DNA of 64,000 nt, taken from the NCBI RefSeq assembly GCF_003063545.1, contig NZ_NESD01000001.1:744001-808000 (forward strand), written 5' to 3'. Position 1 is the first letter of the stretch, and each line of letters starts with the position of its first letter. The position numbers and the translations under genes were made by a program. This stretch comes from Limnohabitans sp. Jir61. GTDB lineage: Bacteria > Pseudomonadota > Gammaproteobacteria > Burkholderiales > Burkholderiaceae_C. This document shows positions 1 to 64,000 of this stretch, one piece after another. The notes under the pieces are model-generated. The model ran no database searches. It was given only the letters and a program-made list of their open reading frames with translations, and had not been told where the DNA came from.

Positions 1-492
1 GTGAGCTTGCAAGATTGGCAGCACGTTTTGAATGTCAATCTGACAGGCTATTTGCTTTGCTCACGCGCATTTGTCGAACCAATGAAGTCAGAAGGGCGTG
101 GCAGTGTAGTGAACATCGCTTCAATTTCTGGTTTGTTCCCGCAGTCGGGCAGCGGCTCATACAGCGCAAGTAAAGCGGGTGTTTTGCAAATGTCTCGGCA
201 GATGGCAGTGGAGTGGGGGCCGCTGGGGATTCGTAGCAATGCCATTTGCCCCGGCATGATTCGCACGGCTTTGTCAGCCAAGTTTTATGAGGTGCCTGGC
301 TTTGAAGCCAAGCGTGCTGCAGTCACCGCCAGTCGACGCGTAGGTGAGTCCAGCGACATCGCCAATGTGGCTTTGTTTTTGGCCAGTGAACGCTCGGCTT
401 ATGTGAACGGCGCTGAGCTCGTGGTTGACGGCGGCATGCAATGCATGTTGATGGACATGGTGCCTCGGCCTGGCTACAACCAATCGAATTGA
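1..492 (+). CDS. SDR family oxidoreductase (5' partial)
   Basis: C-terminal part of a classical short-chain dehydrogenase/reductase. The window opens inside the gene: the first visible residues (LNVNLTGYLL) are the mid-protein SDR segment, so roughly the first 90 residues, with the GxxxGxG cofactor loop, lie upstream. The GTG at base 1 is therefore probably internal. Catalytic Ser (NIASISG) and the YSASK active site are present, followed by PGMIRT and the C-terminal DGG motif typical of NAD(P)-dependent alcohol/ketone dehydrogenases. Its stop is 11 bases before the next ATG, so it belongs to the downstream catabolic/Liv operon. It closely resembles the SDR at 7969 (shared PGMIRT and VVDGG motifs). 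Substrate unknown. Confidence 0.9.
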   Translation: MSLQDWQHVLNVNLTGYLLCSRAFVEPMKSEGRGSVVNIASISGLFPQSGSGSYSASKAGVLQMSRQMAVEWGPLGIRSNAICPGMIRTALSAKFYEVPGFEAKRAAVTASRRVGESSDIANVALFLASERSAYVNGAELVVDGGMQCMLMDMVPRPGYNQSN

Positions 493-503
493 GGAGTTGA
501 ACA

Positions 504-2204
504 ATGTCTTTTCCAACGCAATGTGATGTGATCGTGGTCGGCTCAGGTGCTGCAGGTTTGTCCTGTGCCATCACCGCCAAAAAGCGCGGTTTGAATGTGG
601 TGGTACTTGAAAAAGAACCTGTCTTTGGTGGCACAACTGCTTTGTCGGGGGGGGTGCTGTGGATACCCTTGAATCACCACGGCGTGAAGCAAAATTCCCA
701 AGATACGGCTGACTTGGTGCACACCTACATGATGCAAGAGACTGGTGCCTTTTACGACCAACAAGCGGTGCAAACCTTCATCGACAACGGCGTCAAGATG
801 GTGGATTTCTTTGAGCGTGAAACGGAGATGCAATTTATCCCCACGCTTTACCCTGACTATCACCCCGATGTGGCAGGTGGCGCAAACATTGGCCGATCAA
901 TATTGGCTAAGCCCTATGACATTCGTGGCCTTGGTAACGATATGAAACGATTGAAGCTGCCTTTGAAAACTATCACCTTCATGGGAATGATGTTCAATTC
1001 TTCGAATGCAGATTTGAAGCATTTTTTCCGTGCTACTAAATCACTGACATCGTTCATTTATGTCGCCAAGCGTTTGGTCAATCACATGAAAGAGTTGGTT
1101 TTGTATCAACGCGCTGTGCAAGTCACTAGCGGTAATGCATTGGCCGCTCGTTTGGCTAAGTCAGCGCTTGACTTGGGCATCCCCATCCTCACCGCTACAC
1201 CCGCTGAAAAAATATTGTTCGAAAACGAACAAGTGGTTGGTGTGCAAGCTGGTGGCGAAGCTGTGAGGCGCAATATTCATGCGCGCGTTGGTGTGGTGTT
1301 GGCGTGTGGTGGCTTTCCGCATGACGTTCAGCGAATTGCAAAGACATACACCCACTTAAAAAGCGGAGGAGCGCACCTGTCGCCCACACCTCAATCCAAC
1401 ACAGGCGATGGCGTGCGCTTGGCAGAAACTTTGGGTGCGGATACGCGTATTCGATTCAAAGACTCTGCCGCTTGGATGCCTGTGTCTAAGGTGGATTACG
1501 GTGACGGTGAAGTAGGCGTGTTTCCGCATTTGTTGGATCGCTACAAGCCCGGTGTGATAGGTGTGCTGCGCAACGGCAAACGTTTCACCAATGAATCCAA
1601 CTCCTACCACGATGTAGGTGTCGACATGATTCGTGCATGCGAAGGTCAATCAGAAACAGCTATGTGGCTGATCTGTGACAAGACCACACTGGGTAAATAC
1701 GGGTTGGGCTTTGTCAAACCAGCACCTATGCCCATTGGTAAATTCATTCGTAACGGGTATTTGTTTTGCGGCAACACGCTCTGTGAATTGGCACAAGCCG
1801 CTGGCCTCAATCCACAAGCCTTGGAAGAAACGGTGCGCGATTACAACATAGGCGCCGTAGAAGGACAGGATTTGCAATTTGGTCGCGGCACTACCGCCTT
1901 CAATCGCTACTTAGCTGATCCTGAGCAACAACCTAACCCTTGTGTGGCACCCATTCTGAAAGGCCCTTTCTATGCGGTCAAAGTTGTGATGGGTGACTTG
2001 GGAACGTTTGACGGCATTCAAACCACGGTGGTGGGTGAAGTTAAAAAACAAGATGGCTCTGTGATTCGTGGTTTGTATGCTGTCGGCAATGACCGAGTCA
2101 GCATCATGGGTGGCAAATATCCCGCGGCGGGCATCACACATGGCCCCAATATGACTTTTGGTTACGTGACCGGCCAGCACTTGGCTGACTTGGCAGGAGT
2201 TTGA
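504..2204 (+). CDS. FAD-dependent oxidoreductase, KstD/fumarate reductase flavoprotein type
   Basis: A 566-residue flavoprotein of the FAD_binding_2 family, which includes 3-ketosteroid delta-1-dehydrogenases and fumarate reductase subunits. The N-terminus has the Rossmann FAD loop GSGAAGLSCAI followed by LEKE. GGTTALSGG near residue 50 and the C-terminal YAVGNDRVSIMGGKYPAAG segment complete the FAD site. No signal peptide or membrane helix, so cytoplasmic. Start is ATG 504 with GGAG upstream. It lies between an SDR and a NIPSNAP gene in an operon with a Liv importer, which suggests alpha,beta-dehydrogenation of an imported organic acid or cyclic ketone. The substrate cannot be read from the sequence; a steroid substrate is only one option. 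Confidence 0.88.
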   Translation: MSFPTQCDVIVVGSGAAGLSCAITAKKRGLNVVVLEKEPVFGGTTALSGGVLWIPLNHHGVKQNSQDTADLVHTYMMQETGAFYDQQAVQTFIDNGVKMVDFFERETEMQFIPTLYPDYHPDVAGGANIGRSILAKPYDIRGLGNDMKRLKLPLKTITFMGMMFNSSNADLKHFFRATKSLTSFIYVAKRLVNHMKELVLYQRAVQVTSGNALAARLAKSALDLGIPILTATPAEKILFENEQVVGVQAGGEAVRRNIHARVGVVLACGGFPHDVQRIAKTYTHLKSGGAHLSPTPQSNTGDGVRLAETLGADTRIRFKDSAAWMPVSKVDYGDGEVGVFPHLLDRYKPGVIGVLRNGKRFTNESNSYHDVGVDMIRACEGQSETAMWLICDKTTLGKYGLGFVKPAPMPIGKFIRNGYLFCGNTLCELAQAAGLNPQALEETVRDYNIGAVEGQDLQFGRGTTAFNRYLADPEQQPNPCVAPILKGPFYAVKVVMGDLGTFDGIQTTVVGEVKKQDGSVIRGLYAVGNDRVSIMGGKYPAAGITHGPNMTFGYVTGQHLADLAGV

Positions 2205-2206
2205 CT

Positions 2207-2539
2207 ATGTTGTCATTGCAAAAGCCTTTGATAGATCATCGCATCTACACCATTGCCTTGCGAAAGATGCCTGAGTTTTTAGAGGTGTTTAACACCTTGG
2301 CGATGCCCGTTCTGATGGAAACCTTGGGCCATCCGATTGGGTTTTACACCAGCATGGTGGGACCACAAAATCAATTTGTGCATTTGTGGGCTTATGACGA
2401 TTTGGCTGATTACGAGCGCCGTTGCCGCGCACGTGATACCCATCCTGATTTTTCAGCTTACTTAAAAGCATCTGGCCATCTGATCACAGCGCAAGAGACG
2501 CGTTTGATCAGAGCAGTTGATATGCATGGCTTGAAATGA
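2207..2539 (+). CDS. NIPSNAP family protein
   Basis: A protein of about 110 residues with the NIPSNAP/dimeric alpha-beta barrel pattern (IDHRIYTIALRKMPEFLEVF, then LWAYDDLADYERR). Family members are small cytoplasmic proteins often found in aromatic or isoprenoid catabolic operons; biochemical roles are mostly unknown. The ORF track begins at TTG 2201, but ATG 2207 has GGAG at 2196-2199 with good spacing, so I prefer it. Either start abuts the stop of the flavoprotein gene (TGA 2202-2204), which points to translational coupling. Confidence 0.85.
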   Translation: MLSLQKPLIDHRIYTIALRKMPEFLEVFNTLAMPVLMETLGHPIGFYTSMVGPQNQFVHLWAYDDLADYERRCRARDTHPDFSAYLKASGHLITAQETRLIRAVDMHGLK

Positions 2540-2549
2540 AAGCTCGCAC

Positions 2550-3350
2550 ATGACACATATTCCTTCAGTAGCCATCGTGACCGGTGCTGCAGAGGGCATC
2601 GGCTGGGCAACTGCCCAGTGTTTGGCTAATGCAGGTTGGCATGTGGCTTTGTTGGATTTGAATGGCGATTTGGCTAAACAGCGCGCACGCGATCTGGGGC
2701 ATGGTCACACAGGTTGGGCTTGTGATGTGACTCAATTGGATGCGGTTAAGACATGTGTCGCGAACGTTCGACAGGCACATGGATTGATTGATGCGCTGGT
2801 TAACAACGCGGGTATTGCGGACCAAACCTTGCTCACGCTTGAGCAAGACATTAATGCATTTGACCGTGTGCTGTCGGTCCATTTGCGTGGCACATTTTTG
2901 ATGTCGCAACACGTGATTGCGTGCATGGCGCAGCAAGTCCGTGATGCGCAGGGCGTGCGCGGTGCAATTGTGAACATTGGCTCAATTGCCAGCTTCGGTG
3001 GCATTCCAGGCCGCAACGCGTATTGCGCTGCCAAAGCCGGGGTGTTGGGCATGACGCGCGCCTTGGCCAGTGAGTGGGCACGACGCGGTATCCGTGTGAA
3101 TGCAGTGGCGCCTGGGTATGTGAAAACAGCCTTGGTAGAAAAGTTGGCAGAGCAGGGGGCTATTGATGGTGCGGCAATTGCACGTCGAACGCCGCTGGGC
3201 CGGATGGCGCGCACCTCAGAGGTGGCGCAAGCGATTGCATTTTTGGTGTCCGCACAAGCCAGCTACATCACGGGAGCGGTTTTGCCCGTGGATGGTGGCT
3301 GGATGGCCTTGGGTGCACCAGATGCAGCATTGGGTCCGATCGAAGTTTAG
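2550..3350 (+). CDS. SDR family oxidoreductase
   Basis: Complete classical SDR of 266 residues. It has the cofactor loop TGAAEGIG near residue 11, NNAG near residue 90, catalytic Ser in NIGSIAS, the YCAAK active site near residue 160, and the C-terminal DGGW motif. Hydrophobic strand VALLDLNG followed by Asp suggests NAD(H) rather than NADP(H) preference (inference). It lies 10 bases after the NIPSNAP gene and 28 bases before livH, inside the same operon. Likely oxidises a hydroxy intermediate of the compound brought in by the Liv transporter. Confidence 0.9.
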   Translation: MTHIPSVAIVTGAAEGIGWATAQCLANAGWHVALLDLNGDLAKQRARDLGHGHTGWACDVTQLDAVKTCVANVRQAHGLIDALVNNAGIADQTLLTLEQDINAFDRVLSVHLRGTFLMSQHVIACMAQQVRDAQGVRGAIVNIGSIASFGGIPGRNAYCAAKAGVLGMTRALASEWARRGIRVNAVAPGYVKTALVEKLAEQGAIDGAAIARRTPLGRMARTSEVAQAIAFLVSAQASYITGAVLPVDGGWMALGAPDAALGPIEV

Positions 3351-3378
3351 AAAAAATATCACAAGGAGACATACAACC

Positions 3379-4230
3379 ATGTTGACAATCAATTTGTTCA
3401 ATGGCCTTGTTTATGGTGCATTACTGATCGTGATGTGCTCTGGTTTGGCCTTGATTTATGGCTTAAGGCGCGTTGTGAATTTCGCACACGGTTCGCTCTA
3501 CATGATGGGTGCGTACCTAGGCTACACCATTGCAGTTAATAGCAATTTTTGGGTGGCCCTGGTGGCCGCACCTGCGGTGATGGCCCTTTTTGGCGTGTTG
3601 CTGGACCGTTACGGTTTTCGCTTGTTGCAAGACCGTGATCCTTTGACGGTGGTGTTGGTGACCTTTGGTTTGTTACTGGTGATTGAGGACATGGTGCAAA
3701 CCATTTGGGGCAAGAGTAACTTGTCCGTCGCCGCACCACAAGCCTTGGCATTCACTGTTGACTTGGTCGGCACGCCCGTGCCAGCCTACCGCATTGGTGT
3801 AATCGTAGTCGGGTTGTGTGTAGCCATTGGGCTGACCATGTGGTTGCGTTTTTCCAAAATTGGTTTGTTTGTCCGTGCGGCCAGCACCGACCCTGTGACT
3901 ACATCGATGCAAGGCGTGAACACCGATTTGCTTAGTGCTGGTGTCGTTGGCTTAGGGACCGCGTTGGCCGGCTTGGCTGGTGTGGTGGCCGCTCCTTTTT
4001 TATCGCTCTCACCTTCTATGAGTGCGGACGTGATCATTGACTCCTTCGTGGTTGTGGTGATCGGTGGCTTGGGTTCATTAGCAGGGGCCTTCATTGCCGC
4101 CATGCTGCTCGGTATGGTGCAGGCGATTGGTGCTGTGTATTTGCCCGACACCGCCGTGTTGTTGCCCTTTGTTTTCATGGTTGCTGTGTTGATCTGGAAG
4201 CCGTCTGGCTTTGCAGGCAGCCGTACTTGA
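3379..4230 (+). CDS. livH: Branched-chain amino acid-type ABC transporter permease (LivH family)
   Basis: Inner-membrane permease of about 283 residues, entirely hydrophobic, with the LivH signature LIYGLRRVVNFAHGSLYMMGAY near the N-terminus and VVVIGGLGSLAGAFIAAMLLG near the C-terminus. The ORF track starts at 3163, but ATG 3379 with AAGGAG at 3363-3368 gives the family-length protein and begins directly with the first membrane helix. First gene of a complete HMGFK-type ABC importer. Liv-type systems in Burkholderiales often carry aromatic or aliphatic carboxylates rather than leucine; the flanking dehydrogenases suggest that here. Confidence 0.93.
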   Translation: MLTINLFNGLVYGALLIVMCSGLALIYGLRRVVNFAHGSLYMMGAYLGYTIAVNSNFWVALVAAPAVMALFGVLLDRYGFRLLQDRDPLTVVLVTFGLLLVIEDMVQTIWGKSNLSVAAPQALAFTVDLVGTPVPAYRIGVIVVGLCVAIGLTMWLRFSKIGLFVRAASTDPVTTSMQGVNTDLLSAGVVGLGTALAGLAGVVAAPFLSLSPSMSADVIIDSFVVVVIGGLGSLAGAFIAAMLLGMVQAIGAVYLPDTAVLLPFVFMVAVLIWKPSGFAGSRT

Positions 4231-4243
4231 ATTAGGAGACCTT

Positions 4244-5221
4244 ATGACGATGAATCGTTCATTGCTTGCCTCAGCGCTGGCATTGCTGTTGGGGGTGGGG
4301 GTGGTTACGGGGGTGTCTTCTGGCACCGTGTTATCGCTTTTCACCCAAGCCATTGTGTATGCCGTATTTGCGCTTGGCATTGGTGTGCTGTTGAAGCAAA
4401 ACGGGATGGTCAGTTTTGGTCATGCCTTGTATTTCGGATCAGCTGGCTATTTGCTGGGCATCATGTTGCAGCTGCAAGTGGCATCGGCTGAAACTATCAT
4501 TTTGTGGACGCTGTTGATCATTACGGTGGTTGGATTTATTTTTGGTCTCATCATCGTGCGTGTGCCAGGTGTAGCGTTTGGTATGTTGACGTTGGCGATT
4601 GGCCAAATGTTTTACCTGACGGCCTCTCGCGCACGCGGATTCACCGGTGGTGCAGATGGGATGAATATCGATTGGCCATCTAACTTGTTTGGTTTTCCTG
4701 TGTCGCAAATTTTGAAGCCCAGCAGCATGTTCCTCATTTGCTGGTCCACCTTGGTGGTGGTGATGTTCTTGGTGGCGTGGTTGTTGCGCAGCCGTTTTGG
4801 GGCCATCACCGAAGCCGTGCGTGACAACGAAGAGCGCGCGCGATTCATTGGCATCTCTACATTGTTGCCACGTGCCTCGGTCTATGCCTTGTCTGCCTTG
4901 ATCACCGCTGTGGCGGGTGTGTTGTCTGCACTCAACACAGGTTTTGTCTCACCAGAGAACTTGCATTGGAGCTTGTCTGGTATGACCTTGATGATGGTCG
5001 TGGTAGGTGGCTTCAAAGTGTTGTGGGGGCCTGCGCTGGGTGCGGTGGTGTACTTCATTTTCAAAGACATCTTGGGTGACTACGCTAGCCATTGGATGAC
5101 GATTTTTGGCTTGGTGCTGATTGCAGTGATCGTTTTTTCACCCACTGGCATTGCGGGTGCTTTGATGAGCTGGTTCTTGCCAAAGCAAACAGCAGGTAAG
5201 CCAGCAGTGCGTGGCCACTGA
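4244..5221 (+). CDS. livM: Branched-chain amino acid-type ABC transporter permease (LivM family)
   Basis: Second inner-membrane permease, about 325 residues with eight or more hydrophobic helices. It has the LivM hallmarks FGHALYFGSAGY, GGADGMNI and the EAA-like cytoplasmic loop AVRDNEERARFIGI. ATG 4244 follows a TAGGAGAC Shine-Dalgarno and is preferred over the earlier in-frame start at 4211, which would overlap livH. Pairs with LivH to form the membrane pore. It lies 13 bases after livH and 20 before livG. Confidence 0.93.
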   Translation: MTMNRSLLASALALLLGVGVVTGVSSGTVLSLFTQAIVYAVFALGIGVLLKQNGMVSFGHALYFGSAGYLLGIMLQLQVASAETIILWTLLIITVVGFIFGLIIVRVPGVAFGMLTLAIGQMFYLTASRARGFTGGADGMNIDWPSNLFGFPVSQILKPSSMFLICWSTLVVVMFLVAWLLRSRFGAITEAVRDNEERARFIGISTLLPRASVYALSALITAVAGVLSALNTGFVSPENLHWSLSGMTLMMVVVGGFKVLWGPALGAVVYFIFKDILGDYASHWMTIFGLVLIAVIVFSPTGIAGALMSWFLPKQTAGKPAVRGH

Positions 5222-5241
5222 ATCGTCAAGAGGATCGACAT

Positions 5242-5961
5242 ATGACTGACTATGTATTGCAAGCAGAAGACGTAGCTATCCATTACGGCGGTGTGAAAGC
5301 TGTGGATGGTGTGGCTCTGACCTTAGAGAAGGGACAAATTCGCGGCCTCATAGGTCCCAACGGCGCGGGCAAGTCCACCGTGATTGATGCCATCACTGGG
5401 CGTCGCCAACTCACCCGAGGCAAGGTGGTGCTGCGCGGTGAAGATGTGTCTCAAATGGGTGTTGTAGAGCGGCGCATGCGCGGCTTATCACGCAGCTTTC
5501 AACGCACCAGTATTTTTGGACAAATGCTGGTGGGCAAACAAGTTGAGCTGGCTTCGCACAAGATGGGTGTTGCGGATTCGCAGGCCGATGCACAAGCGGT
5601 GTTGGAAGAGTTGGACTTGTGGCCCTTGGCCAACGTCGAGGCGCAAGAGCTAGGTTACGGCGAGCAACGCCGTTTGGACTTGGCGTTAGCGCTGGTTGGG
5701 CGTCCGTCGGTCTTGCTGTTGGATGAGCCAATGGCTGGCTTATCGGTCAAAGAGTCCTTGGATTTGGCTCAGCATTTGAAGCGATTGACATCGTCATGGG
5801 ATGTGTCAGTCTTGCTGGTCGAACACGACATGGATGTAGTGTTTGGTATTTCAGATGTGGTGACGGTGTTTGAGCTTGGACGTGTCATCTCTAGTGGTGA
5901 GCCAGCGTTGGTGCGTGCTGACCCTCGTGTGCGCGAAGCTTATTTGGGGAGTGCCGCATGA
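5242..5961 (+). CDS. livG: ABC transporter ATP-binding protein (LivG family)
   Basis: Cytoplasmic ATPase of 239 residues. Walker A is GPNGAGKST near residue 35, the signature is LGYGEQRRLDLAL (the GEQRR variant usual in LivG), and Walker B is VLLLDEPMAGL. Start ATG 5242 follows AAGAGGA. Its stop overlaps the livF start (ATGA at 5958-5961), so the two ATPases are translationally coupled and probably form a heterodimer under the LivHM pore. Confidence 0.94.
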   Translation: MTDYVLQAEDVAIHYGGVKAVDGVALTLEKGQIRGLIGPNGAGKSTVIDAITGRRQLTRGKVVLRGEDVSQMGVVERRMRGLSRSFQRTSIFGQMLVGKQVELASHKMGVADSQADAQAVLEELDLWPLANVEAQELGYGEQRRLDLALALVGRPSVLLLDEPMAGLSVKESLDLAQHLKRLTSSWDVSVLLVEHDMDVVFGISDVVTVFELGRVISSGEPALVRADPRVREAYLGSAA

Positions 5962-6662
5962 GTGCTTTATTAAATTTAAAAAATCTCAACGCTTACTACG
6001 GCGCAGCTCACATCTTGCACGACCTTAGCTTGCATGTGAATGCAGGAGAACGTGTGGCACTGATTGGCCGAAATGGCGTGGGCAAAACCACGGTAGTTAA
6101 TACTATTTTGGGTTTGGCCACGCTGCGTGAGGGGACCGTTGGTTTAGATGGCAAGTCGTACACGAAGTTGCGCGCATACATGGCTGCTCAGCATGGGATG
6201 GCAGTGGTGCCACAGGGGCGCTGTATCGTGGCAAATTTATCAGTAGAAGAAAACTTGTTGCTTGGCGCTGCCGTAGGTCGCAAGGGACCTTGGTCAGTAA
6301 AGGAAATCTACAAGTTGTTTCCGATCCTCGAAGAGCGCGCCCACACTCCTGGTACTGCGTTGTCTGGTGGTCAGCAGCAAATGCTAGCTGTGGGGCGTGC
6401 CTTGATGGCCAACCCGTCTTTGATTTTATTGGATGAGCCCACTGAGGGGCTGGCACCTGTGATCGTGGATCAGTTGGCAGTGATCTTTAACCAAGTCGCG
6501 GATCAAGGGACGGCATTGCTGCTAATTGAACAAAACATGAGTTTGGTCGTGCGCGTGGCAGAGCGCTATTTGGCGATGGCCAAAGGTGCGGTGGTGGCGC
6601 AGGGGCGCGTGGAGAACTCGCGAGAGTGTTTGCATGATCTTGAAAGTCATGTGATGGTTTGA
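5958..6662 (+). CDS. livF: ABC transporter ATP-binding protein (LivF family)
   Basis: Second ATPase of the importer, 234 residues, with Walker A GRNGVGKTT, signature LSGGQQQML and Walker B LILLDEPTEGL, followed by the H-loop region (LIEQNM, as in many LivF proteins). Overlaps livG by four bases. The ORF ends at 6662, 56 bases before the binding-protein gene. Confidence 0.94.
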   Translation: MSALLNLKNLNAYYGAAHILHDLSLHVNAGERVALIGRNGVGKTTVVNTILGLATLREGTVGLDGKSYTKLRAYMAAQHGMAVVPQGRCIVANLSVEENLLLGAAVGRKGPWSVKEIYKLFPILEERAHTPGTALSGGQQQMLAVGRALMANPSLILLDEPTEGLAPVIVDQLAVIFNQVADQGTALLLIEQNMSLVVRVAERYLAMAKGAVVAQGRVENSRECLHDLESHVMV

Positions 6663-6718
6663 TTTTTTCGAAAACGGTGGTCGGACCGCATCCGGCAAAT
6701 TCAATAAGGAGACAAGAC

Positions 6719-7909
6719 ATGTTCAAAATGAAAAAAGTTCAAGCAGCGGTGGCAGTCGTCGCATGGGTTGCAGTGTTGCCATTCAGTGTGATGGCGCAAG
6801 GCAAAGAACCCGTCAAAGTCGGATTGGTTTCATCCAAGTCGGGTGTGTTTGCTGAGCAAGGCGAAGAAGTGATACGCGCCATCAAATTCGCGATTGAAGA
6901 AGCCAATACCAAAGGTGGTGTGGATGGCCGTAAGGTGGAGTTCCAAGAGGCTGATGACGAAGGTACGCCCGATGCTGGTCGTCGCGTGGCTGAAAAATTG
7001 GCACGTGATGGCTACAACTTGTTGATCGGTGCCATTCCATCCTCTATTTCTTTAGCAATTGCCCAAAACTTGGACCGCTGGGATGCTGCGTATTTTGTGG
7101 TGGCCAGCAAATCTGACAAGATCACAGGCGACACCTGCAAGCCACGCGCCTTCCGCACCAATCACGCGGACAATATGGACATCGCCATGATCAACCAATG
7201 GGCGAAAAACTTGCCTGGTAAAACCTATGCGGTGATGGCGGCAGACTATGTATGGGGTCGTGACTCGGGCGAATCGTTTAAAAAAGCCGCTGAGTCTATT
7301 GGTAAAACTGTTCCTTTGACCTTGTACGCGCCTTTAGGCACGAAAGACTTCTCACCTTATATCGCGCAATTGAAAGCTGCTAACGTGGATGCGGTGTGGG
7401 TGGCAGAGACAGGTCGCGATGCGATTGCGTTTGTGAAACAAGCAGAAGAATTTGGTTTGATTCCTAAAACCAAATTGGTGGGCCATTCGTTGATCTTGAA
7501 CTTCATGATCAATGGGACAGGCAAAGCCCTGGAAGGCACACCTGGCACCACGGGTTACACGCCTGACATTGACAGCGCACGTAACAAAGCATTTGTGTCC
7601 GCATGGCGTGCCAAGTTCAATCGCTTGCCAACCGACAACGAAGGCCAAGCCTACAACGGTGCACAAGTGATGTTTGAAGGCGTCAAGCTTTCTAAAAGCG
7701 TGAAGCCAGAAGATGTGAGTAAATCATTGCGCGGTGCTCAAATAGACTCCATTTATGGCAACGTGACCATGCGCGCGGCAGATAACCAATTGTTGCTACC
7801 CAACTACGTTGGCCGCGCCAAAGTGGCTGACGGTGTCTTGCGTCCTGTGATTGAACAAACTTTCCCACCTTCCATCATTCCTGCCCCTTCGCCGCTGTGC
7901 AAAATGTAA
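6719..7909 (+). CDS. ABC transporter substrate-binding protein (LivK-like)
   Basis: Periplasmic binding protein of about 396 residues. ATG 6719, preceded by AAGGAGAC, gives a clean signal peptide (MFKMKKVQAAVAVVAW...VMAQ) cleaved after VMA. The mature protein has the Peripla_BP_6 pattern KVGLVSSKSGVFAEQGEE, then VDGRKVEFQEADDEG and TKDFSPYIAQLKAANVDAVW. Last gene of the operon, followed at once by a rho-independent terminator. This SBP family covers amino acids, amides and aromatic acids, so the ligand is not assignable. Confidence 0.92.
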   Translation: MFKMKKVQAAVAVVAWVAVLPFSVMAQGKEPVKVGLVSSKSGVFAEQGEEVIRAIKFAIEEANTKGGVDGRKVEFQEADDEGTPDAGRRVAEKLARDGYNLLIGAIPSSISLAIAQNLDRWDAAYFVVASKSDKITGDTCKPRAFRTNHADNMDIAMINQWAKNLPGKTYAVMAADYVWGRDSGESFKKAAESIGKTVPLTLYAPLGTKDFSPYIAQLKAANVDAVWVAETGRDAIAFVKQAEEFGLIPKTKLVGHSLILNFMINGTGKALEGTPGTTGYTPDIDSARNKAFVSAWRAKFNRLPTDNEGQAYNGAQVMFEGVKLSKSVKPEDVSKSLRGAQIDSIYGNVTMRAADNQLLLPNYVGRAKVADGVLRPVIEQTFPPSIIPAPSPLCKM

Positions 7910-7924
7910 ACATGTGAACCCATC

Positions 7925-7954
7925 GCCACCTGCTGAAATGCAGGTGGCTTTTTT
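7925..7954 (+). terminator. Rho-independent terminator after the Liv operon
   Basis: Perfect 9-bp inverted repeat GCCACCTGC / GCAGGTGGC with a six-base loop, directly followed by a run of T. It begins 15 bases after the binding-protein stop codon and ends 14 bases before the next ATG, so it separates the importer operon from the downstream SDR genes, or allows partial read-through. Confidence 0.92.
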
Positions 7955-7968
7955 CATGGAGACAAGTC

Positions 7969-8772
7969 ATGCATGTATTGATTACTGGCGCCACAGGGGG
8001 TATCGGGCAGGGTATCTGTGAAAGTCTATGCCAAGCCTATCCGTCGATTTATCCTGACCTTCATTTAACGGTAACCAGCTCCACAGAGGGGGAACGATTG
8101 CAGACTTTGGTACATCGTCTGCGAGCCACAGGGGTGAGCGTACAAGGACTTAGCGGTGATGTGACGCAGCATCAAGTCTGCGAACAACTTGTGAGGGATG
8201 CCGTTCGAGTGCACGGAGACATAGACGCCTTGGTGTGTGTGGCCGGTGCCTCAGGACCAGGCAAGTTAGAGAGCTTGCCCGTTGAGCAGTGGGACATGAC
8301 CTTCCATCTCAATGTGCGCTCTGTGTGGGTGATGGCAAAAGCCGCCTTCGAATCTTTGAAAAAAACACAAGGCAGTATCACGGCGATTGCGTCTATGTCT
8401 GGCTTGAGTCCGCATCCCGGCTATGGTGCTTATTCACCTGCCAAAGCTGCGCTGATCATGTTGTGTCGACAGCTGGCACAAGAGTGGGGTTGCTTGGGTA
8501 TTCGTGCAAATACGGTGTGTCCTGGCATGATTCGAACGCCTCTGACGGAAGCGGTCTACCAAGATGAACACATTAAGCAGCAGCGAGAGGCCCTGGTACC
8601 AATGCATCGAATCGGTCGAGCGGATGATATTGGCGAGGCTGTAAAGTACCTGATCAGCCCACAAGCTTCTTATGTAAATGGCCAAAACTTGGTGGTCGAT
8701 GGTGGCATCAGTGATCACATGCTTTCAATGATTCCTGGACGCCCTGGAAAAACTGCTGTAGTCAATAGCTGA
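7969..8772 (+). CDS. SDR family oxidoreductase
   Basis: 267-residue classical SDR. TGATGGIG cofactor loop at the N-terminus, catalytic Ser in ASMSG, YSPAK active site near residue 155, PGMIRTPL and VVDGG at the C-terminus. ATG 7969 has GGAGAC upstream. Its motifs match the partial SDR at the start of the window, so the two may be paralogues acting on related substrates. It sits between the Liv terminator and another SDR. Confidence 0.9.
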   Translation: MHVLITGATGGIGQGICESLCQAYPSIYPDLHLTVTSSTEGERLQTLVHRLRATGVSVQGLSGDVTQHQVCEQLVRDAVRVHGDIDALVCVAGASGPGKLESLPVEQWDMTFHLNVRSVWVMAKAAFESLKKTQGSITAIASMSGLSPHPGYGAYSPAKAALIMLCRQLAQEWGCLGIRANTVCPGMIRTPLTEAVYQDEHIKQQREALVPMHRIGRADDIGEAVKYLISPQASYVNGQNLVVDGGISDHMLSMIPGRPGKTAVVNS

Positions 8773-8814
8773 AAAAACTGGGTCATTAATATTTTTGTAA
8801 GGAGTCAAGATTTC

Positions 8815-9618
8815 ATGGATCTTCAACTTAAAGGTAAACGTGCGTTAGTCACAGGCGGAAGTCGTGGCATTGGTAAAGCAGTCGCACGCGCGTTGGCAGC
8901 AGAAGGTGTTGATGTTGCTCTTCTTGCGAGAGATAAAGCCCAACTTGCATTGACAGCTTCCGAGCTTTCAGGGCTCACGGGACGTTTAATCATTGGCGTT
9001 TGCGCTGATACAGGTGACCTTGATGCCGTAAAGAAAGCCGTCATCGAAGCTGAAGAGGCCCTAGGCGGCGGCCTTGATATCTTGGTCAACGCAGCGGCAG
9101 AGCCCGCTGGCTATGCGAAGCCACCAGGACTCGCAGAAATTACGGGTGAATACTTCCATCAACAATTAGATATCAAGGTTATGGGCTACCTACGTACGGC
9201 GCAGGTCATGGCTCCTGGCATGAAGGCGCGTGGCTGGGGGCGCATCATCAACATCAGTGGATTAGCAGCGCGATCAACAGGCAATGCTGTAGGGAGTATT
9301 CGAAACGTCAGCGTGGCTGCATTGACTAAAAACCTCGCCGATGAATTGGGACCATTTGGAATTAATGTCACTGTGGTGCATCCGGGGTTGACCGTGACTG
9401 AGCGTACCGCTGCATTGGTGACCCATCAAGCTCAAAGTAGAGGCGTCAATGAGTCCGTGGTACTTGCGGACTTCAATGCTGGAAACTCCACAGGAAAAGT
9501 TGTGACAGCTGTAGAAGTTGCAGATGTGGTTGCCTTCCTTGCATCTCCGAAGTCGCGGGCTATTAACGGTGATGCAATTCCTGTAGGAGGTGGCTCACCG
9601 CGTGTGATTCACTATTGA
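8815..9618 (+). CDS. Atypical SDR family protein lacking the Tyr-Lys active site
   Basis: 267 residues with an intact SDR cofactor-binding half: TGGSRGIG near residue 13, VNAAAE near residue 90. The Ser motif INISGLAARS is present. Where YxxxK should follow, the protein reads VGSIRNVSVAALTKNLADELG: neither Tyr nor Lys occurs at the catalytic spacing, although the downstream helix aligns well. From memory, a family of SDR homologues carries this GSIRNV(A/S)VAALTK sequence, so this looks conserved rather than decayed. It may catalyse a non-redox step, use other residues, or bind without turnover. Follows the canonical SDR by 42 bases and precedes the D-tartrate dehydratase gene. Confidence 0.85.
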   Translation: MDLQLKGKRALVTGGSRGIGKAVARALAAEGVDVALLARDKAQLALTASELSGLTGRLIIGVCADTGDLDAVKKAVIEAEEALGGGLDILVNAAAEPAGYAKPPGLAEITGEYFHQQLDIKVMGYLRTAQVMAPGMKARGWGRIINISGLAARSTGNAVGSIRNVSVAALTKNLADELGPFGINVTVVHPGLTVTERTAALVTHQAQSRGVNESVVLADFNAGNSTGKVVTAVEVADVVAFLASPKSRAINGDAIPVGGGSPRVIHY

Positions 9619-9721
9619 TCTATTTTGGGGCTGCGTGTTATTTCCAACGGCATCTGTAATCACTGGGCAAGAAATCACAATTTGCGGCGGTTCTTCGCTG
9701 CATCAATGAATTAAATCCATC

Positions 9722-10885
9722 ATGAAAATCGTCAACATTCTTGAATCAACTCGCTTCATCAAATCTGATATCCGCAACGCCTATATCGACTTTTCAAAAA
9801 TGACACTTAGTTTGGTGGCTGTGGTCACTGATGTCATCCGTGATGGCAAACCTGTGGTGGGTTATGGATTCAATTCAAATGGTCGCTATGGTCAGGGCGG
9901 TTTGATTCGTGAGCGATTCATTCCTCGTCTTTTGGAGGCTGAACCTGCGAGTTTATTGAATGATGCAGGCACCAATCTTGATCCGCATAAGTTGTGGGCA
10001 CGCATGATGACAAACGAAAAGCCTGGAGGCCATGGCGAACGTTCAGTCGCTGTGGGTACGATCGATATGGCTGTGTGGGATGCTGTTGCAAAGATTGCTG
10101 AAAAGCCGCTTTATCAACACTTGGCAGATGACTACGGCAATGGTCATGCAAACACCAAAGTCTTTGTTTACGCTGCAGGTGGTTACTACTATCCAGGTAA
10201 AGGCTTGGATCAACTGAAGAATGAAATGACTAGCTATCTAGATCGTGGCTATTCGGTCGTGAAAATGAAAATCGGTGGCGCGTCGTTGGCTGAGGACTGT
10301 GAGCGCATTGAGTCTGTTTTGAAAATATTAGGTCCTGGCCAGCAGTTGGCTGTCGATGCAAATGGTCGCTTTGATCTGGCCACAGCCATTGCCTATGGCA
10401 AGGCCATGTCTCAGTATCCCTTGTTTTGGTATGAGGAGGCGGGTGACCCCTTAGATTACGAACTGCAAGCTGAGCTAGGTAAGGTGTATCAGGGTTCTAT
10501 GGCGACAGGTGAAAACTTGTTCTCCATGCAGGATGCGCGCAACCTCATTCGCCACGGTGGTATGCGCCCCGATCGTGATTGGCTACAGTTTGACTGCGCG
10601 TTGAGTTACGGATTGGTGGAGTATTTGAGAACGCTGGATATGTTGAAGGAATACGGGTGGTCGCCTAAGCGTTGCATCCCTCATGGCGGTCATCAAATGT
10701 CGTTGGCCATTGCTGCAGGTCTAGGTTTGGGCGGTAATGAAAGTTACCCAGATTTGTTCCAGCCCTATGGTGGATTCCCTGATGGTGTGAGAGTTAATCA
10801 AGGCTACGTCGATCTGCCTGCACTGCCTGGCATTGGCTTTGAAGGGAAATCCGACTTGATCAAAGCCATGCGAGAGCTTGCCTAA
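9722..10885 (+). CDS. tarD: Enolase-superfamily dehydratase, probable D-tartrate dehydratase
   Basis: 387-residue mandelate racemase/muconate lactonizing enzyme fold. The sequence recalls the characterised Bradyrhizobium D-tartrate dehydratase (YGFNSNGRYGQGGLIRERF, GGHGERSVAVGTIDMAVWDAV). Superfamily active-site residues are visible: KMKIGG (general-base Lys), VDANGRF (metal Asp), WYEEAGD and ATGEN (metal Glu), and a C-terminal PHGGHQ His. Predicted reaction: (S,S)-tartrate to oxaloacetate plus water, with Mg2+. Start ATG 9722 has only a weak Shine-Dalgarno. It ends a plus-strand run that includes two SDR genes. The gene name rests on recalled similarity; another diacid sugar substrate is possible. 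Confidence 0.82.
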   Translation: MKIVNILESTRFIKSDIRNAYIDFSKMTLSLVAVVTDVIRDGKPVVGYGFNSNGRYGQGGLIRERFIPRLLEAEPASLLNDAGTNLDPHKLWARMMTNEKPGGHGERSVAVGTIDMAVWDAVAKIAEKPLYQHLADDYGNGHANTKVFVYAAGGYYYPGKGLDQLKNEMTSYLDRGYSVVKMKIGGASLAEDCERIESVLKILGPGQQLAVDANGRFDLATAIAYGKAMSQYPLFWYEEAGDPLDYELQAELGKVYQGSMATGENLFSMQDARNLIRHGGMRPDRDWLQFDCALSYGLVEYLRTLDMLKEYGWSPKRCIPHGGHQMSLAIAAGLGLGGNESYPDLFQPYGGFPDGVRVNQGYVDLPALPGIGFEGKSDLIKAMRELA

Positions 10886-10914
10886 GCTTTACAGGTTTAT
10901 TGCTCACTTCATAT

Positions 10915-10942
10915 GCCCTAATGAGCTTTTGTTTTTTAGGGC
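10915..10942. terminator. Possible weak terminator between convergent genes
   Basis: A 7-bp inverted repeat GCCCTAA / TTAGGGC with a 14-base T-rich loop lies between the tarD-like gene and the convergent SOUL gene; the right arm overlaps the SOUL stop codon. The stem is short and no good U-run follows. Confidence 0.3.
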
Positions 10943-11550
10943 GCAGAAATTTCGATCATGATCTCGTTCCTTCTAAACATTGGTAGTGTCCAAGGTGGGT
11001 CATAGCGTGATAGCTGAGGCGTACCAATTGCTTTCAAATTGTGGCTGTTGATCCAATTGGTTGCTTCTCGTGTTTTAGATTGAACTCTAGAAACCGTATT
11101 GAAACCAGAGTACTTCAGGACAACAAAGTGTTTGCTTGGAACTTCTCTTAACTTCACAGCGCTATTCTTGGGCTTAGGAATGGACGCAAGCGTATATTGA
11201 CTTGGCATGACGAAATTGACACGCCATTGTTCAGCTGATTGCATGTTTAGCGCATCTTTCTGCGGTTGGACCGTGACCGGAGCTGTCATTGCAATCTTTG
11301 CATCTGTCACTGAATCTGCTGCTTGGTTGTTACCAAATATGAAATCAGCAATCAGTCGAAAGCCTTTGTTGGATGCCTCATCCATATCGCCTTCAACAAG
11401 AGTTTCAGCAATCAAAATGGGTGCGTATTGCCGAATTTCATAGGAGCCATCCGATCGTAGGACTTCGTATTTAGGTTCTTCAATTGCCATGACGTGTCCT
11501 GTCCATAAAAGTGCAAGTACCAGTCCAATAAGATGTTTGTGTTTTTTCAT
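10936..11550 (-). CDS. SOUL family heme-binding protein, exported
   Basis: 204 residues. ATG at 11550 gives a signal peptide (MKKHKHLIGLVLALLWTGHVMA) followed by the SOUL-family opening EEPKYEVLRSDGSYEIRQY; the longer ORF-track start (TTG 11577) would overlap the photolyase gene and spoil the signal. PVTVQP and FVMPSQYTL in the middle and the C-terminal YDPPWTLPMFRRNEIMIE block are typical of SOUL/HBP proteins, which bind heme or tetrapyrroles. Last gene of the minus operon that begins with the MerR regulator, 10 bases after the photolyase stop. A light- or tetrapyrrole-related role in the periplasm is inferred from context. Confidence 0.88.
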   Translation of the reverse strand: MKKHKHLIGLVLALLWTGHVMAIEEPKYEVLRSDGSYEIRQYAPILIAETLVEGDMDEASNKGFRLIADFIFGNNQAADSVTDAKIAMTAPVTVQPQKDALNMQSAEQWRVNFVMPSQYTLASIPKPKNSAVKLREVPSKHFVVLKYSGFNTVSRVQSKTREATNWINSHNLKAIGTPQLSRYDPPWTLPMFRRNEIMIEISAP

Positions 11551-11560
11551 ATTGAAGGTT

Positions 11561-13081
11561 CTAGAAATCAAAGCCAATTTGTTGCGTGTCGGCTGTTTGT
11601 GTCATTGATGCTTTTTTTCGTGAATGCAATGTTTTCCGTGAAGCGTGTTTCTCAATCACCGCTCTTTTACCGGCTTTAACTTCTGTCGTTTGTCGCCTTG
11701 CATGCAACTGCTGCTTGGATGTGCGTGTGGCAGTTGCTAAATCTACCAATGGTTGAGTGATCCCAATTGGATCAACCGAATCCATCTGGCAGTTTAGTGG
11801 CATATGCCATGGCTCAAATAGCCAAGTGTCTGGTACATCGCGCATATGTGGCAGCCAACGTTTCACAAACTGACCATGTGGATCATGGTCCTGTGCTTGT
11901 TTGATGGGGTTATATACACGCGTTGTATTGATTCCTGTGGTGCCAGATTGCATTTGTAACTGGCTCCAATGAATGCCCGGTTCATAATCTAAAAATTGTG
12001 TGGCTAGCCATTCGCCGACAGGACGCCAATGCAGCCACAAAGGGTATGCGGCGACCGAGACTAGCATGGCGCGCATGCGAAAGTTCAGCCAACCTGTTTC
12101 TCTTAACATGACCACGCAGGCATCGACCATGGGCCAACCTGTTCGCGCTTCTTTGAGGGCTTCGAAATAGTCTTGATTGAAATCTTTTTCGCGCAAGTCA
12201 TCGTATCCGCGATGCATATTGCGCCATTCAATTGCAGGCTCACTCTCAAGTTTTTGAATGAAATGGCAATGCCAATACAAGCGACTGACGAAGCCAGTTA
12301 GGCCCGCACGGTGTCGGTTGGCCTGAGGGGGGAGACCTGCAAGGTGTGCACGTGTTTGCTGTACCACTTCGCGCATGCTGAGGCAGCCAAATGCGAGGTA
12401 CGCAGACAAGCGAGAGCAAGCATCAGGTGCAGACAAAGGAGACGAGATGCCACCTCGATAACCAATGCTGCGCGCGTGCAAAAAGCTGTGCAGCGTATTC
12501 AATGCCAATTTGCGCCCGCCGCGTTGCCTCATGGGTGGGTTGTGTTGCAAATGTAACGGTGCAGACATGGCAAATGGCGCTGCCGTTGGTTGACCTAAAA
12601 AGGTGATGGAATCAATCGCATGAATGGGGGATGCCATGTGTCGTTCCCATGCGCTCTGCCATAAATTGCGATTTTTCAGTCCTCGCACGACGCCAAACTG
12701 TGCAAACTCTTGCCAAAGAACATCATGGGATTTGCACCATGCGGCAACTTTGATGTCGCGCGCATAGGTCAATCCATTGCCCGTTTCTTTGTGTGAATAA
12801 ATTTCTGAAAATGGTGCCTTTTGCCAAATTTTCGACAGAACTTCTGGGAGCTCGCCGGTATGAATTTCAACGCAACCTCCCATCGTTCGTAAATGCGTAT
12901 CCAACACCTCTAGAGACTCACGCACAAACTCAAAGTGTTGAAGTGCGCAATCGGGCTGCAACCAAAGTTCGGCTTCAATGACATAAATGCAACGCACCGG
13001 ACCACGCTTGGCTGCATGTGCGAGCGCTGCATGGTCGTGCCAACGTAAATCGCGTTTGAACCAAACTATGGAATAGCTCAT
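11561..13081 (-). CDS. Cryptochrome/deoxyribodipyrimidine photolyase family protein
   Basis: 506 residues. N-terminal photolyase antenna domain starts YSIVWFKRDLRWHDHAAL. The C-terminal FAD domain includes EPAIEWRNM, KARTGWPMVDACVVMLRETGWLNFRMRAM (conserved photolyase block), LDYEPGIHWSQLQMQSGTTGINTTRVYNPIKQ and DPHGQFVKRWLP. The final 50 residues are a basic Lys/Arg-rich tail (KKASMTQTADTQQ). It lacks the Cys cluster expected of FeS-BCP photolyases. Probable light-driven repair of pyrimidine dimers or blue-light sensing with FAD and a pterin or other antenna. Its neighbours include two pterin genes and a MerR regulator, which fits a light-response operon. Repair versus signalling cannot be decided here. 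Confidence 0.9.
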   Translation of the reverse strand: MSYSIVWFKRDLRWHDHAALAHAAKRGPVRCIYVIEAELWLQPDCALQHFEFVRESLEVLDTHLRTMGGCVEIHTGELPEVLSKIWQKAPFSEIYSHKETGNGLTYARDIKVAAWCKSHDVLWQEFAQFGVVRGLKNRNLWQSAWERHMASPIHAIDSITFLGQPTAAPFAMSAPLHLQHNPPMRQRGGRKLALNTLHSFLHARSIGYRGGISSPLSAPDACSRLSAYLAFGCLSMREVVQQTRAHLAGLPPQANRHRAGLTGFVSRLYWHCHFIQKLESEPAIEWRNMHRGYDDLREKDFNQDYFEALKEARTGWPMVDACVVMLRETGWLNFRMRAMLVSVAAYPLWLHWRPVGEWLATQFLDYEPGIHWSQLQMQSGTTGINTTRVYNPIKQAQDHDPHGQFVKRWLPHMRDVPDTWLFEPWHMPLNCQMDSVDPIGITQPLVDLATATRTSKQQLHARRQTTEVKAGKRAVIEKHASRKTLHSRKKASMTQTADTQQIGFDF

Positions 13082-13093
13082 GGGGTGATAGAT

Positions 13094-13444
13094 TTATGAA
13101 TTGTCAAAGTTGTCATGGATGACGCGTGGAGGAACTTGCATCACGTAGGCATCTGCAACGTAAGCTGGTCCTTTCATCAGCATGACAATGACGCACCCTA
13201 TGGCTAGAGTAAGAACGAGTGACCAGTGCAAGATGACAAGGCCCACCATGACATAAAAGAATTGCTCCATCGCTCGTGCGCTCTGTGTGCTTGCGTCTAG
13301 TCCATCGAAGCAATAGGTAAGAGCACTTGCTGCTAGTGGCAATAGGGTTCCCGTTGCCAAAATGAGAGGCAGTTTTTTCCAAATCGCCCACTCTAAGCCA
13401 GCAGGGGACCGCTGAAATCCTTCGAGTTTTTTAAAGTAATTCAT
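13094..13444 (-). CDS. Small membrane protein of unknown function
   Basis: 116 residues with two clear hydrophobic segments (LPLILATGTLLPLAASAL near 25-45 and FFYVMVGLVILHWSLVLTLAIGCVIVMLM near 62-90) and a soluble C-terminus ending PPRVIHDNFDNS. I do not recognise the family. It lies 11 bases after folB and 12 before the photolyase gene, so it is co-transcribed with them. The possible partner is the photolyase operon itself or the exported heme protein, but nothing in the sequence shows this. Confidence 0.75.
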   Translation of the reverse strand: MNYFKKLEGFQRSPAGLEWAIWKKLPLILATGTLLPLAASALTYCFDGLDASTQSARAMEQFFYVMVGLVILHWSLVLTLAIGCVIVMLMKGPAYVADAYVMQVPPRVIHDNFDNS

Positions 13445-13455
13445 GGGTGTCGCTT

Positions 13456-13869
13456 TTAGTTCTGGTGAGGCTTTGGCAAAGCCGAATTTCGTAGATGGTT
13501 GGTTGACGCCTCGTTGAGCAACAGCCGAACTCCAAGGGAGCCGCTGTCATTGTGAACAGGAGCTTTTCGTAGGCAGAGTTCTATCGTCTTGATTTCTGAA
13601 TACACAACACATGCGCAGGCAATGCGCGTCATCAGTCGTTCTTGCGTCTCATAGTGGCCATCTTGAGCCAGACGATCAATTTCTGCAATCAATGGGTCAT
13701 AGTCAAAAATATGCACCATTGCATCACTAGAGATCAATACTTGATTGGCATCAATTCCAAGTGTGATGTCTAAGAGATGAACTTTGGGTTTTGTGTCGTG
13801 AATCCCATATGTTCCAATTTGGGTTTTTAGCGATAGGTCACGTAACTCAATATAAGCTTGCGCATTCAT
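13456..13869 (-). CDS. folB: Dihydroneopterin aldolase (FolB family)
   Basis: 137-residue T-fold protein. YIELRDLSLKTQIGTYGIHDTKPKVHLLDITLGI near the N-terminus is the FolB opening (Gly-hairpin then the DI-L strand), and FDYDPLIAEIDRLAQDGHYETQERLMTRIA is the FolB helix-Glu motif; the final strand IELCLRKAPVHNDSGSLGV follows. Predicted to convert dihydroneopterin to 6-hydroxymethyl-dihydropterin and glycolaldehyde, or to act as an epimerase. Start overlaps the DUF2237 stop (ATGA). As part of a photolyase operon it may supply the pterin antenna or folate rather than being the only housekeeping copy. Confidence 0.85.
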   Translation of the reverse strand: MNAQAYIELRDLSLKTQIGTYGIHDTKPKVHLLDITLGIDANQVLISSDAMVHIFDYDPLIAEIDRLAQDGHYETQERLMTRIACACVVYSEIKTIELCLRKAPVHNDSGSLGVRLLLNEASTNHLRNSALPKPHQN

Positions 13870-14222
13870 GACTGAAGTTGCTCCAGCGTCACGTAATCAA
13901 GTGCACGGCTATGCGTACTTTCAAGCACAACTTTTGGCGCAACACCAGCCTCATATGCATGCTTCCATCGCAATGCACACAAGCACCATCGATCGCCAGC
14001 TTTCAGGCCAGCAAAACGATATTCAGGTCGTGGAGTTATCAGATCGTTTCCTTGGTGAAGAGAGAAATCTAAAAACGCTTGGGTGACCTTGGCGCAGATG
14101 ACATGACTACCTTGGTCCTGCATATCAGTGTTGCAGCATCCATCTCTGAAGTACCCAGTCAAAGGGGCGTATGAACATGGGATAAGGGCTGTCCCAAGAA
14201 CGTTTAAAGGCGTCCGATTCAT
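13866..14222 (-). CDS. DUF2237 family protein
   Basis: 118 residues matching the DUF2237 pattern: NVLGTALIPCSYAPLTGYFRDGCCNT at the N-terminus, then GSHVICAKVTQAFLDFS, GDRWCLCALRWKHAYEAG and ALDYVTLEQL at the C-terminus. Cys residues (CC, IC, CLC) and Gly-Asp-Arg-Trp are conserved in the family, which I recall as common beside photolyase and folate genes; no enzymatic role is established. Overlaps both the MerR stop and the folB start by four bases, so it sits in the tightest part of the operon. Confidence 0.85.
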   Translation of the reverse strand: MNRTPLNVLGTALIPCSYAPLTGYFRDGCCNTDMQDQGSHVICAKVTQAFLDFSLHQGNDLITPRPEYRFAGLKAGDRWCLCALRWKHAYEAGVAPKVVLESTHSRALDYVTLEQLQS

Positions 14223-15226
14223 GGTTCAACCTTTTTGATGGCTAATTTTTTATCCTCATGCAAGTCAATGCCTTCATGTTGTGCAATCTTTTCTAGTGCG
14301 TTTTCAAACAATGTTCGGGCAGAACCCGAAATAGAACGCAAATACGCATGGAGGTGAGCGTCGTTTGCGTTTTTGTTCAAACACTCTTGGCTGTATTCCT
14401 CAAAGCTGGCAAGTTGTGAAATCAATTCAGCCACGTGCCTGGGGCACTCGCACAACACATTGGTCGAGATGCCAGCCACACGTGTCAATGTCTCATCTGA
14501 GTATTTGCGACTTGAAATCACGCTGCCTGTTGTGCCAAATTCTTGCGCGCGAGCCTGATCCACAAACAAAACCGATTGAATAAGTTCGGCCAATTCGCTG
14601 TCCGAGATGGGCTCTCGCCTCACAATTAACCCTGAAAACTTCATCGCTTGCACAACCGCTTCGGGTGCAAAGTTATAAATGACGATAGTTTGCGCAAACT
14701 TGTGCTTTTGGATCAGTGCTTGAATGCTGGTGTGAACCTCGGCTTGGAGTGTGTTGACTTTGATCAACAGCACTTTCGATTGCTCAGACAGTGAAGCACT
14801 GGTGGCGGTCGCCAAGTCCATCAGTACGTCTGTCACTTTGATTCTGTTTTGTTGTAAACCAGATGCAAACTTCTTTGATTCGATACGGTTGGCCATGCTC
14901 AAGCCCACAACAGCCAATGTCAATGGCTCACCGGTGCTTGCATGTTTGTGTTGAGCGCTGTTTCGTAAATTGCTCATTTGACGCAATTGCGCCAAATCGA
15001 GATTGGCGATGGTGCTGATGGCATGTCCCTCGCTTGAGAGTTGCTTGAGCAGCATCGCTTTGGATACATCGTGCTCTTCAAATAAGCGTTGTTTTCCCTC
15101 GGTCTTGACGGGGCGAAAGGCGCCATAGCGCGTCTCCCAGATCCGTAAGGTTGAGACGGGAATTCCAGTCGTTTTTGATACCGCACCAATACGATAAAGT
15201 GCTGCGTTTGTAGGTTGCAGGGTCAT
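14219..15226 (-). CDS. MerR family transcriptional regulator, Rossmann plus helical C-terminus
   Basis: 335 residues. N-terminal winged helix of MerR type (YRIGAVSKTTGIPVSTLRIWETRYGAFRPVKTEGKQRLF). Residues near 100-220 look like a receiver- or B12-type Rossmann fold (LTLAVVGLSMANRI, VLLIKVNTLQ, TIVIYNFAPEAVVQAM), but no ExDxH cobalamin motif is visible. A helical C-terminal domain contains NVLCECPRHVAELISQLASFEEYSQEC. The order HTH-Rossmann-helical differs from CarH (HTH-helical-B12). First gene of the photolyase operon and divergent from an Rrf2 regulator. ATG 15226 is preferred to TTG 15229. Likely represses its own operon in the dark or without its ligand (inference from related photolyase-linked regulators). 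Confidence 0.85.
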   Translation of the reverse strand: MTLQPTNAALYRIGAVSKTTGIPVSTLRIWETRYGAFRPVKTEGKQRLFEEHDVSKAMLLKQLSSEGHAISTIANLDLAQLRQMSNLRNSAQHKHASTGEPLTLAVVGLSMANRIESKKFASGLQQNRIKVTDVLMDLATATSASLSEQSKVLLIKVNTLQAEVHTSIQALIQKHKFAQTIVIYNFAPEAVVQAMKFSGLIVRREPISDSELAELIQSVLFVDQARAQEFGTTGSVISSRKYSDETLTRVAGISTNVLCECPRHVAELISQLASFEEYSQECLNKNANDAHLHAYLRSISGSARTLFENALEKIAQHEGIDLHEDKKLAIKKVEP

Positions 15227-15240
15227 CAAAATGGCACCAA

Positions 15241-15262
15241 TGAGTAGTTGTTGAGTAGATAA
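15241..15262. repeat. Two tandem 11-bp direct repeats, candidate MerR operator
   Basis: TGAGTAGTTGT at 15241-15251 is followed immediately by TGAGTAGATAA at 15252-15262, sharing the first seven bases in exact 11-base register. They lie 15 bases upstream of the MerR start codon. CarH-type MerR regulators are known to bind direct repeats spaced by 11-12 bp, which makes this a good operator candidate. Confidence 0.6.
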
Positions 15263-15301
15263 TATGACGAAATATCGATTATTTGGTGATGGAAATACTT
15301 A

Positions 15302-15312
15302 TGAGTAGATAA
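15302..15312. repeat. Third copy of the TGAGTAGATAA repeat
   Basis: Exact copy of the 11-mer found at 15252-15262, 50 bases away and just upstream of the Rrf2 gene leader. Its position would let the same regulator act on both divergent promoters. Confidence 0.5.
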
Positions 15313-15324
15313 ATAACTCAAAAT

Positions 15325-15340
15325 CCTCCTCAACAGGAGG
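15325..15340 (+). promoter_or_regulatory. Hairpin covering the Rrf2 ribosome binding site
   Basis: CCTCCT CAAC AGGAGG forms a perfect 6-bp stem with a four-base loop. The right arm AGGAGG is the Shine-Dalgarno of the gene starting at 15347 (spacing six bases). In RNA the left arm would mask it, implying conditional translation. Confidence 0.6.
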
Positions 15341-15346
15341 TTTCTC

Positions 15347-15838
15347 ATGATTTCTAAAAAAACCATCAACGCCATTGAGTTGTGTGTATTGCTTGCTGGC
15401 AAGCAGGGGGAGGGCTATCTGACAACCACGGAACTTTCCCCACGGTTGGATTTGTCTATTTCGTATTTGGAAAACATCCTCAAGCCACTGAAAGACCACG
15501 GCTTTGTCTTGTCAATGAAAGGGCCGGGTGGCGGCTACATGATCAAAGGTGATGTGTCCTTGATCTCCATCTGGGATGTGGCCTGTGTATTTGAAAAGAC
15601 CTTGATGGTTGTTGAGAACACAGGCGAAGTTAACCTTCATGATTCGTATGAACTCGAACTTGAGCAGGTGGTGATGCGAACATTGAAAAGCTTCACCATC
15701 GCAGACTTTGCTGATTTTTCTTCTTCAGATGTCAAGTCATATACGGATGTGATTGGTCGGTTCAAGTTCAAACCGTTGCCTGTGCCGTTTATGCCCAAAG
15801 CACCCAACTCAGTTTTTCAACTGCACATGTCGCTTTGA
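15347..15838 (+). CDS. Rrf2 family transcriptional regulator
   Basis: 163 residues. The N-terminal winged helix follows the Rrf2 pattern: NAIELCVLLAGKQGEGYLTTTELSPRLDLSISYLENILKPLKDHGFVLSMKGPGGGY, with the family's GPGGGY wing. Only isolated Cys residues are present; the three-Cys FeS ligand cluster of IscR/NsrR is absent, so direct FeS sensing is unlikely. The C-terminal half (VPFMPKAPNSVFQLHM) is not familiar. First gene of the plus operon divergent from the MerR/photolyase operon. Its Shine-Dalgarno lies in a hairpin. Confidence 0.82.
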   Translation: MISKKTINAIELCVLLAGKQGEGYLTTTELSPRLDLSISYLENILKPLKDHGFVLSMKGPGGGYMIKGDVSLISIWDVACVFEKTLMVVENTGEVNLHDSYELELEQVVMRTLKSFTIADFADFSSSDVKSYTDVIGRFKFKPLPVPFMPKAPNSVFQLHMSL

Positions 15839-15845
15839 GAGCGTC

Positions 15846-16178
15846 ATGAGGTTTTCATACATGCTTTACAACAAAGATGGCCGTGGTGGTCGGGTTCCGC
15901 GTGGGCAAGCATGGCAGTGGATACATGATTTAGAAAACTTAGAGCATCTAGGCTCGATTTTGGATTGGATAGATCTGCGTGTATCAGTTGATCAATTGAG
16001 TTTATTGAATGTGTACCTGGACCATACAGAGATCACGTCTCCAAAGAACGCTGGAATTTCATTCGGTAGCAAGTCGCAAATTGTTTATAGCAGGGTAACC
16101 GTGCCTAATCGCGTGATCGATATGCGTTTGATTGCTTCCGACGAAATTAAGCGTCACGGAGACTCGCTATGCCATTGA
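15846..16178 (+). CDS. Protein of unknown function
   Basis: 110 residues from ATG 15846, seven bases after the Rrf2 stop. The longer ORF-track start overlaps Rrf2 in another frame and is rejected. The protein is soluble, with MRFSYMLYNKDGRGGRVPRGQAWQWIHDLENLEHLGSILDWIDLRV at the N-terminus and no recognisable motif or membrane segment. Its end overlaps the next gene by ten bases. I do not recognise the family; conservation next to TIGR03643-like genes would be the clue to seek. Confidence 0.7.
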   Translation: MRFSYMLYNKDGRGGRVPRGQAWQWIHDLENLEHLGSILDWIDLRVSVDQLSLLNVYLDHTEITSPKNAGISFGSKSQIVYSRVTVPNRVIDMRLIASDEIKRHGDSLCH

Positions 16179-16456
16179 AATTTCCACAACGACTCGCCAG
16201 TCTATCTGCTGGTGACATATCAGCAGTGATTCAAATGGCTTGGGAGGACAGAACATCCTTTGAGACCATCAAGGCACGCATGGCGCTCTCGGAGTCCGAT
16301 GTCATTCGACTTATGCGCCATGAACTCAACCCCAGTTCGTATCGCCTATGGCGCATGCGAATGAAGGGACGTGTCACCAAGCATCGAGCACTTAGAAGTT
16401 CTGAAATGAAATTTGATGATCGTACGGTAGCTGACCACCGCCGTGCTAATTGTTGA
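16169..16456 (+). CDS. TIGR03643/DUF2805-like protein
   Basis: 95 residues. SAGDISAVIQMAWEDRTSFETIKARMALSESDVIRLMRHELNPSSYRLWRMRMKGRVTKHRALR matches my recollection of the TIGR03643 (DUF2805) family: a short helix-turn-helix-like domain in which WEDRTxFxxI and SSxxxWRxRxxGRxxKH are conserved. The family is often encoded near cryptochrome/photolyase genes. Function unknown; DNA binding is plausible from the helical, Arg/Lys-rich pattern. Overlaps the preceding gene by ten bases. Confidence 0.78.
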   Translation: MPLKFPQRLASLSAGDISAVIQMAWEDRTSFETIKARMALSESDVIRLMRHELNPSSYRLWRMRMKGRVTKHRALRSSEMKFDDRTVADHRRANC

Positions 16457-16479
16457 CTTACAACCGATTGGAGAACCCC

Positions 16480-16626
16480 ATGACAGAAGACCCAAGATGC
16501 TGCGGAACAGGGACTTGCATCATCAACGAGGATGGATTGTGTTGGTGCGGTCAAAAGTGGGATGGGGAGAAGATGTGTTTCCCTGAATCCAATGATGCCG
16601 ATGCCTCCGAGACGCCCCATGATTGA
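16480..16626 (+). CDS. 48-residue Cys-rich protein, too short for the ORF track
   Basis: ATG 16480 with GGAGA upstream opens a 48-codon frame: it begins MTEDPRCCGTGTCIIN and continues GLCWCGQKWDGEKMCF. Six Cys in the first 33 residues, in a CC-x4-C-x7-CxC-x9-C arrangement, suggest a small zinc or iron-sulfur protein. I recall similar CCGTGTCIIN...CWCGQxWDGxKMC proteins in Burkholderiales, without a known function. It starts 23 bases after the DUF2805-like gene and overlaps the next gene (ATG 16619, stop 16624-16626), which supports it as a real coupled gene. Confidence 0.75.
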   Translation: MTEDPRCCGTGTCIINEDGLCWCGQKWDGEKMCFPESNDADASETPHD

Positions 16627-17362
16627 GATAGCCCTTGCAACAAGTTGCGAGACTTTAGCTCAGAAGATATCTGCCGCTTTGTCAAGCTTTCAGGCCGTTT
16701 TATCACGCTATCAGTCTTTATCAGCCTTACCATCGGCGCTGGAGTTGAAAAGGTTTGACCTTATCGTCATTCATCATCCGAAGGAAGGTTGTGAGGATGG
16801 GACACATATCAGCTTTGAGCGAAATTTACCTAGCGCTACACCTGTTATCGCCATCACATCAGATAAACATCTTGAATGCTCTGTACAGCTACTCAACTCC
16901 GGCATTGACAGGTGTTTGCCTGCATCGTTTGACAAAAGCCATTTCTGTGCAGTGGTCCGTGCATTAACAAGACGAAGCCACGGTCTGATTTCATCCGTGA
17001 GTCAATATGGTGCACTGAGCTTCAGTCATGAAACAAAACAAACTTGGATTCATGACAAGCAGATTGCGCTTACAAAACGAGAGGCTCAGGTCTTAGACAT
17101 CTTGCTCAGAAGAGTAGGGCAGATTATTTCTAAAGTAGACATTATTAAAGTATTGGATTTCAACAACACAGATATCAATACCTCTGCTGTAGAGGTCTAT
17201 ATTCATCGTTTGCGTAAAAAAATCAAAAGCGAATATCTGCCGATACGCAACATCAAACGGTGTGGCTATTTTTTGAGGCGGTTTGATCCACCTAACGAGA
17301 GTGCAGCTTACTCGAATGCGCTGTCTTGCATAAGCAGGCCGCTCTCAGCTCAGATGCGCTGA
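16619..17362 (+). CDS. OmpR-type response regulator-like protein with degenerate receiver
   Basis: About 247 residues from ATG 16619, chosen because it overlaps the Cys-rich gene's stop and begins the first receiver strand (MIEIALATS). The receiver-like half lacks the acidic pair after strand 1, and the phospho-acceptor position reads FDLIVIHHPKEG, with His where Asp is expected. Conserved Thr/Ser (VIAITSD) and the C-terminal winged helix (IALTKREAQVLDILLRRVGQIISKVDII and AVEVYIHRLRKKI) are intact. It probably binds DNA without phosphorylation. No sensor kinase is nearby. It overlaps the convergent pterin dehydratase gene by 18 bases. Confidence 0.82.
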   Translation: MIEIALATSCETLAQKISAALSSFQAVLSRYQSLSALPSALELKRFDLIVIHHPKEGCEDGTHISFERNLPSATPVIAITSDKHLECSVQLLNSGIDRCLPASFDKSHFCAVVRALTRRSHGLISSVSQYGALSFSHETKQTWIHDKQIALTKREAQVLDILLRRVGQIISKVDIIKVLDFNNTDINTSAVEVYIHRLRKKIKSEYLPIRNIKRCGYFLRRFDPPNESAAYSNALSCISRPLSAQMR

Positions 17363-17659
17363 AAACTCTTGCTTGATGAGTTGATCGATTTCTATAGCCA
17401 ATTCAAAGTCTTTACAGGTTAGCCCGTATGCATCGTGAGTCATGAGTCGAATCTTGATGTGCCTGAAGTTGGATAAAAGTTCTGGATGGTGATCGAGCTT
17501 TTCTGCTAGCTCGCCTATCTTCAAGAAAAAACGCATAGCCGATTTAAAGCTATCAAATTCCCATTCATTGTGAATGCTGGCGTTGTGTGCGTCTAATGTC
17601 CAGTTGTGTAACTGCTTTAGTCCTTGGTCTATTTCAGTGCTGTTGAGTCTTTGGTGCAT
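17345..17659 (-). CDS. phhB: 4a-hydroxytetrahydrobiopterin (pterin carbinolamine) dehydratase
   Basis: 104 residues. Characteristic EKLDHHPELLSNFRHIKIRLMTHDAYGLTCKDFELA block: the HHP dyad, the second His in THD, and GLT-x-x-D are the PCD active-site pattern. Removes water from 4a-hydroxy-tetrahydropterin, regenerating quinonoid dihydropterin. No phenylalanine hydroxylase is nearby; instead the gene closes a locus with folB and a photolyase, so it may act on the pterin pool feeding the antenna (inference). The 3' end overlaps the response-regulator-like gene. Confidence 0.88.
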   Translation of the reverse strand: MHQRLNSTEIDQGLKQLHNWTLDAHNASIHNEWEFDSFKSAMRFFLKIGELAEKLDHHPELLSNFRHIKIRLMTHDAYGLTCKDFELAIEIDQLIKQEFSAHLS

Positions 17660-17747
17660 ATCTCTCCCTATTTGTTGATGATGGAATAATCGCGCAATCG
17701 AAATTTTTTTAAATATGATTTATCGCTTAACGGAATAGGAGTTCCTC

Positions 17748-18152
17748 ATGCTTATTACAACCGCAGTGTTTGCCAGTATCTTGGCTTTGATGTTTATTAA
17801 GCTCTCGTTTAATGTCATCAGGCTTCGACGTGAGAATAAGATCTCTATTGGTGCTGGAGGTATCGACGAATTAGAACGTGCCATCCGCGCGCATGGTAAC
17901 TTTGCTGAATACGTGCCATTGGGCCTGTTTTTGATAGGTGCTTTGGAGCTAAATGGCGCACCGACTGAGTTAGTTGCGCTGCTGGGATTACTTCTTGTTG
18001 TGGGACGTTACTTTCATGCCCAAGGCATCAAGGAACTCCCTCCGAAATTCACGAACCGAGTGAGGGGGATGAAACTGACTTTTGCGGTACTTGGTTTGTC
18101 AGCAATGGCCAATATGGCTTGGGTTGGATACTTGATTATTTCCTCAACTTAA
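17748..18152 (+). CDS. MAPEG family membrane protein
   Basis: 134 residues with four hydrophobic helices. The conserved block GGIDELERAIRAHGNFAEYVPLGLFLIGALELNG (ERAxRAHxNxxEYxP) is the MAPEG hallmark, followed by GRYFHAQGI. Eukaryotic relatives are glutathione-dependent transferases and leukotriene synthases; the bacterial proteins are inner-membrane proteins of unclear substrate. Start ATG 17748 has AGGAGTTCC upstream. It lies alone between phhB and the OsmC-YcaO gene. Confidence 0.88.
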   Translation: MLITTAVFASILALMFIKLSFNVIRLRRENKISIGAGGIDELERAIRAHGNFAEYVPLGLFLIGALELNGAPTELVALLGLLLVVGRYFHAQGIKELPPKFTNRVRGMKLTFAVLGLSAMANMAWVGYLIISST

Positions 18153-18194
18153 TTTGAAGTTTGGAATGGCGATTGGCTTGGGTGTGATTTCTCT

Positions 18195-20393
18195 CTATTT
18201 TGTCGCTGCGATCCCACGTGCCGTGTGTAATTTCTTGTAACTGTCCATTAGGCGATGATGTCTCTCAAGGCCTTCTAGTTGCATGCTGGTGGGTGTGAGG
18301 CCATAGAAGCGAATGCTTCCATCAACGGACCCCAAGACTGCATCCATCCGTGCATTGCCAAACATGCGGCGGAAATTGACCATATAGTGGTCGAGTGCTA
18401 GGTCATCATCGAGGATGACCTCTAACACTACATTCAGGGCTTGATAAAACAAGCCACGCTCAACGGTGTTGTCGTTGTATTGCAAGAAGGCGCCCACTAA
18501 CTCTCGGGCTTCTTCGAATTGTTTCAAGGCCAGTTGTATCAGCAGCTTCAACTCAAGAACGGTGAGCTGTCCCCATTCAGTATTGTCATCAAACTCAATG
18601 CCAATCAACGTGGCAACGTCTGAATATTCATCCAACTCGTTGTTTTCTAAACGATCAAGCAATGCAGACAAACTGTCATCCTTGAGTCGATGCAAGTTGA
18701 GGATGTCTTCGCGGAACAGCAGTGCCTTGTTTGTGTTGTCCCAGATCAAATCTTCAATAGGGTAGATTTCTGAATAGCCTGGTACCAATATGCGGCAGGC
18801 AATGGCGCCCAATTGGTCATATACCGCTGTGTACGTTTCTTTGCCCATATCTTTGAGGATGCCAAACAAGGTAGCGGCTTCGTGGGTATTCGAGTTTTCA
18901 TCTTGGCTCGAAAAGTCCCATTCCACAAATTCAAAATCAGCTTTGTTGCTGAAAAAGCGCCATGACACGATGCCACTGGAGTCGATGAAGTGTTCCACGA
19001 AGTTATTAGGCTCGGTGACGGCGTTGCTTTCAAATGTAGGTTTGGGTAAATCGTTCAAGCCTTCAAAACTGCGGCCTTGAAGCAGTTCCGTCAGGCTGCG
19101 TTCTAACGCCACTTTAAAGCTTGGGTGTGCACCGAAGGATGCAAAAACACCCCCTGTGCGTGGGTTCATCAAAGTCACACACATCACGGGGTAGGTGCCA
19201 CCCAGAGAGGCATCTTTGACCAATACGGGAAAGCCTTGTTCTTCCAAGCCCTGAATGCCAGCCAAGATGCTGGGGTATTTAGCCAACACGTCTTGCGGCA
19301 CATCGGGTAAACAGATTTCGCCTTCTAGGATTTCACGCTTGACGGCACGTTCGAAAATCTCAGACAGGCATTGCACTTGGGCTTCGGCCAGCGTGTTACC
19401 TGCGCTCATGCCGTTACTGACAAACAAGTTTTCAATCAGATTTGATGGGAAGTACACCACTTCGCCATCCGACTGGCGCACATAAGGCAGAGAGCAAATA
19501 CCGCGCTCTGTGTTGCCAGAGTTGGTGTCGATCAGGTGAGAGCCGCGCAGCTCGCCATCGGGGTTATAGATGTGCAGACAGTATGGGTCCAGAAGCTCTT
19601 TGGGAAGCGCATCTTTTTTACCTGGTTTGAACCAGCGTTCGTTGGGGTAGTGCACGAAGGCGGCATTGGCGATGTCTTCGCCCCAGAATGCCCCAGCGTA
19701 GAAATGGTTGTTGTTGAGACGCTCGATGTATTCGCCCAAGGCGGAGGCGAGGGCGCTTTCTTTGGTTGCTCCCTTCCCATTGGTAAAGCACATCGGCGAA
19801 TGCGCATCACGGATGTGCAATGACCAGACATGAGGGATGATGTTGCGCCACGACGCAATTTCAATTTTGATTCCTAGGTTTGCCAAAATGTCAGACATAT
19901 TGGCGATGGTTTGTTCGAGTGGGAGGTCCTTGCCCACGATGTAGGTGCTGGCGTCAGCGTTGGGTTTCAAGGTCAGCAAAGACTGTGCGTCAGCATCTAG
20001 GTTCTGTACTTCTTCGATGACAAATTCAGGACCTGCTTGCACCACTTTTTTAACCGTGCATCGCTCAATTGAATTCAAAATACCGCGACGGTCAACCTCT
20101 TGGATATCGGTTGGTAACTCGACTTGAATTTTGAATATTTGTTGATAGCGATTTTCAGGGTCAACGATGTTGTTTTGCGAAAGTCGAATGTTTTCAGTAG
20201 GAATGTTGCGCGTTGAGCAATACAGCTTCACGAAATAGGCAGCACACAAAGCTGAAGAAGCTAGAAAATAATCGAATGGCCCAGGGGCCGAACCATCGCC
20301 CTTGTAGCGGATGGGTTGGTCAGCGATCACAGTGAAGTCGTCAAACTTAGCTTCTAACCGAAGCTTGTCGAGAAAGTTGACTTTAATTTCCAT
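18195..20393 (-). CDS. OsmC-YcaO fusion protein
   Basis: 732 residues. ATG 20393 starts MEIKVNFLDKLRLEAKF; the ORF-track start adds 22 unrelated residues. Residues 1-140 form an OsmC-like domain (PIRYKGDGSAPGPFDYFLASSALCAAYFVKLYC, then ERCTVKKVV) with its two Cys. Then comes a YcaO domain close to E. coli YcaO: GKGATKESALASALGEYIERLNNNHFYA, then AEAQVQCLSEIFERAVKREI, with the Glu residues of the YcaO ATP site. The C-terminus ends in a helical region. E. coli YcaO is tied to RimO-dependent S12 methylthiolation; other YcaO proteins activate amide backbones. The fusion is a known arrangement. Divergent from a SET gene. Confidence 0.88.
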   Translation of the reverse strand: MEIKVNFLDKLRLEAKFDDFTVIADQPIRYKGDGSAPGPFDYFLASSALCAAYFVKLYCSTRNIPTENIRLSQNNIVDPENRYQQIFKIQVELPTDIQEVDRRGILNSIERCTVKKVVQAGPEFVIEEVQNLDADAQSLLTLKPNADASTYIVGKDLPLEQTIANMSDILANLGIKIEIASWRNIIPHVWSLHIRDAHSPMCFTNGKGATKESALASALGEYIERLNNNHFYAGAFWGEDIANAAFVHYPNERWFKPGKKDALPKELLDPYCLHIYNPDGELRGSHLIDTNSGNTERGICSLPYVRQSDGEVVYFPSNLIENLFVSNGMSAGNTLAEAQVQCLSEIFERAVKREILEGEICLPDVPQDVLAKYPSILAGIQGLEEQGFPVLVKDASLGGTYPVMCVTLMNPRTGGVFASFGAHPSFKVALERSLTELLQGRSFEGLNDLPKPTFESNAVTEPNNFVEHFIDSSGIVSWRFFSNKADFEFVEWDFSSQDENSNTHEAATLFGILKDMGKETYTAVYDQLGAIACRILVPGYSEIYPIEDLIWDNTNKALLFREDILNLHRLKDDSLSALLDRLENNELDEYSDVATLIGIEFDDNTEWGQLTVLELKLLIQLALKQFEEARELVGAFLQYNDNTVERGLFYQALNVVLEVILDDDLALDHYMVNFRRMFGNARMDAVLGSVDGSIRFYGLTPTSMQLEGLERHHRLMDSYKKLHTARGIAATK

Positions 20394-20491
20394 GGGTAAT
20401 AGTTGTAAATAGTATTCAGAATGATGAGGCGAAGATGAATCGCCGCTGCGCTTGCACACCAGTATATAAAGGCGTCCGTGTCGCAGCGGGT

Positions 20492-20544
20492 AGCCTTAGG
20501 AAACTAATGTATATTTCTAAGAAATATCGCTAACACCTAAGGCT
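20492..20544 (+). promoter_or_regulatory. Nested inverted repeats masking the SET gene's ribosome binding site
   Basis: Outer arms AGCCTTAGG (20492-20500) and CCTAAGGCT (20536-20544) are perfect complements. Between them lies a 17-bp palindrome ATATTTCTAAGAAATAT (20511-20527). The right outer arm contains TAAGG, the only Shine-Dalgarno before ATG 20548, so an RNA fold would hide it. Alternatively the elements are DNA operators. Confidence 0.6.
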
Positions 20545-20547
20545 TTC

Positions 20548-20967
20548 ATGGCAATTGATAAAACAAGATTAATCGATCACCTTCAAACAGAGGTTTATTG
20601 CCGCCTTGGCATTTCTAAGGTTCATGGGATTGGCGTGTTTGCGCTTCGAAGCATTCCTAAAGGTGCAAAACCACTGGTTAGCTTGATCAAAATTAAAGAG
20701 TTTGATTTCACTAAGAAGGAAATCAAAAAGCTACCGGCGAGTGTTCGTAAAGAAGTTGAAATGTTTTGCTACTACGACAGCAAAAAATACATGGTTCCCT
20801 CCATCGGACTGAACTCAATGAATATGGCCTTTTACATGAACCATTCCAAAGAGCCGAATGTGAGGTATCTCAAGAACGGCGATATCGTCGCACTCAAACA
20901 AATAAAGACAGACGAAGAGCTATTCTTTGACTACGACGAGGCGTTTGGTGAAAAACACACCTTTTGA
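20548..20967 (+). CDS. SET domain protein
   Basis: 139 residues, essentially one SET domain. VHGIGVFALRSIPKG opens the fold, NMAFYMNHSKEPNVRY carries the NHSxxPN AdoMet-binding motif, and DEELFFDYDEAFG supplies the ELxxDY motif with catalytic Tyr. The post-SET Cys cluster is missing, as in many bacterial SET proteins. Predicted protein lysine methyltransferase; target unknown. It is divergent from the OsmC-YcaO gene across 154 bases that contain the nested inverted repeats. Possible partners are YcaO or ribosomal/translation proteins (inference). Confidence 0.87.
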   Translation: MAIDKTRLIDHLQTEVYCRLGISKVHGIGVFALRSIPKGAKPLVSLIKIKEFDFTKKEIKKLPASVRKEVEMFCYYDSKKYMVPSIGLNSMNMAFYMNHSKEPNVRYLKNGDIVALKQIKTDEELFFDYDEAFGEKHTF

Positions 20968-20988
20968 ACCAAGGGCGTACGCCCTGAG

Positions 20989-21861
20989 TTATGGATTTCT
21001 ATAGATCTTGTTCCAAACGGATGGTGAGAAATCCGTGTGCAGAGGTGAAGTCGTGTCCAAAGCCAGTGGATGGTCGGGGTCGGTGACAGCGACGGCAAAA
21101 ATTGGCTCAAATTCATTCACAAACAGGGCTTTGTAGCCGTAGTCGTCGACGGGCCCGAGGTTGTAATGGCGATAGCCATTCTTCGCCGCCCATTTAGATG
21201 CCAACAGACAGGCAAAAATGCCTGGCGAAAACCTTTTGTATTCAGGGTTCCACTGGCAGAAGCTTCCATACACTTGACTGCGCTCTGGCAACAGAACGGA
21301 TAGATCAGTCAACACCAAGTCGCCGTTTTCTGCAAACGCACGAATGATCAAAACATCTAAGTTCTTGATGTAGTCAATGAAACCTTCCACTTCGTCTGTG
21401 TGGATGTAGTAGTTTTCAAAGTGAACACCACCCATTTCGTAAACATCGTCAAACGTGAGGGACGAGCCGGGAACGACAGACTCAGTCACTGTCAGTGAGC
21501 GGCAGAGTTTTTCGAGTTCTTTGAATTTTCTTTCGCGTCTGGGTTCTGTCCAAAAACCTTCGGCTGCCACATTGACCATGCCATATTTGTCATTGATGGG
21601 AACGCCATAAGCGCTCTCCGGTGGGATCGCATAAACGATGAATGGTTTTTTGGCCATGGCCAGCATTTCTGGCGTGACATCGACATAAGGACACAAAGCA
21701 TCCCAGCGCGAGGTGTAGTAATGGATCTCTTCGTGGTAGCTGTCAACGCATAAATTGTCTTCGTTCCAGCTTTGATAGCCCACACTTTGGTCTGGGTTGG
21801 ATGTGGCGGTATCGGCAAAGTGCTCTTCACGTTCGAGCACATTAGATCGGCTATCTGTCAT
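20989..21861 (-). CDS. GNAT-like transferase of unknown substrate
   Basis: 290 residues, soluble. The C-terminal half looks like a GNAT/arginyltransferase-type fold: LIIRAFAENGDLVLTDLSVLLPERSQVYGSFCQWNPEYKRFSPGIFACLLASKWAAKNGYRHYNLGPVDDYGYKALF. The KRFSPGIF...A..NGYRHYNLGP...YK..F pattern resembles acyl- or aminoacyl-tRNA-dependent transferases. The N-terminal half (QSWNEDNLCVDSYHEEIHYYTSRWDALC) has no clear motif. Translationally coupled to the upstream YkgJ gene (overlap of four bases). Assignment rests on motif pattern only. Confidence 0.7.
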   Translation of the reverse strand: MTDSRSNVLEREEHFADTATSNPDQSVGYQSWNEDNLCVDSYHEEIHYYTSRWDALCPYVDVTPEMLAMAKKPFIVYAIPPESAYGVPINDKYGMVNVAAEGFWTEPRRERKFKELEKLCRSLTVTESVVPGSSLTFDDVYEMGGVHFENYYIHTDEVEGFIDYIKNLDVLIIRAFAENGDLVLTDLSVLLPERSQVYGSFCQWNPEYKRFSPGIFACLLASKWAAKNGYRHYNLGPVDDYGYKALFVNEFEPIFAVAVTDPDHPLALDTTSPLHTDFSPSVWNKIYRNP

Positions 21862-22298
21862 GACTTATTTTTCAAGTAAGTAGGTGTGGAGATCGGTGTT
21901 AATTCAAAAAAATCTAAATCAACTTCCCGGTTTCTTTTAAGAAAATCTTTATCGGTGTCGATGAGCTGCGTCAACAAATGATCCATTTGCTTCAAATGCA
22001 TGGCGGCTTCGCTGTTTGGATTTTTTAGCTGGCGTTTGTATTCTGGCAAGAGTGGGCAGGCGGCATCGAAGTAATATTGATTAGCTTGATGGTCGAAAGA
22101 CAAAGGGTATAGCTTGCAACTGAGAGGCTTTTCATCGCCCAATTGACAGCCTTGATTGCCAAGGTGGGTACAGCGATCTTCGATGCATAGCTGCTTATGC
22201 ACGGTAGCTTCGTCTTTGGTGAGCGTAATTTCTAGAGTCCCAAAGCCTGCATCAACATGACAGCAACTTTGGCACTCGGCACAATGATCGAAAAGCAA
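21858..22298 (-). CDS. YkgJ family Cys-cluster protein
   Basis: 146 residues. N-terminal CAECQSCCHVDAGF followed by CTHLGNQGCQLGDEKPLSCKLYPLSF: the Cx2Cx2CC and GCxLGDxKPLSCKLYPL pattern of the YkgJ (CxxCxxCC) family, believed to bind zinc or an iron-sulfur cluster. The C-terminal half is helical and charged. First gene of a two-gene unit with the GNAT-like protein. Function is unknown in the family; a role in protein modification with its partner is only suggested by coupling. Confidence 0.83.
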   Translation of the reverse strand: MLFDHCAECQSCCHVDAGFGTLEITLTKDEATVHKQLCIEDRCTHLGNQGCQLGDEKPLSCKLYPLSFDHQANQYYFDAACPLLPEYKRQLKNPNSEAAMHLKQMDHLLTQLIDTDKDFLKRNREVDLDFFELTPISTPTYLKNKS

Positions 22299-22541
22299 AC
22301 TGAATCCCTGAAAGTTAATTGGACAATCTATTCGTGATTTTGCTAATTATCTGTCATTAACGATGAAGATAAGTTGGTCTGATTTTTTTTGAAGTATGAA
22401 TGCTGTTTTAACGACGATTGACCAAAAAGAATTCCAAATTATTCATCATCCGATGAAAGATGCTCAGTCACTTGTGTCACGTGTTTTGTAAACATACGCA
22501 ATGCAAGCGTGTTTGTGGCCAACCAACAATACATTGAACGT
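22299..22541. other. Intergenic region, AT-rich, one tiny ORF
   Basis: 243 bases between two minus-strand genes. It is more AT-rich than its surroundings and must hold the promoter of the YkgJ gene on the minus strand. A 31-codon plus-strand frame at 22396-22491 (begins MNAVLTTID) has only GAAG upstream and is not supported otherwise. I see no terminator with a good stem. Confidence 0.4.
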
Positions 22542-23342
22542 TTACGGAGCAATGCTAGCCCCATAAATTTGGTGTCTGATGAGGCTGTCACGTATGAAGC
22601 CGTTGTATTTCATTTCTGCTACAAAGTCCCTGACGACTTGCAGCGCGCGCGGGGAGGCTCTATTAGGCTGCCCCATGGCTTGTTCGATGACCATGAAACG
22701 GCCTGGTAGCAAGCGCAGATCATCAAATTCTTTAGCGTCTGACTCAAGCTGTTGTCTTACGCCAGCTGCTACGTCGTAAGTTCCCTCTTGGAAAAATGGC
22801 ACAACCATTGGTGAGGTGGGGGCCCTAACCAGTTGCGCTTGTTTTAGCTCTCGAGTGAGGTACAGGTCATAGGCGCTTCCTTTGCCAACGACGATGCGAT
22901 GATTGGCTTGATCTACTTGTTCGTTATGTGTGATGAGAGATTTCTTTCTCACCAGATAGCTTCCTTCGATCAGTACATATGCTGGCGTGAAGCTAATGCC
23001 TTGTCCTCGAATGGGATCGATAGCGAAAAATCCAATATCTGCATTCCCCTGTGTAACTGACTCAACTGACCGAGCAGCTGAATCGACTGGGATGAGGTTC
23101 AAGGGCAGGTTGAGTCGCTGCGCGAGCGCTTTTGCTAAATCGACGGATACACCTGTAGGCTCGTCTAGTGGGGAGGCTCTTCGCGCAAGGATTGGGTTTC
23201 CTAAATTGATGACTGCCCGCAAGGTTCCAGTCGGTGCGATTTCTTGAGAAATTTCACTCGGTTGACCAAACACCAGCGTTGGGAACAGGGTTGCAATGAG
23301 CAACCCTGTCCACAGGTTTTTCAATGTGGCGCACATTGACAC
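22542..23342 (-). CDS. Family 3 extracellular solute-binding protein
   Basis: 266 residues. Signal peptide (LKNLWTGLLIATLFPTLVFGQ), then the SBP_bac_3 pattern: GTLRAVINLGNPILA, GVSVDLAKALAQRL, and GNADIGFFAIDPIRGQGISFTPAYVLIEGSYLVRK. C-terminal QIYG-like block present. No permease or ATPase is adjacent, so it is an orphan binding protein, either for a remote amino-acid ABC system or for sensing. Start is GTG 23342, which overlaps the upstream gene's TAG by one base, or ATG 23336; neither has a clear Shine-Dalgarno, which argues for coupling. Confidence 0.87.
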   Translation of the reverse strand: MSMCATLKNLWTGLLIATLFPTLVFGQPSEISQEIAPTGTLRAVINLGNPILARRASPLDEPTGVSVDLAKALAQRLNLPLNLIPVDSAARSVESVTQGNADIGFFAIDPIRGQGISFTPAYVLIEGSYLVRKKSLITHNEQVDQANHRIVVGKGSAYDLYLTRELKQAQLVRAPTSPMVVPFFQEGTYDVAAGVRQQLESDAKEFDDLRLLPGRFMVIEQAMGQPNRASPRALQVVRDFVAEMKYNGFIRDSLIRHQIYGASIAP

Positions 23343-24193
23343 TAGAACGCTACTGTTTGTCCTTCTGTCATGGGGATGACTTTCACTTTGCTTCCTTTCA
23401 TGGCATTTTGAAATTCATCCAACGTGCCTTTGGTCATCGGATTTGAGTTGTAGTGCATAGGAATTACCATCTTGGGATTGATCCAGTTGCGTGCAGCGAA
23501 TGCCGCATCTTCAGGATCCATGGTGAAGTTGCCACCGATAGGCATGAGCACCAAATCTGGCTTGTAGCGTTCTGTGATGAATTTCATATCGCCAAATAGG
23601 CCGGTATCACCCATGTGCCAGATCTTGAAACCGTTTTCCAGTTCAATGATGTAGCCCACTGCTTCGCCAGCAGGATGTGATTCATTTTTGTTGGTCGCGG
23701 GATTTTTCCAAACCAGCAACGAAGAGTGCTCCGCTTGCACGGCCGTCACCTTGATGCCAGGCAAAGGCTTAACGCTGCCGGTTTTGTTGAAACGGTGGCC
23801 TAGGTCAGCCGGCAGAAGGCCTAGGGTGATCAGTGGCGTCACCATGTCTGCAGGACCATAGAGCTTTGTTTTGTGCATGATGGCCAAATCTGTTGCATCA
23901 CCAATGTGGTCTACATGTGCATGCGTAACCAATAGCAGGTCGACTTTGCCTAAAGCTGAAATATCGGTTTTGTAGGGCGCTGGAGTTTTGGGGCCGCCCG
24001 TGAGCCATGGGTCAATCACAATCGTTTGACCACCGGGTGTCTTGATGCGAAAGCCGGCCTGACCTAGCCACAGCAACTCAGCTTTCGCTGATGTCGCGTT
24101 GGGTGCTTGTTGAGCGAAACTGCTTTGCAGGCTGATGGCGGTGATGCCAGCAAACAAACAAGCTTTGAAACACATGGAAAGAAACAATTTCAT
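23342..24193 (-). CDS. Exported metal-dependent hydrolase (UPF0173/MBL fold)
   Basis: 283 residues. Signal peptide ending SLQSSFAQ, then a metallo-beta-lactamase fold: LLWLGQAGFRIKTPGGQTIVIDPWLTGG, the THAHVDHIGD metal motif, AVQAEHSS, HMGDTGLFGD and the final VIPMHYNSNP. The YtkL/UPF0173 family is usually cytoplasmic, so export is unusual. Substrate unknown. Coupled to the solute-binding protein gene by a one-base overlap. Confidence 0.87.
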   Translation of the reverse strand: MKLFLSMCFKACLFAGITAISLQSSFAQQAPNATSAKAELLWLGQAGFRIKTPGGQTIVIDPWLTGGPKTPAPYKTDISALGKVDLLLVTHAHVDHIGDATDLAIMHKTKLYGPADMVTPLITLGLLPADLGHRFNKTGSVKPLPGIKVTAVQAEHSSLLVWKNPATNKNESHPAGEAVGYIIELENGFKIWHMGDTGLFGDMKFITERYKPDLVLMPIGGNFTMDPEDAAFAARNWINPKMVIPMHYNSNPMTKGTLDEFQNAMKGSKVKVIPMTEGQTVAF

Positions 24194-24343
24194 GAAGGAC
24201 TCCTAGTCAGAGATTGGGTCATGACATTTGAATACAGCCGCGCATAGGGATAACCCTTTCTGATATAGGTTTTAGTCGCCTGCTGGACACCCATTCAACC
24301 TAAGCTCACCGCATGTCGATACACCCCTTTCATACTTAGGGTG

Positions 24344-26113
24344 TCAGTCAAATAAATGCATTTGTAGGTAAGTCGCGGTTTGATAAAAAACAAAGCTGAT
24401 CAACCATGCGCTGCACAGCGGCCACACCAGTGACAGGGCCGTGAATTTGAGGCTCTTGGTTTCATTGCGAATAGTTGCAATGGTGGAGACGCAGGGCGTG
24501 TAGATCAACACAAACAGCATGAAGCTGTAGGCTTGTATCCAAGTGATGTGCTCTGTGATGGCATGCACTAGTGCGCTGCCTTCTTGGCCGTAAATGATGG
24601 CCAAAGAGCCAATCACAATTTCTTTGGCGATGAAGCCAAACAGCAAGGCAATAGTCAACTCGGCGTTAATGCCAATAGGCTGTAAAAGTGGTTGCAGTAG
24701 CTCGCCCATTTGTCCCGCCCATGTGCCTGTGCTGCCCGGTGAAATGCCTTGTGGGAAATTGGTAAGAATCCAAATCATGACTACGCCAATCACAATGAAG
24801 CGTGTGGCGCGATTTAGGAAGTGTTTGACTTCTTGTTGGCTGGTAATGGCCATTTGACGTAGGGTAGGGAAACGGTAGGGGGGCATTTCCAACACAAACG
24901 CATCGTTGTTGACATATTGGCGTTTGAAAATGAGCGATGTGAAGATGGCCATCAAAATGCTCATCACATACAGCGAAAACAACACCCAAGGGGCTTGTTC
25001 TGTGGTGAACAAGGCCGCTATGAAAAAGACAAACACCTGCATGCGCGCCGAACACATAGAAAATGGTATGGTCAGCATCGTCAAATAGCGCAGCCCTTTT
25101 GATCGTATGACACGCGTGCCCATGAGTGCAGGCACGTTGCAGCCAAAGCCCATCAGCAGCATGACAAAGCTGCGTCCATCCAAGCCAAACTTGGACATCA
25201 ACGCATCCATCAAGAAGGCTGCGCGTGACAAATAACCAGTGTCTTCGACCATGCCCATGAACAAGAAGAACAACACAATCAGCGGCACAAAGCTGGCCAC
25301 AGTGCCCAAGCCGTTGTATAGCCCATCGAGCAGCAAGCCTTGCAGCATTAAGGGCAAGCCCGCACACAAGGGATCGAGTGCATGGGTTCGCAATGCGTTG
25401 AGTAGCCAAGCCATGCTGTCTTGCAGGGGTTTGCCAATCGCAAACACACCTTCAAACAGCAACAGCATCACAGCAAAAAAGATCGGTAAACCAAATATTG
25501 GATGCAATAACACGGCATCTAATTTTTCTGTCAATGCATGCGAGGCTTGTGCAGGCACGTTGATAGATGTTTGAAATGCGTGCTCTATTTCACCCAAGCT
25601 TAGCGTCTTTGTGTTGACGGGGCATGTGCTGATGACTTGGCGAATGGCTGGTAACAAGCGTTCCATGCCTTGACCGTATTTGGCTGACAGCAAATGAACC
25701 GGTTGGCCGAGTTTTTCGCTCAAGGCCCGGACATCGACCGTGATGCCCATCGCGCTGGCTTCGTCAACCATGTTCATCACCAGCAGCACGGGAATACCTT
25801 TGACCATGACTTGGCTGAGCAAGTTGAGTTGGCGTTCGTACTGCGATGTGTTGAGCACGAAGAGGATGAGGTCGGTTTCTTGCGTGTCCAAGAAGTTGGT
25901 GACCACACGTTCGTCATCCGAAAAGCCATTCAGGTCATAGATGCCGGGCAAGTCGACCAGACGCACAACTTGATCGCCCACGATCAAGCGGGCATTGAGC
26001 AGTTCAACCGTGAGACCTGGCCAATTGCCCACTTTGGCATGTGATCCTGTGAGCCGATTAAAGAGGGTGGATTTGCCCGTGTTGGGCATGCCCAGTAATG
26101 CAACGCGTTTCAT
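24344..26113 (-). CDS. feoB: Ferrous iron transporter FeoB
   Basis: 589 residues, shorter than E. coli FeoB (773) mainly in the linker and C-terminus. The N-terminal G domain has G1 GMPNTGKSTLFN, G3 DLPGIYDL and G4 NMVD. The membrane part contains two Gate domains (PIFGLPIFFAVMLLLFEGVFAIGKP and IPFSMCSARMQVFVFFIAALF, with the conserved CSAR Cys). At least eight membrane helices follow. No FeoC-like tail is seen. Transports Fe2+ across the inner membrane. It is ten bases downstream of feoA; the feoA promoter is divergent from the di-heme/flavin operon. Confidence 0.95.
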   Translation of the reverse strand: MKRVALLGMPNTGKSTLFNRLTGSHAKVGNWPGLTVELLNARLIVGDQVVRLVDLPGIYDLNGFSDDERVVTNFLDTQETDLILFVLNTSQYERQLNLLSQVMVKGIPVLLVMNMVDEASAMGITVDVRALSEKLGQPVHLLSAKYGQGMERLLPAIRQVISTCPVNTKTLSLGEIEHAFQTSINVPAQASHALTEKLDAVLLHPIFGLPIFFAVMLLLFEGVFAIGKPLQDSMAWLLNALRTHALDPLCAGLPLMLQGLLLDGLYNGLGTVASFVPLIVLFFLFMGMVEDTGYLSRAAFLMDALMSKFGLDGRSFVMLLMGFGCNVPALMGTRVIRSKGLRYLTMLTIPFSMCSARMQVFVFFIAALFTTEQAPWVLFSLYVMSILMAIFTSLIFKRQYVNNDAFVLEMPPYRFPTLRQMAITSQQEVKHFLNRATRFIVIGVVMIWILTNFPQGISPGSTGTWAGQMGELLQPLLQPIGINAELTIALLFGFIAKEIVIGSLAIIYGQEGSALVHAITEHITWIQAYSFMLFVLIYTPCVSTIATIRNETKSLKFTALSLVWPLCSAWLISFVFYQTATYLQMHLFD

Positions 26114-26122
26114 GTGAACCGA

Positions 26123-26407
26123 TCAGGAGGGTGAAGCGAATGCAGAGACGAGGCAAATGCAGCTCGCATCTTTGAGGCGCACGATCAACTCGCTGGTGCC
26201 CACGCGCAGGTGCATGGGGCCACCAAATTTGGCACGACGCAGCACTCGTACCGAGCTACCTTCTTTCAAACCCAGCGCTAAGAAGCGTTTTTTCAAGTCA
26301 CCGTCCACGTTAACTGCTATGACACTGCCAGATTCGCCACTGCGTAGTCGTTCCAAAGTGATTGGCAGCTTCGAGTCTTGCGGACTGAGGGGGGCGTGTG
26401 AATGCAT
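26123..26407 (-). CDS. feoA: FeoA family protein
   Basis: 94 residues with the FeoA SH3-like pattern (LERLRSGESGSVIAVNVDGDLKKRFLALGLKEGSSVRVLRRAKFGGPMHLRVGTSELIVR). Small cytoplasmic partner needed for FeoB activity. Start ATG 26407. The 121-base region upstream holds a candidate Fur box and is shared with the divergent plus-strand operon. Confidence 0.93.
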   Translation of the reverse strand: MHSHAPLSPQDSKLPITLERLRSGESGSVIAVNVDGDLKKRFLALGLKEGSSVRVLRRAKFGGPMHLRVGTSELIVRLKDASCICLVSAFASPS

Positions 26408-26473
26408 GGCAGTGTGATTGAGCAGGCAAAAGACTGCTCAGAGAAGGTGGATATTTGAAAGGGTCAATACAAA

Positions 26474-26492
26474 TGGGAATGATTTGCATTTA
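26474..26492. promoter_or_regulatory. Candidate Fur box
   Basis: TGGGAATGATTTGCATTTA contains inverted AATG / CATT around a five-base centre (26478-26490), resembling the GATAATGATAATCATTATC Fur consensus with several mismatches. It lies between divergent feoAB and the di-heme/flavin operon, the expected place for iron control. Confidence 0.4.
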
Positions 26493-26528
26493 GAATTATT
26501 TTAACTCGAAACCCATATCACCCGACTG

Positions 26529-27713
26529 TTGCTTGTGTTAATCCGTCCTTTTTCAGTGCTTTTATTGATCTGTTCGACATTTTTGGCTTCATGTGGTGGC
26601 GGTCGCTCTGCGACTGATCCATCGGGAGAGGTGATGTCCGCTGCCGCAGAGCTTGGGAAGTTGATCTTCAAAGACCCCAGCCTATCGGCTTCCGGTGCCA
26701 TGTCATGTGAGACTTGCCATGACCCAAGCATCGGTCATGCATCCCCTTTTTCAGGGGCGGTAGCCCTAGGTGGCACGGGTTTAGATCAAGCGGGCTTGCG
26801 CACGCCACCCGCACTGAATTACCTCAAGTTCAATGGCGCATTTCGTTTTTCCGCGGATGGCACACCCATAGGCGGATTCTTTTGGGATGGTCGGGCCAAC
26901 TCTTTGGCCGAGCAAGCCAAGGGGCCGTTTTTGGGAGCCGTCGAAATGGCCAATGCATCGCCCGCTGACGTGATTGCGAAGTTGCGATTGGCGCCGTATG
27001 CGGCGCGTTTCAAGCAAGTGTTTGGCGCAGATATCTTCAATGACCCCGACACCGCCTTCGAGCGAGTGGCCTATGCACTTGAGCGCTACCAAATCGAGGA
27101 CAAAGACTTTGCCCCATTCACCAGCAAGTTTGACGCGGTGACACAGGGCAAGGCCGTGTTCACCAATGCCGAGTTAAAAGGTTTGGCTTGGTTCAATCGA
27201 ACCGATAAAGGCAACTGTGCAGCCTGCCACAGCAGCACCCCACCTGACAACGCACCGGCAGCCTTGTTTACCGACTTCACCTACGACAACCTTGGCCTTC
27301 CACGCAATAACGACATACCTGCGAATGCTGCTGATGCCAATTTTTACGACAAAGGCTTGTGCGGTCCTGTGCGTGCCGATGTATCGGCAATAACCGATCT
27401 CTGCGGTGCATTCAAAGTGCCCAGCTTGCGCAATGTGGCGCAGCGCAAACGTTTCTTTCATAACGGCAAATTCAGTACGCTTGAAGAAGCCGTGGCGTTT
27501 TATGTCACGCGGGACACAAGTCCGAGCATTTGGTTCACCGATGCCATGGGGCAAATCGTGATCTACAACGACTTGCCCCAAGCGCAGCGCATCAACGTGA
27601 ATGTGACGGAAGGTCCTTACAACCGTGCAGGACTTGCCCCCGCTTTGAATACCCAAGAAATGAATGAGTTGATTGCTTTCCTCAGAACACTGAGCGATGG
27701 CTATATGAATTGA
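26529..27713 (+). CDS. Di-heme cytochrome c peroxidase/MauG-like lipoprotein
   Basis: About 394 residues. Lipoprotein signal with lipobox LASC (Cys near residue 22) followed by GGG, so likely outer-membrane sorted. Two heme c motifs are visible: CETCH in the N-terminal third and CAACH near residue 235. VPSLRNVAQRKRFFHNGKFSTLEEAVAFY is the CcpA/MauG C-terminal block. Family members oxidise peroxides or post-translationally modify proteins; lipidation and the neighbouring porin point to an outer-membrane electron-transfer role. Start is TTG 26529 or GTG 26535; both precede the lipobox. First gene of a seven-gene operon. Confidence 0.85.
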   Translation: MLVLIRPFSVLLLICSTFLASCGGGRSATDPSGEVMSAAAELGKLIFKDPSLSASGAMSCETCHDPSIGHASPFSGAVALGGTGLDQAGLRTPPALNYLKFNGAFRFSADGTPIGGFFWDGRANSLAEQAKGPFLGAVEMANASPADVIAKLRLAPYAARFKQVFGADIFNDPDTAFERVAYALERYQIEDKDFAPFTSKFDAVTQGKAVFTNAELKGLAWFNRTDKGNCAACHSSTPPDNAPAALFTDFTYDNLGLPRNNDIPANAADANFYDKGLCGPVRADVSAITDLCGAFKVPSLRNVAQRKRFFHNGKFSTLEEAVAFYVTRDTSPSIWFTDAMGQIVIYNDLPQAQRINVNVTEGPYNRAGLAPALNTQEMNELIAFLRTLSDGYMN

Positions 27714-27727
27714 AAAAGGAAGACAAC

Positions 27728-29065
27728 ATGAAATTGACCCCCTCACTGATTGCGTGCGCTGTCTTATGCTTGAGCCCATCCACGCAGGCACAAACGGCCA
27801 AAGAAGTGGCCGCAGAAATGCGGCTTATGCGCGAAGAGCTGCGCCATTTGCGCGCAGAGCTTGATGCCATCAAAAAACAAAAAAACACTGAGTTCATCAC
27901 ACCCGCTAAACCTGTCACATACGAATTAGCCCACGGCAATTTACAAGACAGTCAAAAGGGTGCGGGCCTGCAGACCACACACTCGTCGCGTCCTGAGGTT
28001 GAGTCAGCGGCTAATGCTGTGAACATGTTTGGTTATGGTGAGCTAAGTTTGGTGCGCCCTAAAAACAACCGAGCCGACACGGTGGCCACGGCGCGTCGCG
28101 GTGTATTGGGCTTTGGCTATCGCTTCAATGAGCGAACCCGTTTTGCAGCCGAACTCGAAATTGAAAATGCGGTTGTCTCTGCAGGTGACCAAGGCGAGGC
28201 CGCCTTTGAGCAGTTGTATGTAGAGCACGACATCGACGATGGGCTGTCCGCCAAGATGGGTTTGTTTTTGCTGCCCATCGGCTACATGAACGAAACCCAC
28301 GAACCGACGCGTTATTTCGGTGTCACGCGTAACTTGGTAGAGACGGCCATCATTCCCACCACTTGGCGAGAGATGGGGCTGGGATTGCGCGGCACGCGCG
28401 ATTCGGGTTGGCGCTGGGATGCCGGTGTGGTGACTAGTTTTGACTTGAATAAGTGGCCCACCAACTCTGCCGACAGTCAAGCCTCGCCCTTGGGGGCAAT
28501 TCATCAAGAGGGGCAATTGGCCAAAGCCGCATCGTTGGCATATTACGGCGCACTGAACTTTGATGGCATTCCTGGGGTGAACTTTGGCGGTAGCTTGTTC
28601 CAAGGTGGCATTGGTCAAAAACAAAACACCATCGCCTCACCCAATGCCTCGGTCACATTGGCGGAAATTCATACCAAATGGCAAGTAGGGGCATGGGACT
28701 TGTCGGCCTTGGTAGCGCAAGGGCATTTCCATGATGTGAGCGCGTTTAATGCCTCGACGAAGGGCATTGCCAATCCAGTGCCCGATCAGTTCAGAGGGTG
28801 GTATGCACAAGCTGCGTATCGTTTGTGGCGTAAGGGCGATTACAGCCTCGTACCATTTGCACGCTATGAACGTGTGAACACCGCACTGGGTTACTCCGGT
28901 GTGTTTGCAGGACAGGTCTATGACAACGCGCCCGAGAGCAAGGTCATCACCGCAGGGGTCAGCTATTACCTTCACCCCCAAGTGGTGTTGAAGATGGATA
29001 TGCAAAAGTATCAAAACAACAGCGCGCTCGATCGCTTGAATATGGGCGTGGGTTTCCACTACTGA
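27728..29065 (+). CDS. Outer-membrane porin-like protein
   Basis: About 445 residues. ATG 27728 (AAGGAAGAC upstream) gives a signal peptide ending PSTQAQ. A short coiled coil follows (AAEMRLMREELRHLRAELDAIKKQ, near residues 28-50), then alternating beta-strand pattern to a C-terminal aromatic (GVGFHY), as in outer-membrane beta-barrels. It resembles porins with an N-terminal coiled coil (OprO/DcaP-like pattern). Lies 14 bases after the di-heme gene and one base before the FMN-binding gene, so it is a core part of the operon. Confidence 0.82.
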   Translation: MKLTPSLIACAVLCLSPSTQAQTAKEVAAEMRLMREELRHLRAELDAIKKQKNTEFITPAKPVTYELAHGNLQDSQKGAGLQTTHSSRPEVESAANAVNMFGYGELSLVRPKNNRADTVATARRGVLGFGYRFNERTRFAAELEIENAVVSAGDQGEAAFEQLYVEHDIDDGLSAKMGLFLLPIGYMNETHEPTRYFGVTRNLVETAIIPTTWREMGLGLRGTRDSGWRWDAGVVTSFDLNKWPTNSADSQASPLGAIHQEGQLAKAASLAYYGALNFDGIPGVNFGGSLFQGGIGQKQNTIASPNASVTLAEIHTKWQVGAWDLSALVAQGHFHDVSAFNASTKGIANPVPDQFRGWYAQAAYRLWRKGDYSLVPFARYERVNTALGYSGVFAGQVYDNAPESKVITAGVSYYLHPQVVLKMDMQKYQNNSALDRLNMGVGFHY

Positions 29066-29066
29066 A

Positions 29067-29642
29067 ATGTCCCTGCACCCTACCAACCGTCGTCAAATGT
29101 TGCAGCGCTTGGGTGCTGCGAGCATCGCCGCCACACCGCTGCTGAGTTCTGTCTCGTATGCGGGCGTGTTCATGGATGAGGCACAAGCGCAAAAAATACT
29201 ACATCCACATGCTGATGGTTTTGTCATGTTGCAAATGGCACTGGACGATAGCAAGCTCAACGCCATCACTAAGCAAAGCGAAACACGTATTCCCAGAGGA
29301 TTTGCCCCGCGCGTTTGGCGAGCAAAGCAAGGAGATCAAGTTTTGGGTTGGGTGATCGCTGATCGTGTGATTGGTAAATATGATTTGATCGACTATGCCG
29401 CAGGTTTTGATGTCCAAGGTGCAGCGCTGGGCATGGAAATTCTGGCTTACCGCGAGTCGCACGGTGCAGAGGTGCGACAAACAGCATGGCGCAAACAATT
29501 TGTAGGAAAAAAAGGGCCAATGCAAATGCGCTTTGCAGACGATATTCGCAACATTTCGGGAGCCACTTTGTCTTGTCAACATGTCACCGAAGGCATGCAG
29601 CGTCTGAGTGCATTGGCGACCTTGCTGGTGATGGGGTCATGA
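29067..29642 (+). CDS. Tat-exported FMN-binding domain protein
   Basis: 191 residues. The N-terminus NRRQMLQRLGAASIAATPLLSSVSYA looks like a twin-arginine signal. The C-terminal ADDIRNISGATLSCQHVTEGM carries the SGATxS/T flavinylation motif of FMN-binding (NqrC/RnfG-type) domains, in which a Thr or Ser is covalently linked to FMN by ApbE. ApbE is encoded eight bases downstream. Predicted periplasmic electron carrier. The upstream gene is the porin and the downstream membrane protein could donate electrons (inference). Confidence 0.87.
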   Translation: MSLHPTNRRQMLQRLGAASIAATPLLSSVSYAGVFMDEAQAQKILHPHADGFVMLQMALDDSKLNAITKQSETRIPRGFAPRVWRAKQGDQVLGWVIADRVIGKYDLIDYAAGFDVQGAALGMEILAYRESHGAEVRQTAWRKQFVGKKGPMQMRFADDIRNISGATLSCQHVTEGMQRLSALATLLVMGS

Positions 29643-29649
29643 GGTACTC

Positions 29650-30468
29650 ATGTTGATGAGTCGAGCCCGTCCGCTGTTGGGCACTGTGGTGAGCATTCAT
29701 GTTCATGCAGATTGTGTGCCCTTCGCTGCGATTGAACACGCGATAGATGAAGCGTTTCATGCGATCGCACACATCAATCGGGTGATGAGTGCCCATCATC
29801 CTGAGTCCGATTTGGGACGGATGGCTCGCGGCCATGCGGGCGATGAGTTGACGGTGGATCCACAGACCCTGTGCGTCATACAAGCGGCACAGTCTTGGTG
29901 TCAGCGTTCGGGAGGTGCGTTCGATCCGTGCCACGCAGGTGATGTCTTGTCCCGTCAAGGGCGGCGTCCTGCGCTGGTGGGTGACGCGGTGGGAGGCTTG
30001 CATGACATCGTTGTTGTGAGCGATACATGTTTGCGCTTGGCGCGTCCCGTGAAGTTAGACCTTGGCGGTATTGCAAAAGGCTTTGCGGTGGATCGTGCCA
30101 TTGAGACCTTAGTCAAATACGGAGTCAGCAACGCCTTGGTCAATGCCGGTGGTGACATGCGCGCCATAGGGCAGCACCAGTGGCCAGTGGATATCAGGCA
30201 TGCTGACCAAAGTCTGATGGACATGCGCTTGCGGTCTTGTCAGTCGTTGCGAGGCCAAGCTATGGCAACTTCGGTGAGTGGGCGTTGGAATCCAGAGTTT
30301 GTAAGCCGCCGCTCGCTAGGCAAAGCCAAATGGCAAAGCGTGACTGTGGTCGCCAATAGCTGTTTACTGGCTGATGTATTGACCAAATGGGCCATGCAAG
30401 CGAGTTTGCTGTGCCCGCAATTGCGCCAAGTGCTTCGTTTGCATGGCGCGCGCATGTGGAGAACGTGA
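29650..30468 (+). CDS. apbE: FAD:protein FMN transferase (ApbE)
   Basis: 272 residues. ARPLLGTVVSIHVH at the N-terminus, HHPESDLGRM, SGGAFDPC, then KLDLGGIAKGFAVDRAIETLVKYGVSNALVNAGGDMRAIG, the central ApbE signature with the AGGD metal site, and QAMATSVSG. The substrate lipoprotein Cys signal is missing, so export is unclear; no signal peptide is obvious. It attaches FMN to the partner encoded just upstream. Its stop overlaps the next start (TGATG). Confidence 0.92.
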   Translation: MLMSRARPLLGTVVSIHVHADCVPFAAIEHAIDEAFHAIAHINRVMSAHHPESDLGRMARGHAGDELTVDPQTLCVIQAAQSWCQRSGGAFDPCHAGDVLSRQGRRPALVGDAVGGLHDIVVVSDTCLRLARPVKLDLGGIAKGFAVDRAIETLVKYGVSNALVNAGGDMRAIGQHQWPVDIRHADQSLMDMRLRSCQSLRGQAMATSVSGRWNPEFVSRRSLGKAKWQSVTVVANSCLLADVLTKWAMQASLLCPQLRQVLRLHGARMWRT

Positions 30469-30929
30469 TGAAAAAAATCAAACATTCAGCAGGATGGGCG
30501 CGTGCCACGTTTGGGCTGATGGCGCTTACCTGCACTGCGCTGTGGATGACGGGGTTGGTGATGTATGCGTTGCCTGCTGAGTCATTGATGGACTTGGACC
30601 CCACTGAGGCGACATTGCGTCATGCCGCTGGTGTGGTGCATGGGGTCAGCACTTGGTTGTTTTGTTTGATGTGTGGTCGTGGGGTGTGGCCGCATGTGCG
30701 TGTGATGTGGCACAAGCGTGATGCGAAAATCAATTGGTTGCTGGGCTTGGTCCACTTTTTTGTCTTGTCGGTCGTTGCCTTGGGTGGCTTAGTGTTGCTT
30801 TATGGAAGCCCTGAATGGCATGACGGAATGTCCCCCGTGCATTTTTGGGTGGGTGCATTTGGCCCTATCGTTTTTTTGGCACATACTTGGCGTAGGTTCG
30901 TACCGTCTTTTGGTGCGCTCAATAGATGA
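30468..30929 (+). CDS. Four-helix membrane protein, possible cytochrome b-like electron donor
   Basis: 153 residues from ATG 30468, overlapping the apbE stop. Four membrane helices are visible: ATFGLMALTCTALWMTGLVMYAL, HAAGVVHGVSTWLFCLMCGRGVW, LGLVHFFVLSVVALGGLVLLYG and VHFWVGAFGPIVFLAHTWRR. His residues occur at helix positions (HAAGVVH, LVHFF, VHFW, LAHTWRR), as in di-heme b-type cytochromes of the cytochrome b561/DUF4405 kind. No PepSY motif seen. Probably transfers electrons from quinol to the periplasmic FMN protein. Family assignment is by pattern only. Confidence 0.75.
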   Translation: MKKIKHSAGWARATFGLMALTCTALWMTGLVMYALPAESLMDLDPTEATLRHAAGVVHGVSTWLFCLMCGRGVWPHVRVMWHKRDAKINWLLGLVHFFVLSVVALGGLVLLYGSPEWHDGMSPVHFWVGAFGPIVFLAHTWRRFVPSFGALNR

Positions 30930-30938
30930 GGGAGTGGT

Positions 30939-31367
30939 ATGGAGATGGATAAGCATTCGGTTTTGTTGAAAAACAAAGGACTCAAGGTCACAAGCCCCCG
31001 CATCACGGTGCTTGAAATTTTCAACCAAAGCCAAGACCGCCATTTGTCAGCCGAAGATGTGTATAAAAAAGTGTTGGAGCACGACGGTGACATAGGTTTA
31101 GCCACGGTGTATCGCGTGCTGACCCAATTTGCAGATGCTGGTATTTTGGTGGCTACTAACTTTGAAACAGGTAAGACCACGTTTGAACTCAACGAAGGAG
31201 GTCATCATGACCACTTGGTGTGCTTGAGTTGTGGTTGCGTTGTTGAGTTTCACGACGAAGAAGTCGAATCGCGACAAGAGGCGATTGCGAAAAAGCACGG
31301 CTTCAAGTTGATCAACCATTCCATGTCGTTGTATGGTTTGTGTTCCAAACCCGAATGCCATGTTTAA
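30939..31367 (+). CDS. Fur family regulator (probable paralogue)
   Basis: 142 residues with GAGGGAG upstream. DNA-binding region GLKVTSPRITVLEIF, the DIGLATVYRVLTQFADAGIL recognition helix, the metal motif GHHDHLVCLSCGCVVEF and two CxxC-type pairs (CLSC and CSKPEC). The sequence is a classical Fur, but the neighbouring genes are not those I recall beside the housekeeping fur of Burkholderiales, so it is probably a dedicated second copy. It lies in an operon with flavin and heme genes and could regulate the divergent feoAB promoter. Confidence 0.87.
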   Translation: MEMDKHSVLLKNKGLKVTSPRITVLEIFNQSQDRHLSAEDVYKKVLEHDGDIGLATVYRVLTQFADAGILVATNFETGKTTFELNEGGHHDHLVCLSCGCVVEFHDEEVESRQEAIAKKHGFKLINHSMSLYGLCSKPECHV

Positions 31368-31932
31368 ACGCGATTTTTTGAAAATATGCAGCTGGTTATT
31401 GGCTTTGGCATATGTGTGTTTATCAAATGCACATGCACAAAGCCAAGACTTCAATGTCAAGGTCGATGTCGCTCAGCAAGGTGCGGTGTTCCACACGCAA
31501 GCTAGTTTTTATTTGCCGCTCAACGGCTGTCAAGCCTATAAATACATCACCGACTACGATGTGGCTAAAAGCATACCCGGCGTGATCGAATCAACGACTA
31601 CCCGTATTGATGCGCGTAAGGCGCGTGTCGAGCGTGTGATGCAAGAGCGCATCTTGATGTTTCCTATCAAAATGCATGCGGTTCTGGAATTTACGGAGAC
31701 ACCGGGGCAAGGCACAGACTTTGTGCAAATCAGTGGTGAAGCTAAGTCCTACAAAGGTGCTTGGCGCTTAGAGACAGATGCCAATGGCACGCTGTTTAAA
31801 TACCGCGCAGAATCTGAACCTGATTCAGTATTCCCCAAAGCTGTGATTGAGTACTTCATCAAAAACCGTGTGAAAAGCAGTTTTGAAGCGATGGCCAAAG
31901 CAGGGGCAGAGCGCGCCAAGCAACCCTGCTGA
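31360..31932 (+). CDS. Exported SRPBCC (START-like) protein
   Basis: 190 residues from ATG 31360, which overlaps the fur stop by eight bases. Signal peptide (LKICSWLLALAYVCLSNAHAQ), then a START/SRPBCC fold: VFHTQASFYLPLNGCQAYKYITDYDVAKSIPGVIESTTT and the C-terminal helix IEYFIKNRVKSSFEAMAKAG. Such domains bind hydrophobic ligands. Last gene of the operon; in convergent contact with the alpha/beta hydrolase gene. Role in the operon unknown. Confidence 0.8.
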   Translation: MFKRDFLKICSWLLALAYVCLSNAHAQSQDFNVKVDVAQQGAVFHTQASFYLPLNGCQAYKYITDYDVAKSIPGVIESTTTRIDARKARVERVMQERILMFPIKMHAVLEFTETPGQGTDFVQISGEAKSYKGAWRLETDANGTLFKYRAESEPDSVFPKAVIEYFIKNRVKSSFEAMAKAGAERAKQPC

Positions 31933-31937
31933 AGTGA

Positions 31938-32999
31938 TCAGGGCAAGCGCGGCGCAGTTTGCAGTAACGCTCCCACTTCTGTTTTCCACCATTTGGCTTG
32001 GCCTGTGGTGCCGTGCCCAGCCGTTTGATCGCTAGCAGGAATCAGCAGCAATCTCGCATTTGGAATTCTTGCCAATGCTTTGCCCATCACATTCAGCTCG
32101 GGCGGGTTGCGCTCATCGTCTGCCGAGTTGATGGCGAGCAAAGTGGCTTTGATCTTTTCAAGCTGATCCAATGGGTTGTAGTCTCTTGAGGCATCCCATT
32201 GGTAGAGATGGTCATTGGCATCGCCAGCAAAAGGTGCACTGAGCCTTTGATTCAGCAGTTGATCAGCTTTCTCCCGCGAGGGCGCTAAGCGTTGCAAGCC
32301 TTGGTTGCCACCGTTGGTGCCAATGGCATAAAACACAGAGGCAAATTGCAAGCTTCGTGGTTGCTGCGTGTAGTTGCCATTCATCCATTCGGGGTCGTTG
32401 CGGATGCTGTCAATGATGAGGCGGCGCATCATCCAGTTGCGGCCCGACATTTCAGAGGGCATGGCGGCCATCGGCACCAAGATGTCGGAGAAGCCTGGGT
32501 ATTGAATGCCCCACAGCCATGTTTGCATGCCGCCCATGGAGTTGCCGAGCACCATGCGAACATGTTTGAGTTTCAAGCCTTGGGTCAACAGTCGGTATTG
32601 GGCCAACACCATGTCGTCGTAGTTGTAGCGAGGAAACTTGGCGCGTAAGCCATCCGATGGCTTGCTAGATTTGCCAGTCCCAATCGAGTCGGGCAAGATG
32701 ATGAAATATTTGGCTGCATCCAAGGGTTGGCCAGGGCCGAAGAGTTCACCTCCGAAAGCGGTGTTGAGCATTCCTGCGCCCGTGCCAGTGGTGCCATGAA
32801 GAATTACCACGGGTTCACCAGCAGGGTTGCCCAGGGTGGTGTAGCCAATGTTCAGGGCTTGCATCACCTCACCGGTGTGAAAACGAAAATCTTTCGCCGT
32901 CCAAACTTCGGTTTTTTGATTAGGAAAAGTTTGCGCCAATGCAGCTGAACTTTGAAGGTAGACAAATATAGACAAACAGAGCGTTAGAAATTTGCGCAT
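31938..32999 (-). CDS. Exported alpha/beta-fold hydrolase (MetX-like)
   Basis: 353 residues. Signal peptide MRKFLTLCLSIFVYLQSSAALA. Nucleophile elbow GNSMGGMQTWLWG, acid in NSADDERNPPEL and base in AGHGTTGQ give the catalytic triad. The sequence resembles the homoserine O-acetyltransferase (MetX) branch (NIGYTTLGNPAGEPVVILHGTTGTG), but export argues against a methionine role, so a secreted esterase or lipase is likelier. It is separated by 38 bases from the tetronate locus and may not belong to it. Confidence 0.86.
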   Translation of the reverse strand: MRKFLTLCLSIFVYLQSSAALAQTFPNQKTEVWTAKDFRFHTGEVMQALNIGYTTLGNPAGEPVVILHGTTGTGAGMLNTAFGGELFGPGQPLDAAKYFIILPDSIGTGKSSKPSDGLRAKFPRYNYDDMVLAQYRLLTQGLKLKHVRMVLGNSMGGMQTWLWGIQYPGFSDILVPMAAMPSEMSGRNWMMRRLIIDSIRNDPEWMNGNYTQQPRSLQFASVFYAIGTNGGNQGLQRLAPSREKADQLLNQRLSAPFAGDANDHLYQWDASRDYNPLDQLEKIKATLLAINSADDERNPPELNVMGKALARIPNARLLLIPASDQTAGHGTTGQAKWWKTEVGALLQTAPRLP

Positions 33000-33037
33000 A
33001 CATCCCCCCGTGTGAGTGAATCAAAAACTGTGTCGAG

Positions 33038-33916
33038 CTAGTGGGATCGCTGTGCGAATACGTCCACCAAGTCGGGCATCAACAGGGCGCCTTGGCCTTC
33101 GTCATAGGCGGCTTTCAATGTGGTTTGAATGGCGGAGGCCACCACATGTTCAGCCTGCATATCTTGAGCCATATCGTTGTAATAGGTCAGGTCTTTGAGC
33201 GCATTGGCGACAGTAAAGCGCAGGCCTGTGTTGTCGTGGTTTAGCAAGAAAGGTCTCAGGCGCTCTAGTGCTGCGCCCCAGCCGCCGCCCATGGTGAGCA
33301 CATCCACAAAGGTTTGCGCATTCACGCCACCCACCTGTGCGCAGGCCGCAGCTTCTGCAAGCAAAGCGACAGAGCCGAGCGACACATAGTTATGCAACAG
33401 TTTCATGCGGTGCCCTGAGCCCACAGGCCCTACATGCACGATGTTTTCGGCAAAGCAAGCCAAGATGGGGCGGCAAGTTTCAAACAGGGCAGCGTCAGCA
33501 CCCACCAATAAGTTCAAGCGACCTTCAGCAGCTTCTTTAGGTGTTCGCGTCATCGGTGCATCCATGAACAAACCACCTTGTGCCGCCACCGCTTGTGCGA
33601 TTTTCTCGGTCGAGGCGGGCATGGCGGTGGAGCAATCAATCACGATGGTGTTGGGGCGTAGCCCTTTCAGAACACCATCTTCACCCATCAAGACCGCTTC
33701 AACTTGCGGCGTGCCTGTGACGCACAAGATCACCACATCTGAGTGTGCGGCCAGGTCTTGAGGTGTGGTGAAGGTTTTGACGCCTTGTTGCAGCAAGTCA
33801 TCAATGGGTTGGTTGCCCGCATGTGCCAACACCGAAAGCGCGTGGCCGTGTTTGACCAAGTTGCTGGCAATGCCATGACCCATCATCCCAATGCCGATCA
33901 TGCCAATGGTTGTCAT
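33038..33916 (-). CDS. NAD(P)-dependent beta-hydroxyacid dehydrogenase, atypical substrate motif
   Basis: 292 residues. Rossmann loop IGIGMMGHGIASNL, catalytic Lys in GSGHRMKLLHNY, and an all-helical C-terminus, as in 3-hydroxyisobutyrate/tartronate semialdehyde reductases. The usual DAPVSGG substrate motif reads DAPMTRTPKEA, suggesting another substrate. It lies at the distal end of the otn operon, two bases after the OtnI gene. It could reduce a semialdehyde side product or handle a second sugar acid. Confidence 0.88.
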   Translation of the reverse strand: MTTIGMIGIGMMGHGIASNLVKHGHALSVLAHAGNQPIDDLLQQGVKTFTTPQDLAAHSDVVILCVTGTPQVEAVLMGEDGVLKGLRPNTIVIDCSTAMPASTEKIAQAVAAQGGLFMDAPMTRTPKEAAEGRLNLLVGADAALFETCRPILACFAENIVHVGPVGSGHRMKLLHNYVSLGSVALLAEAAACAQVGGVNAQTFVDVLTMGGGWGAALERLRPFLLNHDNTGLRFTVANALKDLTYYNDMAQDMQAEHVVASAIQTTLKAAYDEGQGALLMPDLVDVFAQRSH

Positions 33917-33917
33917 T

Positions 33918-34727
33918 TTATCCCTGTTGGTGCAACCAAGTCAAACCATCATGCGTGCCATTGGCCACAGCGCCGCGCGCAGGGCGGTACTCGCAACCAA
34001 TCCAACCGTCCCAGCCGCAAGCGGCAGACACTTCGTCAATCACCTCAAAGAGGTAAGGGTGGTTCAGCTCGCCCAAGTCGGGTTCGTGGCGCATGGGCAC
34101 GCCCGCAATTTGAAAGTGACCGACGCGCCCCGTGGGCAAGTAATGGCGGATCTTGGTGGCTAAGTCGCCCTCCATGATTTGGCAGTGGTAGAGGTCCATC
34201 TGCACTTTCACGTTGGAGGCTCCGATGTGCTCAACGATGTTGTGGGCTTGTTCTTGGTAGTTCAAGAAGAAGCCGGGAATATCACGCGTGTTGATGGGTT
34301 CAATCAAGACATCGCGGTCAGACTTCTTTGCTTCGGTTGCAGCCCATGTGATGTTTTGGATATAGGTTTTTTCTAGCACTGCCGTGTCCACGCCTTGTGG
34401 CTTGAGGCCTGCCATGACGTGTATGCGTGGGCAATTCAAGGCGTCTGCGTATGCCAAGGCTGTGTGAAAGCCTTTTTGAAATTCACCCTCACGTCCGGGT
34501 AAGCAAGCTAGGCCGCGTTCGCCTGCATCCCAGTCGCCGGGTGGGGCGTTGAAGAGCACTTGTTGCAAGCCGTTGTCGCTCAAGCGTTGCTTGAGTTCTT
34601 GCGCGTCGAATGCGTAGGGAAACAAATATTCAACAGCTTTAAAACCGTCTTTGGCGGCAGCGGCAAAGCGGTCTAAAAATTCGTGCTCGTTGTAGAGCAT
34701 GCTGAGGTTGGCGGCGAAACGTGGCAT
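33918..34727 (-). CDS. otnI: 2-oxo-tetronate isomerase (OtnI)
   Basis: 269 residues from ATG 34727; the ORF-track start adds 16 poor residues. Hydroxypyruvate isomerase-like TIM barrel: [37 protein letters not shown], then [25 protein letters not shown] (metal Glu), and [23 protein letters not shown]. In tetronate catabolism it converts 2-oxo-tetronate to 3-oxo-tetronate. It is encoded with otnC, otnK and ltnD, the conserved pathway set. Confidence 0.9.
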
Positions 34728-34749
34728 AGGTAGGTGTGGAAAAAAAGGT

Positions 34750-35409
34750 TTACCAAAGAGCGCCGAAGGTCTCACGGAGTTCTTGAATTTGGGTGTCGCT
34801 CAAAGCGGTTGCCTGGCGATCGGACATGAGCCAGAGCTTGGCAGTTTCTTCGAGTTCTTCGAGCACTGCGCTGGCTTCTGCCGGACTGGCGTGCCAGACC
34901 ACGGGGCCAAGGCGCTCCAGCATCACGCCGCGAATGGGCGTGTGTGCTGAAGTGCTTTGCGCAATGTGTGACGTGACTTCGTTGGCCACACCTGGCGCGC
35001 CTGGGCGCTGATAAGCAATCAACGGCACATGGCCTACTTTCATCACGTAATACGGGGTGATGGGGGGCACGATGTCGTTGTCACGCCAGACGCCTTGCAG
35101 CGTGAGGCTCACCAAGTGTGTGGCGTGCGTGTGAATCACGCAGCGTGCTTGCGGTGATGCTTCGTAAATGCTGCGATGCAAGACCAGCGTTTTGGAAGCG
35201 CGTGCGCCACTCAGTTGCACACCTTCTGCACTGACATGGGCCAGTTCACTTGCGACCAAATTGCCTAAGCACGCATCGGTGGGGGTAATCAAGAAGCTAC
35301 CGTCATCGAGCTTGACGCTGATGTTGCCTGCGCTGGCGTGCACATAGCCACGTGCATAGAGCGATGCGCCGATGCGGCAGATTTCTTGGCGAGAGTCGAG
35401 TTCGTTCAT
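34750..35409 (-). CDS. otnC: 3-oxo-tetronate 4-phosphate decarboxylase (OtnC), class II aldolase
   Basis: 219 residues of the class II aldolase/AraD family. [31 protein letters not shown] is the phosphate/substrate region, [14 protein letters not shown] provides two zinc His, and [17 protein letters not shown] follows. Decarboxylates 3-oxo-tetronate 4-phosphate to dihydroxyacetone phosphate. It sits between otnK and otnI on the same strand, 20-22 bases from each. Confidence 0.92.
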
Positions 35410-35429
35410 GGATGGTCACGCATAGAGCA

Positions 35430-36728
35430 TTACTTGAGCAGTGTGAATGATTTTTCAAAAAAGTCATTGGTGCCAAAGTTGCCAGATTTCAAGGTGACAT
35501 GAACTGTATCGCCGTTGCACACGGGGGATGTGACCGATGTCCAAGGTACGCCTGGGTCGATTTGTGGGCCAATGACCATGCGTTCTACGCCCAGTGCTTG
35601 CACAACCGCACCTGAGGTTTCACCACCTGCCACCACGAGCTGACGCACACCGGCATGTACCAAGCCTTTGGCGATGGTCGACAAGGTGTGTTCCACCAGC
35701 TCACCCGCTTGGGCAACGCCTAGTTGGCTTTGAATGGCTTTGACGGCGTTGGGCTCTGCGGTGGCGTAAATCAGCACCGTCCCTTGAGCAAGCAGTGGCT
35801 TTGCCCAGTCAAGCGCTTGGCTCACCACATTGGTCCCCGACGCAACGGCCAATGGATCGATGGCAAACGCGGGCTTACCTCTTTGACGCCAGTGCAGCAC
35901 TTGGGCGTTGGTAGCCACCGAGCAGCTGCCAGAGACCACGGCTTGGTAACCGGAGGCAGCAGCCAGTGTGTCGGCTTTGGCGTTGGCTGCTAATGCACCG
36001 CGTGCTTTCCAGTTTTGAGGCAAGCCAATGGCGACGCCAGAACCTGCGGTGACCAGTGGCATATCCGCCAATGCTTGACCCATGTGCATGAGGTCTTGGT
36101 TGCTAACTGCGTCGATCACAGCAACGCCAGCCCCTTCGGCTTGCAACGCTTTGAAACGTGCGCGTATGGCATCAGGCCCAGCTGCGACGCAAGACTGCTC
36201 TACCAAGCCGACCTTGCGCTTTGTTTGCGACTGCATGACGCGCACCAAGTTGGCATCGGTCATGGGGGTGAGCGGGTGGTTGCGCATGCCGCTGTCGGAC
36301 AACAACATGTCGCCGACAAACAAGTGACCTTTGAAAATCGTGCGGTTGTTTTCCGGGAAGGCGGGGCACACGATGGTGAAGCCTTGGTCTTTGCCGTGTA
36401 TCGCATCCATCAATGCTTCGGTGACGGGGCCAATATTGCCTTCGGGGGTGGAATCAAAGGTGGAACAGTATTTGAAATAAATCTGTTCAACGCCTTGGGT
36501 TTTGAGCCATGCATAGGCTTGCAACGATTGCGCGATGGCGTCTTTGGCGGCAATGGTGCGCGACTTGAGCGCCACCACGATGGCATCGGCATCAATCGCT
36601 TGGGTGTCGGTAGGCACACCAATGGTTTGCACGGTGCGCATGCCTGAACGTACCAAGTTGTTGGCTAGGTCGGTGGCACCCGTGAAGTCATCTGCAATGC
36701 AGCCAAGAAGTGGGCGGGGGCGGGTCAT
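35430..36728 (-). CDS. otnK: 3-oxo-tetronate kinase (OtnK, DUF1537)
   Basis: 432 residues. N-terminal LLGCIADDFTGATDLANNLVRSGMRTVQTIG is the DUF1537 substrate-binding opening with the conserved DDFTG. KYCSTFDSTPEGNIGPV follows, and the C-terminal VVAGGETSGAVVQALG is the ATP-binding glycine region. Phosphorylates 3-oxo-tetronate at C4. Its start overlaps the ltnD stop by four bases. Confidence 0.93.
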   Translation of the reverse strand: MTRPRPLLGCIADDFTGATDLANNLVRSGMRTVQTIGVPTDTQAIDADAIVVALKSRTIAAKDAIAQSLQAYAWLKTQGVEQIYFKYCSTFDSTPEGNIGPVTEALMDAIHGKDQGFTIVCPAFPENNRTIFKGHLFVGDMLLSDSGMRNHPLTPMTDANLVRVMQSQTKRKVGLVEQSCVAAGPDAIRARFKALQAEGAGVAVIDAVSNQDLMHMGQALADMPLVTAGSGVAIGLPQNWKARGALAANAKADTLAAASGYQAVVSGSCSVATNAQVLHWRQRGKPAFAIDPLAVASGTNVVSQALDWAKPLLAQGTVLIYATAEPNAVKAIQSQLGVAQAGELVEHTLSTIAKGLVHAGVRQLVVAGGETSGAVVQALGVERMVIGPQIDPGVPWTSVTSPVCNGDTVHVTLKSGNFGTNDFFEKSFTLLK

Positions 36729-37636
36729 GAGCTAGCTTGTGGCAACTCAATGCCAGGGAAGATTTTGATGACGGCCGAGTCGTCTTCGCGGCCATGACCT
36801 GCAGTGGATGCCTGCATGAACATTTGATGCGCAGTAGCCGACAGCGGCAGAGGGAATTTGGTGGCGCGTGCAGTGTCGAGCACCAGCCCCAAATCCTTCA
36901 CAAAAATATCGACGGCAGATAGAGGTGTGTAGTCACCTTTGATCACATGGGCCATGCGGTTTTCAAACATCCAGCTGTTGCCGGCGCTGTTGGTGATGAC
37001 CTCATACAAAGCATCTGCTGCTACGCCTTCGCGCAAACCCAAAGCCATGGCTTCTGCTGCTGCGGCAATGTGCACACCCGCCAAAAGTTGGTTGATGATT
37101 TTGACTTTGCTGCCGTAACCTGCTCGGTCACCTAGTTTGTACACATTGGCAGCCATGCTCTCGAGGGCGTTGCCTGCTTTGGCGTAGGCCGCTGCTTGAC
37201 CCGAAGTCATCATGGTCATTTGGCCTGAAGCCGCTTTGGCTGCACCACCTGAGATGGGGGCGTCCAAGTACAACAAGCCTATGTCGTTTAAACGCTTTTC
37301 CAATGCCACCGACCAGTTGGGGTCGACGGTAGAACACATGATGAACAAGCTGCCAGCTTTCATGTGAGAAGTCGCGCCGTGCTCACCGAATAAAACTTGT
37401 TCGGTTTGGTCGGCATTGACCACCACGCTGACGATGATGTCCACATGCTTGGCCAAGTCAGCGGGTGTTTTGTGCGCTGTGCCGCCTTCTTTGGCGAAAG
37501 CTTCGGCGGCATCAAAGCGCACGTCGCACACGCCAACATGGTGGCCTGCACGGCGCAGCGAACTGGCCATGCCTTTGCCCATAGCGCCGAGGCCAATCAC
37601 ACCAATGTGCAATGCATTTGAAGAGGTGGTTGTCAT
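36725..37636 (-). CDS. ltnD: L-threonate dehydrogenase (LtnD)
   Basis: 303 residues from ATG 37636. Rossmann loop GVIGLGAMGKGMASSLRRAGH, substrate motif YLDAPISGGAAKA (canonical, unlike the paralogue at 33038) and catalytic Lys in GYGSKVKIINQLLAG. Oxidises L-threonate at C2 to 2-oxo-tetronate, the first step of the pathway completed by OtnI, OtnK and OtnC. The TRAP permease gene is 15 bases upstream. L-threonate as the preferred substrate is inferred from the operon. Confidence 0.9.
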   Translation of the reverse strand: MTTTSSNALHIGVIGLGAMGKGMASSLRRAGHHVGVCDVRFDAAEAFAKEGGTAHKTPADLAKHVDIIVSVVVNADQTEQVLFGEHGATSHMKAGSLFIMCSTVDPNWSVALEKRLNDIGLLYLDAPISGGAAKAASGQMTMMTSGQAAAYAKAGNALESMAANVYKLGDRAGYGSKVKIINQLLAGVHIAAAAEAMALGLREGVAADALYEVITNSAGNSWMFENRMAHVIKGDYTPLSAVDIFVKDLGLVLDTARATKFPLPLSATAHQMFMQASTAGHGREDDSAVIKIFPGIELPQASS

Positions 37637-37650
37637 AGAACGTTCAGTCT

Positions 37651-38943
37651 TTATTGAAAGCCAAAGGCATGTGGCGCCCAAGTGCTTAAAGCGGGAATGA
37701 AGGTCAGAAGCCCTAAGATGATGGCGTGTGCGATCAAGAAGGGTTTGAGTTCACGCGTGAGTGCATCCAGTGGAACTTTGGCCACGTTGGAGGTGACAAA
37801 TAGCAAGCCCCCAACGGGCGGTGTGATCATGCCAAGCGTCAAGTTGAAGATGACGACCATCGCAAAGTGAATCGGGTCAATGCCCAACTTCGCTGCGACC
37901 GGTGCCAAGATTGGCACCAACACCATCACACCTGGCAAAGGCTCGATGAAGATGCCGAAGATCAACAAGAAGATGTTGACGGCAATCAAAAAGGTGAAGG
38001 CCGACATGTCTTGCGCGCCCATCCACTCAGCCAGTTTGATGGGCAGGCCATCGATGGTCAAAATCCAAGCAAAGGCGTTGGAGGTACCAATGATGATGAG
38101 CACCGAGGCGGTCATTAGCGCCGAGCGCGACAAGATGTCTGGCACTGCTTTCCATTCCAAGGTTCGATAAATCCATTTGCCACACACCAAGGCGTAGAAC
38201 ACGGCGACCACAGAGGCTTCAGTGGGCGTGAACCAACCCGCACGCATGCCACCCAAAATGATGACGGGCAATAAGAGCGCTGGAATAGCTTTCCATGTGA
38301 CGAGCATTTTTTCGGCAAAGGTTTCGTTGCCGGGAATGCCTTTGTAGTTTCGCTCTTTAGACACATACCAGTTCACAGCGGCCATACCCGCTGCAATCAA
38401 GATGCCAGGGATAAAACCTGCAATGAAAAGTGCGCCCACAGACACACGGTCATCTTGCAAGGCATAGATGATCATGATGATGGAGGGCGGAATGATGGGG
38501 CCCACAATTGCGGTCGCTGCAGTCAAGGCCGCGGCGTACGAGCGGTCGTAGCCAGCTTTGTCCATCATGCGAATCATCATCGAGCCAGGGCCTGCGGCGT
38601 CTGCCAATGCGGAGCCTGAAATGCCCGAGAAGAAGGTGAGCGACACGACGTTGGTGTAGCCTAGGCCGCCACGTTTGTGGCCCACAAACTGCGCCGCAAA
38701 CTTGAGCAGCACTTCGGTGAGCGAGCCGCCACTCATCAGCTCAGCCGCCAAGATGAAAAACGGCACAGCCATCAGTGGAAAGCTGTCCACGCCTTCGTAG
38801 GTTTGCTTGAGCAACACGAAGAGTGGGAAGTCAGCGCCGAAGATTAATGCTGTGAGGGTAGAAAAGCCCAATGCAAACGCAACGGGAAAGCCGATAGCCA
38901 AATAAAAGCAGCAGCTCAGAAGGAGAATGACACTCAAACTCAT
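37651..38943 (-). CDS. dctM: TRAP transporter large permease (DctM)
   Basis: About 430 residues, 12 or more hydrophobic helices. ATG 38943 (MSLSVILLLSCCFYLAIGFPVAFALG) is the usual DctM opening; the longer ORF-track start covers the dctQ gene and is wrong. PLMAVPFFILAAELMSGGSLTEVL and AAGPGSMMIRMMDKAGYDRSYAAALTAATAIVGPIIPPSIIMI are TRAP signatures. Overlaps dctQ by four bases. Imports the sugar acid with DctQ and DctP. Confidence 0.93.
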   Translation of the reverse strand: MSLSVILLLSCCFYLAIGFPVAFALGFSTLTALIFGADFPLFVLLKQTYEGVDSFPLMAVPFFILAAELMSGGSLTEVLLKFAAQFVGHKRGGLGYTNVVSLTFFSGISGSALADAAGPGSMMIRMMDKAGYDRSYAAALTAATAIVGPIIPPSIIMIIYALQDDRVSVGALFIAGFIPGILIAAGMAAVNWYVSKERNYKGIPGNETFAEKMLVTWKAIPALLLPVIILGGMRAGWFTPTEASVVAVFYALVCGKWIYRTLEWKAVPDILSRSALMTASVLIIIGTSNAFAWILTIDGLPIKLAEWMGAQDMSAFTFLIAVNIFLLIFGIFIEPLPGVMVLVPILAPVAAKLGIDPIHFAMVVIFNLTLGMITPPVGGLLFVTSNVAKVPLDALTRELKPFLIAHAIILGLLTFIPALSTWAPHAFGFQ

Positions 38944-39452
38944 AGGGATGCGCTCGCAGTGGCGTCGAAATGTGAATCGGATGCGAAGGTGCGGGTCAGC
39001 ACGTAGTCGCGAACAATGAGCAGCCAATGCAAGAGCAGCAACACGCCACCGGCTGGCATGGCGCCGTAGACCCATGACATAGAGACTTGCGTGGTGGGTG
39101 TCATTTGGTATTGAACGCGATCTACATAGATCAAGCCGTACCAAATGATGAAGATGAAAAAGCCCGTGAGCATCACGGCAATGAAGACGCGAATCGCGCG
39201 CGCCCAAGCGATGGGCAAACTGTCTTGTAGATTTTCAACGGCAATATGGCCGCCGTAGCGCAGCACAGGGCCTGCGCCTAAAAATGTGAGCCACACCATC
39301 ATGTAGCGAGCCACTTCCTCGGCCCATTCGATGGATTGGTTGGTGGAATAGCGCAAAACCACATTAGAAAAAATGATGATGGCCATTGCGGCAAGCAAGG
39401 CAATCAGCACGCCGCGATTGGCGATCATTAAATATTTTTCGAAAGATTTCAT
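38940..39452 (-). CDS. dctQ: TRAP transporter small permease (DctQ)
   Basis: 170 residues from ATG 39452, with GGGG eight bases upstream (a second choice is ATG 39464). Four membrane helices with the DctQ pattern: NVVLRYSTNQSIEWAEEVARYMMVWLTFLGAGPVLRYGGHIAVENL. Partner of the large permease. The 62 bases before it hold a perfect palindrome that separates it from dctP. Confidence 0.9.
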   Translation of the reverse strand: MKSFEKYLMIANRGVLIALLAAMAIIIFSNVVLRYSTNQSIEWAEEVARYMMVWLTFLGAGPVLRYGGHIAVENLQDSLPIAWARAIRVFIAVMLTGFFIFIIWYGLIYVDRVQYQMTPTTQVSMSWVYGAMPAGGVLLLLHWLLIVRDYVLTRTFASDSHFDATASASL

Positions 39453-39467
39453 GGTGTGCCCCATGCT

Positions 39468-39495
39468 CACCAAGCCAGCCATGGCTGGCTTGGTG
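39468..39495 (-). other. Perfect 28-bp palindrome between dctP and dctQ
   Basis: CACCAAGCCAGCC meets its exact complement GGCTGGCTTGGTG across a central AT. On the transcript this gives a stem of up to 12-13 bp in the dctP-dctQ spacer. No U-run follows in the reading direction, so it is more likely an mRNA-stabilising or processing hairpin than a terminator. Confidence 0.7.
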
Positions 39496-39514
39496 AAAGG
39501 TGAAAAAAGACCGA

Positions 39515-40501
39515 TTACTTCACAGCTTGGATGGCAGCAATCTTGTCCGCGCCAAATTCTTTGGCGTAGTTGGCGTATGGAACTTTGAGTGCGTCGTTGA
39601 AGCTGGCGCTGTTGACCTTCTTCACCACTTGCATGCCTTCACGCTCGAGTTGGGCAATGCCGTTGGCTTCGTCGTCGTTCACTTTCTTACGCGTCGCGGC
39701 TACGCTCTTGGCGGCTGCGTCATAGAACGCTTTCTTATCAGCGTCGCTGAGCTTGTTCATGATGCGTGGTGAGGTGATGATGAGGCCTGGTGAGTACACG
39801 TGGCCTGTGAGTGACAAATGTTTTTGCACTTGAGAGAACTTAGAAGCCAAGATCACAGGGATGGGGTTTTCTTGACCATCCACAACGCCTTGCTGCAAAG
39901 CGCCAAACACTTCTGGGAATGCCATGGGTGTGGGCTGAATGCCAAACGCACGGTAGCCTTCCATGTGGACTTTGTTTTCCATGGTGCGCATTTTCAAACC
40001 GCTGGCATCAGCGGCGCTGACGATGGCGCGTTTGTTGTTGGTCATGTGACGGAAGCCGTTTTCGCTCCATGCCAAAGCCACCAAGCCATGGTTAGGGAAC
40101 TTGGCCAACATGTCTTGACCAATTTTGCCGTCCAACACTTTGCGTGCATGGTCGTAGTCGCGGAACAAGAATGGAATGTCCACGATCTTCATTTCAGGCA
40201 CAAAGTTGCCCACGGGTCCTGTGGACGTGATGACCAAGTCTTGTGTGCCAATTTGCACCGCTTCAACTTGTTCACGTTCACCGCCTAACGAGCTGGCAGG
40301 ATAGACCTGGCACTTGTAGCGGCCTTGGGTGTTTTTGTCGAGGTTTTCACAAAAAACATTGGCACCAATGTCGTAGTGCGAGCCTTTGGCCAGCACGTGA
40401 CCAATTTTCAGAACGGTTTGAGCTTGCGTAGGGAAGGCCACAAATGCAGCGGATGCGGCCAGTGCAGCCACCCATGTTTTACTGAGGAAAGTCTTTGACA
40501 T
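39515..40501 (-). CDS. dctP: TRAP transporter substrate-binding protein (DctP)
   Basis: 328 residues. ATG 40501 is chosen over the adjacent ATG 40504 because the GGAG at 40507-40510 then has a five-to-six base spacing. Signal peptide ending FVAFPTQAQ, then TVLKIGHVLAKGSHYDIGANVFCENL, YPASSLGGEREQVEAVQIGTQDLVI, GLKMRTMENKVHMEGYRAFGIQPTPMAFPEVFGALQQGVVDGQENP (the ligand Arg in KMRTM). Periplasmic receptor of the DctPQM transporter, likely for threonate or a similar C4 sugar acid. Confidence 0.93.
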   Translation of the reverse strand: MSKTFLSKTWVAALAASAAFVAFPTQAQTVLKIGHVLAKGSHYDIGANVFCENLDKNTQGRYKCQVYPASSLGGEREQVEAVQIGTQDLVITSTGPVGNFVPEMKIVDIPFLFRDYDHARKVLDGKIGQDMLAKFPNHGLVALAWSENGFRHMTNNKRAIVSAADASGLKMRTMENKVHMEGYRAFGIQPTPMAFPEVFGALQQGVVDGQENPIPVILASKFSQVQKHLSLTGHVYSPGLIITSPRIMNKLSDADKKAFYDAAAKSVAATRKKVNDDEANGIAQLEREGMQVVKKVNSASFNDALKVPYANYAKEFGADKIAAIQAVK

Positions 40502-40554
40502 CATGTCTCCTGATGGTTGTGAGCAACAACCTTGATAGCTGTGAAGCTGTCAGG

Positions 40555-40565
40555 TTGTATGACAA
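40555..40565. promoter_or_regulatory. Candidate GntR/FCD operator
   Basis: TTGTATGACAA is a perfect TTGT-3-ACAA inverted repeat 54 bases upstream of the dctP start. FCD-type GntR regulators often bind such short TTGT/ACAA palindromes, and the regulator gene is encoded just upstream. Confidence 0.4.
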
Positions 40566-40617
40566 ATTATCCGAGACTAAATTGACTAATTTCCTAGGGG
40601 TAACCCGCAAGGGTTGC

Positions 40618-41415
40618 TTAGATTTTTGTTTTCTTCGATGCTGTGCCTGCAGGCTTTTGACTGAGGTCCGAACGCAGACGGTTGGCCAATGCACGACCTT
40701 GTGACGACCAAAACGCAGGGTCTGCATTGCCAATGCGCTTCGCGGCATTGAGCATGTGCTTTGTTCCAGCGCTGCGTGCGGCTTTGACATCGCCGGCTTC
40801 AATGGCGTCGATGATGGCTTGGTGTTCGTGGCGGACCGCTTCTTCCAAGTCTGCACGTGTGGCTTCATTGGCACGCGTCACGCGTGTTGCGTTTTCTAGA
40901 AACTGATTGAGATAGGCGAGCGTGTCTAGTAAAAAAGGGTTATTTGCTGCTTGTGCGATGGCCGCGTGGAAAGCCACATCCTCACTCACACCATCGCCGC
41001 CGTTGGCCACTGCTTTGTCAATGGCACGCATGGCCTGTTTGATTTTTTGCATCGATTTGGCGGTGTGTCGCTCAGCGGCGAGGGCGGCCGATTCGGCTTC
41101 AAGCGCACGTCGAACTTCGACAACTTTCAAAACCGCATCCACTGAACCATCGGGAATGAGTTTAAGTTTGCCTGCTTCGGGGTGGGGCAGCGCTTTGACA
41201 TAAGCTCCAGAGCCTTGGCGGGTTTCAATCAGTCCGAGGGTTTTTAAGCGGGAAAAGGCTTCTCGCACCACCGTCCTACTGACACCATGAAGCTCCACCA
41301 ATGCGTTTTCGGTGGGTAGCTTTTCGCCTGTCTTGAGTTGACCCTCACGAATGCATGTCTCCAATGTTTGGGCAAGCTTTTCAGAGAGCGAGGCGCCGAG
41401 TTGAATGCGGGACAT
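40618..41415 (-). CDS. GntR family regulator, FCD domain
   Basis: 265 residues. N-terminal winged helix KLAQTLETCIREGQLKTGEKLPTENALVELHGVSRTVVREAFSRLKTLGLIETRQGSGAYV. The FCD C-terminus carries the metal/ligand His-Asp pattern (DVAFHAAIAQAANNPFL, then VRHEHQAIIDAIEAGD). Likely the ligand-responsive repressor of the dctPQM-ltnD-otnKCI operon that begins 117 bases downstream on the same strand. The effector is probably a tetronate or pathway intermediate (inference). Confidence 0.88.
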   Translation of the reverse strand: MSRIQLGASLSEKLAQTLETCIREGQLKTGEKLPTENALVELHGVSRTVVREAFSRLKTLGLIETRQGSGAYVKALPHPEAGKLKLIPDGSVDAVLKVVEVRRALEAESAALAAERHTAKSMQKIKQAMRAIDKAVANGGDGVSEDVAFHAAIAQAANNPFLLDTLAYLNQFLENATRVTRANEATRADLEEAVRHEHQAIIDAIEAGDVKAARSAGTKHMLNAAKRIGNADPAFWSSQGRALANRLRSDLSQKPAGTASKKTKI

Positions 41416-41522
41416 AGATGGTTGAGGCTGAATGACGTAATGGATGTGTGGTTTTTAAATCATATGCGACAAAGCAAAGTGTTGAATTGCTTAGGTATGA
41501 TCAGGCACTTAAAGGAGCTTAC

Positions 41523-41852
41523 ATGGCTGACATCAACCCCACTAACAATAATCTCGTCATTGGCGAGGGCGTTACCTTCAAGGGCTCTATTGCTGCGCCA
41601 GGTAAAGCCGTGATTAACGGCAACGTCACTGGCGAATTGACTGCTGACGATTTGTTGATTGGCACCAAAGGCCAAGTGACAGGCACCGTGCGCGCACGAG
41701 AAATCGATGTGCATGGCGAGTTGAACGAAGACATCGTTTGCAAAGAACATTTATTGATTCACAGCACTGGCAAAGTGTCTGGTACCTTGGAATACCACGA
41801 GTTGGAAATCCAACGAGGCGGTAAATTCAAAGGCAATATGAACCAAAAATAA
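41523..41852 (+). CDS. Bactofilin (polymer-forming cytoskeletal protein)
   Basis: 109 residues from ATG 41523 with AAAGGAG upstream; the ORF-track start lacks support. Right-handed beta-helix repeats are visible: NNLVIGEGVTFKGSIAAPGKAVINGNVTGELTADDLLIGTKGQVTGTVRAREIDVHGELNEDIVCKEHLLIHSTGKVSGTLEYHELEIQRGGKFKG. Bactofilins form filaments in cell shape and surface positioning. It is the smallest form, without long tails. Neighbouring azlC begins 13 bases later. Confidence 0.92.
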   Translation: MADINPTNNNLVIGEGVTFKGSIAAPGKAVINGNVTGELTADDLLIGTKGQVTGTVRAREIDVHGELNEDIVCKEHLLIHSTGKVSGTLEYHELEIQRGGKFKGNMNQK

Positions 41853-41865
41853 TCGGTTCTGAGTT

Positions 41866-42600
41866 GTGACTCAAAACCGATTTGCCAATCGGCGTGAAGC
41901 CTTTTGGCATGGCATACGTGATGCCATGGGCGCGCCCGTGTTAGTTCTGTTTGCAGGCATGGTTGGTTTCGGTGCCATGGGGCGCTCCCATGGCTTCGAT
42001 GCATGGATGACGGGCCTCACCAGCTTGCTGATGTTTGCGCTTCCTGGTCAGGTGGTGATGCTAGAGATGTTCATCTCTGGCTCATCTTTGTTAGCCATCG
42101 GCTTTGCTGTGACGCTGACCTCGACTAGATTTGTCACAATGGTGGTGACCCTCTTTCCCCAACTCCACCGACGAGACCGCAACCCCTTGTTGTACTTGTG
42201 GGTGCATATGCTGGCCATGACTGCATGGGCGGTGTCGATGCGAGAGTTTCCAGCCATCTCGCCTAAACACCGTTTGAATTACTTCATCGGCTTGGCATTA
42301 CCTTGCTGGCTCATTTCGCCTTTGGGTACGGTGTTGGGCTACTACGTGGCGGGCTGGGTGCCAGCGGCTGTCACTTTGGGTTTGGTCTTCATCAATCCCT
42401 TGTTTTTCTTGCTCACATTCACCGATGTGAAGCCTTGGGCCAATCGCATCGCCATTGGCTTGGGTTGCATACTAGGCCCCGCATTTTTCATGGTTGATGC
42501 AGACAGCAGTTTGTTACTGACTGGCTTGGTGGGCGGCACGCTGGCCTACCGGATGGATCGCCGTTGGTTTCGTCCACGCCCCATAGAGGTGCAAGCATGA
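41866..42600 (+). CDS. azlC: AzlC family branched-chain amino acid exporter subunit
   Basis: 244 residues from GTG 41866. Hydrophobic protein with the AzlC pattern: MGAPVLVLFAGMVGFGAM, FALPGQVVMLEMFISGSSLLAIGFAVTLTSTRFVTMVVTLFPQL, and NRNPLLYLWVHMLAMTAWAV-like segment. Works with AzlD as an exporter of branched-chain amino acids. Its stop overlaps the azlD start by four bases. Confidence 0.88.
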   Translation: MTQNRFANRREAFWHGIRDAMGAPVLVLFAGMVGFGAMGRSHGFDAWMTGLTSLLMFALPGQVVMLEMFISGSSLLAIGFAVTLTSTRFVTMVVTLFPQLHRRDRNPLLYLWVHMLAMTAWAVSMREFPAISPKHRLNYFIGLALPCWLISPLGTVLGYYVAGWVPAAVTLGLVFINPLFFLLTFTDVKPWANRIAIGLGCILGPAFFMVDADSSLLLTGLVGGTLAYRMDRRWFRPRPIEVQA

Positions 42601-42947
42601 ACGCCGAGATGCAAGGGTGGGGTGTTTGGCTCGCGCTGAGTGCGGCCTGCGTCGGAACATATATTTGTCGTGCAGCGGGTGTGAAGTTGTCGGGGCACAT
42701 TCATCAAGACAGCGAGGTGTTTCGCTGGCTGTCTGCTGTGACCTACGCCATGGTGGCTGCTCTGACGGTTCGCATGATTTTGATGCCTTTGGGTTTATTG
42801 GCCTCCGTGCCGATTTTTCTTCGCGTGCTGATTTGTGCGCTGAGCCTTGCTGTCATGGTCTCTAGCCCGCAACGCCGATTGGTGCCAGCCTTGCTCACGG
42901 GCACGCTGCTGATGCTTGCTTATGGTATCTATCGCGGCAACCCTTAG
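42597..42947 (+). CDS. azlD: AzlD family protein
   Basis: 116 residues from ATG 42597, overlapping azlC (ATGA). Three or four membrane helices: GVWLALSAACVGTYICRAAGV, FRWLSAVTYAMVAALTVRMIL and LLTGTLLMLAYGIYRG. Small partner of AzlC. Confidence 0.87.
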   Translation: MNAEMQGWGVWLALSAACVGTYICRAAGVKLSGHIHQDSEVFRWLSAVTYAMVAALTVRMILMPLGLLASVPIFLRVLICALSLAVMVSSPQRRLVPALLTGTLLMLAYGIYRGNP

Positions 42948-43002
42948 TTTTGAAGGGTTTGCGCATGACGAACCTACAATTCGCCTGCAACTCTAAGGCA
43001 TC

Positions 43003-43761
43003 ATGAATATCCTGATTTCCAATGACGATGGCTTTCAAGCCCCGGGCATCTTGGCCCTGTACGAAGCACTCAAAGATCTGGGGCGTGTCGAAGTGGTCGC
43101 GCCTGAGCACAACAACAGTGCCAAGTCCAACGCGCTGACCTTGCATTCACCTTTGTATGTGCACCAAGCCAGCAATGGCTTTCGCTATGTCAATGGCACA
43201 CCGGCTGATTGTGTGCACATCGCGCTCACAGGCTTGTTGGACTTCAAGCCCGACCTCGTGGTGTCTGGTATCAACAACGGGGCCAACATGGGCGATGACA
43301 CCATTTATTCAGGCACGGTGGGCGCAGCCATGGAGGGCTATTTGTTTGGTGTGCCTGCCATTGCGTTTTCACAAGTCGACAGGGGCTGGGGGCACATTGA
43401 TGCTGCGGCAGCCAAAGCGCGTGAGCTGGTCCAACAAATGATGGCTCAAGGGCATGTGGGCGGATTGCCTTGGTTGCTCAATGTGAACGTTCCCAATCAG
43501 CCATTAGAAAAAATTAAACCCTTACGTGTGACGCGCCTGGGGCGTCGTCATTCGGCAGAGCGCGTCATCACGCAAACCAGTCCACGTGGTGAAACCATGT
43601 ACTGGATTGGCAATGCAGGAGCTGCCAAAGACGACAGCGATGGCACTGACTTTCATGCCACGTTTGAAGGGCATATGTCGGTCACGCCCTTGCATGTGGA
43701 CGTGACCGAACATGCCAGCTTGCCTGAATGGACCCAGCGCTTGCGCGGAGCACGCGCATGA
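43003..43761 (+). CDS. surE: 5'/3'-nucleotidase SurE
   Basis: 252 residues. MNILISNDDGFQAPGI is the SurE metal-binding N-terminus, VVAPEHNNSAKSNALTL and LVVSGINNGANMGDDTIYSGTVGAAMEG complete the active site. Survival protein that hydrolyses nucleoside monophosphates. Start of the surE-pcm-nlpD group; its stop overlaps the pcm start by four bases. Confidence 0.95.
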   Translation: MNILISNDDGFQAPGILALYEALKDLGRVEVVAPEHNNSAKSNALTLHSPLYVHQASNGFRYVNGTPADCVHIALTGLLDFKPDLVVSGINNGANMGDDTIYSGTVGAAMEGYLFGVPAIAFSQVDRGWGHIDAAAAKARELVQQMMAQGHVGGLPWLLNVNVPNQPLEKIKPLRVTRLGRRHSAERVITQTSPRGETMYWIGNAGAAKDDSDGTDFHATFEGHMSVTPLHVDVTEHASLPEWTQRLRGARA

Positions 43762-44561
43762 AGCAGCGTCCCAGTTTTCCTGCGCGCTTAGATTCGGGCA
43801 AACCACAAGCTCCGCCCAAAACATTGCTGGGTGCCACGCGCGTGGTGACGCCACAGTCGCCTGCGCGGGCCAAGCCTGCGGGCACAGTCAGCCCTACGGG
43901 CGTGGGTTTGGATTCATCCGCCATTCGCGCCCGAATGGTGCAAAAGCTGGCAAAGCAGGGCGTTGATGATGAGGTGGTGCTTGAAGCAATGGGGCGTGTC
44001 GAACGCCATCGTTTTGTAGACAGTGCCTTGGTCAACCAAGCCTATGAAGACACAAGCTTGCCGATTGGCTTGGGGCAAACCATTTCAAAGCCCAATGTTG
44101 TGGCCCGCATGATTGCGCTATTGCTTGAAGCACCTGGTCTGCAAGGGGCAACCACGATGGGACGCGTGCTTGAGATTGGCACGGGCTGCGGTTATCAAGC
44201 GGCTGTATTGGCTTGTGTGGCTCGCGAGGTCTACAGCATCGAGCGCCTGCGTGGTCTGCACGACAAGGCGCGAGAGAACCTGCGCCCCATGCGCCTGCCA
44301 AATGTTCACTTGATTTTTGGCGATGGCATGTTGGGGTACGCACAAGGGGCACCCTACAGCGCCATCATCTCAGCAGCGGGTGGCGAGAACGTGCCACAAG
44401 CTTGGATTGACCAACTGGCGATGGGGGGGCGATTGGTTGCACCCACACACACCAGCACCGGTCAGCAGGCATTGGTTGTGATTGATAAAACACCCCAAGG
44501 CTTGCAACACACTCTGCTCGAGGCCGTAAACTTTGTACCTCTAAAATCAGGCATTGCTTGA
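43758..44561 (+). CDS. pcm: Protein-L-isoaspartate O-methyltransferase
   Basis: 267 residues from ATG 43758. The first 50 or so residues are a Pro/Ala-rich extension beyond the usual family start. SSAIRARMVQKLAKQGVDDEVVLEAMGRVERHRFV, then GLGQTISKPNVVARMI and the AdoMet loop VLEIGTGCGYQAAVLACVA are family motifs. Repairs isoaspartyl residues in aged proteins. Coupled to surE by a four-base overlap. Confidence 0.94.
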   Translation: MKQRPSFPARLDSGKPQAPPKTLLGATRVVTPQSPARAKPAGTVSPTGVGLDSSAIRARMVQKLAKQGVDDEVVLEAMGRVERHRFVDSALVNQAYEDTSLPIGLGQTISKPNVVARMIALLLEAPGLQGATTMGRVLEIGTGCGYQAAVLACVAREVYSIERLRGLHDKARENLRPMRLPNVHLIFGDGMLGYAQGAPYSAIISAAGGENVPQAWIDQLAMGGRLVAPTHTSTGQQALVVIDKTPQGLQHTLLEAVNFVPLKSGIA

Positions 44562-44577
44562 AAATAGGGAAATAAGA

Positions 44578-45375
44578 ATGTTTCGTGCCGGAATATGGGG
44601 ACTTGCTGCCCTTGTGGCAGCCATAGCGCTGTCAGGTTGCTCCAATAAAGGGCGCTTAGCACCTGTAGACGACCACTCCATCGGTGGGGTGCGTGGTACA
44701 TCGCGTGTCCTGCCTGGTGCTGAAAATGCAGGCAAACCTGGCTATTACACGGTCAAACCCGGCGACACATTGATTCGTATCGGTATGGATAACGGTCAAA
44801 GTGGTCGTGACATTGCTCGCTGGAATAAGTTAGACAACCCAAATGTGATTGAAACAGGACAGGTGTTGCGTGTCATTCCGCCACAGCAAGAAATCGTTGT
44901 AGCGAAACCCGCAGTTGCTGCACCTATGCCTGCTGCATCCCCAGCTTCTGCTGCGAAACCCAACACAGTCGTTCCAGCTATGCCTGCAGCAGACGCGACT
45001 ACAGATGATGTTGTGAGTTTTCAATGGCCCGCTCGCGGCAATTTGATTGCCGGTTTTGATGAAGCTAAAAACAAAGGCTTAGACATTGGTGGCAAAGCTG
45101 GTGACCCAGTGTTGGCTGCTGCAGACGGTCGTGTGGTTTACGCAGGCGCTGGTTTGCGTGGCTATGGCAACCTCATCATCATCAAACACAACAACACGTA
45201 TTTGACGGCCTACGCGCACAACCAAACCTTGTCGGTCAAAGAAGACCAAGTCATCAAGCGCGGCCAAAAAATTGCAGAGATGGGCAATAGCGATGCTGAC
45301 CAAGTGAAGCTGCATTTTGAAATTCGCCGTCAAGGCAAGCCGGTCGATCCTGCTAGATATTTGTCTGCCAACTGA
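44578..45375 (+). CDS. nlpD: NlpD-like lipoprotein, LysM plus M23 peptidase domain
   Basis: 265 residues from ATG 44578. Lipobox LSGC at residues 19-22. LysM domain [44 protein letters not shown], an Ala/Pro-rich linker, then a degenerate M23 domain ([49 protein letters not shown], then [19 protein letters not shown]). The first metal His of HxxxD is replaced (GLDIGGK), as in amidase activators. Likely activates a cell-wall amidase at the septum. In related genomes rpoS follows nlpD; here rlmD follows directly (TGATG). Confidence 0.93.
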
Positions 45376-46769
45376 TGAGCGAAATCACCTTAGAAAAACA
45401 ATGGCCTGACAACGCGCTCACCATCGAATCGATGGATATGGAAGCGCAGGGTGTGGGTCACCGCGCCGATGGCAAAGTCGTGTTTGTCGATGGCGCGTTG
45501 CCCTTTGAGGTGGTTCGTGCCAATGTGCATCGTAAAAAAGACAATTGGGAAAAGGCTTCGCTGCTTGAGGTGTTGCACGAATCGTCGCAGCGCGTAACTC
45601 CTGGTTGCCCGCACTTTGGCTTGCACGCCGGTGCTTGTGGTGGCTGCAAGATGCAGCACTTGGATGCGGCCGCTCAAATCGCCGTCAAGCAACGCGCCTT
45701 AGAAGACAACCTATGGCACTTGGGTAAGGTCAAAGCCGAAACTATTTTGCGGCCTATTCAGGGGCCTGCATGGGGCTATCGTTTCCGCGCCCGTTTGTCG
45801 GTGCGCTATGTGGTGAAAAAGGGCGAAGTGTTGGTTGGTTTCCACGAACGCAAGAGTCGCTATGTGGCGGATATGCGCCAATGCCCCATCTTGCCACCGC
45901 ATGTGGATGCCATGCTCATGCCGTTGCGCAAGCTGATTGGCGGCATGGATGCACGTGAGACTCTGCCGCAAATTGAATTGGCTTGTGGCGATGAAGTGAC
46001 CGCCTTGGTGCTGCGTCACATGGAGCCATTGAGCCCAAGCGACATGAACGCTTTGCGCGATTTCGCTGACAAGCACAACGTGCAGTGGTGGCTCCAGTCC
46101 AAAGGGCCAGACACGGTGTGTTTGATGGATGGTGCTTTGGGTGAACCGTTGTCTTATGCCTTGCCAGAGTTTGGCATCACCATGCCTTTCAAACCGACCG
46201 ATTTCACGCAGGTCAATCCACACATCAACCGTGTGTTGGTCACGCGTGCTTTGCGTTTGCTCGATGTGCAGCCGACGGAGCGCGTGATTGATTGGTTCTG
46301 CGGATTGGGTAACTTCACTTTGCCTTTGGCCACACTCGCCCGTGAGGTCTTGGGTATTGAAGGTAGCGAGGCTCTGGTTGCGCGCTCTGGTGAAAACTAT
46401 GCGGTCAACCAGGCGAATCGTAAAAAACCGCTGGCGCCCACAAGTTTCGTGGTGCGTAACCTGTTTGAGATGACGCCCGAGTTGTTGCGTCAAGATGGCG
46501 CGGCAGATAAGTGGCTGGTGGATCCCCCTCGCGAAGGTGCGTTCTCACTGGTGCAAGCCTTGGCCGAAATGCATCAGCAGCCAGAGTTGTGTCTTGGCTG
46601 GACACCACCAAAACGCATTGTGTACGTGAGCTGCAACCCCTCGACCTTGGCGCGTGATGCTGGGGTGTTGGTCAATTCAGCTGGCTATCGCATGACGTTC
46701 GCGGGGGCAGTGAATATGTTTCCGCATACAGCTCACGTTGAAAGCATGGCCGTATTTGATTTGGCCTAA
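45375..46769 (+). CDS. rlmD: 23S rRNA (uracil-1939-C5)-methyltransferase RlmD
   Basis: 464 residues. N-terminal TRAM-like domain ([35 protein letters not shown]), iron-sulfur Cys in [19 protein letters not shown], AdoMet motif [22 protein letters not shown] and the nucleophile Cys in [12 protein letters not shown]. Methylates U1939 of 23S rRNA. The start codon overlaps the nlpD stop, so the two are coupled. Confidence 0.95.
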
Positions 46770-46795
46770 ATCGAAGAGTTCAAAAATCTGCGGAC

Positions 46796-46827
46796 GTAAA
46801 AAAGGGACCTTACGGTCCCTTTTTTAC
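46796..46827. terminator. Bidirectional rho-independent terminator
   Basis: GTAAAAAAGGGACC TTAC GGTCCCTTTTTTAC: 14-base perfect arms around a four-base loop, with A-run and T-run on opposite sides. It serves rlmD (plus) and the convergent Bax-inhibitor gene (minus). Confidence 0.93.
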
Positions 46828-46842
46828 AAGTACTTGGAACGC

Positions 46843-47529
46843 TTATTCGCGCTCGCCACCAAAGATGCCGAGCAAAGCCAGCAAACTTTGGAACACGTTG
46901 ATGATGTCCAAGTACAAGGTCAGAGTGGCGCTGATGTAGTTGGTTTCGCCGCCGTCCATCACTTGCTTCAAGTCGTACAACATGAAGGCGCTGAAGATGG
47001 CCATGGACAACATGGAAATCACCATCATGCCAGCGGATGAGCCGACGAACATGTTGATGATGCTGCCCACCATCAAGACCACCACACCCACCATGAGCCA
47101 TTTGGCCATGCCAGACAAGTCGCGCTTGATGACTGTGGCCAAGCTGGCCATCACAAAGAACACGCCAGCTGTGCCTGCAAAAGCAGTCATCACCAACTCT
47201 GCACCATTCTTAAAGCCCAAGACCATAGCAATCATGCGCGAGAGCACGATGCCCATGAAGAAGGTGAAGCCCAGTAGCACGTATACGCCAGTGGCGCTTT
47301 CTTTGGTGCGTTCGATGGCGTAAATGAAGCCGAACGCGCCGGCCATCATCAGGATCATGCCCATCACGCCTGAGAAGGCGTGGCCGAGGCCTGTTGACAC
47401 GCCAAGCCATGCGCCCAAGACGGTGGGCAACATGCTGATGGCGAGCAACCAGTAAGTGTTACGGACCACGCGGTTGCGTTCTGCTGTCGGCAGAACGTAG
47501 TAGTCGATGTTTTGAATGTTGTCATTCAT
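46843..47529 (-). CDS. Bax inhibitor-1/YccA family membrane protein
   Basis: 228 residues, seven hydrophobic helices with the YccA/BI-1 pattern: RNVVRNTYWLLAISMLPTVLGAWLG-like start, then GGETNYISATLTLYLDIINVFQSLLALLG at the C-terminus (BI-1 signature around NxYLDxINxF). Family members are ion or Ca2+ leak channels or modulators of the FtsH protease. Stands alone with a divergent promoter from the GlcG-like gene. Confidence 0.91.
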   Translation of the reverse strand: MNDNIQNIDYYVLPTAERNRVVRNTYWLLAISMLPTVLGAWLGVSTGLGHAFSGVMGMILMMAGAFGFIYAIERTKESATGVYVLLGFTFFMGIVLSRMIAMVLGFKNGAELVMTAFAGTAGVFFVMASLATVIKRDLSGMAKWLMVGVVVLMVGSIINMFVGSSAGMMVISMLSMAIFSAFMLYDLKQVMDGGETNYISATLTLYLDIINVFQSLLALLGIFGGERE

Positions 47530-47699
47530 GTGTAGCTCTCCTATAAACCTGATGATTCAGATGGGGCGAATTCTAGAGGTTTCAAGTGGCGCTGGACTAT
47601 CGCTTACTTTTAGTGAGGTTTCTTTTGTGTTTGGGTGGGGTAGTGGGGCTTATAGAGTCGGTATGCTTGAGGTTTTCTTACTTTTCAAACTTATCACAC

Positions 47700-48107
47700 A
47701 TGAAAACCAAGCACTACCTCGAATCCGCAGATGTCAAAGCCATTGCCGCCGCAGCTGAAGCAGAAGCTTTGAAAAACAATTGGGCTGTGACCATTGCCAT
47801 CGTGGATGACGGTGGTCATTTGCTGAATCTGCATCGTTTAGACGGCGCACCTGCCATTTCGTCACACATCGCCCCGGCCAAAGCTCACACCGCAGCGTTG
47901 GGCCGTCGTGAAAGCAAGATTTACGAAGACGTTATCAATGGTGGTCGCGTGTCGTTTGTGACAGCGCCTGAAGTCAAAGGCATGCTCGAAGGTGGTGTGC
48001 CCATCATGAAAGACGGCCAATGCATTGGCGCGGTTGGCGTGAGCGGTGTGAAATCTAATGAAGATGCACAAATTGCCAAGGCTGGCATTGCCGCCATCGG
48101 TTTGTAA
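47700..48107 (+). CDS. GlcG/HbpS family heme-binding protein
   Basis: 135 residues from ATG 47700; the ORF-track start includes an out-of-place hydrophobic stretch from a different upstream region. The HbpS pattern is complete: YLESADVKAIAAAAEAEALKNNWAVTIAIVDDGGHLLNLHRLDGAPAISSHIAPAKAHTAALGRRES, ending CIGAVGVSGVKSNEDAQIAKAGI. Small octameric proteins that bind heme or act as unknown stress proteins. Soluble, no signal peptide. Confidence 0.9.
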   Translation: MKTKHYLESADVKAIAAAAEAEALKNNWAVTIAIVDDGGHLLNLHRLDGAPAISSHIAPAKAHTAALGRRESKIYEDVINGGRVSFVTAPEVKGMLEGGVPIMKDGQCIGAVGVSGVKSNEDAQIAKAGIAAIGL

Positions 48108-48120
48108 GCTAGAGCGATTC

Positions 48121-48159
48121 AAAAAAGCCCCGCTGCTTTGATGGTTGCGGGGCTTTTTT
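48121..48159. terminator. Bidirectional rho-independent terminator
   Basis: AAAAAAGCCCCGC and GCGGGGCTTTTTT are perfect 13-base arms separated by 13 bases. It ends the GlcG-like gene and, on the other strand, the convergent ppsR gene. Confidence 0.93.
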
Positions 48160-48174
48160 GTATGCTCAGCGCGT

Positions 48175-49002
48175 TTAGTAAATCAAACGCTCAGGGTTGA
48201 TTTCTTGCAGGATGGTGGTGGCAATTTCTTCAATGCTCTTATGCGTCGTGGATAACCAACGAATACCCGCACGGCGCATCATGGCTTCTGCCTCCGCCAC
48301 TTCATGGCGACAGTTGGGCAAGCTGGCGTATTTGGAGTCGGGGCGGCGCTCATTGCGAATTTCGCTCAGGCGTTCGGGTTGGATCGTCAGGCCAAAAATC
48401 TTCTTTTTGTGTGGCATCAGTGCAGGTGGCAACTGGCGGCGCTCAAAGTCTTCGGGGATGAGCGGGTAGTTCGAGGCTTTCAAGCCGTGCTGCATGGCTA
48501 AGTAAAGGCTGGTTGGGGTCTTGCCGCTGCGGCTCACGCCGACCAAGATCACGTCCGATAACTCCAAATCACGGTTGAGCTGGCCATCGTCATGGGCCAA
48601 GCTGAAGTTGATCGCCTCAATGCGGTCGCGATACGCCTTGCTTTTACTGGCGTCTGAGAATCGACCCACGCGGTGGTTTGACTTGATGCCTAGCTCTTGT
48701 TCTAGTGGGTTCACGAAGGTGCCAAACATGTCCATGAGCATGGTTTTGCCTTTGCAGCCCTCCAAGATGACGGTTAGCACCTCCATGTTCACCAGGGTGG
48801 TGAACACAATCGGTTTGCGGCCTTCCAGTTCACCTGTGTGCAAGATTTGTCGTACGGCTTGGTGTGCCTTGTCTACGGAGTCGACGAATGGCACGCGGAT
48901 GTGGCGAAATTTCACTTCGAACTGGGCCAAGATGGCGTTGCCAAAGGTCTCTGCAGTGATACCTGTGCCGTCAGACACAAAGAAAACGGTGGGATTGGGC
49001 AT
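48175..49002 (-). CDS. ppsR: PEP synthase regulatory protein (PpsR)
   Basis: 275 residues of the DUF299 kinase/pyrophosphorylase family. [22 protein letters not shown] is the N-terminal family signature and [31 protein letters not shown] contains the P-loop. It inactivates PEP synthase by phosphorylation and reactivates it by phosphorolysis. It is divergent from ppsA with a 166-base shared promoter region. Confidence 0.94.
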
Positions 49003-49168
49003 GAAAAACTTTCAATAGGTCATCACGTGTTTGAGCGGGGAAGGCGACTGGTCGGCCACCTACAATGCTCCATTATCCGAATTTCGCCATGCAGACTTTC
49101 GACCCATTCGAAAAAATACAAAGTCGCCGCGCTGCCTGGCCGCCAGTTTTAACTTTTGGAGCTTGTCT

Positions 49169-51559
49169 ATGACTGCACTTTTCAGCCCAACCGCCTTGGT
49201 TGTTCCTTTTGAAAAACTTCGAATGACTGACGTCGAGTCGGTTGGCGGTAAAAACGCCAGCCTCGGCGAAATGATTTCGCAATTGCCTACTGGCGTTCGC
49301 GTGCCTACTGGCTTTGCCACCACGGCGCATGCCTTCCGTGAGTTCTTGGCTTACGACGGCTTGGCCGACAAAATCAACGCCCGTTTGGACAAGCTCGACA
49401 CCGAAGACGTGCGTGCCTTGGCCGAAGCTGGCGCCGAAATTCGCGCCATGGTGGAAGCCCAGCCTTTTCCAGCCGACTTGCAAAAAGCCATCACTGAGGC
49501 TTTTGCCACCTTGTCTGAAGGCAATGCTGCCGCCACATTTGCGGTGCGTTCATCTGCCACCGCCGAAGATTTGCCCGACGCCTCGTTCGCCGGTCAACAA
49601 GAAACTTTCTTGAACGTGCACGGCATTGACGAAGTGCTGCACAAGATGAAAGAAGTGTTTGCCTCGTTGTACAACGACCGCGCCATCAGCTACCGCGTGC
49701 ACAAGGGCTTCGCACACGCCGATGTGGCTTTGTCTGCGGGCGTGCAACGCATGGTGCGTTCTGACACGGGCGCAGCCGGTGTGATGTTCACCATCGACAC
49801 TGAATCAGGTTTTGAAGATGTCGTCTTCATCACATCGAGCTACGGCCTCGGAGAGACCGTGGTGCAGGGCGCTGTGAACCCCGACGAATTCTATGTACAC
49901 AAGCCAACCTTGAAGGCTGGCAAGCGCGCTGTGATTCGCCGCAACTTGGGTTCTAAGCTCATTGAAATGGTGTTCTCTACCGCAGAAGAGAAAAAAGCCA
50001 CTGGCAAATTGGTCAAGACCGTGGATGTGCCCACAGAGTTGCGCAACCGCTACTCATTGACCGACGCTGACGTCGAGCAATTAGCCCACTACGCCATGGT
50101 GATTGAGGCCCATTACGGCCGACCTATGGACATCGAATGGGGCAAAGACGGCACAGACGGCCAGCTTTACATCTTGCAAGCGCGTCCAGAAACCGTGAAG
50201 AGTCAAGCCAAAGGCCAAGCCGAACTGCGCTACAAACTCAAAGGTCACAGCACTGTGTTGGCCGAAGGCCGCGCGATTGGCCAAAAGATTGGTACCGGTC
50301 CTGTGCGTTTGGTGCACAACATCAGCGAGATGGACACGGTCCAACCTGGCGACGTGTTGGTGACCGACATGACCGACCCCAACTGGGAACCTGTGATGAA
50401 GCGCGCCAGCGCCATCGTCACCAACCGTGGTGGCCGTACTTGCCACGCCGCCATCATTGCGCGTGAGTTGGGTATTCCTGCAGTGGTGGGTTGCGGTGAT
50501 GCAACCGAGCGCCTGAAAGACGGCACCTTGGTGACCGTGAGCTGCTCTGAAGGCGACACCGGTTTGATTTACGACGGTTTGCTTGAAACCGAAGTGACCG
50601 AAGTGCAACGCGGCGAAATGCCCAAGATCAAGACCAAAATCATGATGAACGTGGGTAACCCACAGTTGGCGTTTGACTTCTGCCAGTTGCCCAACGAAGG
50701 CGTGGGCTTGGCCCGTTTGGAGTTCATCATCAACAACAACATTGGTGTGCACCCCAAGGCCATTCTTGACTACCCCAACGTCGATGCCGATTTGAAGAAG
50801 GCCGTCGAGTCTGTGGCGCGTGGCCATGCATCTCCTCGCGCCTTTTACGTGGATAAAGTGGCCGAAGGCATTGCGACCATCGCTGCGGCGTTCTGGCCAA
50901 AGCCAGTCATCGTGCGTATGTCCGACTTCAAGTCCAACGAATACCGCAAACTCATTGGTGGCAGCCGCTACGAACCAGAGGAAGAGAATCCAATGTTGGG
51001 CTTCCGTGGTGCAGCACGCTACATCAGCGAAGACTTCGGTGAAGCCTTTGCGATGGAATGCGAAGCCATGCGTCGCGTGCGCGAAGACATGGGCTTGACC
51101 AACGTGCAAGTCATGGTGCCTTTCGTACGTACCTTGGGCCAAGCCGAGCGCGTGACCAACTTGTTGGCCGAGCACGGCTTGAAGCGCGGTGAGAACGATC
51201 TCAAAGTCATCATGATGTGCGAAGTGCCGAGCAACGCGATTCTTGCTGATGACTTTTTGAAGTTCTTTGATGGCTTCTCGATCGGTTCTAACGACTTGAC
51301 CCAGCTCACGTTGGGCCTAGACCGTGACTCGGGTTTGGAATTGTTGGCCGCTGACTTTGACGAGCGCGACCCTGCTGTGAAAGCTTTGCTGAGCAAGGCT
51401 ATCGCTGCATGTTTGGCGCAAGGCAAGTACGTGGGCATCTGCGGCCAAGGCCCCAGCGACCACCCCGACTTCGCGCACTGGTTGGCAGACGAGGGCATCA
51501 GCTCCATCTCGCTCAACCCAGACAGCGTGATTGACACTTGGAAGTCATTGGCCAAGTAA
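49169..51559 (+). CDS. ppsA: Phosphoenolpyruvate synthase
   Basis: 796 residues from ATG 49169; the ORF-track start adds 46 non-homologous residues. N-terminal nucleotide-binding domain ([15 protein letters not shown]), swivelling phospho-His domain with [21 protein letters not shown], and C-terminal PEP barrel ending in [30 protein letters not shown] (Cys near the active site). Converts pyruvate, ATP and water to PEP, AMP and phosphate for gluconeogenesis, fitting a bacterium that grows on organic acids. Regulated by the divergent PpsR. Confidence 0.96.
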
Positions 51560-51565
51560 TACGCC

Positions 51566-51826
51566 TTGACACAGCAGCCCTCTTCAGCCTCTGAGCACGA
51601 GGCGCCGTATCCAACAACGATCGACGTTACGGCCTTGCCGGCGCGGTCGTGGTGGGGCGTGGTGGGGCTGGTGGTGTTAACGGTTGGGTCTTTGGGTTTA
51701 GCATGGTTGTTTCCTAACGCAACCATGCTTCATTTTTTGTGGGTCGCACAAGCGGTCCCCGTGCTGTATTTGTTATTGGCATGGTGGGGGACGCAGACCT
51801 CGCATCTGAATGATGATGTATCTTAA
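51566..51826 (+). CDS. Small membrane protein, possible symporter partner
   Basis: 86 residues from TTG 51566, without a clear Shine-Dalgarno, so the start is uncertain. Two membrane helices (VVGLVVLTVGSLGLAWLF and LHFLWVAQAVPVLYLLLAWW). It overlaps the next gene, an SSS symporter, by 17 bases. In related operons a small DUF4212-type protein precedes such symporters; the placement and two-helix layout fit, but the sequence is divergent. Confidence 0.65.
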   Translation: MTQQPSSASEHEAPYPTTIDVTALPARSWWGVVGLVVLTVGSLGLAWLFPNATMLHFLWVAQAVPVLYLLLAWWGTQTSHLNDDVS

Positions 51827-53813
51827 ATCTTGGCCTTGGCGTTTGTTGCTGCTCAGCTTTGCTGGGCTGGTTTTGTTGACGCTTTTGTTGTTGCTGGCAG
51901 ACTTGGCTGGCGTACCCAAAGGTGTGGTCAACGGTTTTTTCTTGGTGGTCTCTATCATCGGCTATGCGCTGATTGGCATGTTTTGTCGTACCACCATTCC
52001 CGAAGAGTATTTTGTAGCAGGCCGCAGCATCAGCGCACCGATGAACGGAATGGCTACCGCCGCAGACTGGTTGTCAGCTGCCTCTTTCATTGGCCTCACA
52101 GGCTTGTTGTTGTCTGATGGCTTTGTCGGCGATGGTCAACACCCTGGGGGCTTGGCTTACTTGCTGGGCTGGACTGGCGGGTTTTGTTTGCTTGGTTTTT
52201 TGTTTGCTGCGAAGCTCAACCTGTCGCAGTCGATCACCCTTCCTGATTTTTTAGGCCGTCGCTTTGACAGCGCTGCAGTGCGCTGGTTAGCCGCTTGGGG
52301 TGCGATTTTGTGTTCCAGTGTTTACTTGGTGGCGCAAATTTATGGCATTGGCCTCGTGGCTTCCATGCTGTCTGGTTTGACTTTTGAGCTGGGTGTGTTT
52401 TTGGCGTTGGGAGGCGTGCTGCTGTGTTCCTTCCTAGGGGGTATGCGCGCGGTGACGTGGACGCAAGGGGTGCAGTGCGTTGTCATCGTGGTGTCGATGG
52501 TGGTGCTGACAATGGCGGTGTCGTTTAAGACGCAAGGCCATCCGTTTTTCACAATTGCAGCCGCGCAGTCTTTGCCTCAAATACAAGAGCGCGCCAAACA
52601 AATTGAATCTGACCCCGCAGAGTTGGCCACGCGTGATGTCATCAGTTTGCGCATGAGCAATCTCCATGTGAAGATTGCCGAGCCAGTTTACGCGCGTGAG
52701 GTAGAGCGACAAAATGTCTCACGTCAAGTGGCCAAGGCCAAATCTGAAAATGCATCTTTGCGAGACATCCAAAAATTAGAAGCCAACCCAGCTTGGCGCG
52801 AAACCTCGGTCGATCGTTTGGTCAGTGCATGGCAAGCTGAGCGGGAAGTCTTGGCCGAGGCGATTTATCGGCCTGTGGGTTTCCAAGTTCCTTATTTGAA
52901 TGGCTGGAACTCCGGCTGGAATAACAGCTTGGCATTGATTTTTTGCTTGATGCTGGGCACAGCAGCTTTGCCACACATCTTGGTACGTTCTTACACCACG
53001 GCCACACCCGCTGAGGCAGAGCGATCAATTGTCTGGGCTTTGGCCTTCATTGTGGTTGTGTATTTGTGTGCTTCCTCGTTGGCTGTGCTGCTCAAGTCGT
53101 TTGTGCTGACCGAGTTGGTGGGGTCGCATCTTGATCAGTTACCCGATTGGGCCGATCGGTTGAAGTTGCGTAAGCTGGCCTTGCTGAGCATTCAAGACTA
53201 CAACCAAGACGGCATCGTGCAGTTTGCTGACATTCGGTTGTTCAGCGATTACTTGGTGCTGGGCGTGCCAGAGATTACGCATATTTCTTCGGTGTTTACT
53301 GGCTTGTTGGCAGCAGGCGCGTTGGCGGCAGCTTTGTCCACAGCAGATGGCTTGTTGCTCACCATCTCGAACGCCTTGGCGCAAGACCTGTATTTCCAAA
53401 CGGCAGAGCCCAATGCGCCACCGCTACGTCGTGTGATGTTGTCCAAAATTTTGTTGATGGTGGTGGCTTTGCTGGCGGCCTGGTTTGCCACCAATCGCCC
53501 AGTGAGCATTTTGTTTTGGGTGACGTGTGCATTTTCTTTGGCAGCTTCGACGTTCTTCCCTGTGTTGCTGCTGGGTATTTATTGGCGAGGCATGAACCGC
53601 GTTGGCGCCTTGATGGCCATGGTCTCAGGCTTGGGGATCAGTGCTTACTACATCGCGGTCAATCACTCATGGGTGCAAATGCGTCTGCATTTGCAGGCGT
53701 CTGACACCGTGTGGTTGGGGCTAGACCCAGTTTGCGCCGGTGTTTTTGGCGTGCCAGTGGGTCTGCTGTTCGGTTATCTGGGCAGCAAGCTGTCTAAAAC
53801 GCTTAAAAATTGA
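51810..53813 (+). CDS. Sodium:solute symporter family protein (VC_2705-like)
   Basis: 667 residues, at least 12 membrane helices. [35 protein letters not shown] and [16 protein letters not shown] are SSS family motifs. A long soluble insert near residues 245-365 and a Ca2+-binding-like loop [18 protein letters not shown] (DxNxDGxVxxxD) follow. I recall this as characteristic of the acetate/monocarboxylate-like VC_2705 branch. Substrate probably a small carboxylate. Three in-frame ATGs (51810-51818) make the start slightly uncertain. Confidence 0.88.
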
Positions 53814-53814
53814 C

Positions 53815-53820
53815 TATAAT
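53815..53820 (+). promoter_or_regulatory. Promoter -10 box for rpsF operon
   Basis: Perfect TATAAT directly after the symporter gene, with A/T-rich upstream and only a weak -35. It lies 67 bases before the rpsF start, leaving room for the leader hairpin. Confidence 0.5.
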
Positions 53821-53836
53821 CGTGGGCTTTTCCCTT

Positions 53837-53864
53837 GCTGCCAGCGTCAGACGCCGCAGGCAGC
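53837..53864 (+). ncRNA. Candidate S6:S18 leader hairpin
   Basis: GCTGCC pairs with GGCAGC (53859-53864) and an inner GCG / CGC stem (53844-53854) sits above. The 3' side has a bulge reading CGCA preceded by C, like the CCG bulge of the S6:S18-binding leader. It lies between the -10 box and the rpsF Shine-Dalgarno. Confidence 0.5.
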
Positions 53865-53886
53865 TTCATATCCACAAGGAGTGTCC

Positions 53887-54252
53887 ATGCGTCATTACGA
53901 AATCATTTTGTTGATCCATCCGGATCAAAGCGAACAAGTTCCAGCCATGCTGGAGCGTTACAAAGGCATGATCACCGCAGGTGGTGGTGCTATTCATCGT
54001 ACGGAAGACTGGGGTCGCCGCCAGTTGGCCTACATGATCAACAAGCTTGCCAAAGCTCACTACATTTGCTTGAACATCGAAGCTAGCCAAGCTGTGATGT
54101 CTGAACTCGAACACGCGTTCAAGTTCAACGATGCTGTGTTGCGTCACATGACTGTCTTGCGTAAGAAGGCTGACACTGCGCCTTCCATCATGATGAAGAC
54201 AGTCGAGCGCGAAGAAGCTCGCAAGAACCAGCAAGCTGAGTTCGCGGGCTAA
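53887..54252 (+). CDS. rpsF: 30S ribosomal protein S6
   Basis: 121 residues from ATG 53887 with AAGGAG upstream. [25 protein letters not shown], then [31 protein letters not shown] and [15 protein letters not shown] are the S6 signatures. The start of the rpsF-priB-rpsR-rplI operon. The candidate leader upstream would provide autoregulation by S6:S18. Confidence 0.96.
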
Positions 54253-54272
54253 TTGCTGACTTACTACAAGGT

Positions 54273-54563
54273 TTGAACCACGTTGTTTTGAATGCTTGTG
54301 TTGTGGAGACTTCGGTCCTGCGATACACCCCAGCCGGTTTACCCGCCATTGATTTGAGTCTCGAGCACGAGTCTGAAATACAAGAAGCAGGGCAAAAGCG
54401 ACAAGTCAAAGCAACCGTCAAAACAGTCGCCTTGGGATCCTTAGCTGAGCGTCTCGCTCAACTTCCCCTTGGTAGCCTTTGGCAGTTCAGCGGCTTTTTA
54501 GCCTCACCTCGTAACAGCAAAAACGTCGTTTTTCATATTCAAGATTTTCAGCAAATTTCATAG
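54273..54563 (+). CDS. priB: Primosomal replication protein PriB
   Basis: 96 residues from TTG 54273 with AAGG upstream. The N-terminus NHVVLNACVVETSVLRYTPAGLPAIDLSLEHESEIQEAGQKR matches betaproteobacterial PriB, an OB-fold single-stranded-DNA protein in replication restart. Lies between rpsF and rpsR, its usual position. Confidence 0.92.
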   Translation: MNHVVLNACVVETSVLRYTPAGLPAIDLSLEHESEIQEAGQKRQVKATVKTVALGSLAERLAQLPLGSLWQFSGFLASPRNSKNVVFHIQDFQQIS

Positions 54564-54575
54564 GAGGCCCAGATC

Positions 54576-54857
54576 ATGGCCACATTCAAGAAATTCAACA
54601 AAGACAAGCGCCCAAAGCGCAACACGCAATCATTGCTTTTCAAGCGCAAGCGCTTCTGCCGCTTCACCGTCACTGGCGTTGAAGAAATCGACTACAAAGA
54701 CGTCGACACATTGCGTGACTTCATTGCCGAAAACGGCAAGATCATTCCCGCACGCCTGACCGGCACACGCGCCATTTACCAACGTCAGCTGAACACTGCC
54801 ATCAAGCGCGCACGCTTCTTGGCCTTGGTGCCATACAGCGACCAGCACAAGATCTAA
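54576..54857 (+). CDS. rpsR: 30S ribosomal protein S18
   Basis: 93 residues. [70 protein letters not shown] is the S18 pattern. Shine-Dalgarno GGAGG at 54563-54567. Partner of S6. Confidence 0.96.
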
Positions 54858-54868
54858 GGAGACCGACC

Positions 54869-55321
54869 ATGCAAATTATTCTGCTCGACAAGGTCGTGAA
54901 CCTCGGCAACCTCGGCGAAATCGTCCGTGTGAAAGATGGTTACGCCCGTAACTTTTTGATCCCATCAGGCCGTGCACGTCGCGCCACTGAAACAGCGATC
55001 AAAGAATTCGAAGTTCGCCGCGCTGAACTCGAAAAAGCTGCTGCTGAAAAATTGGCTGCTGCACAAGCTCAAGGCGAGAAGTTGACTGGCAAAGTCATCA
55101 AGCTCAGCCAAAAAGCTGGTGTGGATGGTCGTTTGTTCGGCTCTGTGACCAACCACGACATCGCTGAAGCGTTGACAAAAGAAGGTTTCGCAGTGGCTAA
55201 AGCTCAAATCCGCATGCCTCACGGCCCCATCAAAACAGTGAGCGAAAGCGCTGTGGGCGTGGCATTGCACACTGACGTGATTGTTGAAATCACGGTCAAC
55301 GTGCAAGGCGAAACTGCTTAA
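54869..55321 (+). CDS. rplI: 50S ribosomal protein L9
   Basis: 150 residues. [36 protein letters not shown] is the N-terminal L9 signature, followed by the long helix (Ala/Lys/Glu-rich) and the C-terminal domain. It ends the ribosomal operon before a strong terminator. Confidence 0.96.
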
Positions 55322-55336
55322 GTTTCTTCGCACCTT

Positions 55337-55364
55337 AAAAGCCGCTCTTCGGAGCGGCTTTTTT
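55337..55364 (+). terminator. Rho-independent terminator after rplI
   Basis: AAAAGCCGCTC TTCG GAGCGGCTTTTTT: perfect 11-base arms with a stable TTCG tetraloop and T-run, 15 bases after the rplI stop. Confidence 0.95.
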
Positions 55365-55399
55365 ATTTGTTCTCTGCATTTCCCCAGCTAACCCACCTC

Positions 55400-55420
55400 T
55401 TATCCACAGGGTTATCCCAA
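55400..55420 (+). promoter_or_regulatory. DnaA box upstream of dnaB
   Basis: TTATCCACA at 55400-55408 is a perfect consensus DnaA box. TTATCCCAA follows at 55412-55420 with two mismatches. Both lie 45-65 bases before the dnaB start, within the promoter region. Confidence 0.6.
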
Positions 55421-55466
55421 GCGTTTGACGCCTCTGGGCTTAGGATGTGTGTTTTACAGGATCACT

Positions 55467-56879
55467 ATGTCAGCCGCATCGCCCAGCTTTGAAGAAAGCT
55501 TCTCCCACGACCAGCAAATTGCACAACTGCGCATCCCTCCGCACTCTATTGAGGCCGAGTCCAGTGTGTTGGGCGGCTTGCTGCTAGACAACGGCGCATG
55601 GGACCGCGTAGGTGATTTGTTGGTGGATGGTGATTTCTACCGTTACGAACACAAACAGGTTTACGCCGCCATTGGCGCACTGGTGAACACAAGTCGTCCG
55701 GCTGACGTGATCACGGTCTACGAGCACTTGCAGGCCTTGGGTAAGGCCGAAGAAATTGGCGGCTTGGGCTACCTCAATGCGTTGGCGCAATACGTGCCCA
55801 GCGCGAGCAATATTCGTCGTTATGCCGAGATCGTGCGCGAGCGTTCGATCCTGCGCAAGTTGGTGACGGCCAGTGATGAAATTGCCACCAATGCCTTTAA
55901 CACACAAGGCAGGGCAGTGGCCCAAATCTTGGATGAGGCTGAGCAAAAGATCTTCAACATCGGTGAAGAAGGCTCGCGCATGAAGCAAGGCTTTCAGGCC
56001 ATGCCGCAGTTGGTGGTGGACTTGTTGGACCGCGTACAAGAGATGGCGGATAACCAAAACGACATCACGGGAGTGCCTACCGGTTTCATCGACTTTGACC
56101 GCATGACTTCAGGCTTGCAGCCGGGGGACTTGATCGTCTTGGCCGCGCGTCCGTCGATGGGTAAAACAGCGTTGGCCATCAACATTGCCGAGCACGTGGC
56201 CTTGAACGAAGGCTTGCCTGTGGCCGTGTTCTCGATGGAGATGGGTGCAGCGCAATTGGCCGTTCGTATCGTGGGTTCGATTGGGCGCGTGGACCAAGGC
56301 CATTTGCGTACGGGTAAGTTGAGCGACGACGAATGGCCACGCTTGACGGAAGCCATTGAGAAGCTGCGCAATGTGTCCTTGCACATCGACGAAACGCCAG
56401 GCCTCACGCCGAGTGAGCTGCGCGCAAACGCGCGTCGCTTGTCGCGTCAATGCGGCAAGCTTGGTCTCATCGTGGTGGACTATTTGCAGCTCATGAGCGG
56501 GTCAAGCAGCAGTGGTGGTGACAACCGTGCGACGGAGATTGGTGAAATTTCTCGCGGCTTGAAGATGTTGGCCAAAGAACTGCAGTGCCCTGTGATTGCG
56601 CTGTCGCAGCTCAACCGAAGTGTGGAGCAACGCACCGACAAACGCCCCATGATGAGTGACTTGCGTGAATCAGGCGCTATTGAGCAGGACGCGGACGTGA
56701 TCATGTTCATTTACCGCGACGACTACTACAACAAAGAGTCCAAAGAGCCGGGCGTGGCCGAAGTTATCATCGGCAAGCAGCGTAACGGCCCCACCGGGAC
56801 CGTCAAGCTGGCCTTCTTGAAGCCACTCACCAAGTTCGAAAGCTTGGCTAGTGGCTACAGCAGTGGTGGCGACTATTAA
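55467..56879 (+). CDS. dnaB: Replicative DNA helicase DnaB
   Basis: 470 residues from ATG 55467. N-terminal domain (IPPHSIEAESSVLGGLLLDNGAWD), linker, then the RecA-like domain with Walker A ARPSMGKTALAINIAEHVA, Walker B LIVVDYLQLM and the arginine finger region RPMMSDLRESGAIEQDADVIMFIYRDDYY. No intein. Unwinds DNA at the replication fork. Convergent with phoH across a short palindrome. Confidence 0.97.
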   Translation: MSAASPSFEESFSHDQQIAQLRIPPHSIEAESSVLGGLLLDNGAWDRVGDLLVDGDFYRYEHKQVYAAIGALVNTSRPADVITVYEHLQALGKAEEIGGLGYLNALAQYVPSASNIRRYAEIVRERSILRKLVTASDEIATNAFNTQGRAVAQILDEAEQKIFNIGEEGSRMKQGFQAMPQLVVDLLDRVQEMADNQNDITGVPTGFIDFDRMTSGLQPGDLIVLAARPSMGKTALAINIAEHVALNEGLPVAVFSMEMGAAQLAVRIVGSIGRVDQGHLRTGKLSDDEWPRLTEAIEKLRNVSLHIDETPGLTPSELRANARRLSRQCGKLGLIVVDYLQLMSGSSSSGGDNRATEIGEISRGLKMLAKELQCPVIALSQLNRSVEQRTDKRPMMSDLRESGAIEQDADVIMFIYRDDYYNKESKEPGVAEVIIGKQRNGPTGTVKLAFLKPLTKFESLASGYSSGGDY

Positions 56880-56895
56880 CGCTGTCAAGCGTTAA
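56876..56895. other. Palindrome at the dnaB/phoH convergent junction
   Basis: TTAACGCT GTCA AGCGTTAA: perfect 8-base arms and a four-base loop that span both stop codons (TAA 56877-56879 and TAA on the minus strand at 56892-56894). Without a T-run it is a weak bidirectional terminator or mRNA-end hairpin. Confidence 0.4.
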
Positions 56896-58535
56896 AGCAC
56901 CTCGCTGGCAAAGTCGGCAAGTCGTGAGCGCTCGCCACGGGCCAAGGTGATGTGTCCACCGTGTGGCCAACCCTTGAAGCGATCCACTGCATACGTCAAG
57001 CCTGATGAGCCTTCGGTCAGGTAGGGCGTATCGATCTGCGCCAAGTTACCCATGCAGATGATCTTGGTGCCGGGGCCTGCACGCGTGATGAGCGTTTTCA
57101 TTTGTTTGGGTGTCAAGTTTTGCGCTTCATCGATGATGAGGTACTTGTTCAAGAACGTGCGCCCGCGCATGAAGTTCAAACTCTTGATCTTGATGCGGCT
57201 GCGAATCAAGTCATTGGTCGCGGCACGGCCCCAGTCGCCTGCGCTGGTTTCTGTTTTGGCCAGCACTTCGAGGTTGTCGTCTAACGCGCCCATCCACGGG
57301 CCCATTTTTTCTTCTTCGGTGCCTGGCAAGAAGCCAATGTCTTCACCCACGCTCACAGTGGCGCGGGTCATGATGATTTCGGTGTAGCGGCGATCGTCTA
57401 GCACTTGCGTGAGGCCCGCAGCCAAAGCCATCAAGGTCTTGCCTGTGCCAGCTGTGCCTGTGAGGGTGACAAAGTCAATCTCTGGATCGGTTAGCAAGTT
57501 CATCGCGAAGTTTTGTTCGCGGTTGCGTGTGGTCACGCCCCAAACCGCATTTTTAAGGTGTGTGAAATCTTTGAGGGTTTTGAGCACCACGGTATTGCCG
57601 CGAATCTCTGTCACACGGGCGTAGAGGCTAGGCTCGCCAGCAGACTCGTAATACACAAACTGGTTGATGTGCAGATCGGGCACCAACGGGCCGCTCAAGC
57701 GGTAGAAGGTGTGGCTGCCGCTTTGCCAGCTTTCCACTTCTTTGGCGTGTTTGAGCCAGAAGTCTTCGGGAAGTGCCAAGGCGCCTGAATACAGCAGGTC
57801 GCCATCCTCGAGTGTTTTGTCGTTCTGGTAATCCTCAGCGGCTAACCCCAAAGCGCGGGCTTTGACGCGCATGTTGATGTCTTTGGAGACCAGCACCACT
57901 TCACGGGGTGCATTTTTCACGCGCAAGGCTTCGACGACGCCCAATATTTGGTTATCGGCCTTGCCTTGTGGCAGGCTAGAAGGGAGGGTGAAGGCGAGCG
58001 GTTCGGTTTGAAAGAACAAGCGGCCGCCTACCTCAATGTGGCCTGTGCCATCTAGCTTGATGCCCGTCATGATGTCAGCGTTGTGCGAGGCCACCAAAGC
58101 GTCGAGCGAACGGCTGGTTTGGCGGGCGTTACGTGCCACTTCGGTCATGCCTTTTTTGTTGCTGTCCAACTCTTCGAGCACGATCATGGGTAAGAACACA
58201 TCGTGTTCTTCAAAGCGGAACAAGCACATGGGGTCGTGCATCAACACGTTGGTGTCGAGCACGAAAAGCTTGGTGGGGCCGCTGTGTTTTTTCTTAGCGG
58301 TTGCAGCTCTGGCAGGCGCTGCTTTTCGTTCGCCTTTGTAGGCGGGCAGAGGTTCTGATTTGCGTGAGACTGCAAGTGGCTCGGCGGCCTTGGCTTTTGC
58401 GATGGGTGCTTCTACTTCGCGCGGTTCATGGCGTGGTGCTGCTTTGCGCGAGCTACGTGATTTGGGCGCTGCGGCATCTAAGCCCTCGGTGTTCAACAAA
58501 GCGGCACGTTTGGCAGGGGCTGGAGGCAATGGCAT
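56892..58535 (-). CDS. PhoH family protein with N-terminal PIN domain
   Basis: 547 residues. A low-complexity, Lys/Ala-rich N-terminus of about 90 residues, then a PIN domain (KLFVLDTNVLMHDPMCLFRFEEHDVFLPMIVLEELDSNKKGMTEVARNARQTSRSLDAL) and a PhoH ATPase with Walker A TGTAGTGKTLMALAAGL and Walker B YLIIDEAQNLTP. The YlaK-like architecture suggests an RNase/ATPase in RNA turnover. It is 168 bases downstream of the peroxiredoxin gene on the same strand, with a terminator between them. Confidence 0.93.
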   Translation of the reverse strand: MPLPPAPAKRAALLNTEGLDAAAPKSRSSRKAAPRHEPREVEAPIAKAKAAEPLAVSRKSEPLPAYKGERKAAPARAATAKKKHSGPTKLFVLDTNVLMHDPMCLFRFEEHDVFLPMIVLEELDSNKKGMTEVARNARQTSRSLDALVASHNADIMTGIKLDGTGHIEVGGRLFFQTEPLAFTLPSSLPQGKADNQILGVVEALRVKNAPREVVLVSKDINMRVKARALGLAAEDYQNDKTLEDGDLLYSGALALPEDFWLKHAKEVESWQSGSHTFYRLSGPLVPDLHINQFVYYESAGEPSLYARVTEIRGNTVVLKTLKDFTHLKNAVWGVTTRNREQNFAMNLLTDPEIDFVTLTGTAGTGKTLMALAAGLTQVLDDRRYTEIIMTRATVSVGEDIGFLPGTEEEKMGPWMGALDDNLEVLAKTETSAGDWGRAATNDLIRSRIKIKSLNFMRGRTFLNKYLIIDEAQNLTPKQMKTLITRAGPGTKIICMGNLAQIDTPYLTEGSSGLTYAVDRFKGWPHGGHITLARGERSRLADFASEVL

Positions 58536-58594
58536 AGATGAAACTTAAAGAGTTGAAACGCAAGTGGAAACCATGAACACCGACTTTAAAAGCG

Positions 58595-58626
58595 AAAAAG
58601 CCGCCTGGAGGCCAAGGCGGCTTTTC
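58595..58626 (-). terminator. Rho-independent terminator after the Bcp gene
   Basis: GAAAAGCCGCC and GGCGGCTTTTTC (minus-strand orientation) form a 10-11 bp stem with a ten-base loop and T-run. It lies 76 bases downstream of the peroxiredoxin stop on the minus strand and before phoH. Confidence 0.85.
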
Positions 58627-58702
58627 GTTGGAAACGTGTTCGCTTCTGTCAATGTCATGGAGCCACTATAACCGAGCTCCGTGACACTTTTTGCGAGGGT
58701 AT

Positions 58703-59194
58703 TTAAGCGGCTGCTGCGGCAGAGGCTTTCTTCAAAGCTTTGACGGCCTTGAGCACTTCGTCCACATGGCCTGGCACCTTGAGGCCGCGCCATTCTTCTT
58801 TCAACAGGCCATCTGCGCCCACGAGGAAGGTGCTGCGCTCGATGCCTTTCACTTTTTTGCCGTACATGATTTTGTTTTTCACGACGCCAAACATGTGACA
58901 CATTTTTTCTTCTGTGTCGGCAATCAGCTCAAAGGGCAGTTCGAGTTTGGTTTTGAATTCGTCGTGCGACTTCATGTTGTCGCGTGACACGCCAAATACC
59001 AACGCGCCGGCCTTGACGAAATCTTTGTACTTGTCGCGGAACTGCATGGCTTCAGTGGTACAGCCAGGCGTGTTGTCCTTTGGGTAAAAGTACAAGACCA
59101 TCATTTGGCCGTTGTGTGAGGTGTTGCTAACCTTGATGCCGCCTGTTGCATTGGCTTCAAATTCGGGGAGGGGTTTGTTGACAACAATTGCCAT
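58703..59194 (-). CDS. Bcp-type peroxiredoxin
   Basis: 163 residues from ATG 59194. FEANATGGIKVSNTSHNGQMMVLYFYPKDNTPGCTTEAMQFRDKY contains the peroxidatic Cys (PGCTTEA). A second Cys (EKMCHMFGVV) could serve as resolving residue. Ends in an Ala-rich tail (KKASAAAAA). Reduces peroxides with thioredoxin. Confidence 0.93.
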   Translation of the reverse strand: MAIVVNKPLPEFEANATGGIKVSNTSHNGQMMVLYFYPKDNTPGCTTEAMQFRDKYKDFVKAGALVFGVSRDNMKSHDEFKTKLELPFELIADTEEKMCHMFGVVKNKIMYGKKVKGIERSTFLVGADGLLKEEWRGLKVPGHVDEVLKAVKALKKASAAAAA

Positions 59195-59343
59195 AGCGCT
59201 CAATCAGGTGTGACAGTTCAGACGGCCGGATGAAGGAGGCGACTGTCGAGACAGCCCCCTTCCGGCAACCCACTATTTTAACTTAGAAACCCAGCCTTGA
59301 GTCAGCATTGCGTCATCTACAGGACGGGATGCGAATCGCGTCC

Positions 59344-59730
59344 TTATTTATTACTTGCAGAAGGCTCGATGATGAGTGCTGCCGCCACTTTGCGTCCTTC
59401 GCCCGCCAAGATGTTGTAGGTACGGCAAGCCGCTTGTGTGTCCATGGTCTCAAGGCCTAGGTGGCGCTGCATCAAGCTCACTTGCCATTCAGGTTTGGGA
59501 AAACGCAGGCGCTCACCGCTACCAAAGATGACCAATTCAACATCCAGATCTGCCAATTGCGCAAAGTGCTGCGGACCTAAATCCTCAAAACTTTGGCAAT
59601 TCCAATCGAGGCGAAGCCCCTCTGAGGTGATCAGCACACTGTGCGTGATTTTTTCGCCTTGGATGGCAATCCATCCTGGGCCATAAGCGGTGACGGACTG
59701 GGTCTCGATGCGATCGGGTTGTAATTTCAT
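59344..59730 (-). CDS. Mth938-like domain protein
   Basis: 128 residues from ATG 59730; the ORF-track start runs into an upstream hydrophobic stretch. Pattern QSVTAYGPGWIAIQGEKITHSVLITSEGLRLDW, then VELVIFGSGERLRFPKPEW and RTYNILAGEGRKVAAALII, as in the Mth938/NDUFAF3/Xcc1710 family of unknown function. Divergent from the aminotransferase gene. Confidence 0.88.
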   Translation of the reverse strand: MKLQPDRIETQSVTAYGPGWIAIQGEKITHSVLITSEGLRLDWNCQSFEDLGPQHFAQLADLDVELVIFGSGERLRFPKPEWQVSLMQRHLGLETMDTQAACRTYNILAGEGRKVAAALIIEPSASNK

Positions 59731-59794
59731 AAATGCCTTGAGATCTGTGGTCAAATTATAGGTTTCACCCCGTAAAAGAGCCCTCGGAGGGACT

Positions 59795-61018
59795 TTGAAG
59801 AAGATCCAAAAATCCAACAAGCTGTCCAACGTCTGTTATGACATTCGCGGTCCCATCATGGACCGAGCGCGTCAAATGGAGGAGGAAGGCCACAAGATCA
59901 TCAAACTCAACATCGGCAATTTGGCCGTGTTTGGCTTTGATGCGCCTGAAGAAATTCAGCAAGACATGATCCGCAACCTGCCCACCTCGGCGGGATACTC
60001 GGACAGCAAAGGCATTTTTGGCGCCCGCAAAGCGGTGATGCACGAGACGCAAAAGCAAGGCATTAAAGGTGTCACGCTCGATGACATTTACCTGGGCAAT
60101 GGTGCGAGTGAACTCATCGTCATGGCCACCAATGGCTTGCTCAATAACGGCGACGAGCTGTTGTTGCCAGCGCCTGACTATCCACTGTGGACAGCCGCTG
60201 TCAGCTTATCAGGCGGTACGCCAGTGCACTACGTGTGCGACGAAGACAACGGCTGGATGCCCAATATCGACGATATTCGCTCCAAGATCACCAAGAACAC
60301 CAAGGGCATTGTTGTCATCAACCCCAACAACCCAACAGGTGCTTTGTACTCCGACGAGTTGTTGCTGCAAATCGTTGAGCTCGCACGCAAGCATGGCTTG
60401 ATCATTTTTGCTGACGAGGTGTATGACAAGGTCTTGTACGACGGTGTCAAACACACGCCCATCGCCAGCTTGAGCGAAGACGTGTTGACACTCACGTTCA
60501 ACTCGTTGTCCAAGAGCTACCGTTCATGCGGCTATCGCGCAGGTTGGTTGGTGGTGTCAGGCGACAAAAAGCCTGCAGCTGATTACATCGAGGGCCTCAA
60601 CATGCTCTCGAACATGCGCTTGTGCGCCAACGTGCCAGGCCAGTGGGCGATTCAAACTGCCTTGGGTGGTTACCAAAGCATCAACGACCTGGTGGGAGAG
60701 GGCGGTCGTTTGCGCAAGCAACGCGACTTGGCCTATGAGCTCATCACCGCGATTCCTGGCGTGACGTGTGTGAAGCCGCATGCCGCGTTGTACATGTTCC
60801 CGCGCTTAGACCCCAAGGTCTACCCCATCAAAGACGACCAACAGTTTTTCTTGGAATTGCTCCAAGAAACCAAGGTCATGTTGGTGCAGGGCACGGGCTT
60901 TAACTGGAAGACGACGGACCATTTCCGCATCGTGTTCTTACCCCACGAAGACGACTTGCGTGAGGCCATCTCGCGCATCGCAAAATTCTTAGAAAACTAC
61001 CGAAATAGAAAAGCATGA
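59795..61018 (+). CDS. Pyridoxal-phosphate aminotransferase (AlaT/AlaC-like)
   Basis: 407 residues from TTG 59795 with GGAGG four bases upstream. Class I aminotransferase: YLGNGASELIVMATNGLL, NPNNPTGALY (substrate/PLP), ADEVYDKVLYDG and the PLP Lys in FNSLSKSYRSCGYRAGWL. Likely glutamate-pyruvate transamination, or a related role feeding the aspartate-family genes that follow. Overlaps hom by four bases. Confidence 0.92.
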   Translation: MKKIQKSNKLSNVCYDIRGPIMDRARQMEEEGHKIIKLNIGNLAVFGFDAPEEIQQDMIRNLPTSAGYSDSKGIFGARKAVMHETQKQGIKGVTLDDIYLGNGASELIVMATNGLLNNGDELLLPAPDYPLWTAAVSLSGGTPVHYVCDEDNGWMPNIDDIRSKITKNTKGIVVINPNNPTGALYSDELLLQIVELARKHGLIIFADEVYDKVLYDGVKHTPIASLSEDVLTLTFNSLSKSYRSCGYRAGWLVVSGDKKPAADYIEGLNMLSNMRLCANVPGQWAIQTALGGYQSINDLVGEGGRLRKQRDLAYELITAIPGVTCVKPHAALYMFPRLDPKVYPIKDDQQFFLELLQETKVMLVQGTGFNWKTTDHFRIVFLPHEDDLREAISRIAKFLENYRNRKA

Positions 61019-62325
61019 AACCGATTCAAGTAGGCCTCTTAGGCATTGGCACTGTGGGCAGTGGCACTTTTGAAGTGCTCAAACGTAACCAAGAAGAAAT
61101 CCAACGTCGCGCCGGTCGCGGCATTGAAGTCACCATGGTGGCTGACCTCGATGTGGCGCGTGCCAAAAGCATCGTGGGTGCGAATGTGCAAGTGGTGGAC
61201 GATGCGCGCAAGATCATCGCCAACCCGGACATCGACATCGTGGTGGAGCTCATTGGCGGCTACGGCATTGCCAAGCAACTGGTGCTCGAAGCCATCGAAG
61301 CAGGCAAGCATGTCGTCACGGCCAACAAAGCATTGCTGGCTGTACACGGCACAGAAATTTTTGCTGCTGCCCACAAAAAGGGTGTGATGGTGGCGTTTGA
61401 AGCTGCGGTTGCTGGCGGTATTCCAATCATCAAAGCTTTGCGTGAAGGCCTCACTGCCAACCGCATTCAGTGGCTGGCTGGCATCATCAACGGCACAACC
61501 AATTTCATCTTGTCTGAGATGCGCGACAAGGGCTTGACCTTTGACGACGTGCTCAAGCAAGCGCAAGCTTTGGGCTATGCCGAAGCAGACCCTACTTTCG
61601 ATATCGAAGGGGTGGATGCCGCACACAAAGCCACCATCATGTCGGCCATCGCGTTTGGTGTGCCAGTGCAGTTTGACAAAGCGTATGTCGAAGGCATCAC
61701 CAAGCTTGAATCACAAGACATCAAGTACGCCGAACAACTCGGCTACCGTATCAAGCTCTTGGGTATTTCTAAGCGTACCGCCGCAGGCATTGAACTGCGT
61801 GTGCATCCTTGCTTGGTGCCCAGCAAGCGCTTGATCGCCAACGTCGAAGGTGCAATGAACGCGGTGATGGTGCAAGCCGATGCCGTGGGCACCACGCTGT
61901 ACTACGGCAAAGGCGCAGGCAGCGAGCCCACAGCAAGTGCTGTGATCGCTGACTTGGTGGACATCACACGTTTGCACACCGCAGACCCATTGAACCGCGT
62001 GCCGCATTTGGCCTTCCAGCCTGATGCGATGAGCAACCTTGCGATTTTGCCAATGGCCCAAGTGGTCACCAGCTACTACCTGCGTTTGCGCGTGGCCGAC
62101 CAAGCGGGCGTACTTGCCAAAGTCACAGGCATTTTGGCTAACACCGACATCAGCATTGATGCCGTGTTGCAGCGCGAAGCCGGTGAGGGCGAGAGCCACA
62201 CTGACCTCATCATCTTGACCCACGATTGCGTGGAAGCCAAGATGAACGAAGCCATCGCTGAGATGCAACAACTGAGCACCGTGCTCGCCCCAATCACCCG
62301 CATCCGCAAAGAAGAGTTGAACTGA
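61015..62325 (+). CDS. hom: Homoserine dehydrogenase
   Basis: 436 residues. NAD(P) loop GLLGIGTVGSGTFEVL, catalytic GIINGTTNFILSEM, KAxYAEADPTFDIEG-type active-site segment (AEADPTFDIEGVDAAHKATIM) and a C-terminal ACT domain (LRLRVADQAGVLAKVTGILANTDISIDAVLQRE). Reduces aspartate semialdehyde to homoserine, likely feedback-inhibited by threonine via ACT. Followed by thrC (TGATG overlap); thrB is not in the window. Confidence 0.95.
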   Translation: MKPIQVGLLGIGTVGSGTFEVLKRNQEEIQRRAGRGIEVTMVADLDVARAKSIVGANVQVVDDARKIIANPDIDIVVELIGGYGIAKQLVLEAIEAGKHVVTANKALLAVHGTEIFAAAHKKGVMVAFEAAVAGGIPIIKALREGLTANRIQWLAGIINGTTNFILSEMRDKGLTFDDVLKQAQALGYAEADPTFDIEGVDAAHKATIMSAIAFGVPVQFDKAYVEGITKLESQDIKYAEQLGYRIKLLGISKRTAAGIELRVHPCLVPSKRLIANVEGAMNAVMVQADAVGTTLYYGKGAGSEPTASAVIADLVDITRLHTADPLNRVPHLAFQPDAMSNLAILPMAQVVTSYYLRLRVADQAGVLAKVTGILANTDISIDAVLQREAGEGESHTDLIILTHDCVEAKMNEAIAEMQQLSTVLAPITRIRKEELN

Positions 62326-63758
62326 TGCTGTATTTGTCCACGCGCGGCCACGCCGAGCGCAAGCGTTTTTGTGAAATCCTCCTCGAGGGCTTGGCACCCG
62401 ATGGTGGTTTGTATTTGCCCGAGCACTACCCACAGGTGGACGATGCAGCGCTCATGCGTTTGCGCAACACGTTCAACACACAAGGCTATGCCGCCTTGGC
62501 ATTTGAAGTGCTGTCGCTCTACATCGACGACATTCCTGCGGCTGACCTGAAAGCCTTGTGCGCCAAGACCTATACCAAAGAGGTGTACGGGACCGAGGCC
62601 ATCGTGCCTGTGCGTAAATTGGAAGACGGCTTGTGGGTCGAGGCTTTGTCGAATGGGCCCACGCTCGCGTTCAAAGACATGGCCATGCAACTGCTGGGCA
62701 ACTTGTTTGAATACGAGTTAGCGCGCCGTGGTGAAGAGTTGAATATTTTTGGTGCGACCAGTGGCGACACGGGCAGCGCAGCCGAATACGCCATGCGTGG
62801 CAAAAAAGGTGTGCGTGTGTTCATGACCAGCCCACACGGCCGCATGAGCCCTTTCCAGCAAGCGCAAATGTTCAGCTTGATGGACGAGAACATTCACAAC
62901 ATTGCCATCGAAGGCGTGTTTGACGATTGCCAAGACTTGGTCAAAGCGGTGTCCAACGATTTGGATTTCAAAACCAAATACAAAATTGGCACGGTCAACT
63001 CCATCAACTGGGCACGCTTGTTGGCCCAAGTGGTGTACTACTTCGCGGGCTATTTCCAAGCGACCACCGCCAACAGCCAAAAGGTGAGCTTCACCGTGCC
63101 AAGTGGCAACTTTGGCAACGTATGCGCTGGCCATGTGGCGCGCATGATGGGCTTGCCCGTAGACACCTTGGTGGCAGCCACCAACGAAAACGATGTGTTG
63201 GACGAGTTCTTCCGCACCGGCGTGTACCGCGTGCGCGGCAGCGCCGACACGCACGAGACTTCTAGCCCCTCGATGGATATTTCCAAGGCCAGCAACTTCG
63301 AACGCTTTGTATTCGATTTGCTCGGTCGCGATGCAGCGCTCACCAAAGACTTGTTTGGTGCGCAAATCTCGAAGAACGGTAAGTTCGATCTGAGTGGCAA
63401 CCCTCACTTTGCAGAAGCTGCAGCGCGCTACGGTTTTGCCAGCGGCAAGAGCACACATGCCAACCGATTGGCCACCATACAAGACGTGCACAAGCGCTTT
63501 GGCGAGATGATCGACACCCACACCGCCGACGGTGTGAAAGTGGCGCGTGAACACATCATGGCTGGCGTGCCGATGATCGTGTTGGAAACTGCTTTGCCTA
63601 TCAAATTTGCGGCCACCATCGTGGAAGCTTTGGGTCAAGAGCCCAATCGTCCTTCCAAGTTTGAAGGCATCGAAGCTTTGCCTAAGCGTGTGCAGGTCAT
63701 GAATGCGGATGTGGCGCAAATCAAAGCCTACATTGCCAAGCATTGCGACCTGGCATGA
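62325..63758 (+). CDS. thrC: Threonine synthase
   Basis: 477 residues. LYLSTRGHAERKRFCEILLEGLAPDGGLYLPE at the N-terminus, PLP Lys in NGPTLAFKDMAMQLLG, the glycine-rich FGATSGDTGSAAEYAM phosphate loop and NSINWARLLAQVVYYF, all of the threonine synthase class found in beta/gammaproteobacteria. Converts phosphohomoserine to threonine. Start overlaps hom; stop overlaps mobB by four bases. Confidence 0.95.
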   Translation: MLYLSTRGHAERKRFCEILLEGLAPDGGLYLPEHYPQVDDAALMRLRNTFNTQGYAALAFEVLSLYIDDIPAADLKALCAKTYTKEVYGTEAIVPVRKLEDGLWVEALSNGPTLAFKDMAMQLLGNLFEYELARRGEELNIFGATSGDTGSAAEYAMRGKKGVRVFMTSPHGRMSPFQQAQMFSLMDENIHNIAIEGVFDDCQDLVKAVSNDLDFKTKYKIGTVNSINWARLLAQVVYYFAGYFQATTANSQKVSFTVPSGNFGNVCAGHVARMMGLPVDTLVAATNENDVLDEFFRTGVYRVRGSADTHETSSPSMDISKASNFERFVFDLLGRDAALTKDLFGAQISKNGKFDLSGNPHFAEAAARYGFASGKSTHANRLATIQDVHKRFGEMIDTHTADGVKVAREHIMAGVPMIVLETALPIKFAATIVEALGQEPNRPSKFEGIEALPKRVQVMNADVAQIKAYIAKHCDLA

Positions 63759-64000
63759 AAGTCGTTGCCTTTGCCGGTTACTCCGGCTCAGGAAAAACCA
63801 CTTTGGTGGAGCAGCTGATTGGCTGCCTGCGTATGAAAGGTTTGCGCGTGTCTGTGGTCAAACACGCGCACCACAACTTTGACATCGACAAGCCCGGCAA
63901 AGACAGCTGGCGTCACCGCGAAGCAGGTGCGTTTGAGGTGTTGGTGGCATCCAACCAACGCTTGGTGTTGCAGCGCCAGTTTGAGCAGCCGACACAGCTC
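63755..64000 (+). CDS. mobB: Molybdopterin-guanine dinucleotide biosynthesis protein B (3' partial)
   Basis: First 82 residues only; the window ends inside the gene. MKVVAFAGYSGSGKTTLVEQLIGCLRMKGLRVSVVKHAHHNFDIDKPGKDSWRHREAGA carries the P-loop GYSGSGKTT and the KHAHH/DxPGKDSxR signature of MobB. GTP-binding accessory in molybdenum cofactor dinucleotide formation. Start ATG 63755 overlaps the thrC stop (ATGA). Confidence 0.93.
   Translation, partial: MKVVAFAGYSGSGKTTLVEQLIGCLRMKGLRVSVVKHAHHNFDIDKPGKDSWRHREAGAFEVLVASNQRLVLQRQFEQPTQL

Follow-up and report, generated by a model that had tools for sequence, protein, structure and literature searches.

Results

The window, that is, the whole 64,000-nucleotide stretch of Limnohabitans sp. 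Jir61 DNA that was analyzed and to which all coordinates refer, contains two divergent operons. On the minus strand, merR (14219 to 15226, with a possible alternative upstream TTG start at 15229) is followed by genes for a DUF2237 protein (13866 to 14222), a FolB-like dihydroneopterin aldolase (13456 to 13869), a predicted membrane protein of 116 residues (13094 to 13444), a cryptochrome/photolyase-family protein (11561 to 13081), and a SOUL heme-binding protein (10936 to 11577). On the plus strand, rrf2, which encodes an Rrf2-family regulator (15347 to 15838), heads an operon that continues with orf108 (15852 to 16178) and a gene for a DUF2805/TIGR03643 protein (16169 to 16456). The assignments are based on Pfam matches, joined by NCBIfam matches for the photolyase-family and DUF2805 proteins; the membrane protein was recognized from its sequence, and orf108 has no Pfam match. 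Downstream of the DUF2805 gene lies the gene of an OmpR/TctD-like protein (16622 to 17362), the Pfam match of which covers the C-terminal DNA-binding domain only. In several relatives (L048, L050, L052, L054, and L057), homologues of this protein are encoded close to the corresponding gene cluster.

Three copies of TGAGTAG lie between merR and rrf2, two of them in exact 11-bp register (15241 and 15252) and the third at 15302. The original prediction had described two adjacent 11-bp repeats and a third copy near the divergent gene, and this description holds: TGAGTAGTTGT (15241 to 15251) and TGAGTAGATAA (15252 to 15262) agree at 7/7 positions across TGAGTAG and at 8/11 across the full 11-mers, and TGAGTAGATAA recurs exactly at 15302 to 15312. 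What had been overlooked is an inverted fourth copy, CTCCTCAA, at 15326 to 15333, one mismatch away from CTACTCAA and exactly 17 bp past the third copy. Based on the alignments and searches described below, we define four half-sites. R1 (15240 to 15247, plus strand) reads ATGAGTAG in Jir61 and TTGAGTAG in relatives, while R2 (15251 to 15258, plus strand), 11 bp from R1, reads TTGAGTAG. R3 (15301 to 15308, plus strand), again ATGAGTAG, forms the left arm, and R4 (15326 to 15333, minus strand) the other arm, of a 33-bp inverted unit; R4 reads CTAC(T/G)CAA in relatives and is degenerate in the Jir61 genome. The pairing of CCTCCT with the rrf2 Shine-Dalgarno sequence AGGAGG (CCTCCT-CAAC-AGGAGG, 15325 to 15340) is possible because the half-site has changed to CTCCTCAA in Jir61, and such a stem could hide the rrf2 ribosome-binding site. 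Most relatives are unable to form it, and one other (L038) nearly can.

The arrangement is specific rather than the motif. When the 117-bp intergenic region was shuffled 20,000 times with dinucleotides preserved, an exact pair at lag 11 together with a third copy arose in 0.005% of the shuffles, versus about 9% for an exact 7-mer repeat at any lag from 8 to 20. Within Limnohabitans, the tandem pair TG(A/C)GTAG-N3-TTGNGTAGAT was present upstream of merR in all 24 close orthologues (at least 69% identity), R1 included; a lack of conservation upstream of orthologues, which the original prediction had named as grounds for refutation, was not observed. Across 20 aligned intergenic regions, the mean column information was 1.64, 1.61, 1.56, and 1.35 bits for R1, R2, R3, and R4, compared with 0.70 bits for the stretch between both units. 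A genus-wide search with the tandem pattern returned 29 sites in 27 of 84 genomes, compared with a single site for the reversed control pattern. For the inverted unit, the inter-arm distance was exactly 17 bp in 13/13 genus-wide matches, although the search pattern permitted other spacings.

In the Jir61 genome itself, the intergenic locus was the sole strong site in profile searches (E = 8e-10 and 2.5e-9), which returned nothing convincing in the way of a distant regulon. Loose tandem patterns likewise yielded 58 sites versus 91 for the reversed control, none of them convincing. The second-best match of the R2 profile (C1:1292277) falls within coding sequence and was set aside, and weak profile matches at three other loci (L359 to L361) were taken as chance. 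Elsewhere (L004 and L005), TGAGTAGWTRW was no commoner than its reversed control.

We also sampled merR homologues from approximately 200 genomes of the family in addition to all 84 genus genomes. In a motif-free analysis of self-similarity upstream of 83 nonredundant homologues (<60% identity), enrichment was found at lag 11 only (z = 15.8, with other lags at 3.9 or less), and this signal was missing both in merR coding DNA and in DNA 500 to 660 bp upstream, which served as negative controls. Likewise, an expectation-maximization model with a shared 8-bp half-site gave a tandem log-likelihood of 493.7 at lag 11 and no more than 128 at any other lag from 9 to 14. The resulting family consensus is TTGA(A/G)T(A/C)G. 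With a posterior above 0.9, the 11-bp pair was assigned to 80 of 100 merR upstream regions (near, 16/16; intermediate, 33/37; distant, 31/47), leaving 16 of the 47 most divergent regions under this threshold. A Caballeronia homologue has a 9/9 lag-11 repeat in the opposite orientation relative to merR, and a merR homologue on a Burkholderia anthina plasmid has no 11-bp repeat upstream. That the repeats might have arisen by chance or persist neutrally, without function, would agree with the frequency of TGAGTAG by itself, which at 6 sites in the window versus 3.0 expected is neither rare nor clearly overrepresented. This explanation can be dismissed for practical purposes because of the conservation, and the lag specificity, the negative controls, and the copies at relocated genes (see below) speak against it as well.

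The half-sites lie close to putative promoter elements. In the wider family, ATTAT or ATAAT frequently comes after the second repeat and is likely the −10 box of merR read on the other strand; in Jir61, the corresponding TATTAT occupies 15259 to 15264 on the minus strand, directly adjoining R2. For rrf2, the candidate −10 box is CAAAAT (15319 to 15324, plus strand), of which AAAAT is invariant in 20 aligned copies and which lies one base from R4. A consensus −35 element was looked for at both promoters and not found. Might the conserved blocks then simply form the core of promoters read by an alternative sigma factor? The missing σ70 −35 box and the conservation of the −10 flank, visible in the alignment, could be read in that way, but strict 11-bp tandem copies combined with an inverted pair are unlike the form of a sigma factor promoter, and each of R2 and R4 is located on the downstream side of its −10-like box, which makes this reading very improbable.

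A further line of evidence comes from genomes in which members of the two operons have been relocated. An rrf2 gene unlinked from merR carries its own complete four-element module in two genomes (G231 at L261 and G236 at L044). A third (G202) has a second full module between orf108 and a DUF2237-SOUL-folB group (L260). In G222 and G185, respectively, an unlinked orf108-DUF2805 pair (L355) and an unlinked DUF2805 gene (L357) each have their own tandem pair, and in G264 the membrane protein and photolyase-type genes are preceded by another operator copy (L356). In Jir61, all of the genes found relocated elsewhere sit in the two divergent operons and share one operator site. The repeated breakup of the same two operons across Limnohabitans genomes, with fragments that keep the operator, amounts to a natural experiment on regulon cohesion.

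These arrangements also bear on which of the two regulators binds the repeats. Rrf2 proteins are dimers that bind dyads, and Rrf2 rather than MerR might bind the R3-R4 dyad at the rrf2 promoter and control merR through R1-R2. The unlinked rrf2 genes with a full module and the divergent position of rrf2 relative to merR in many genus members would suit this. However, rrf2 orthologues are missing from 20 distant genomes that had been selected for their merR (IscR-like matches of at most 47 bits), and most of these genomes keep the 11-bp repeats at merR; the repeats are also kept in relatives without an adjacent rrf2 (L008, L066, L079, and L086), whereas an rrf2-like gene in a genome with no merR match (G209, at L060) lacks them. 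Judged from these comparisons, the repeats go with merR and not with rrf2, merR being the common partner, and their tandem geometry matches the LitR/CarH family. We therefore consider Rrf2 as the binder quite unlikely. A mixed operator, in which the tandem pair is bound by MerR and the R3-R4 dyad by Rrf2, and each regulator senses a different signal at its own promoter, is an unlikely arrangement too: the two geometries do differ (11-bp direct versus 33-bp inverted), and Rrf2 is the obvious candidate for second-tier control, but both units are built from the same half-site, and the dyad also occurs at orf108/DUF2237 away from rrf2 (L260).

The candidate binder has the N-terminal helix-turn-helix of LitR/CarH-type MerR proteins (Pfam MerR_1), the nearest solved structures being LitR, CarH, and CarA. 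Its best NCBIfam match is CarH, covering the helix-turn-helix part only with a score far under the cutoff. In an AlphaFold2 model (mean pLDDT, 86.5), the helix-turn-helix is followed by a Rossmann-like middle part and, at the C terminus, by a helical hairpin; Foldseek ranked CarH at the top, with low TM-scores. Neither this protein nor any of 30 relatives has a Pfam match to a B12-binding domain, and MerR contains no Wx9EH motif (W.{9}EH) and no H..G motif with the ligating His, its single Trp being at position 30. Because the B12-binding domain, the Wx9EH motif, and the ligating His motif are missing, we rejected its identification as CarH (class I LitR). The C-terminal 83 residues (240 to 322; window 14261 to 14509) have the pattern CxC..H..C..H, with C259, C261, H264, C282, and H293 invariant, and no convincing relative of this domain was found in Pfam, among PDB sequences, or among PDB folds, where a search with the domain alone gave nothing significant. 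The hairpin is predicted confidently, and the five invariant residues may form a site for a metal, an Fe-S cluster, or a chromophore. The Jir61 genome encodes one protein with such a domain. Homologues of MerR on Burkholderia plasmids show 33% identity over 93% of the query, and those on Burkholderia and Caballeronia replicons are encoded near photolyase or folE genes.

Discussion

Taken together, the conservation, the 11-bp periodicity upstream of divergent merR homologues, and the copies at relocated genes of both operons point strongly to R1-R4 as a candidate MerR operator serving both transcription units, as originally predicted. Quite probably, judging from sequence comparison, this is the operator of the adjacent, B12-free class III LitR-like MerR, which would serve its own and the divergent operon.

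The same prediction had called the regulator CarH-type, which is true of the DNA-binding domain, nearest to that of CarH, LitR, and CarA, but not of the remainder of the protein. The operators of CarH consist of tandem 11-bp repeats (PMC9304148), and CarH of Thermus thermophilus, Bacillus megaterium, and myxobacteria, a MerR-type binder with a DNA-binding domain closely related to that of the Limnohabitans protein, uses the same head-to-tail direct repeats over promoter elements (PMC9304148, PMC8156234). The predicted likeness to CarH direct repeats thus stands for the spacing, whereas half-site sequence and copy number differ: CarH recognizes nnnnTnnACAn in three or four tandem copies, while we find TTGAGTAG, reverse complement CTACTCAA (TnnTCA), within the family consensus, in two tandem copies accompanied by a 33-bp inverted unit. 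In addition, CarH has a B12 domain, which the Limnohabitans MerR lacks.

Class II LitR is a parallel in part. The Pseudomonas proteins PplR1 and PmlR2 are likewise B12 independent and regulate photolyase, cryptochrome-like, and folate-pathway genes as well as pplR1 (PMC9758184). They bind T(G/A)TACA-N12-TGTA(C/T)A and keep a four-helix-bundle domain, and neither feature was found in Jir61, where 15230 to 15346 contains no TGTACA-type pair of the TGTACA-N12-TGTACA kind. The class III protein of Burkholderia multivorans (Sumi et al. 2018, as cited in PMC9758184 and PMC6739363) is a closer parallel. The class is described as Burkholderia-type, with a C terminus unlike known domains and light-dependent absorption (PMC9758184), and as having a chromophore other than B12 (PMC6739363). 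The Limnohabitans MerR is likewise a betaproteobacterial LitR/CarH relative whose C terminus resembles no known domain, and it fits class III, compared by description only, as a LitR-like member.

In the mechanism we propose, MerR subunits would bind half-sites of the TTGAGTAG type, arranged head to tail at R1-R2 and paired at the 33-bp R3-R4 unit. Since the −10-like box of merR is immediately followed by R2 and that of rrf2 by R4, MerR at these sites would keep transcription from starting at either of the divergent promoters. The merR-DUF2237-folB-membrane protein-photolyase type-SOUL operon would thereby be autoregulated, and rrf2-orf108-DUF2805 would come under the same control. If it behaves like other LitR/CarH proteins, the repressor would be released by light or photo-oxidative stress. 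We infer binding of MerR to R1-R4 with more assurance than repression, as opposed to activation, or light as the signal. Occupancy of half-sites at the two likely start sites would suit repression of the kind known from CarH and class II LitR systems, and release by light is suggested by the protein family and by a predicted regulon comprising photolyase-type, FolB-like, SOUL, and DUF2237 proteins. Conversely, activation or the use of another sigma factor may be at work, as no −35 consensus was found at either promoter.

While the tandem 11-bp operators of CarH are already known (PMC9304148), the half-site code, the 33-bp inverted unit, the tie to a B12-free LitR, and the regulon predicted from relocated genes appear to be new. 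We found no report of an operator for a class III LitR in a literature search that was incomplete and did not include the original 2018 B. multivorans paper. Whether all of this belongs together, as a B12-free LitR class with a previously undescribed Cys/His domain for light or redox sensing that kept the 11-bp geometry of CarH, changed the half-site, gained a 33-bp unit, and has an operator traveling with its regulon genes, seems to us evenly balanced.

In conclusion, our analysis gives a class III LitR-like regulator, of a class described as photosensors, a precise candidate operator with its half-site code, and the invariant Cys/His residues offer a defined set for mutation. The predicted regulon of these abundant freshwater bacteria (photolyase type, FolB-like, SOUL, DUF2237, Rrf2, orf108, and DUF2805) was derived objectively. 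If the operator does accompany every gene of the regulon, genomes of Comamonadaceae may allow their light regulon, with Rrf2 as a probable second tier, to be read off directly. More generally, our findings suggest that the tandem 11-bp geometry of the operator belongs to the DNA-binding domain of LitR/CarH proteins and is independent of B12-driven tetramers.
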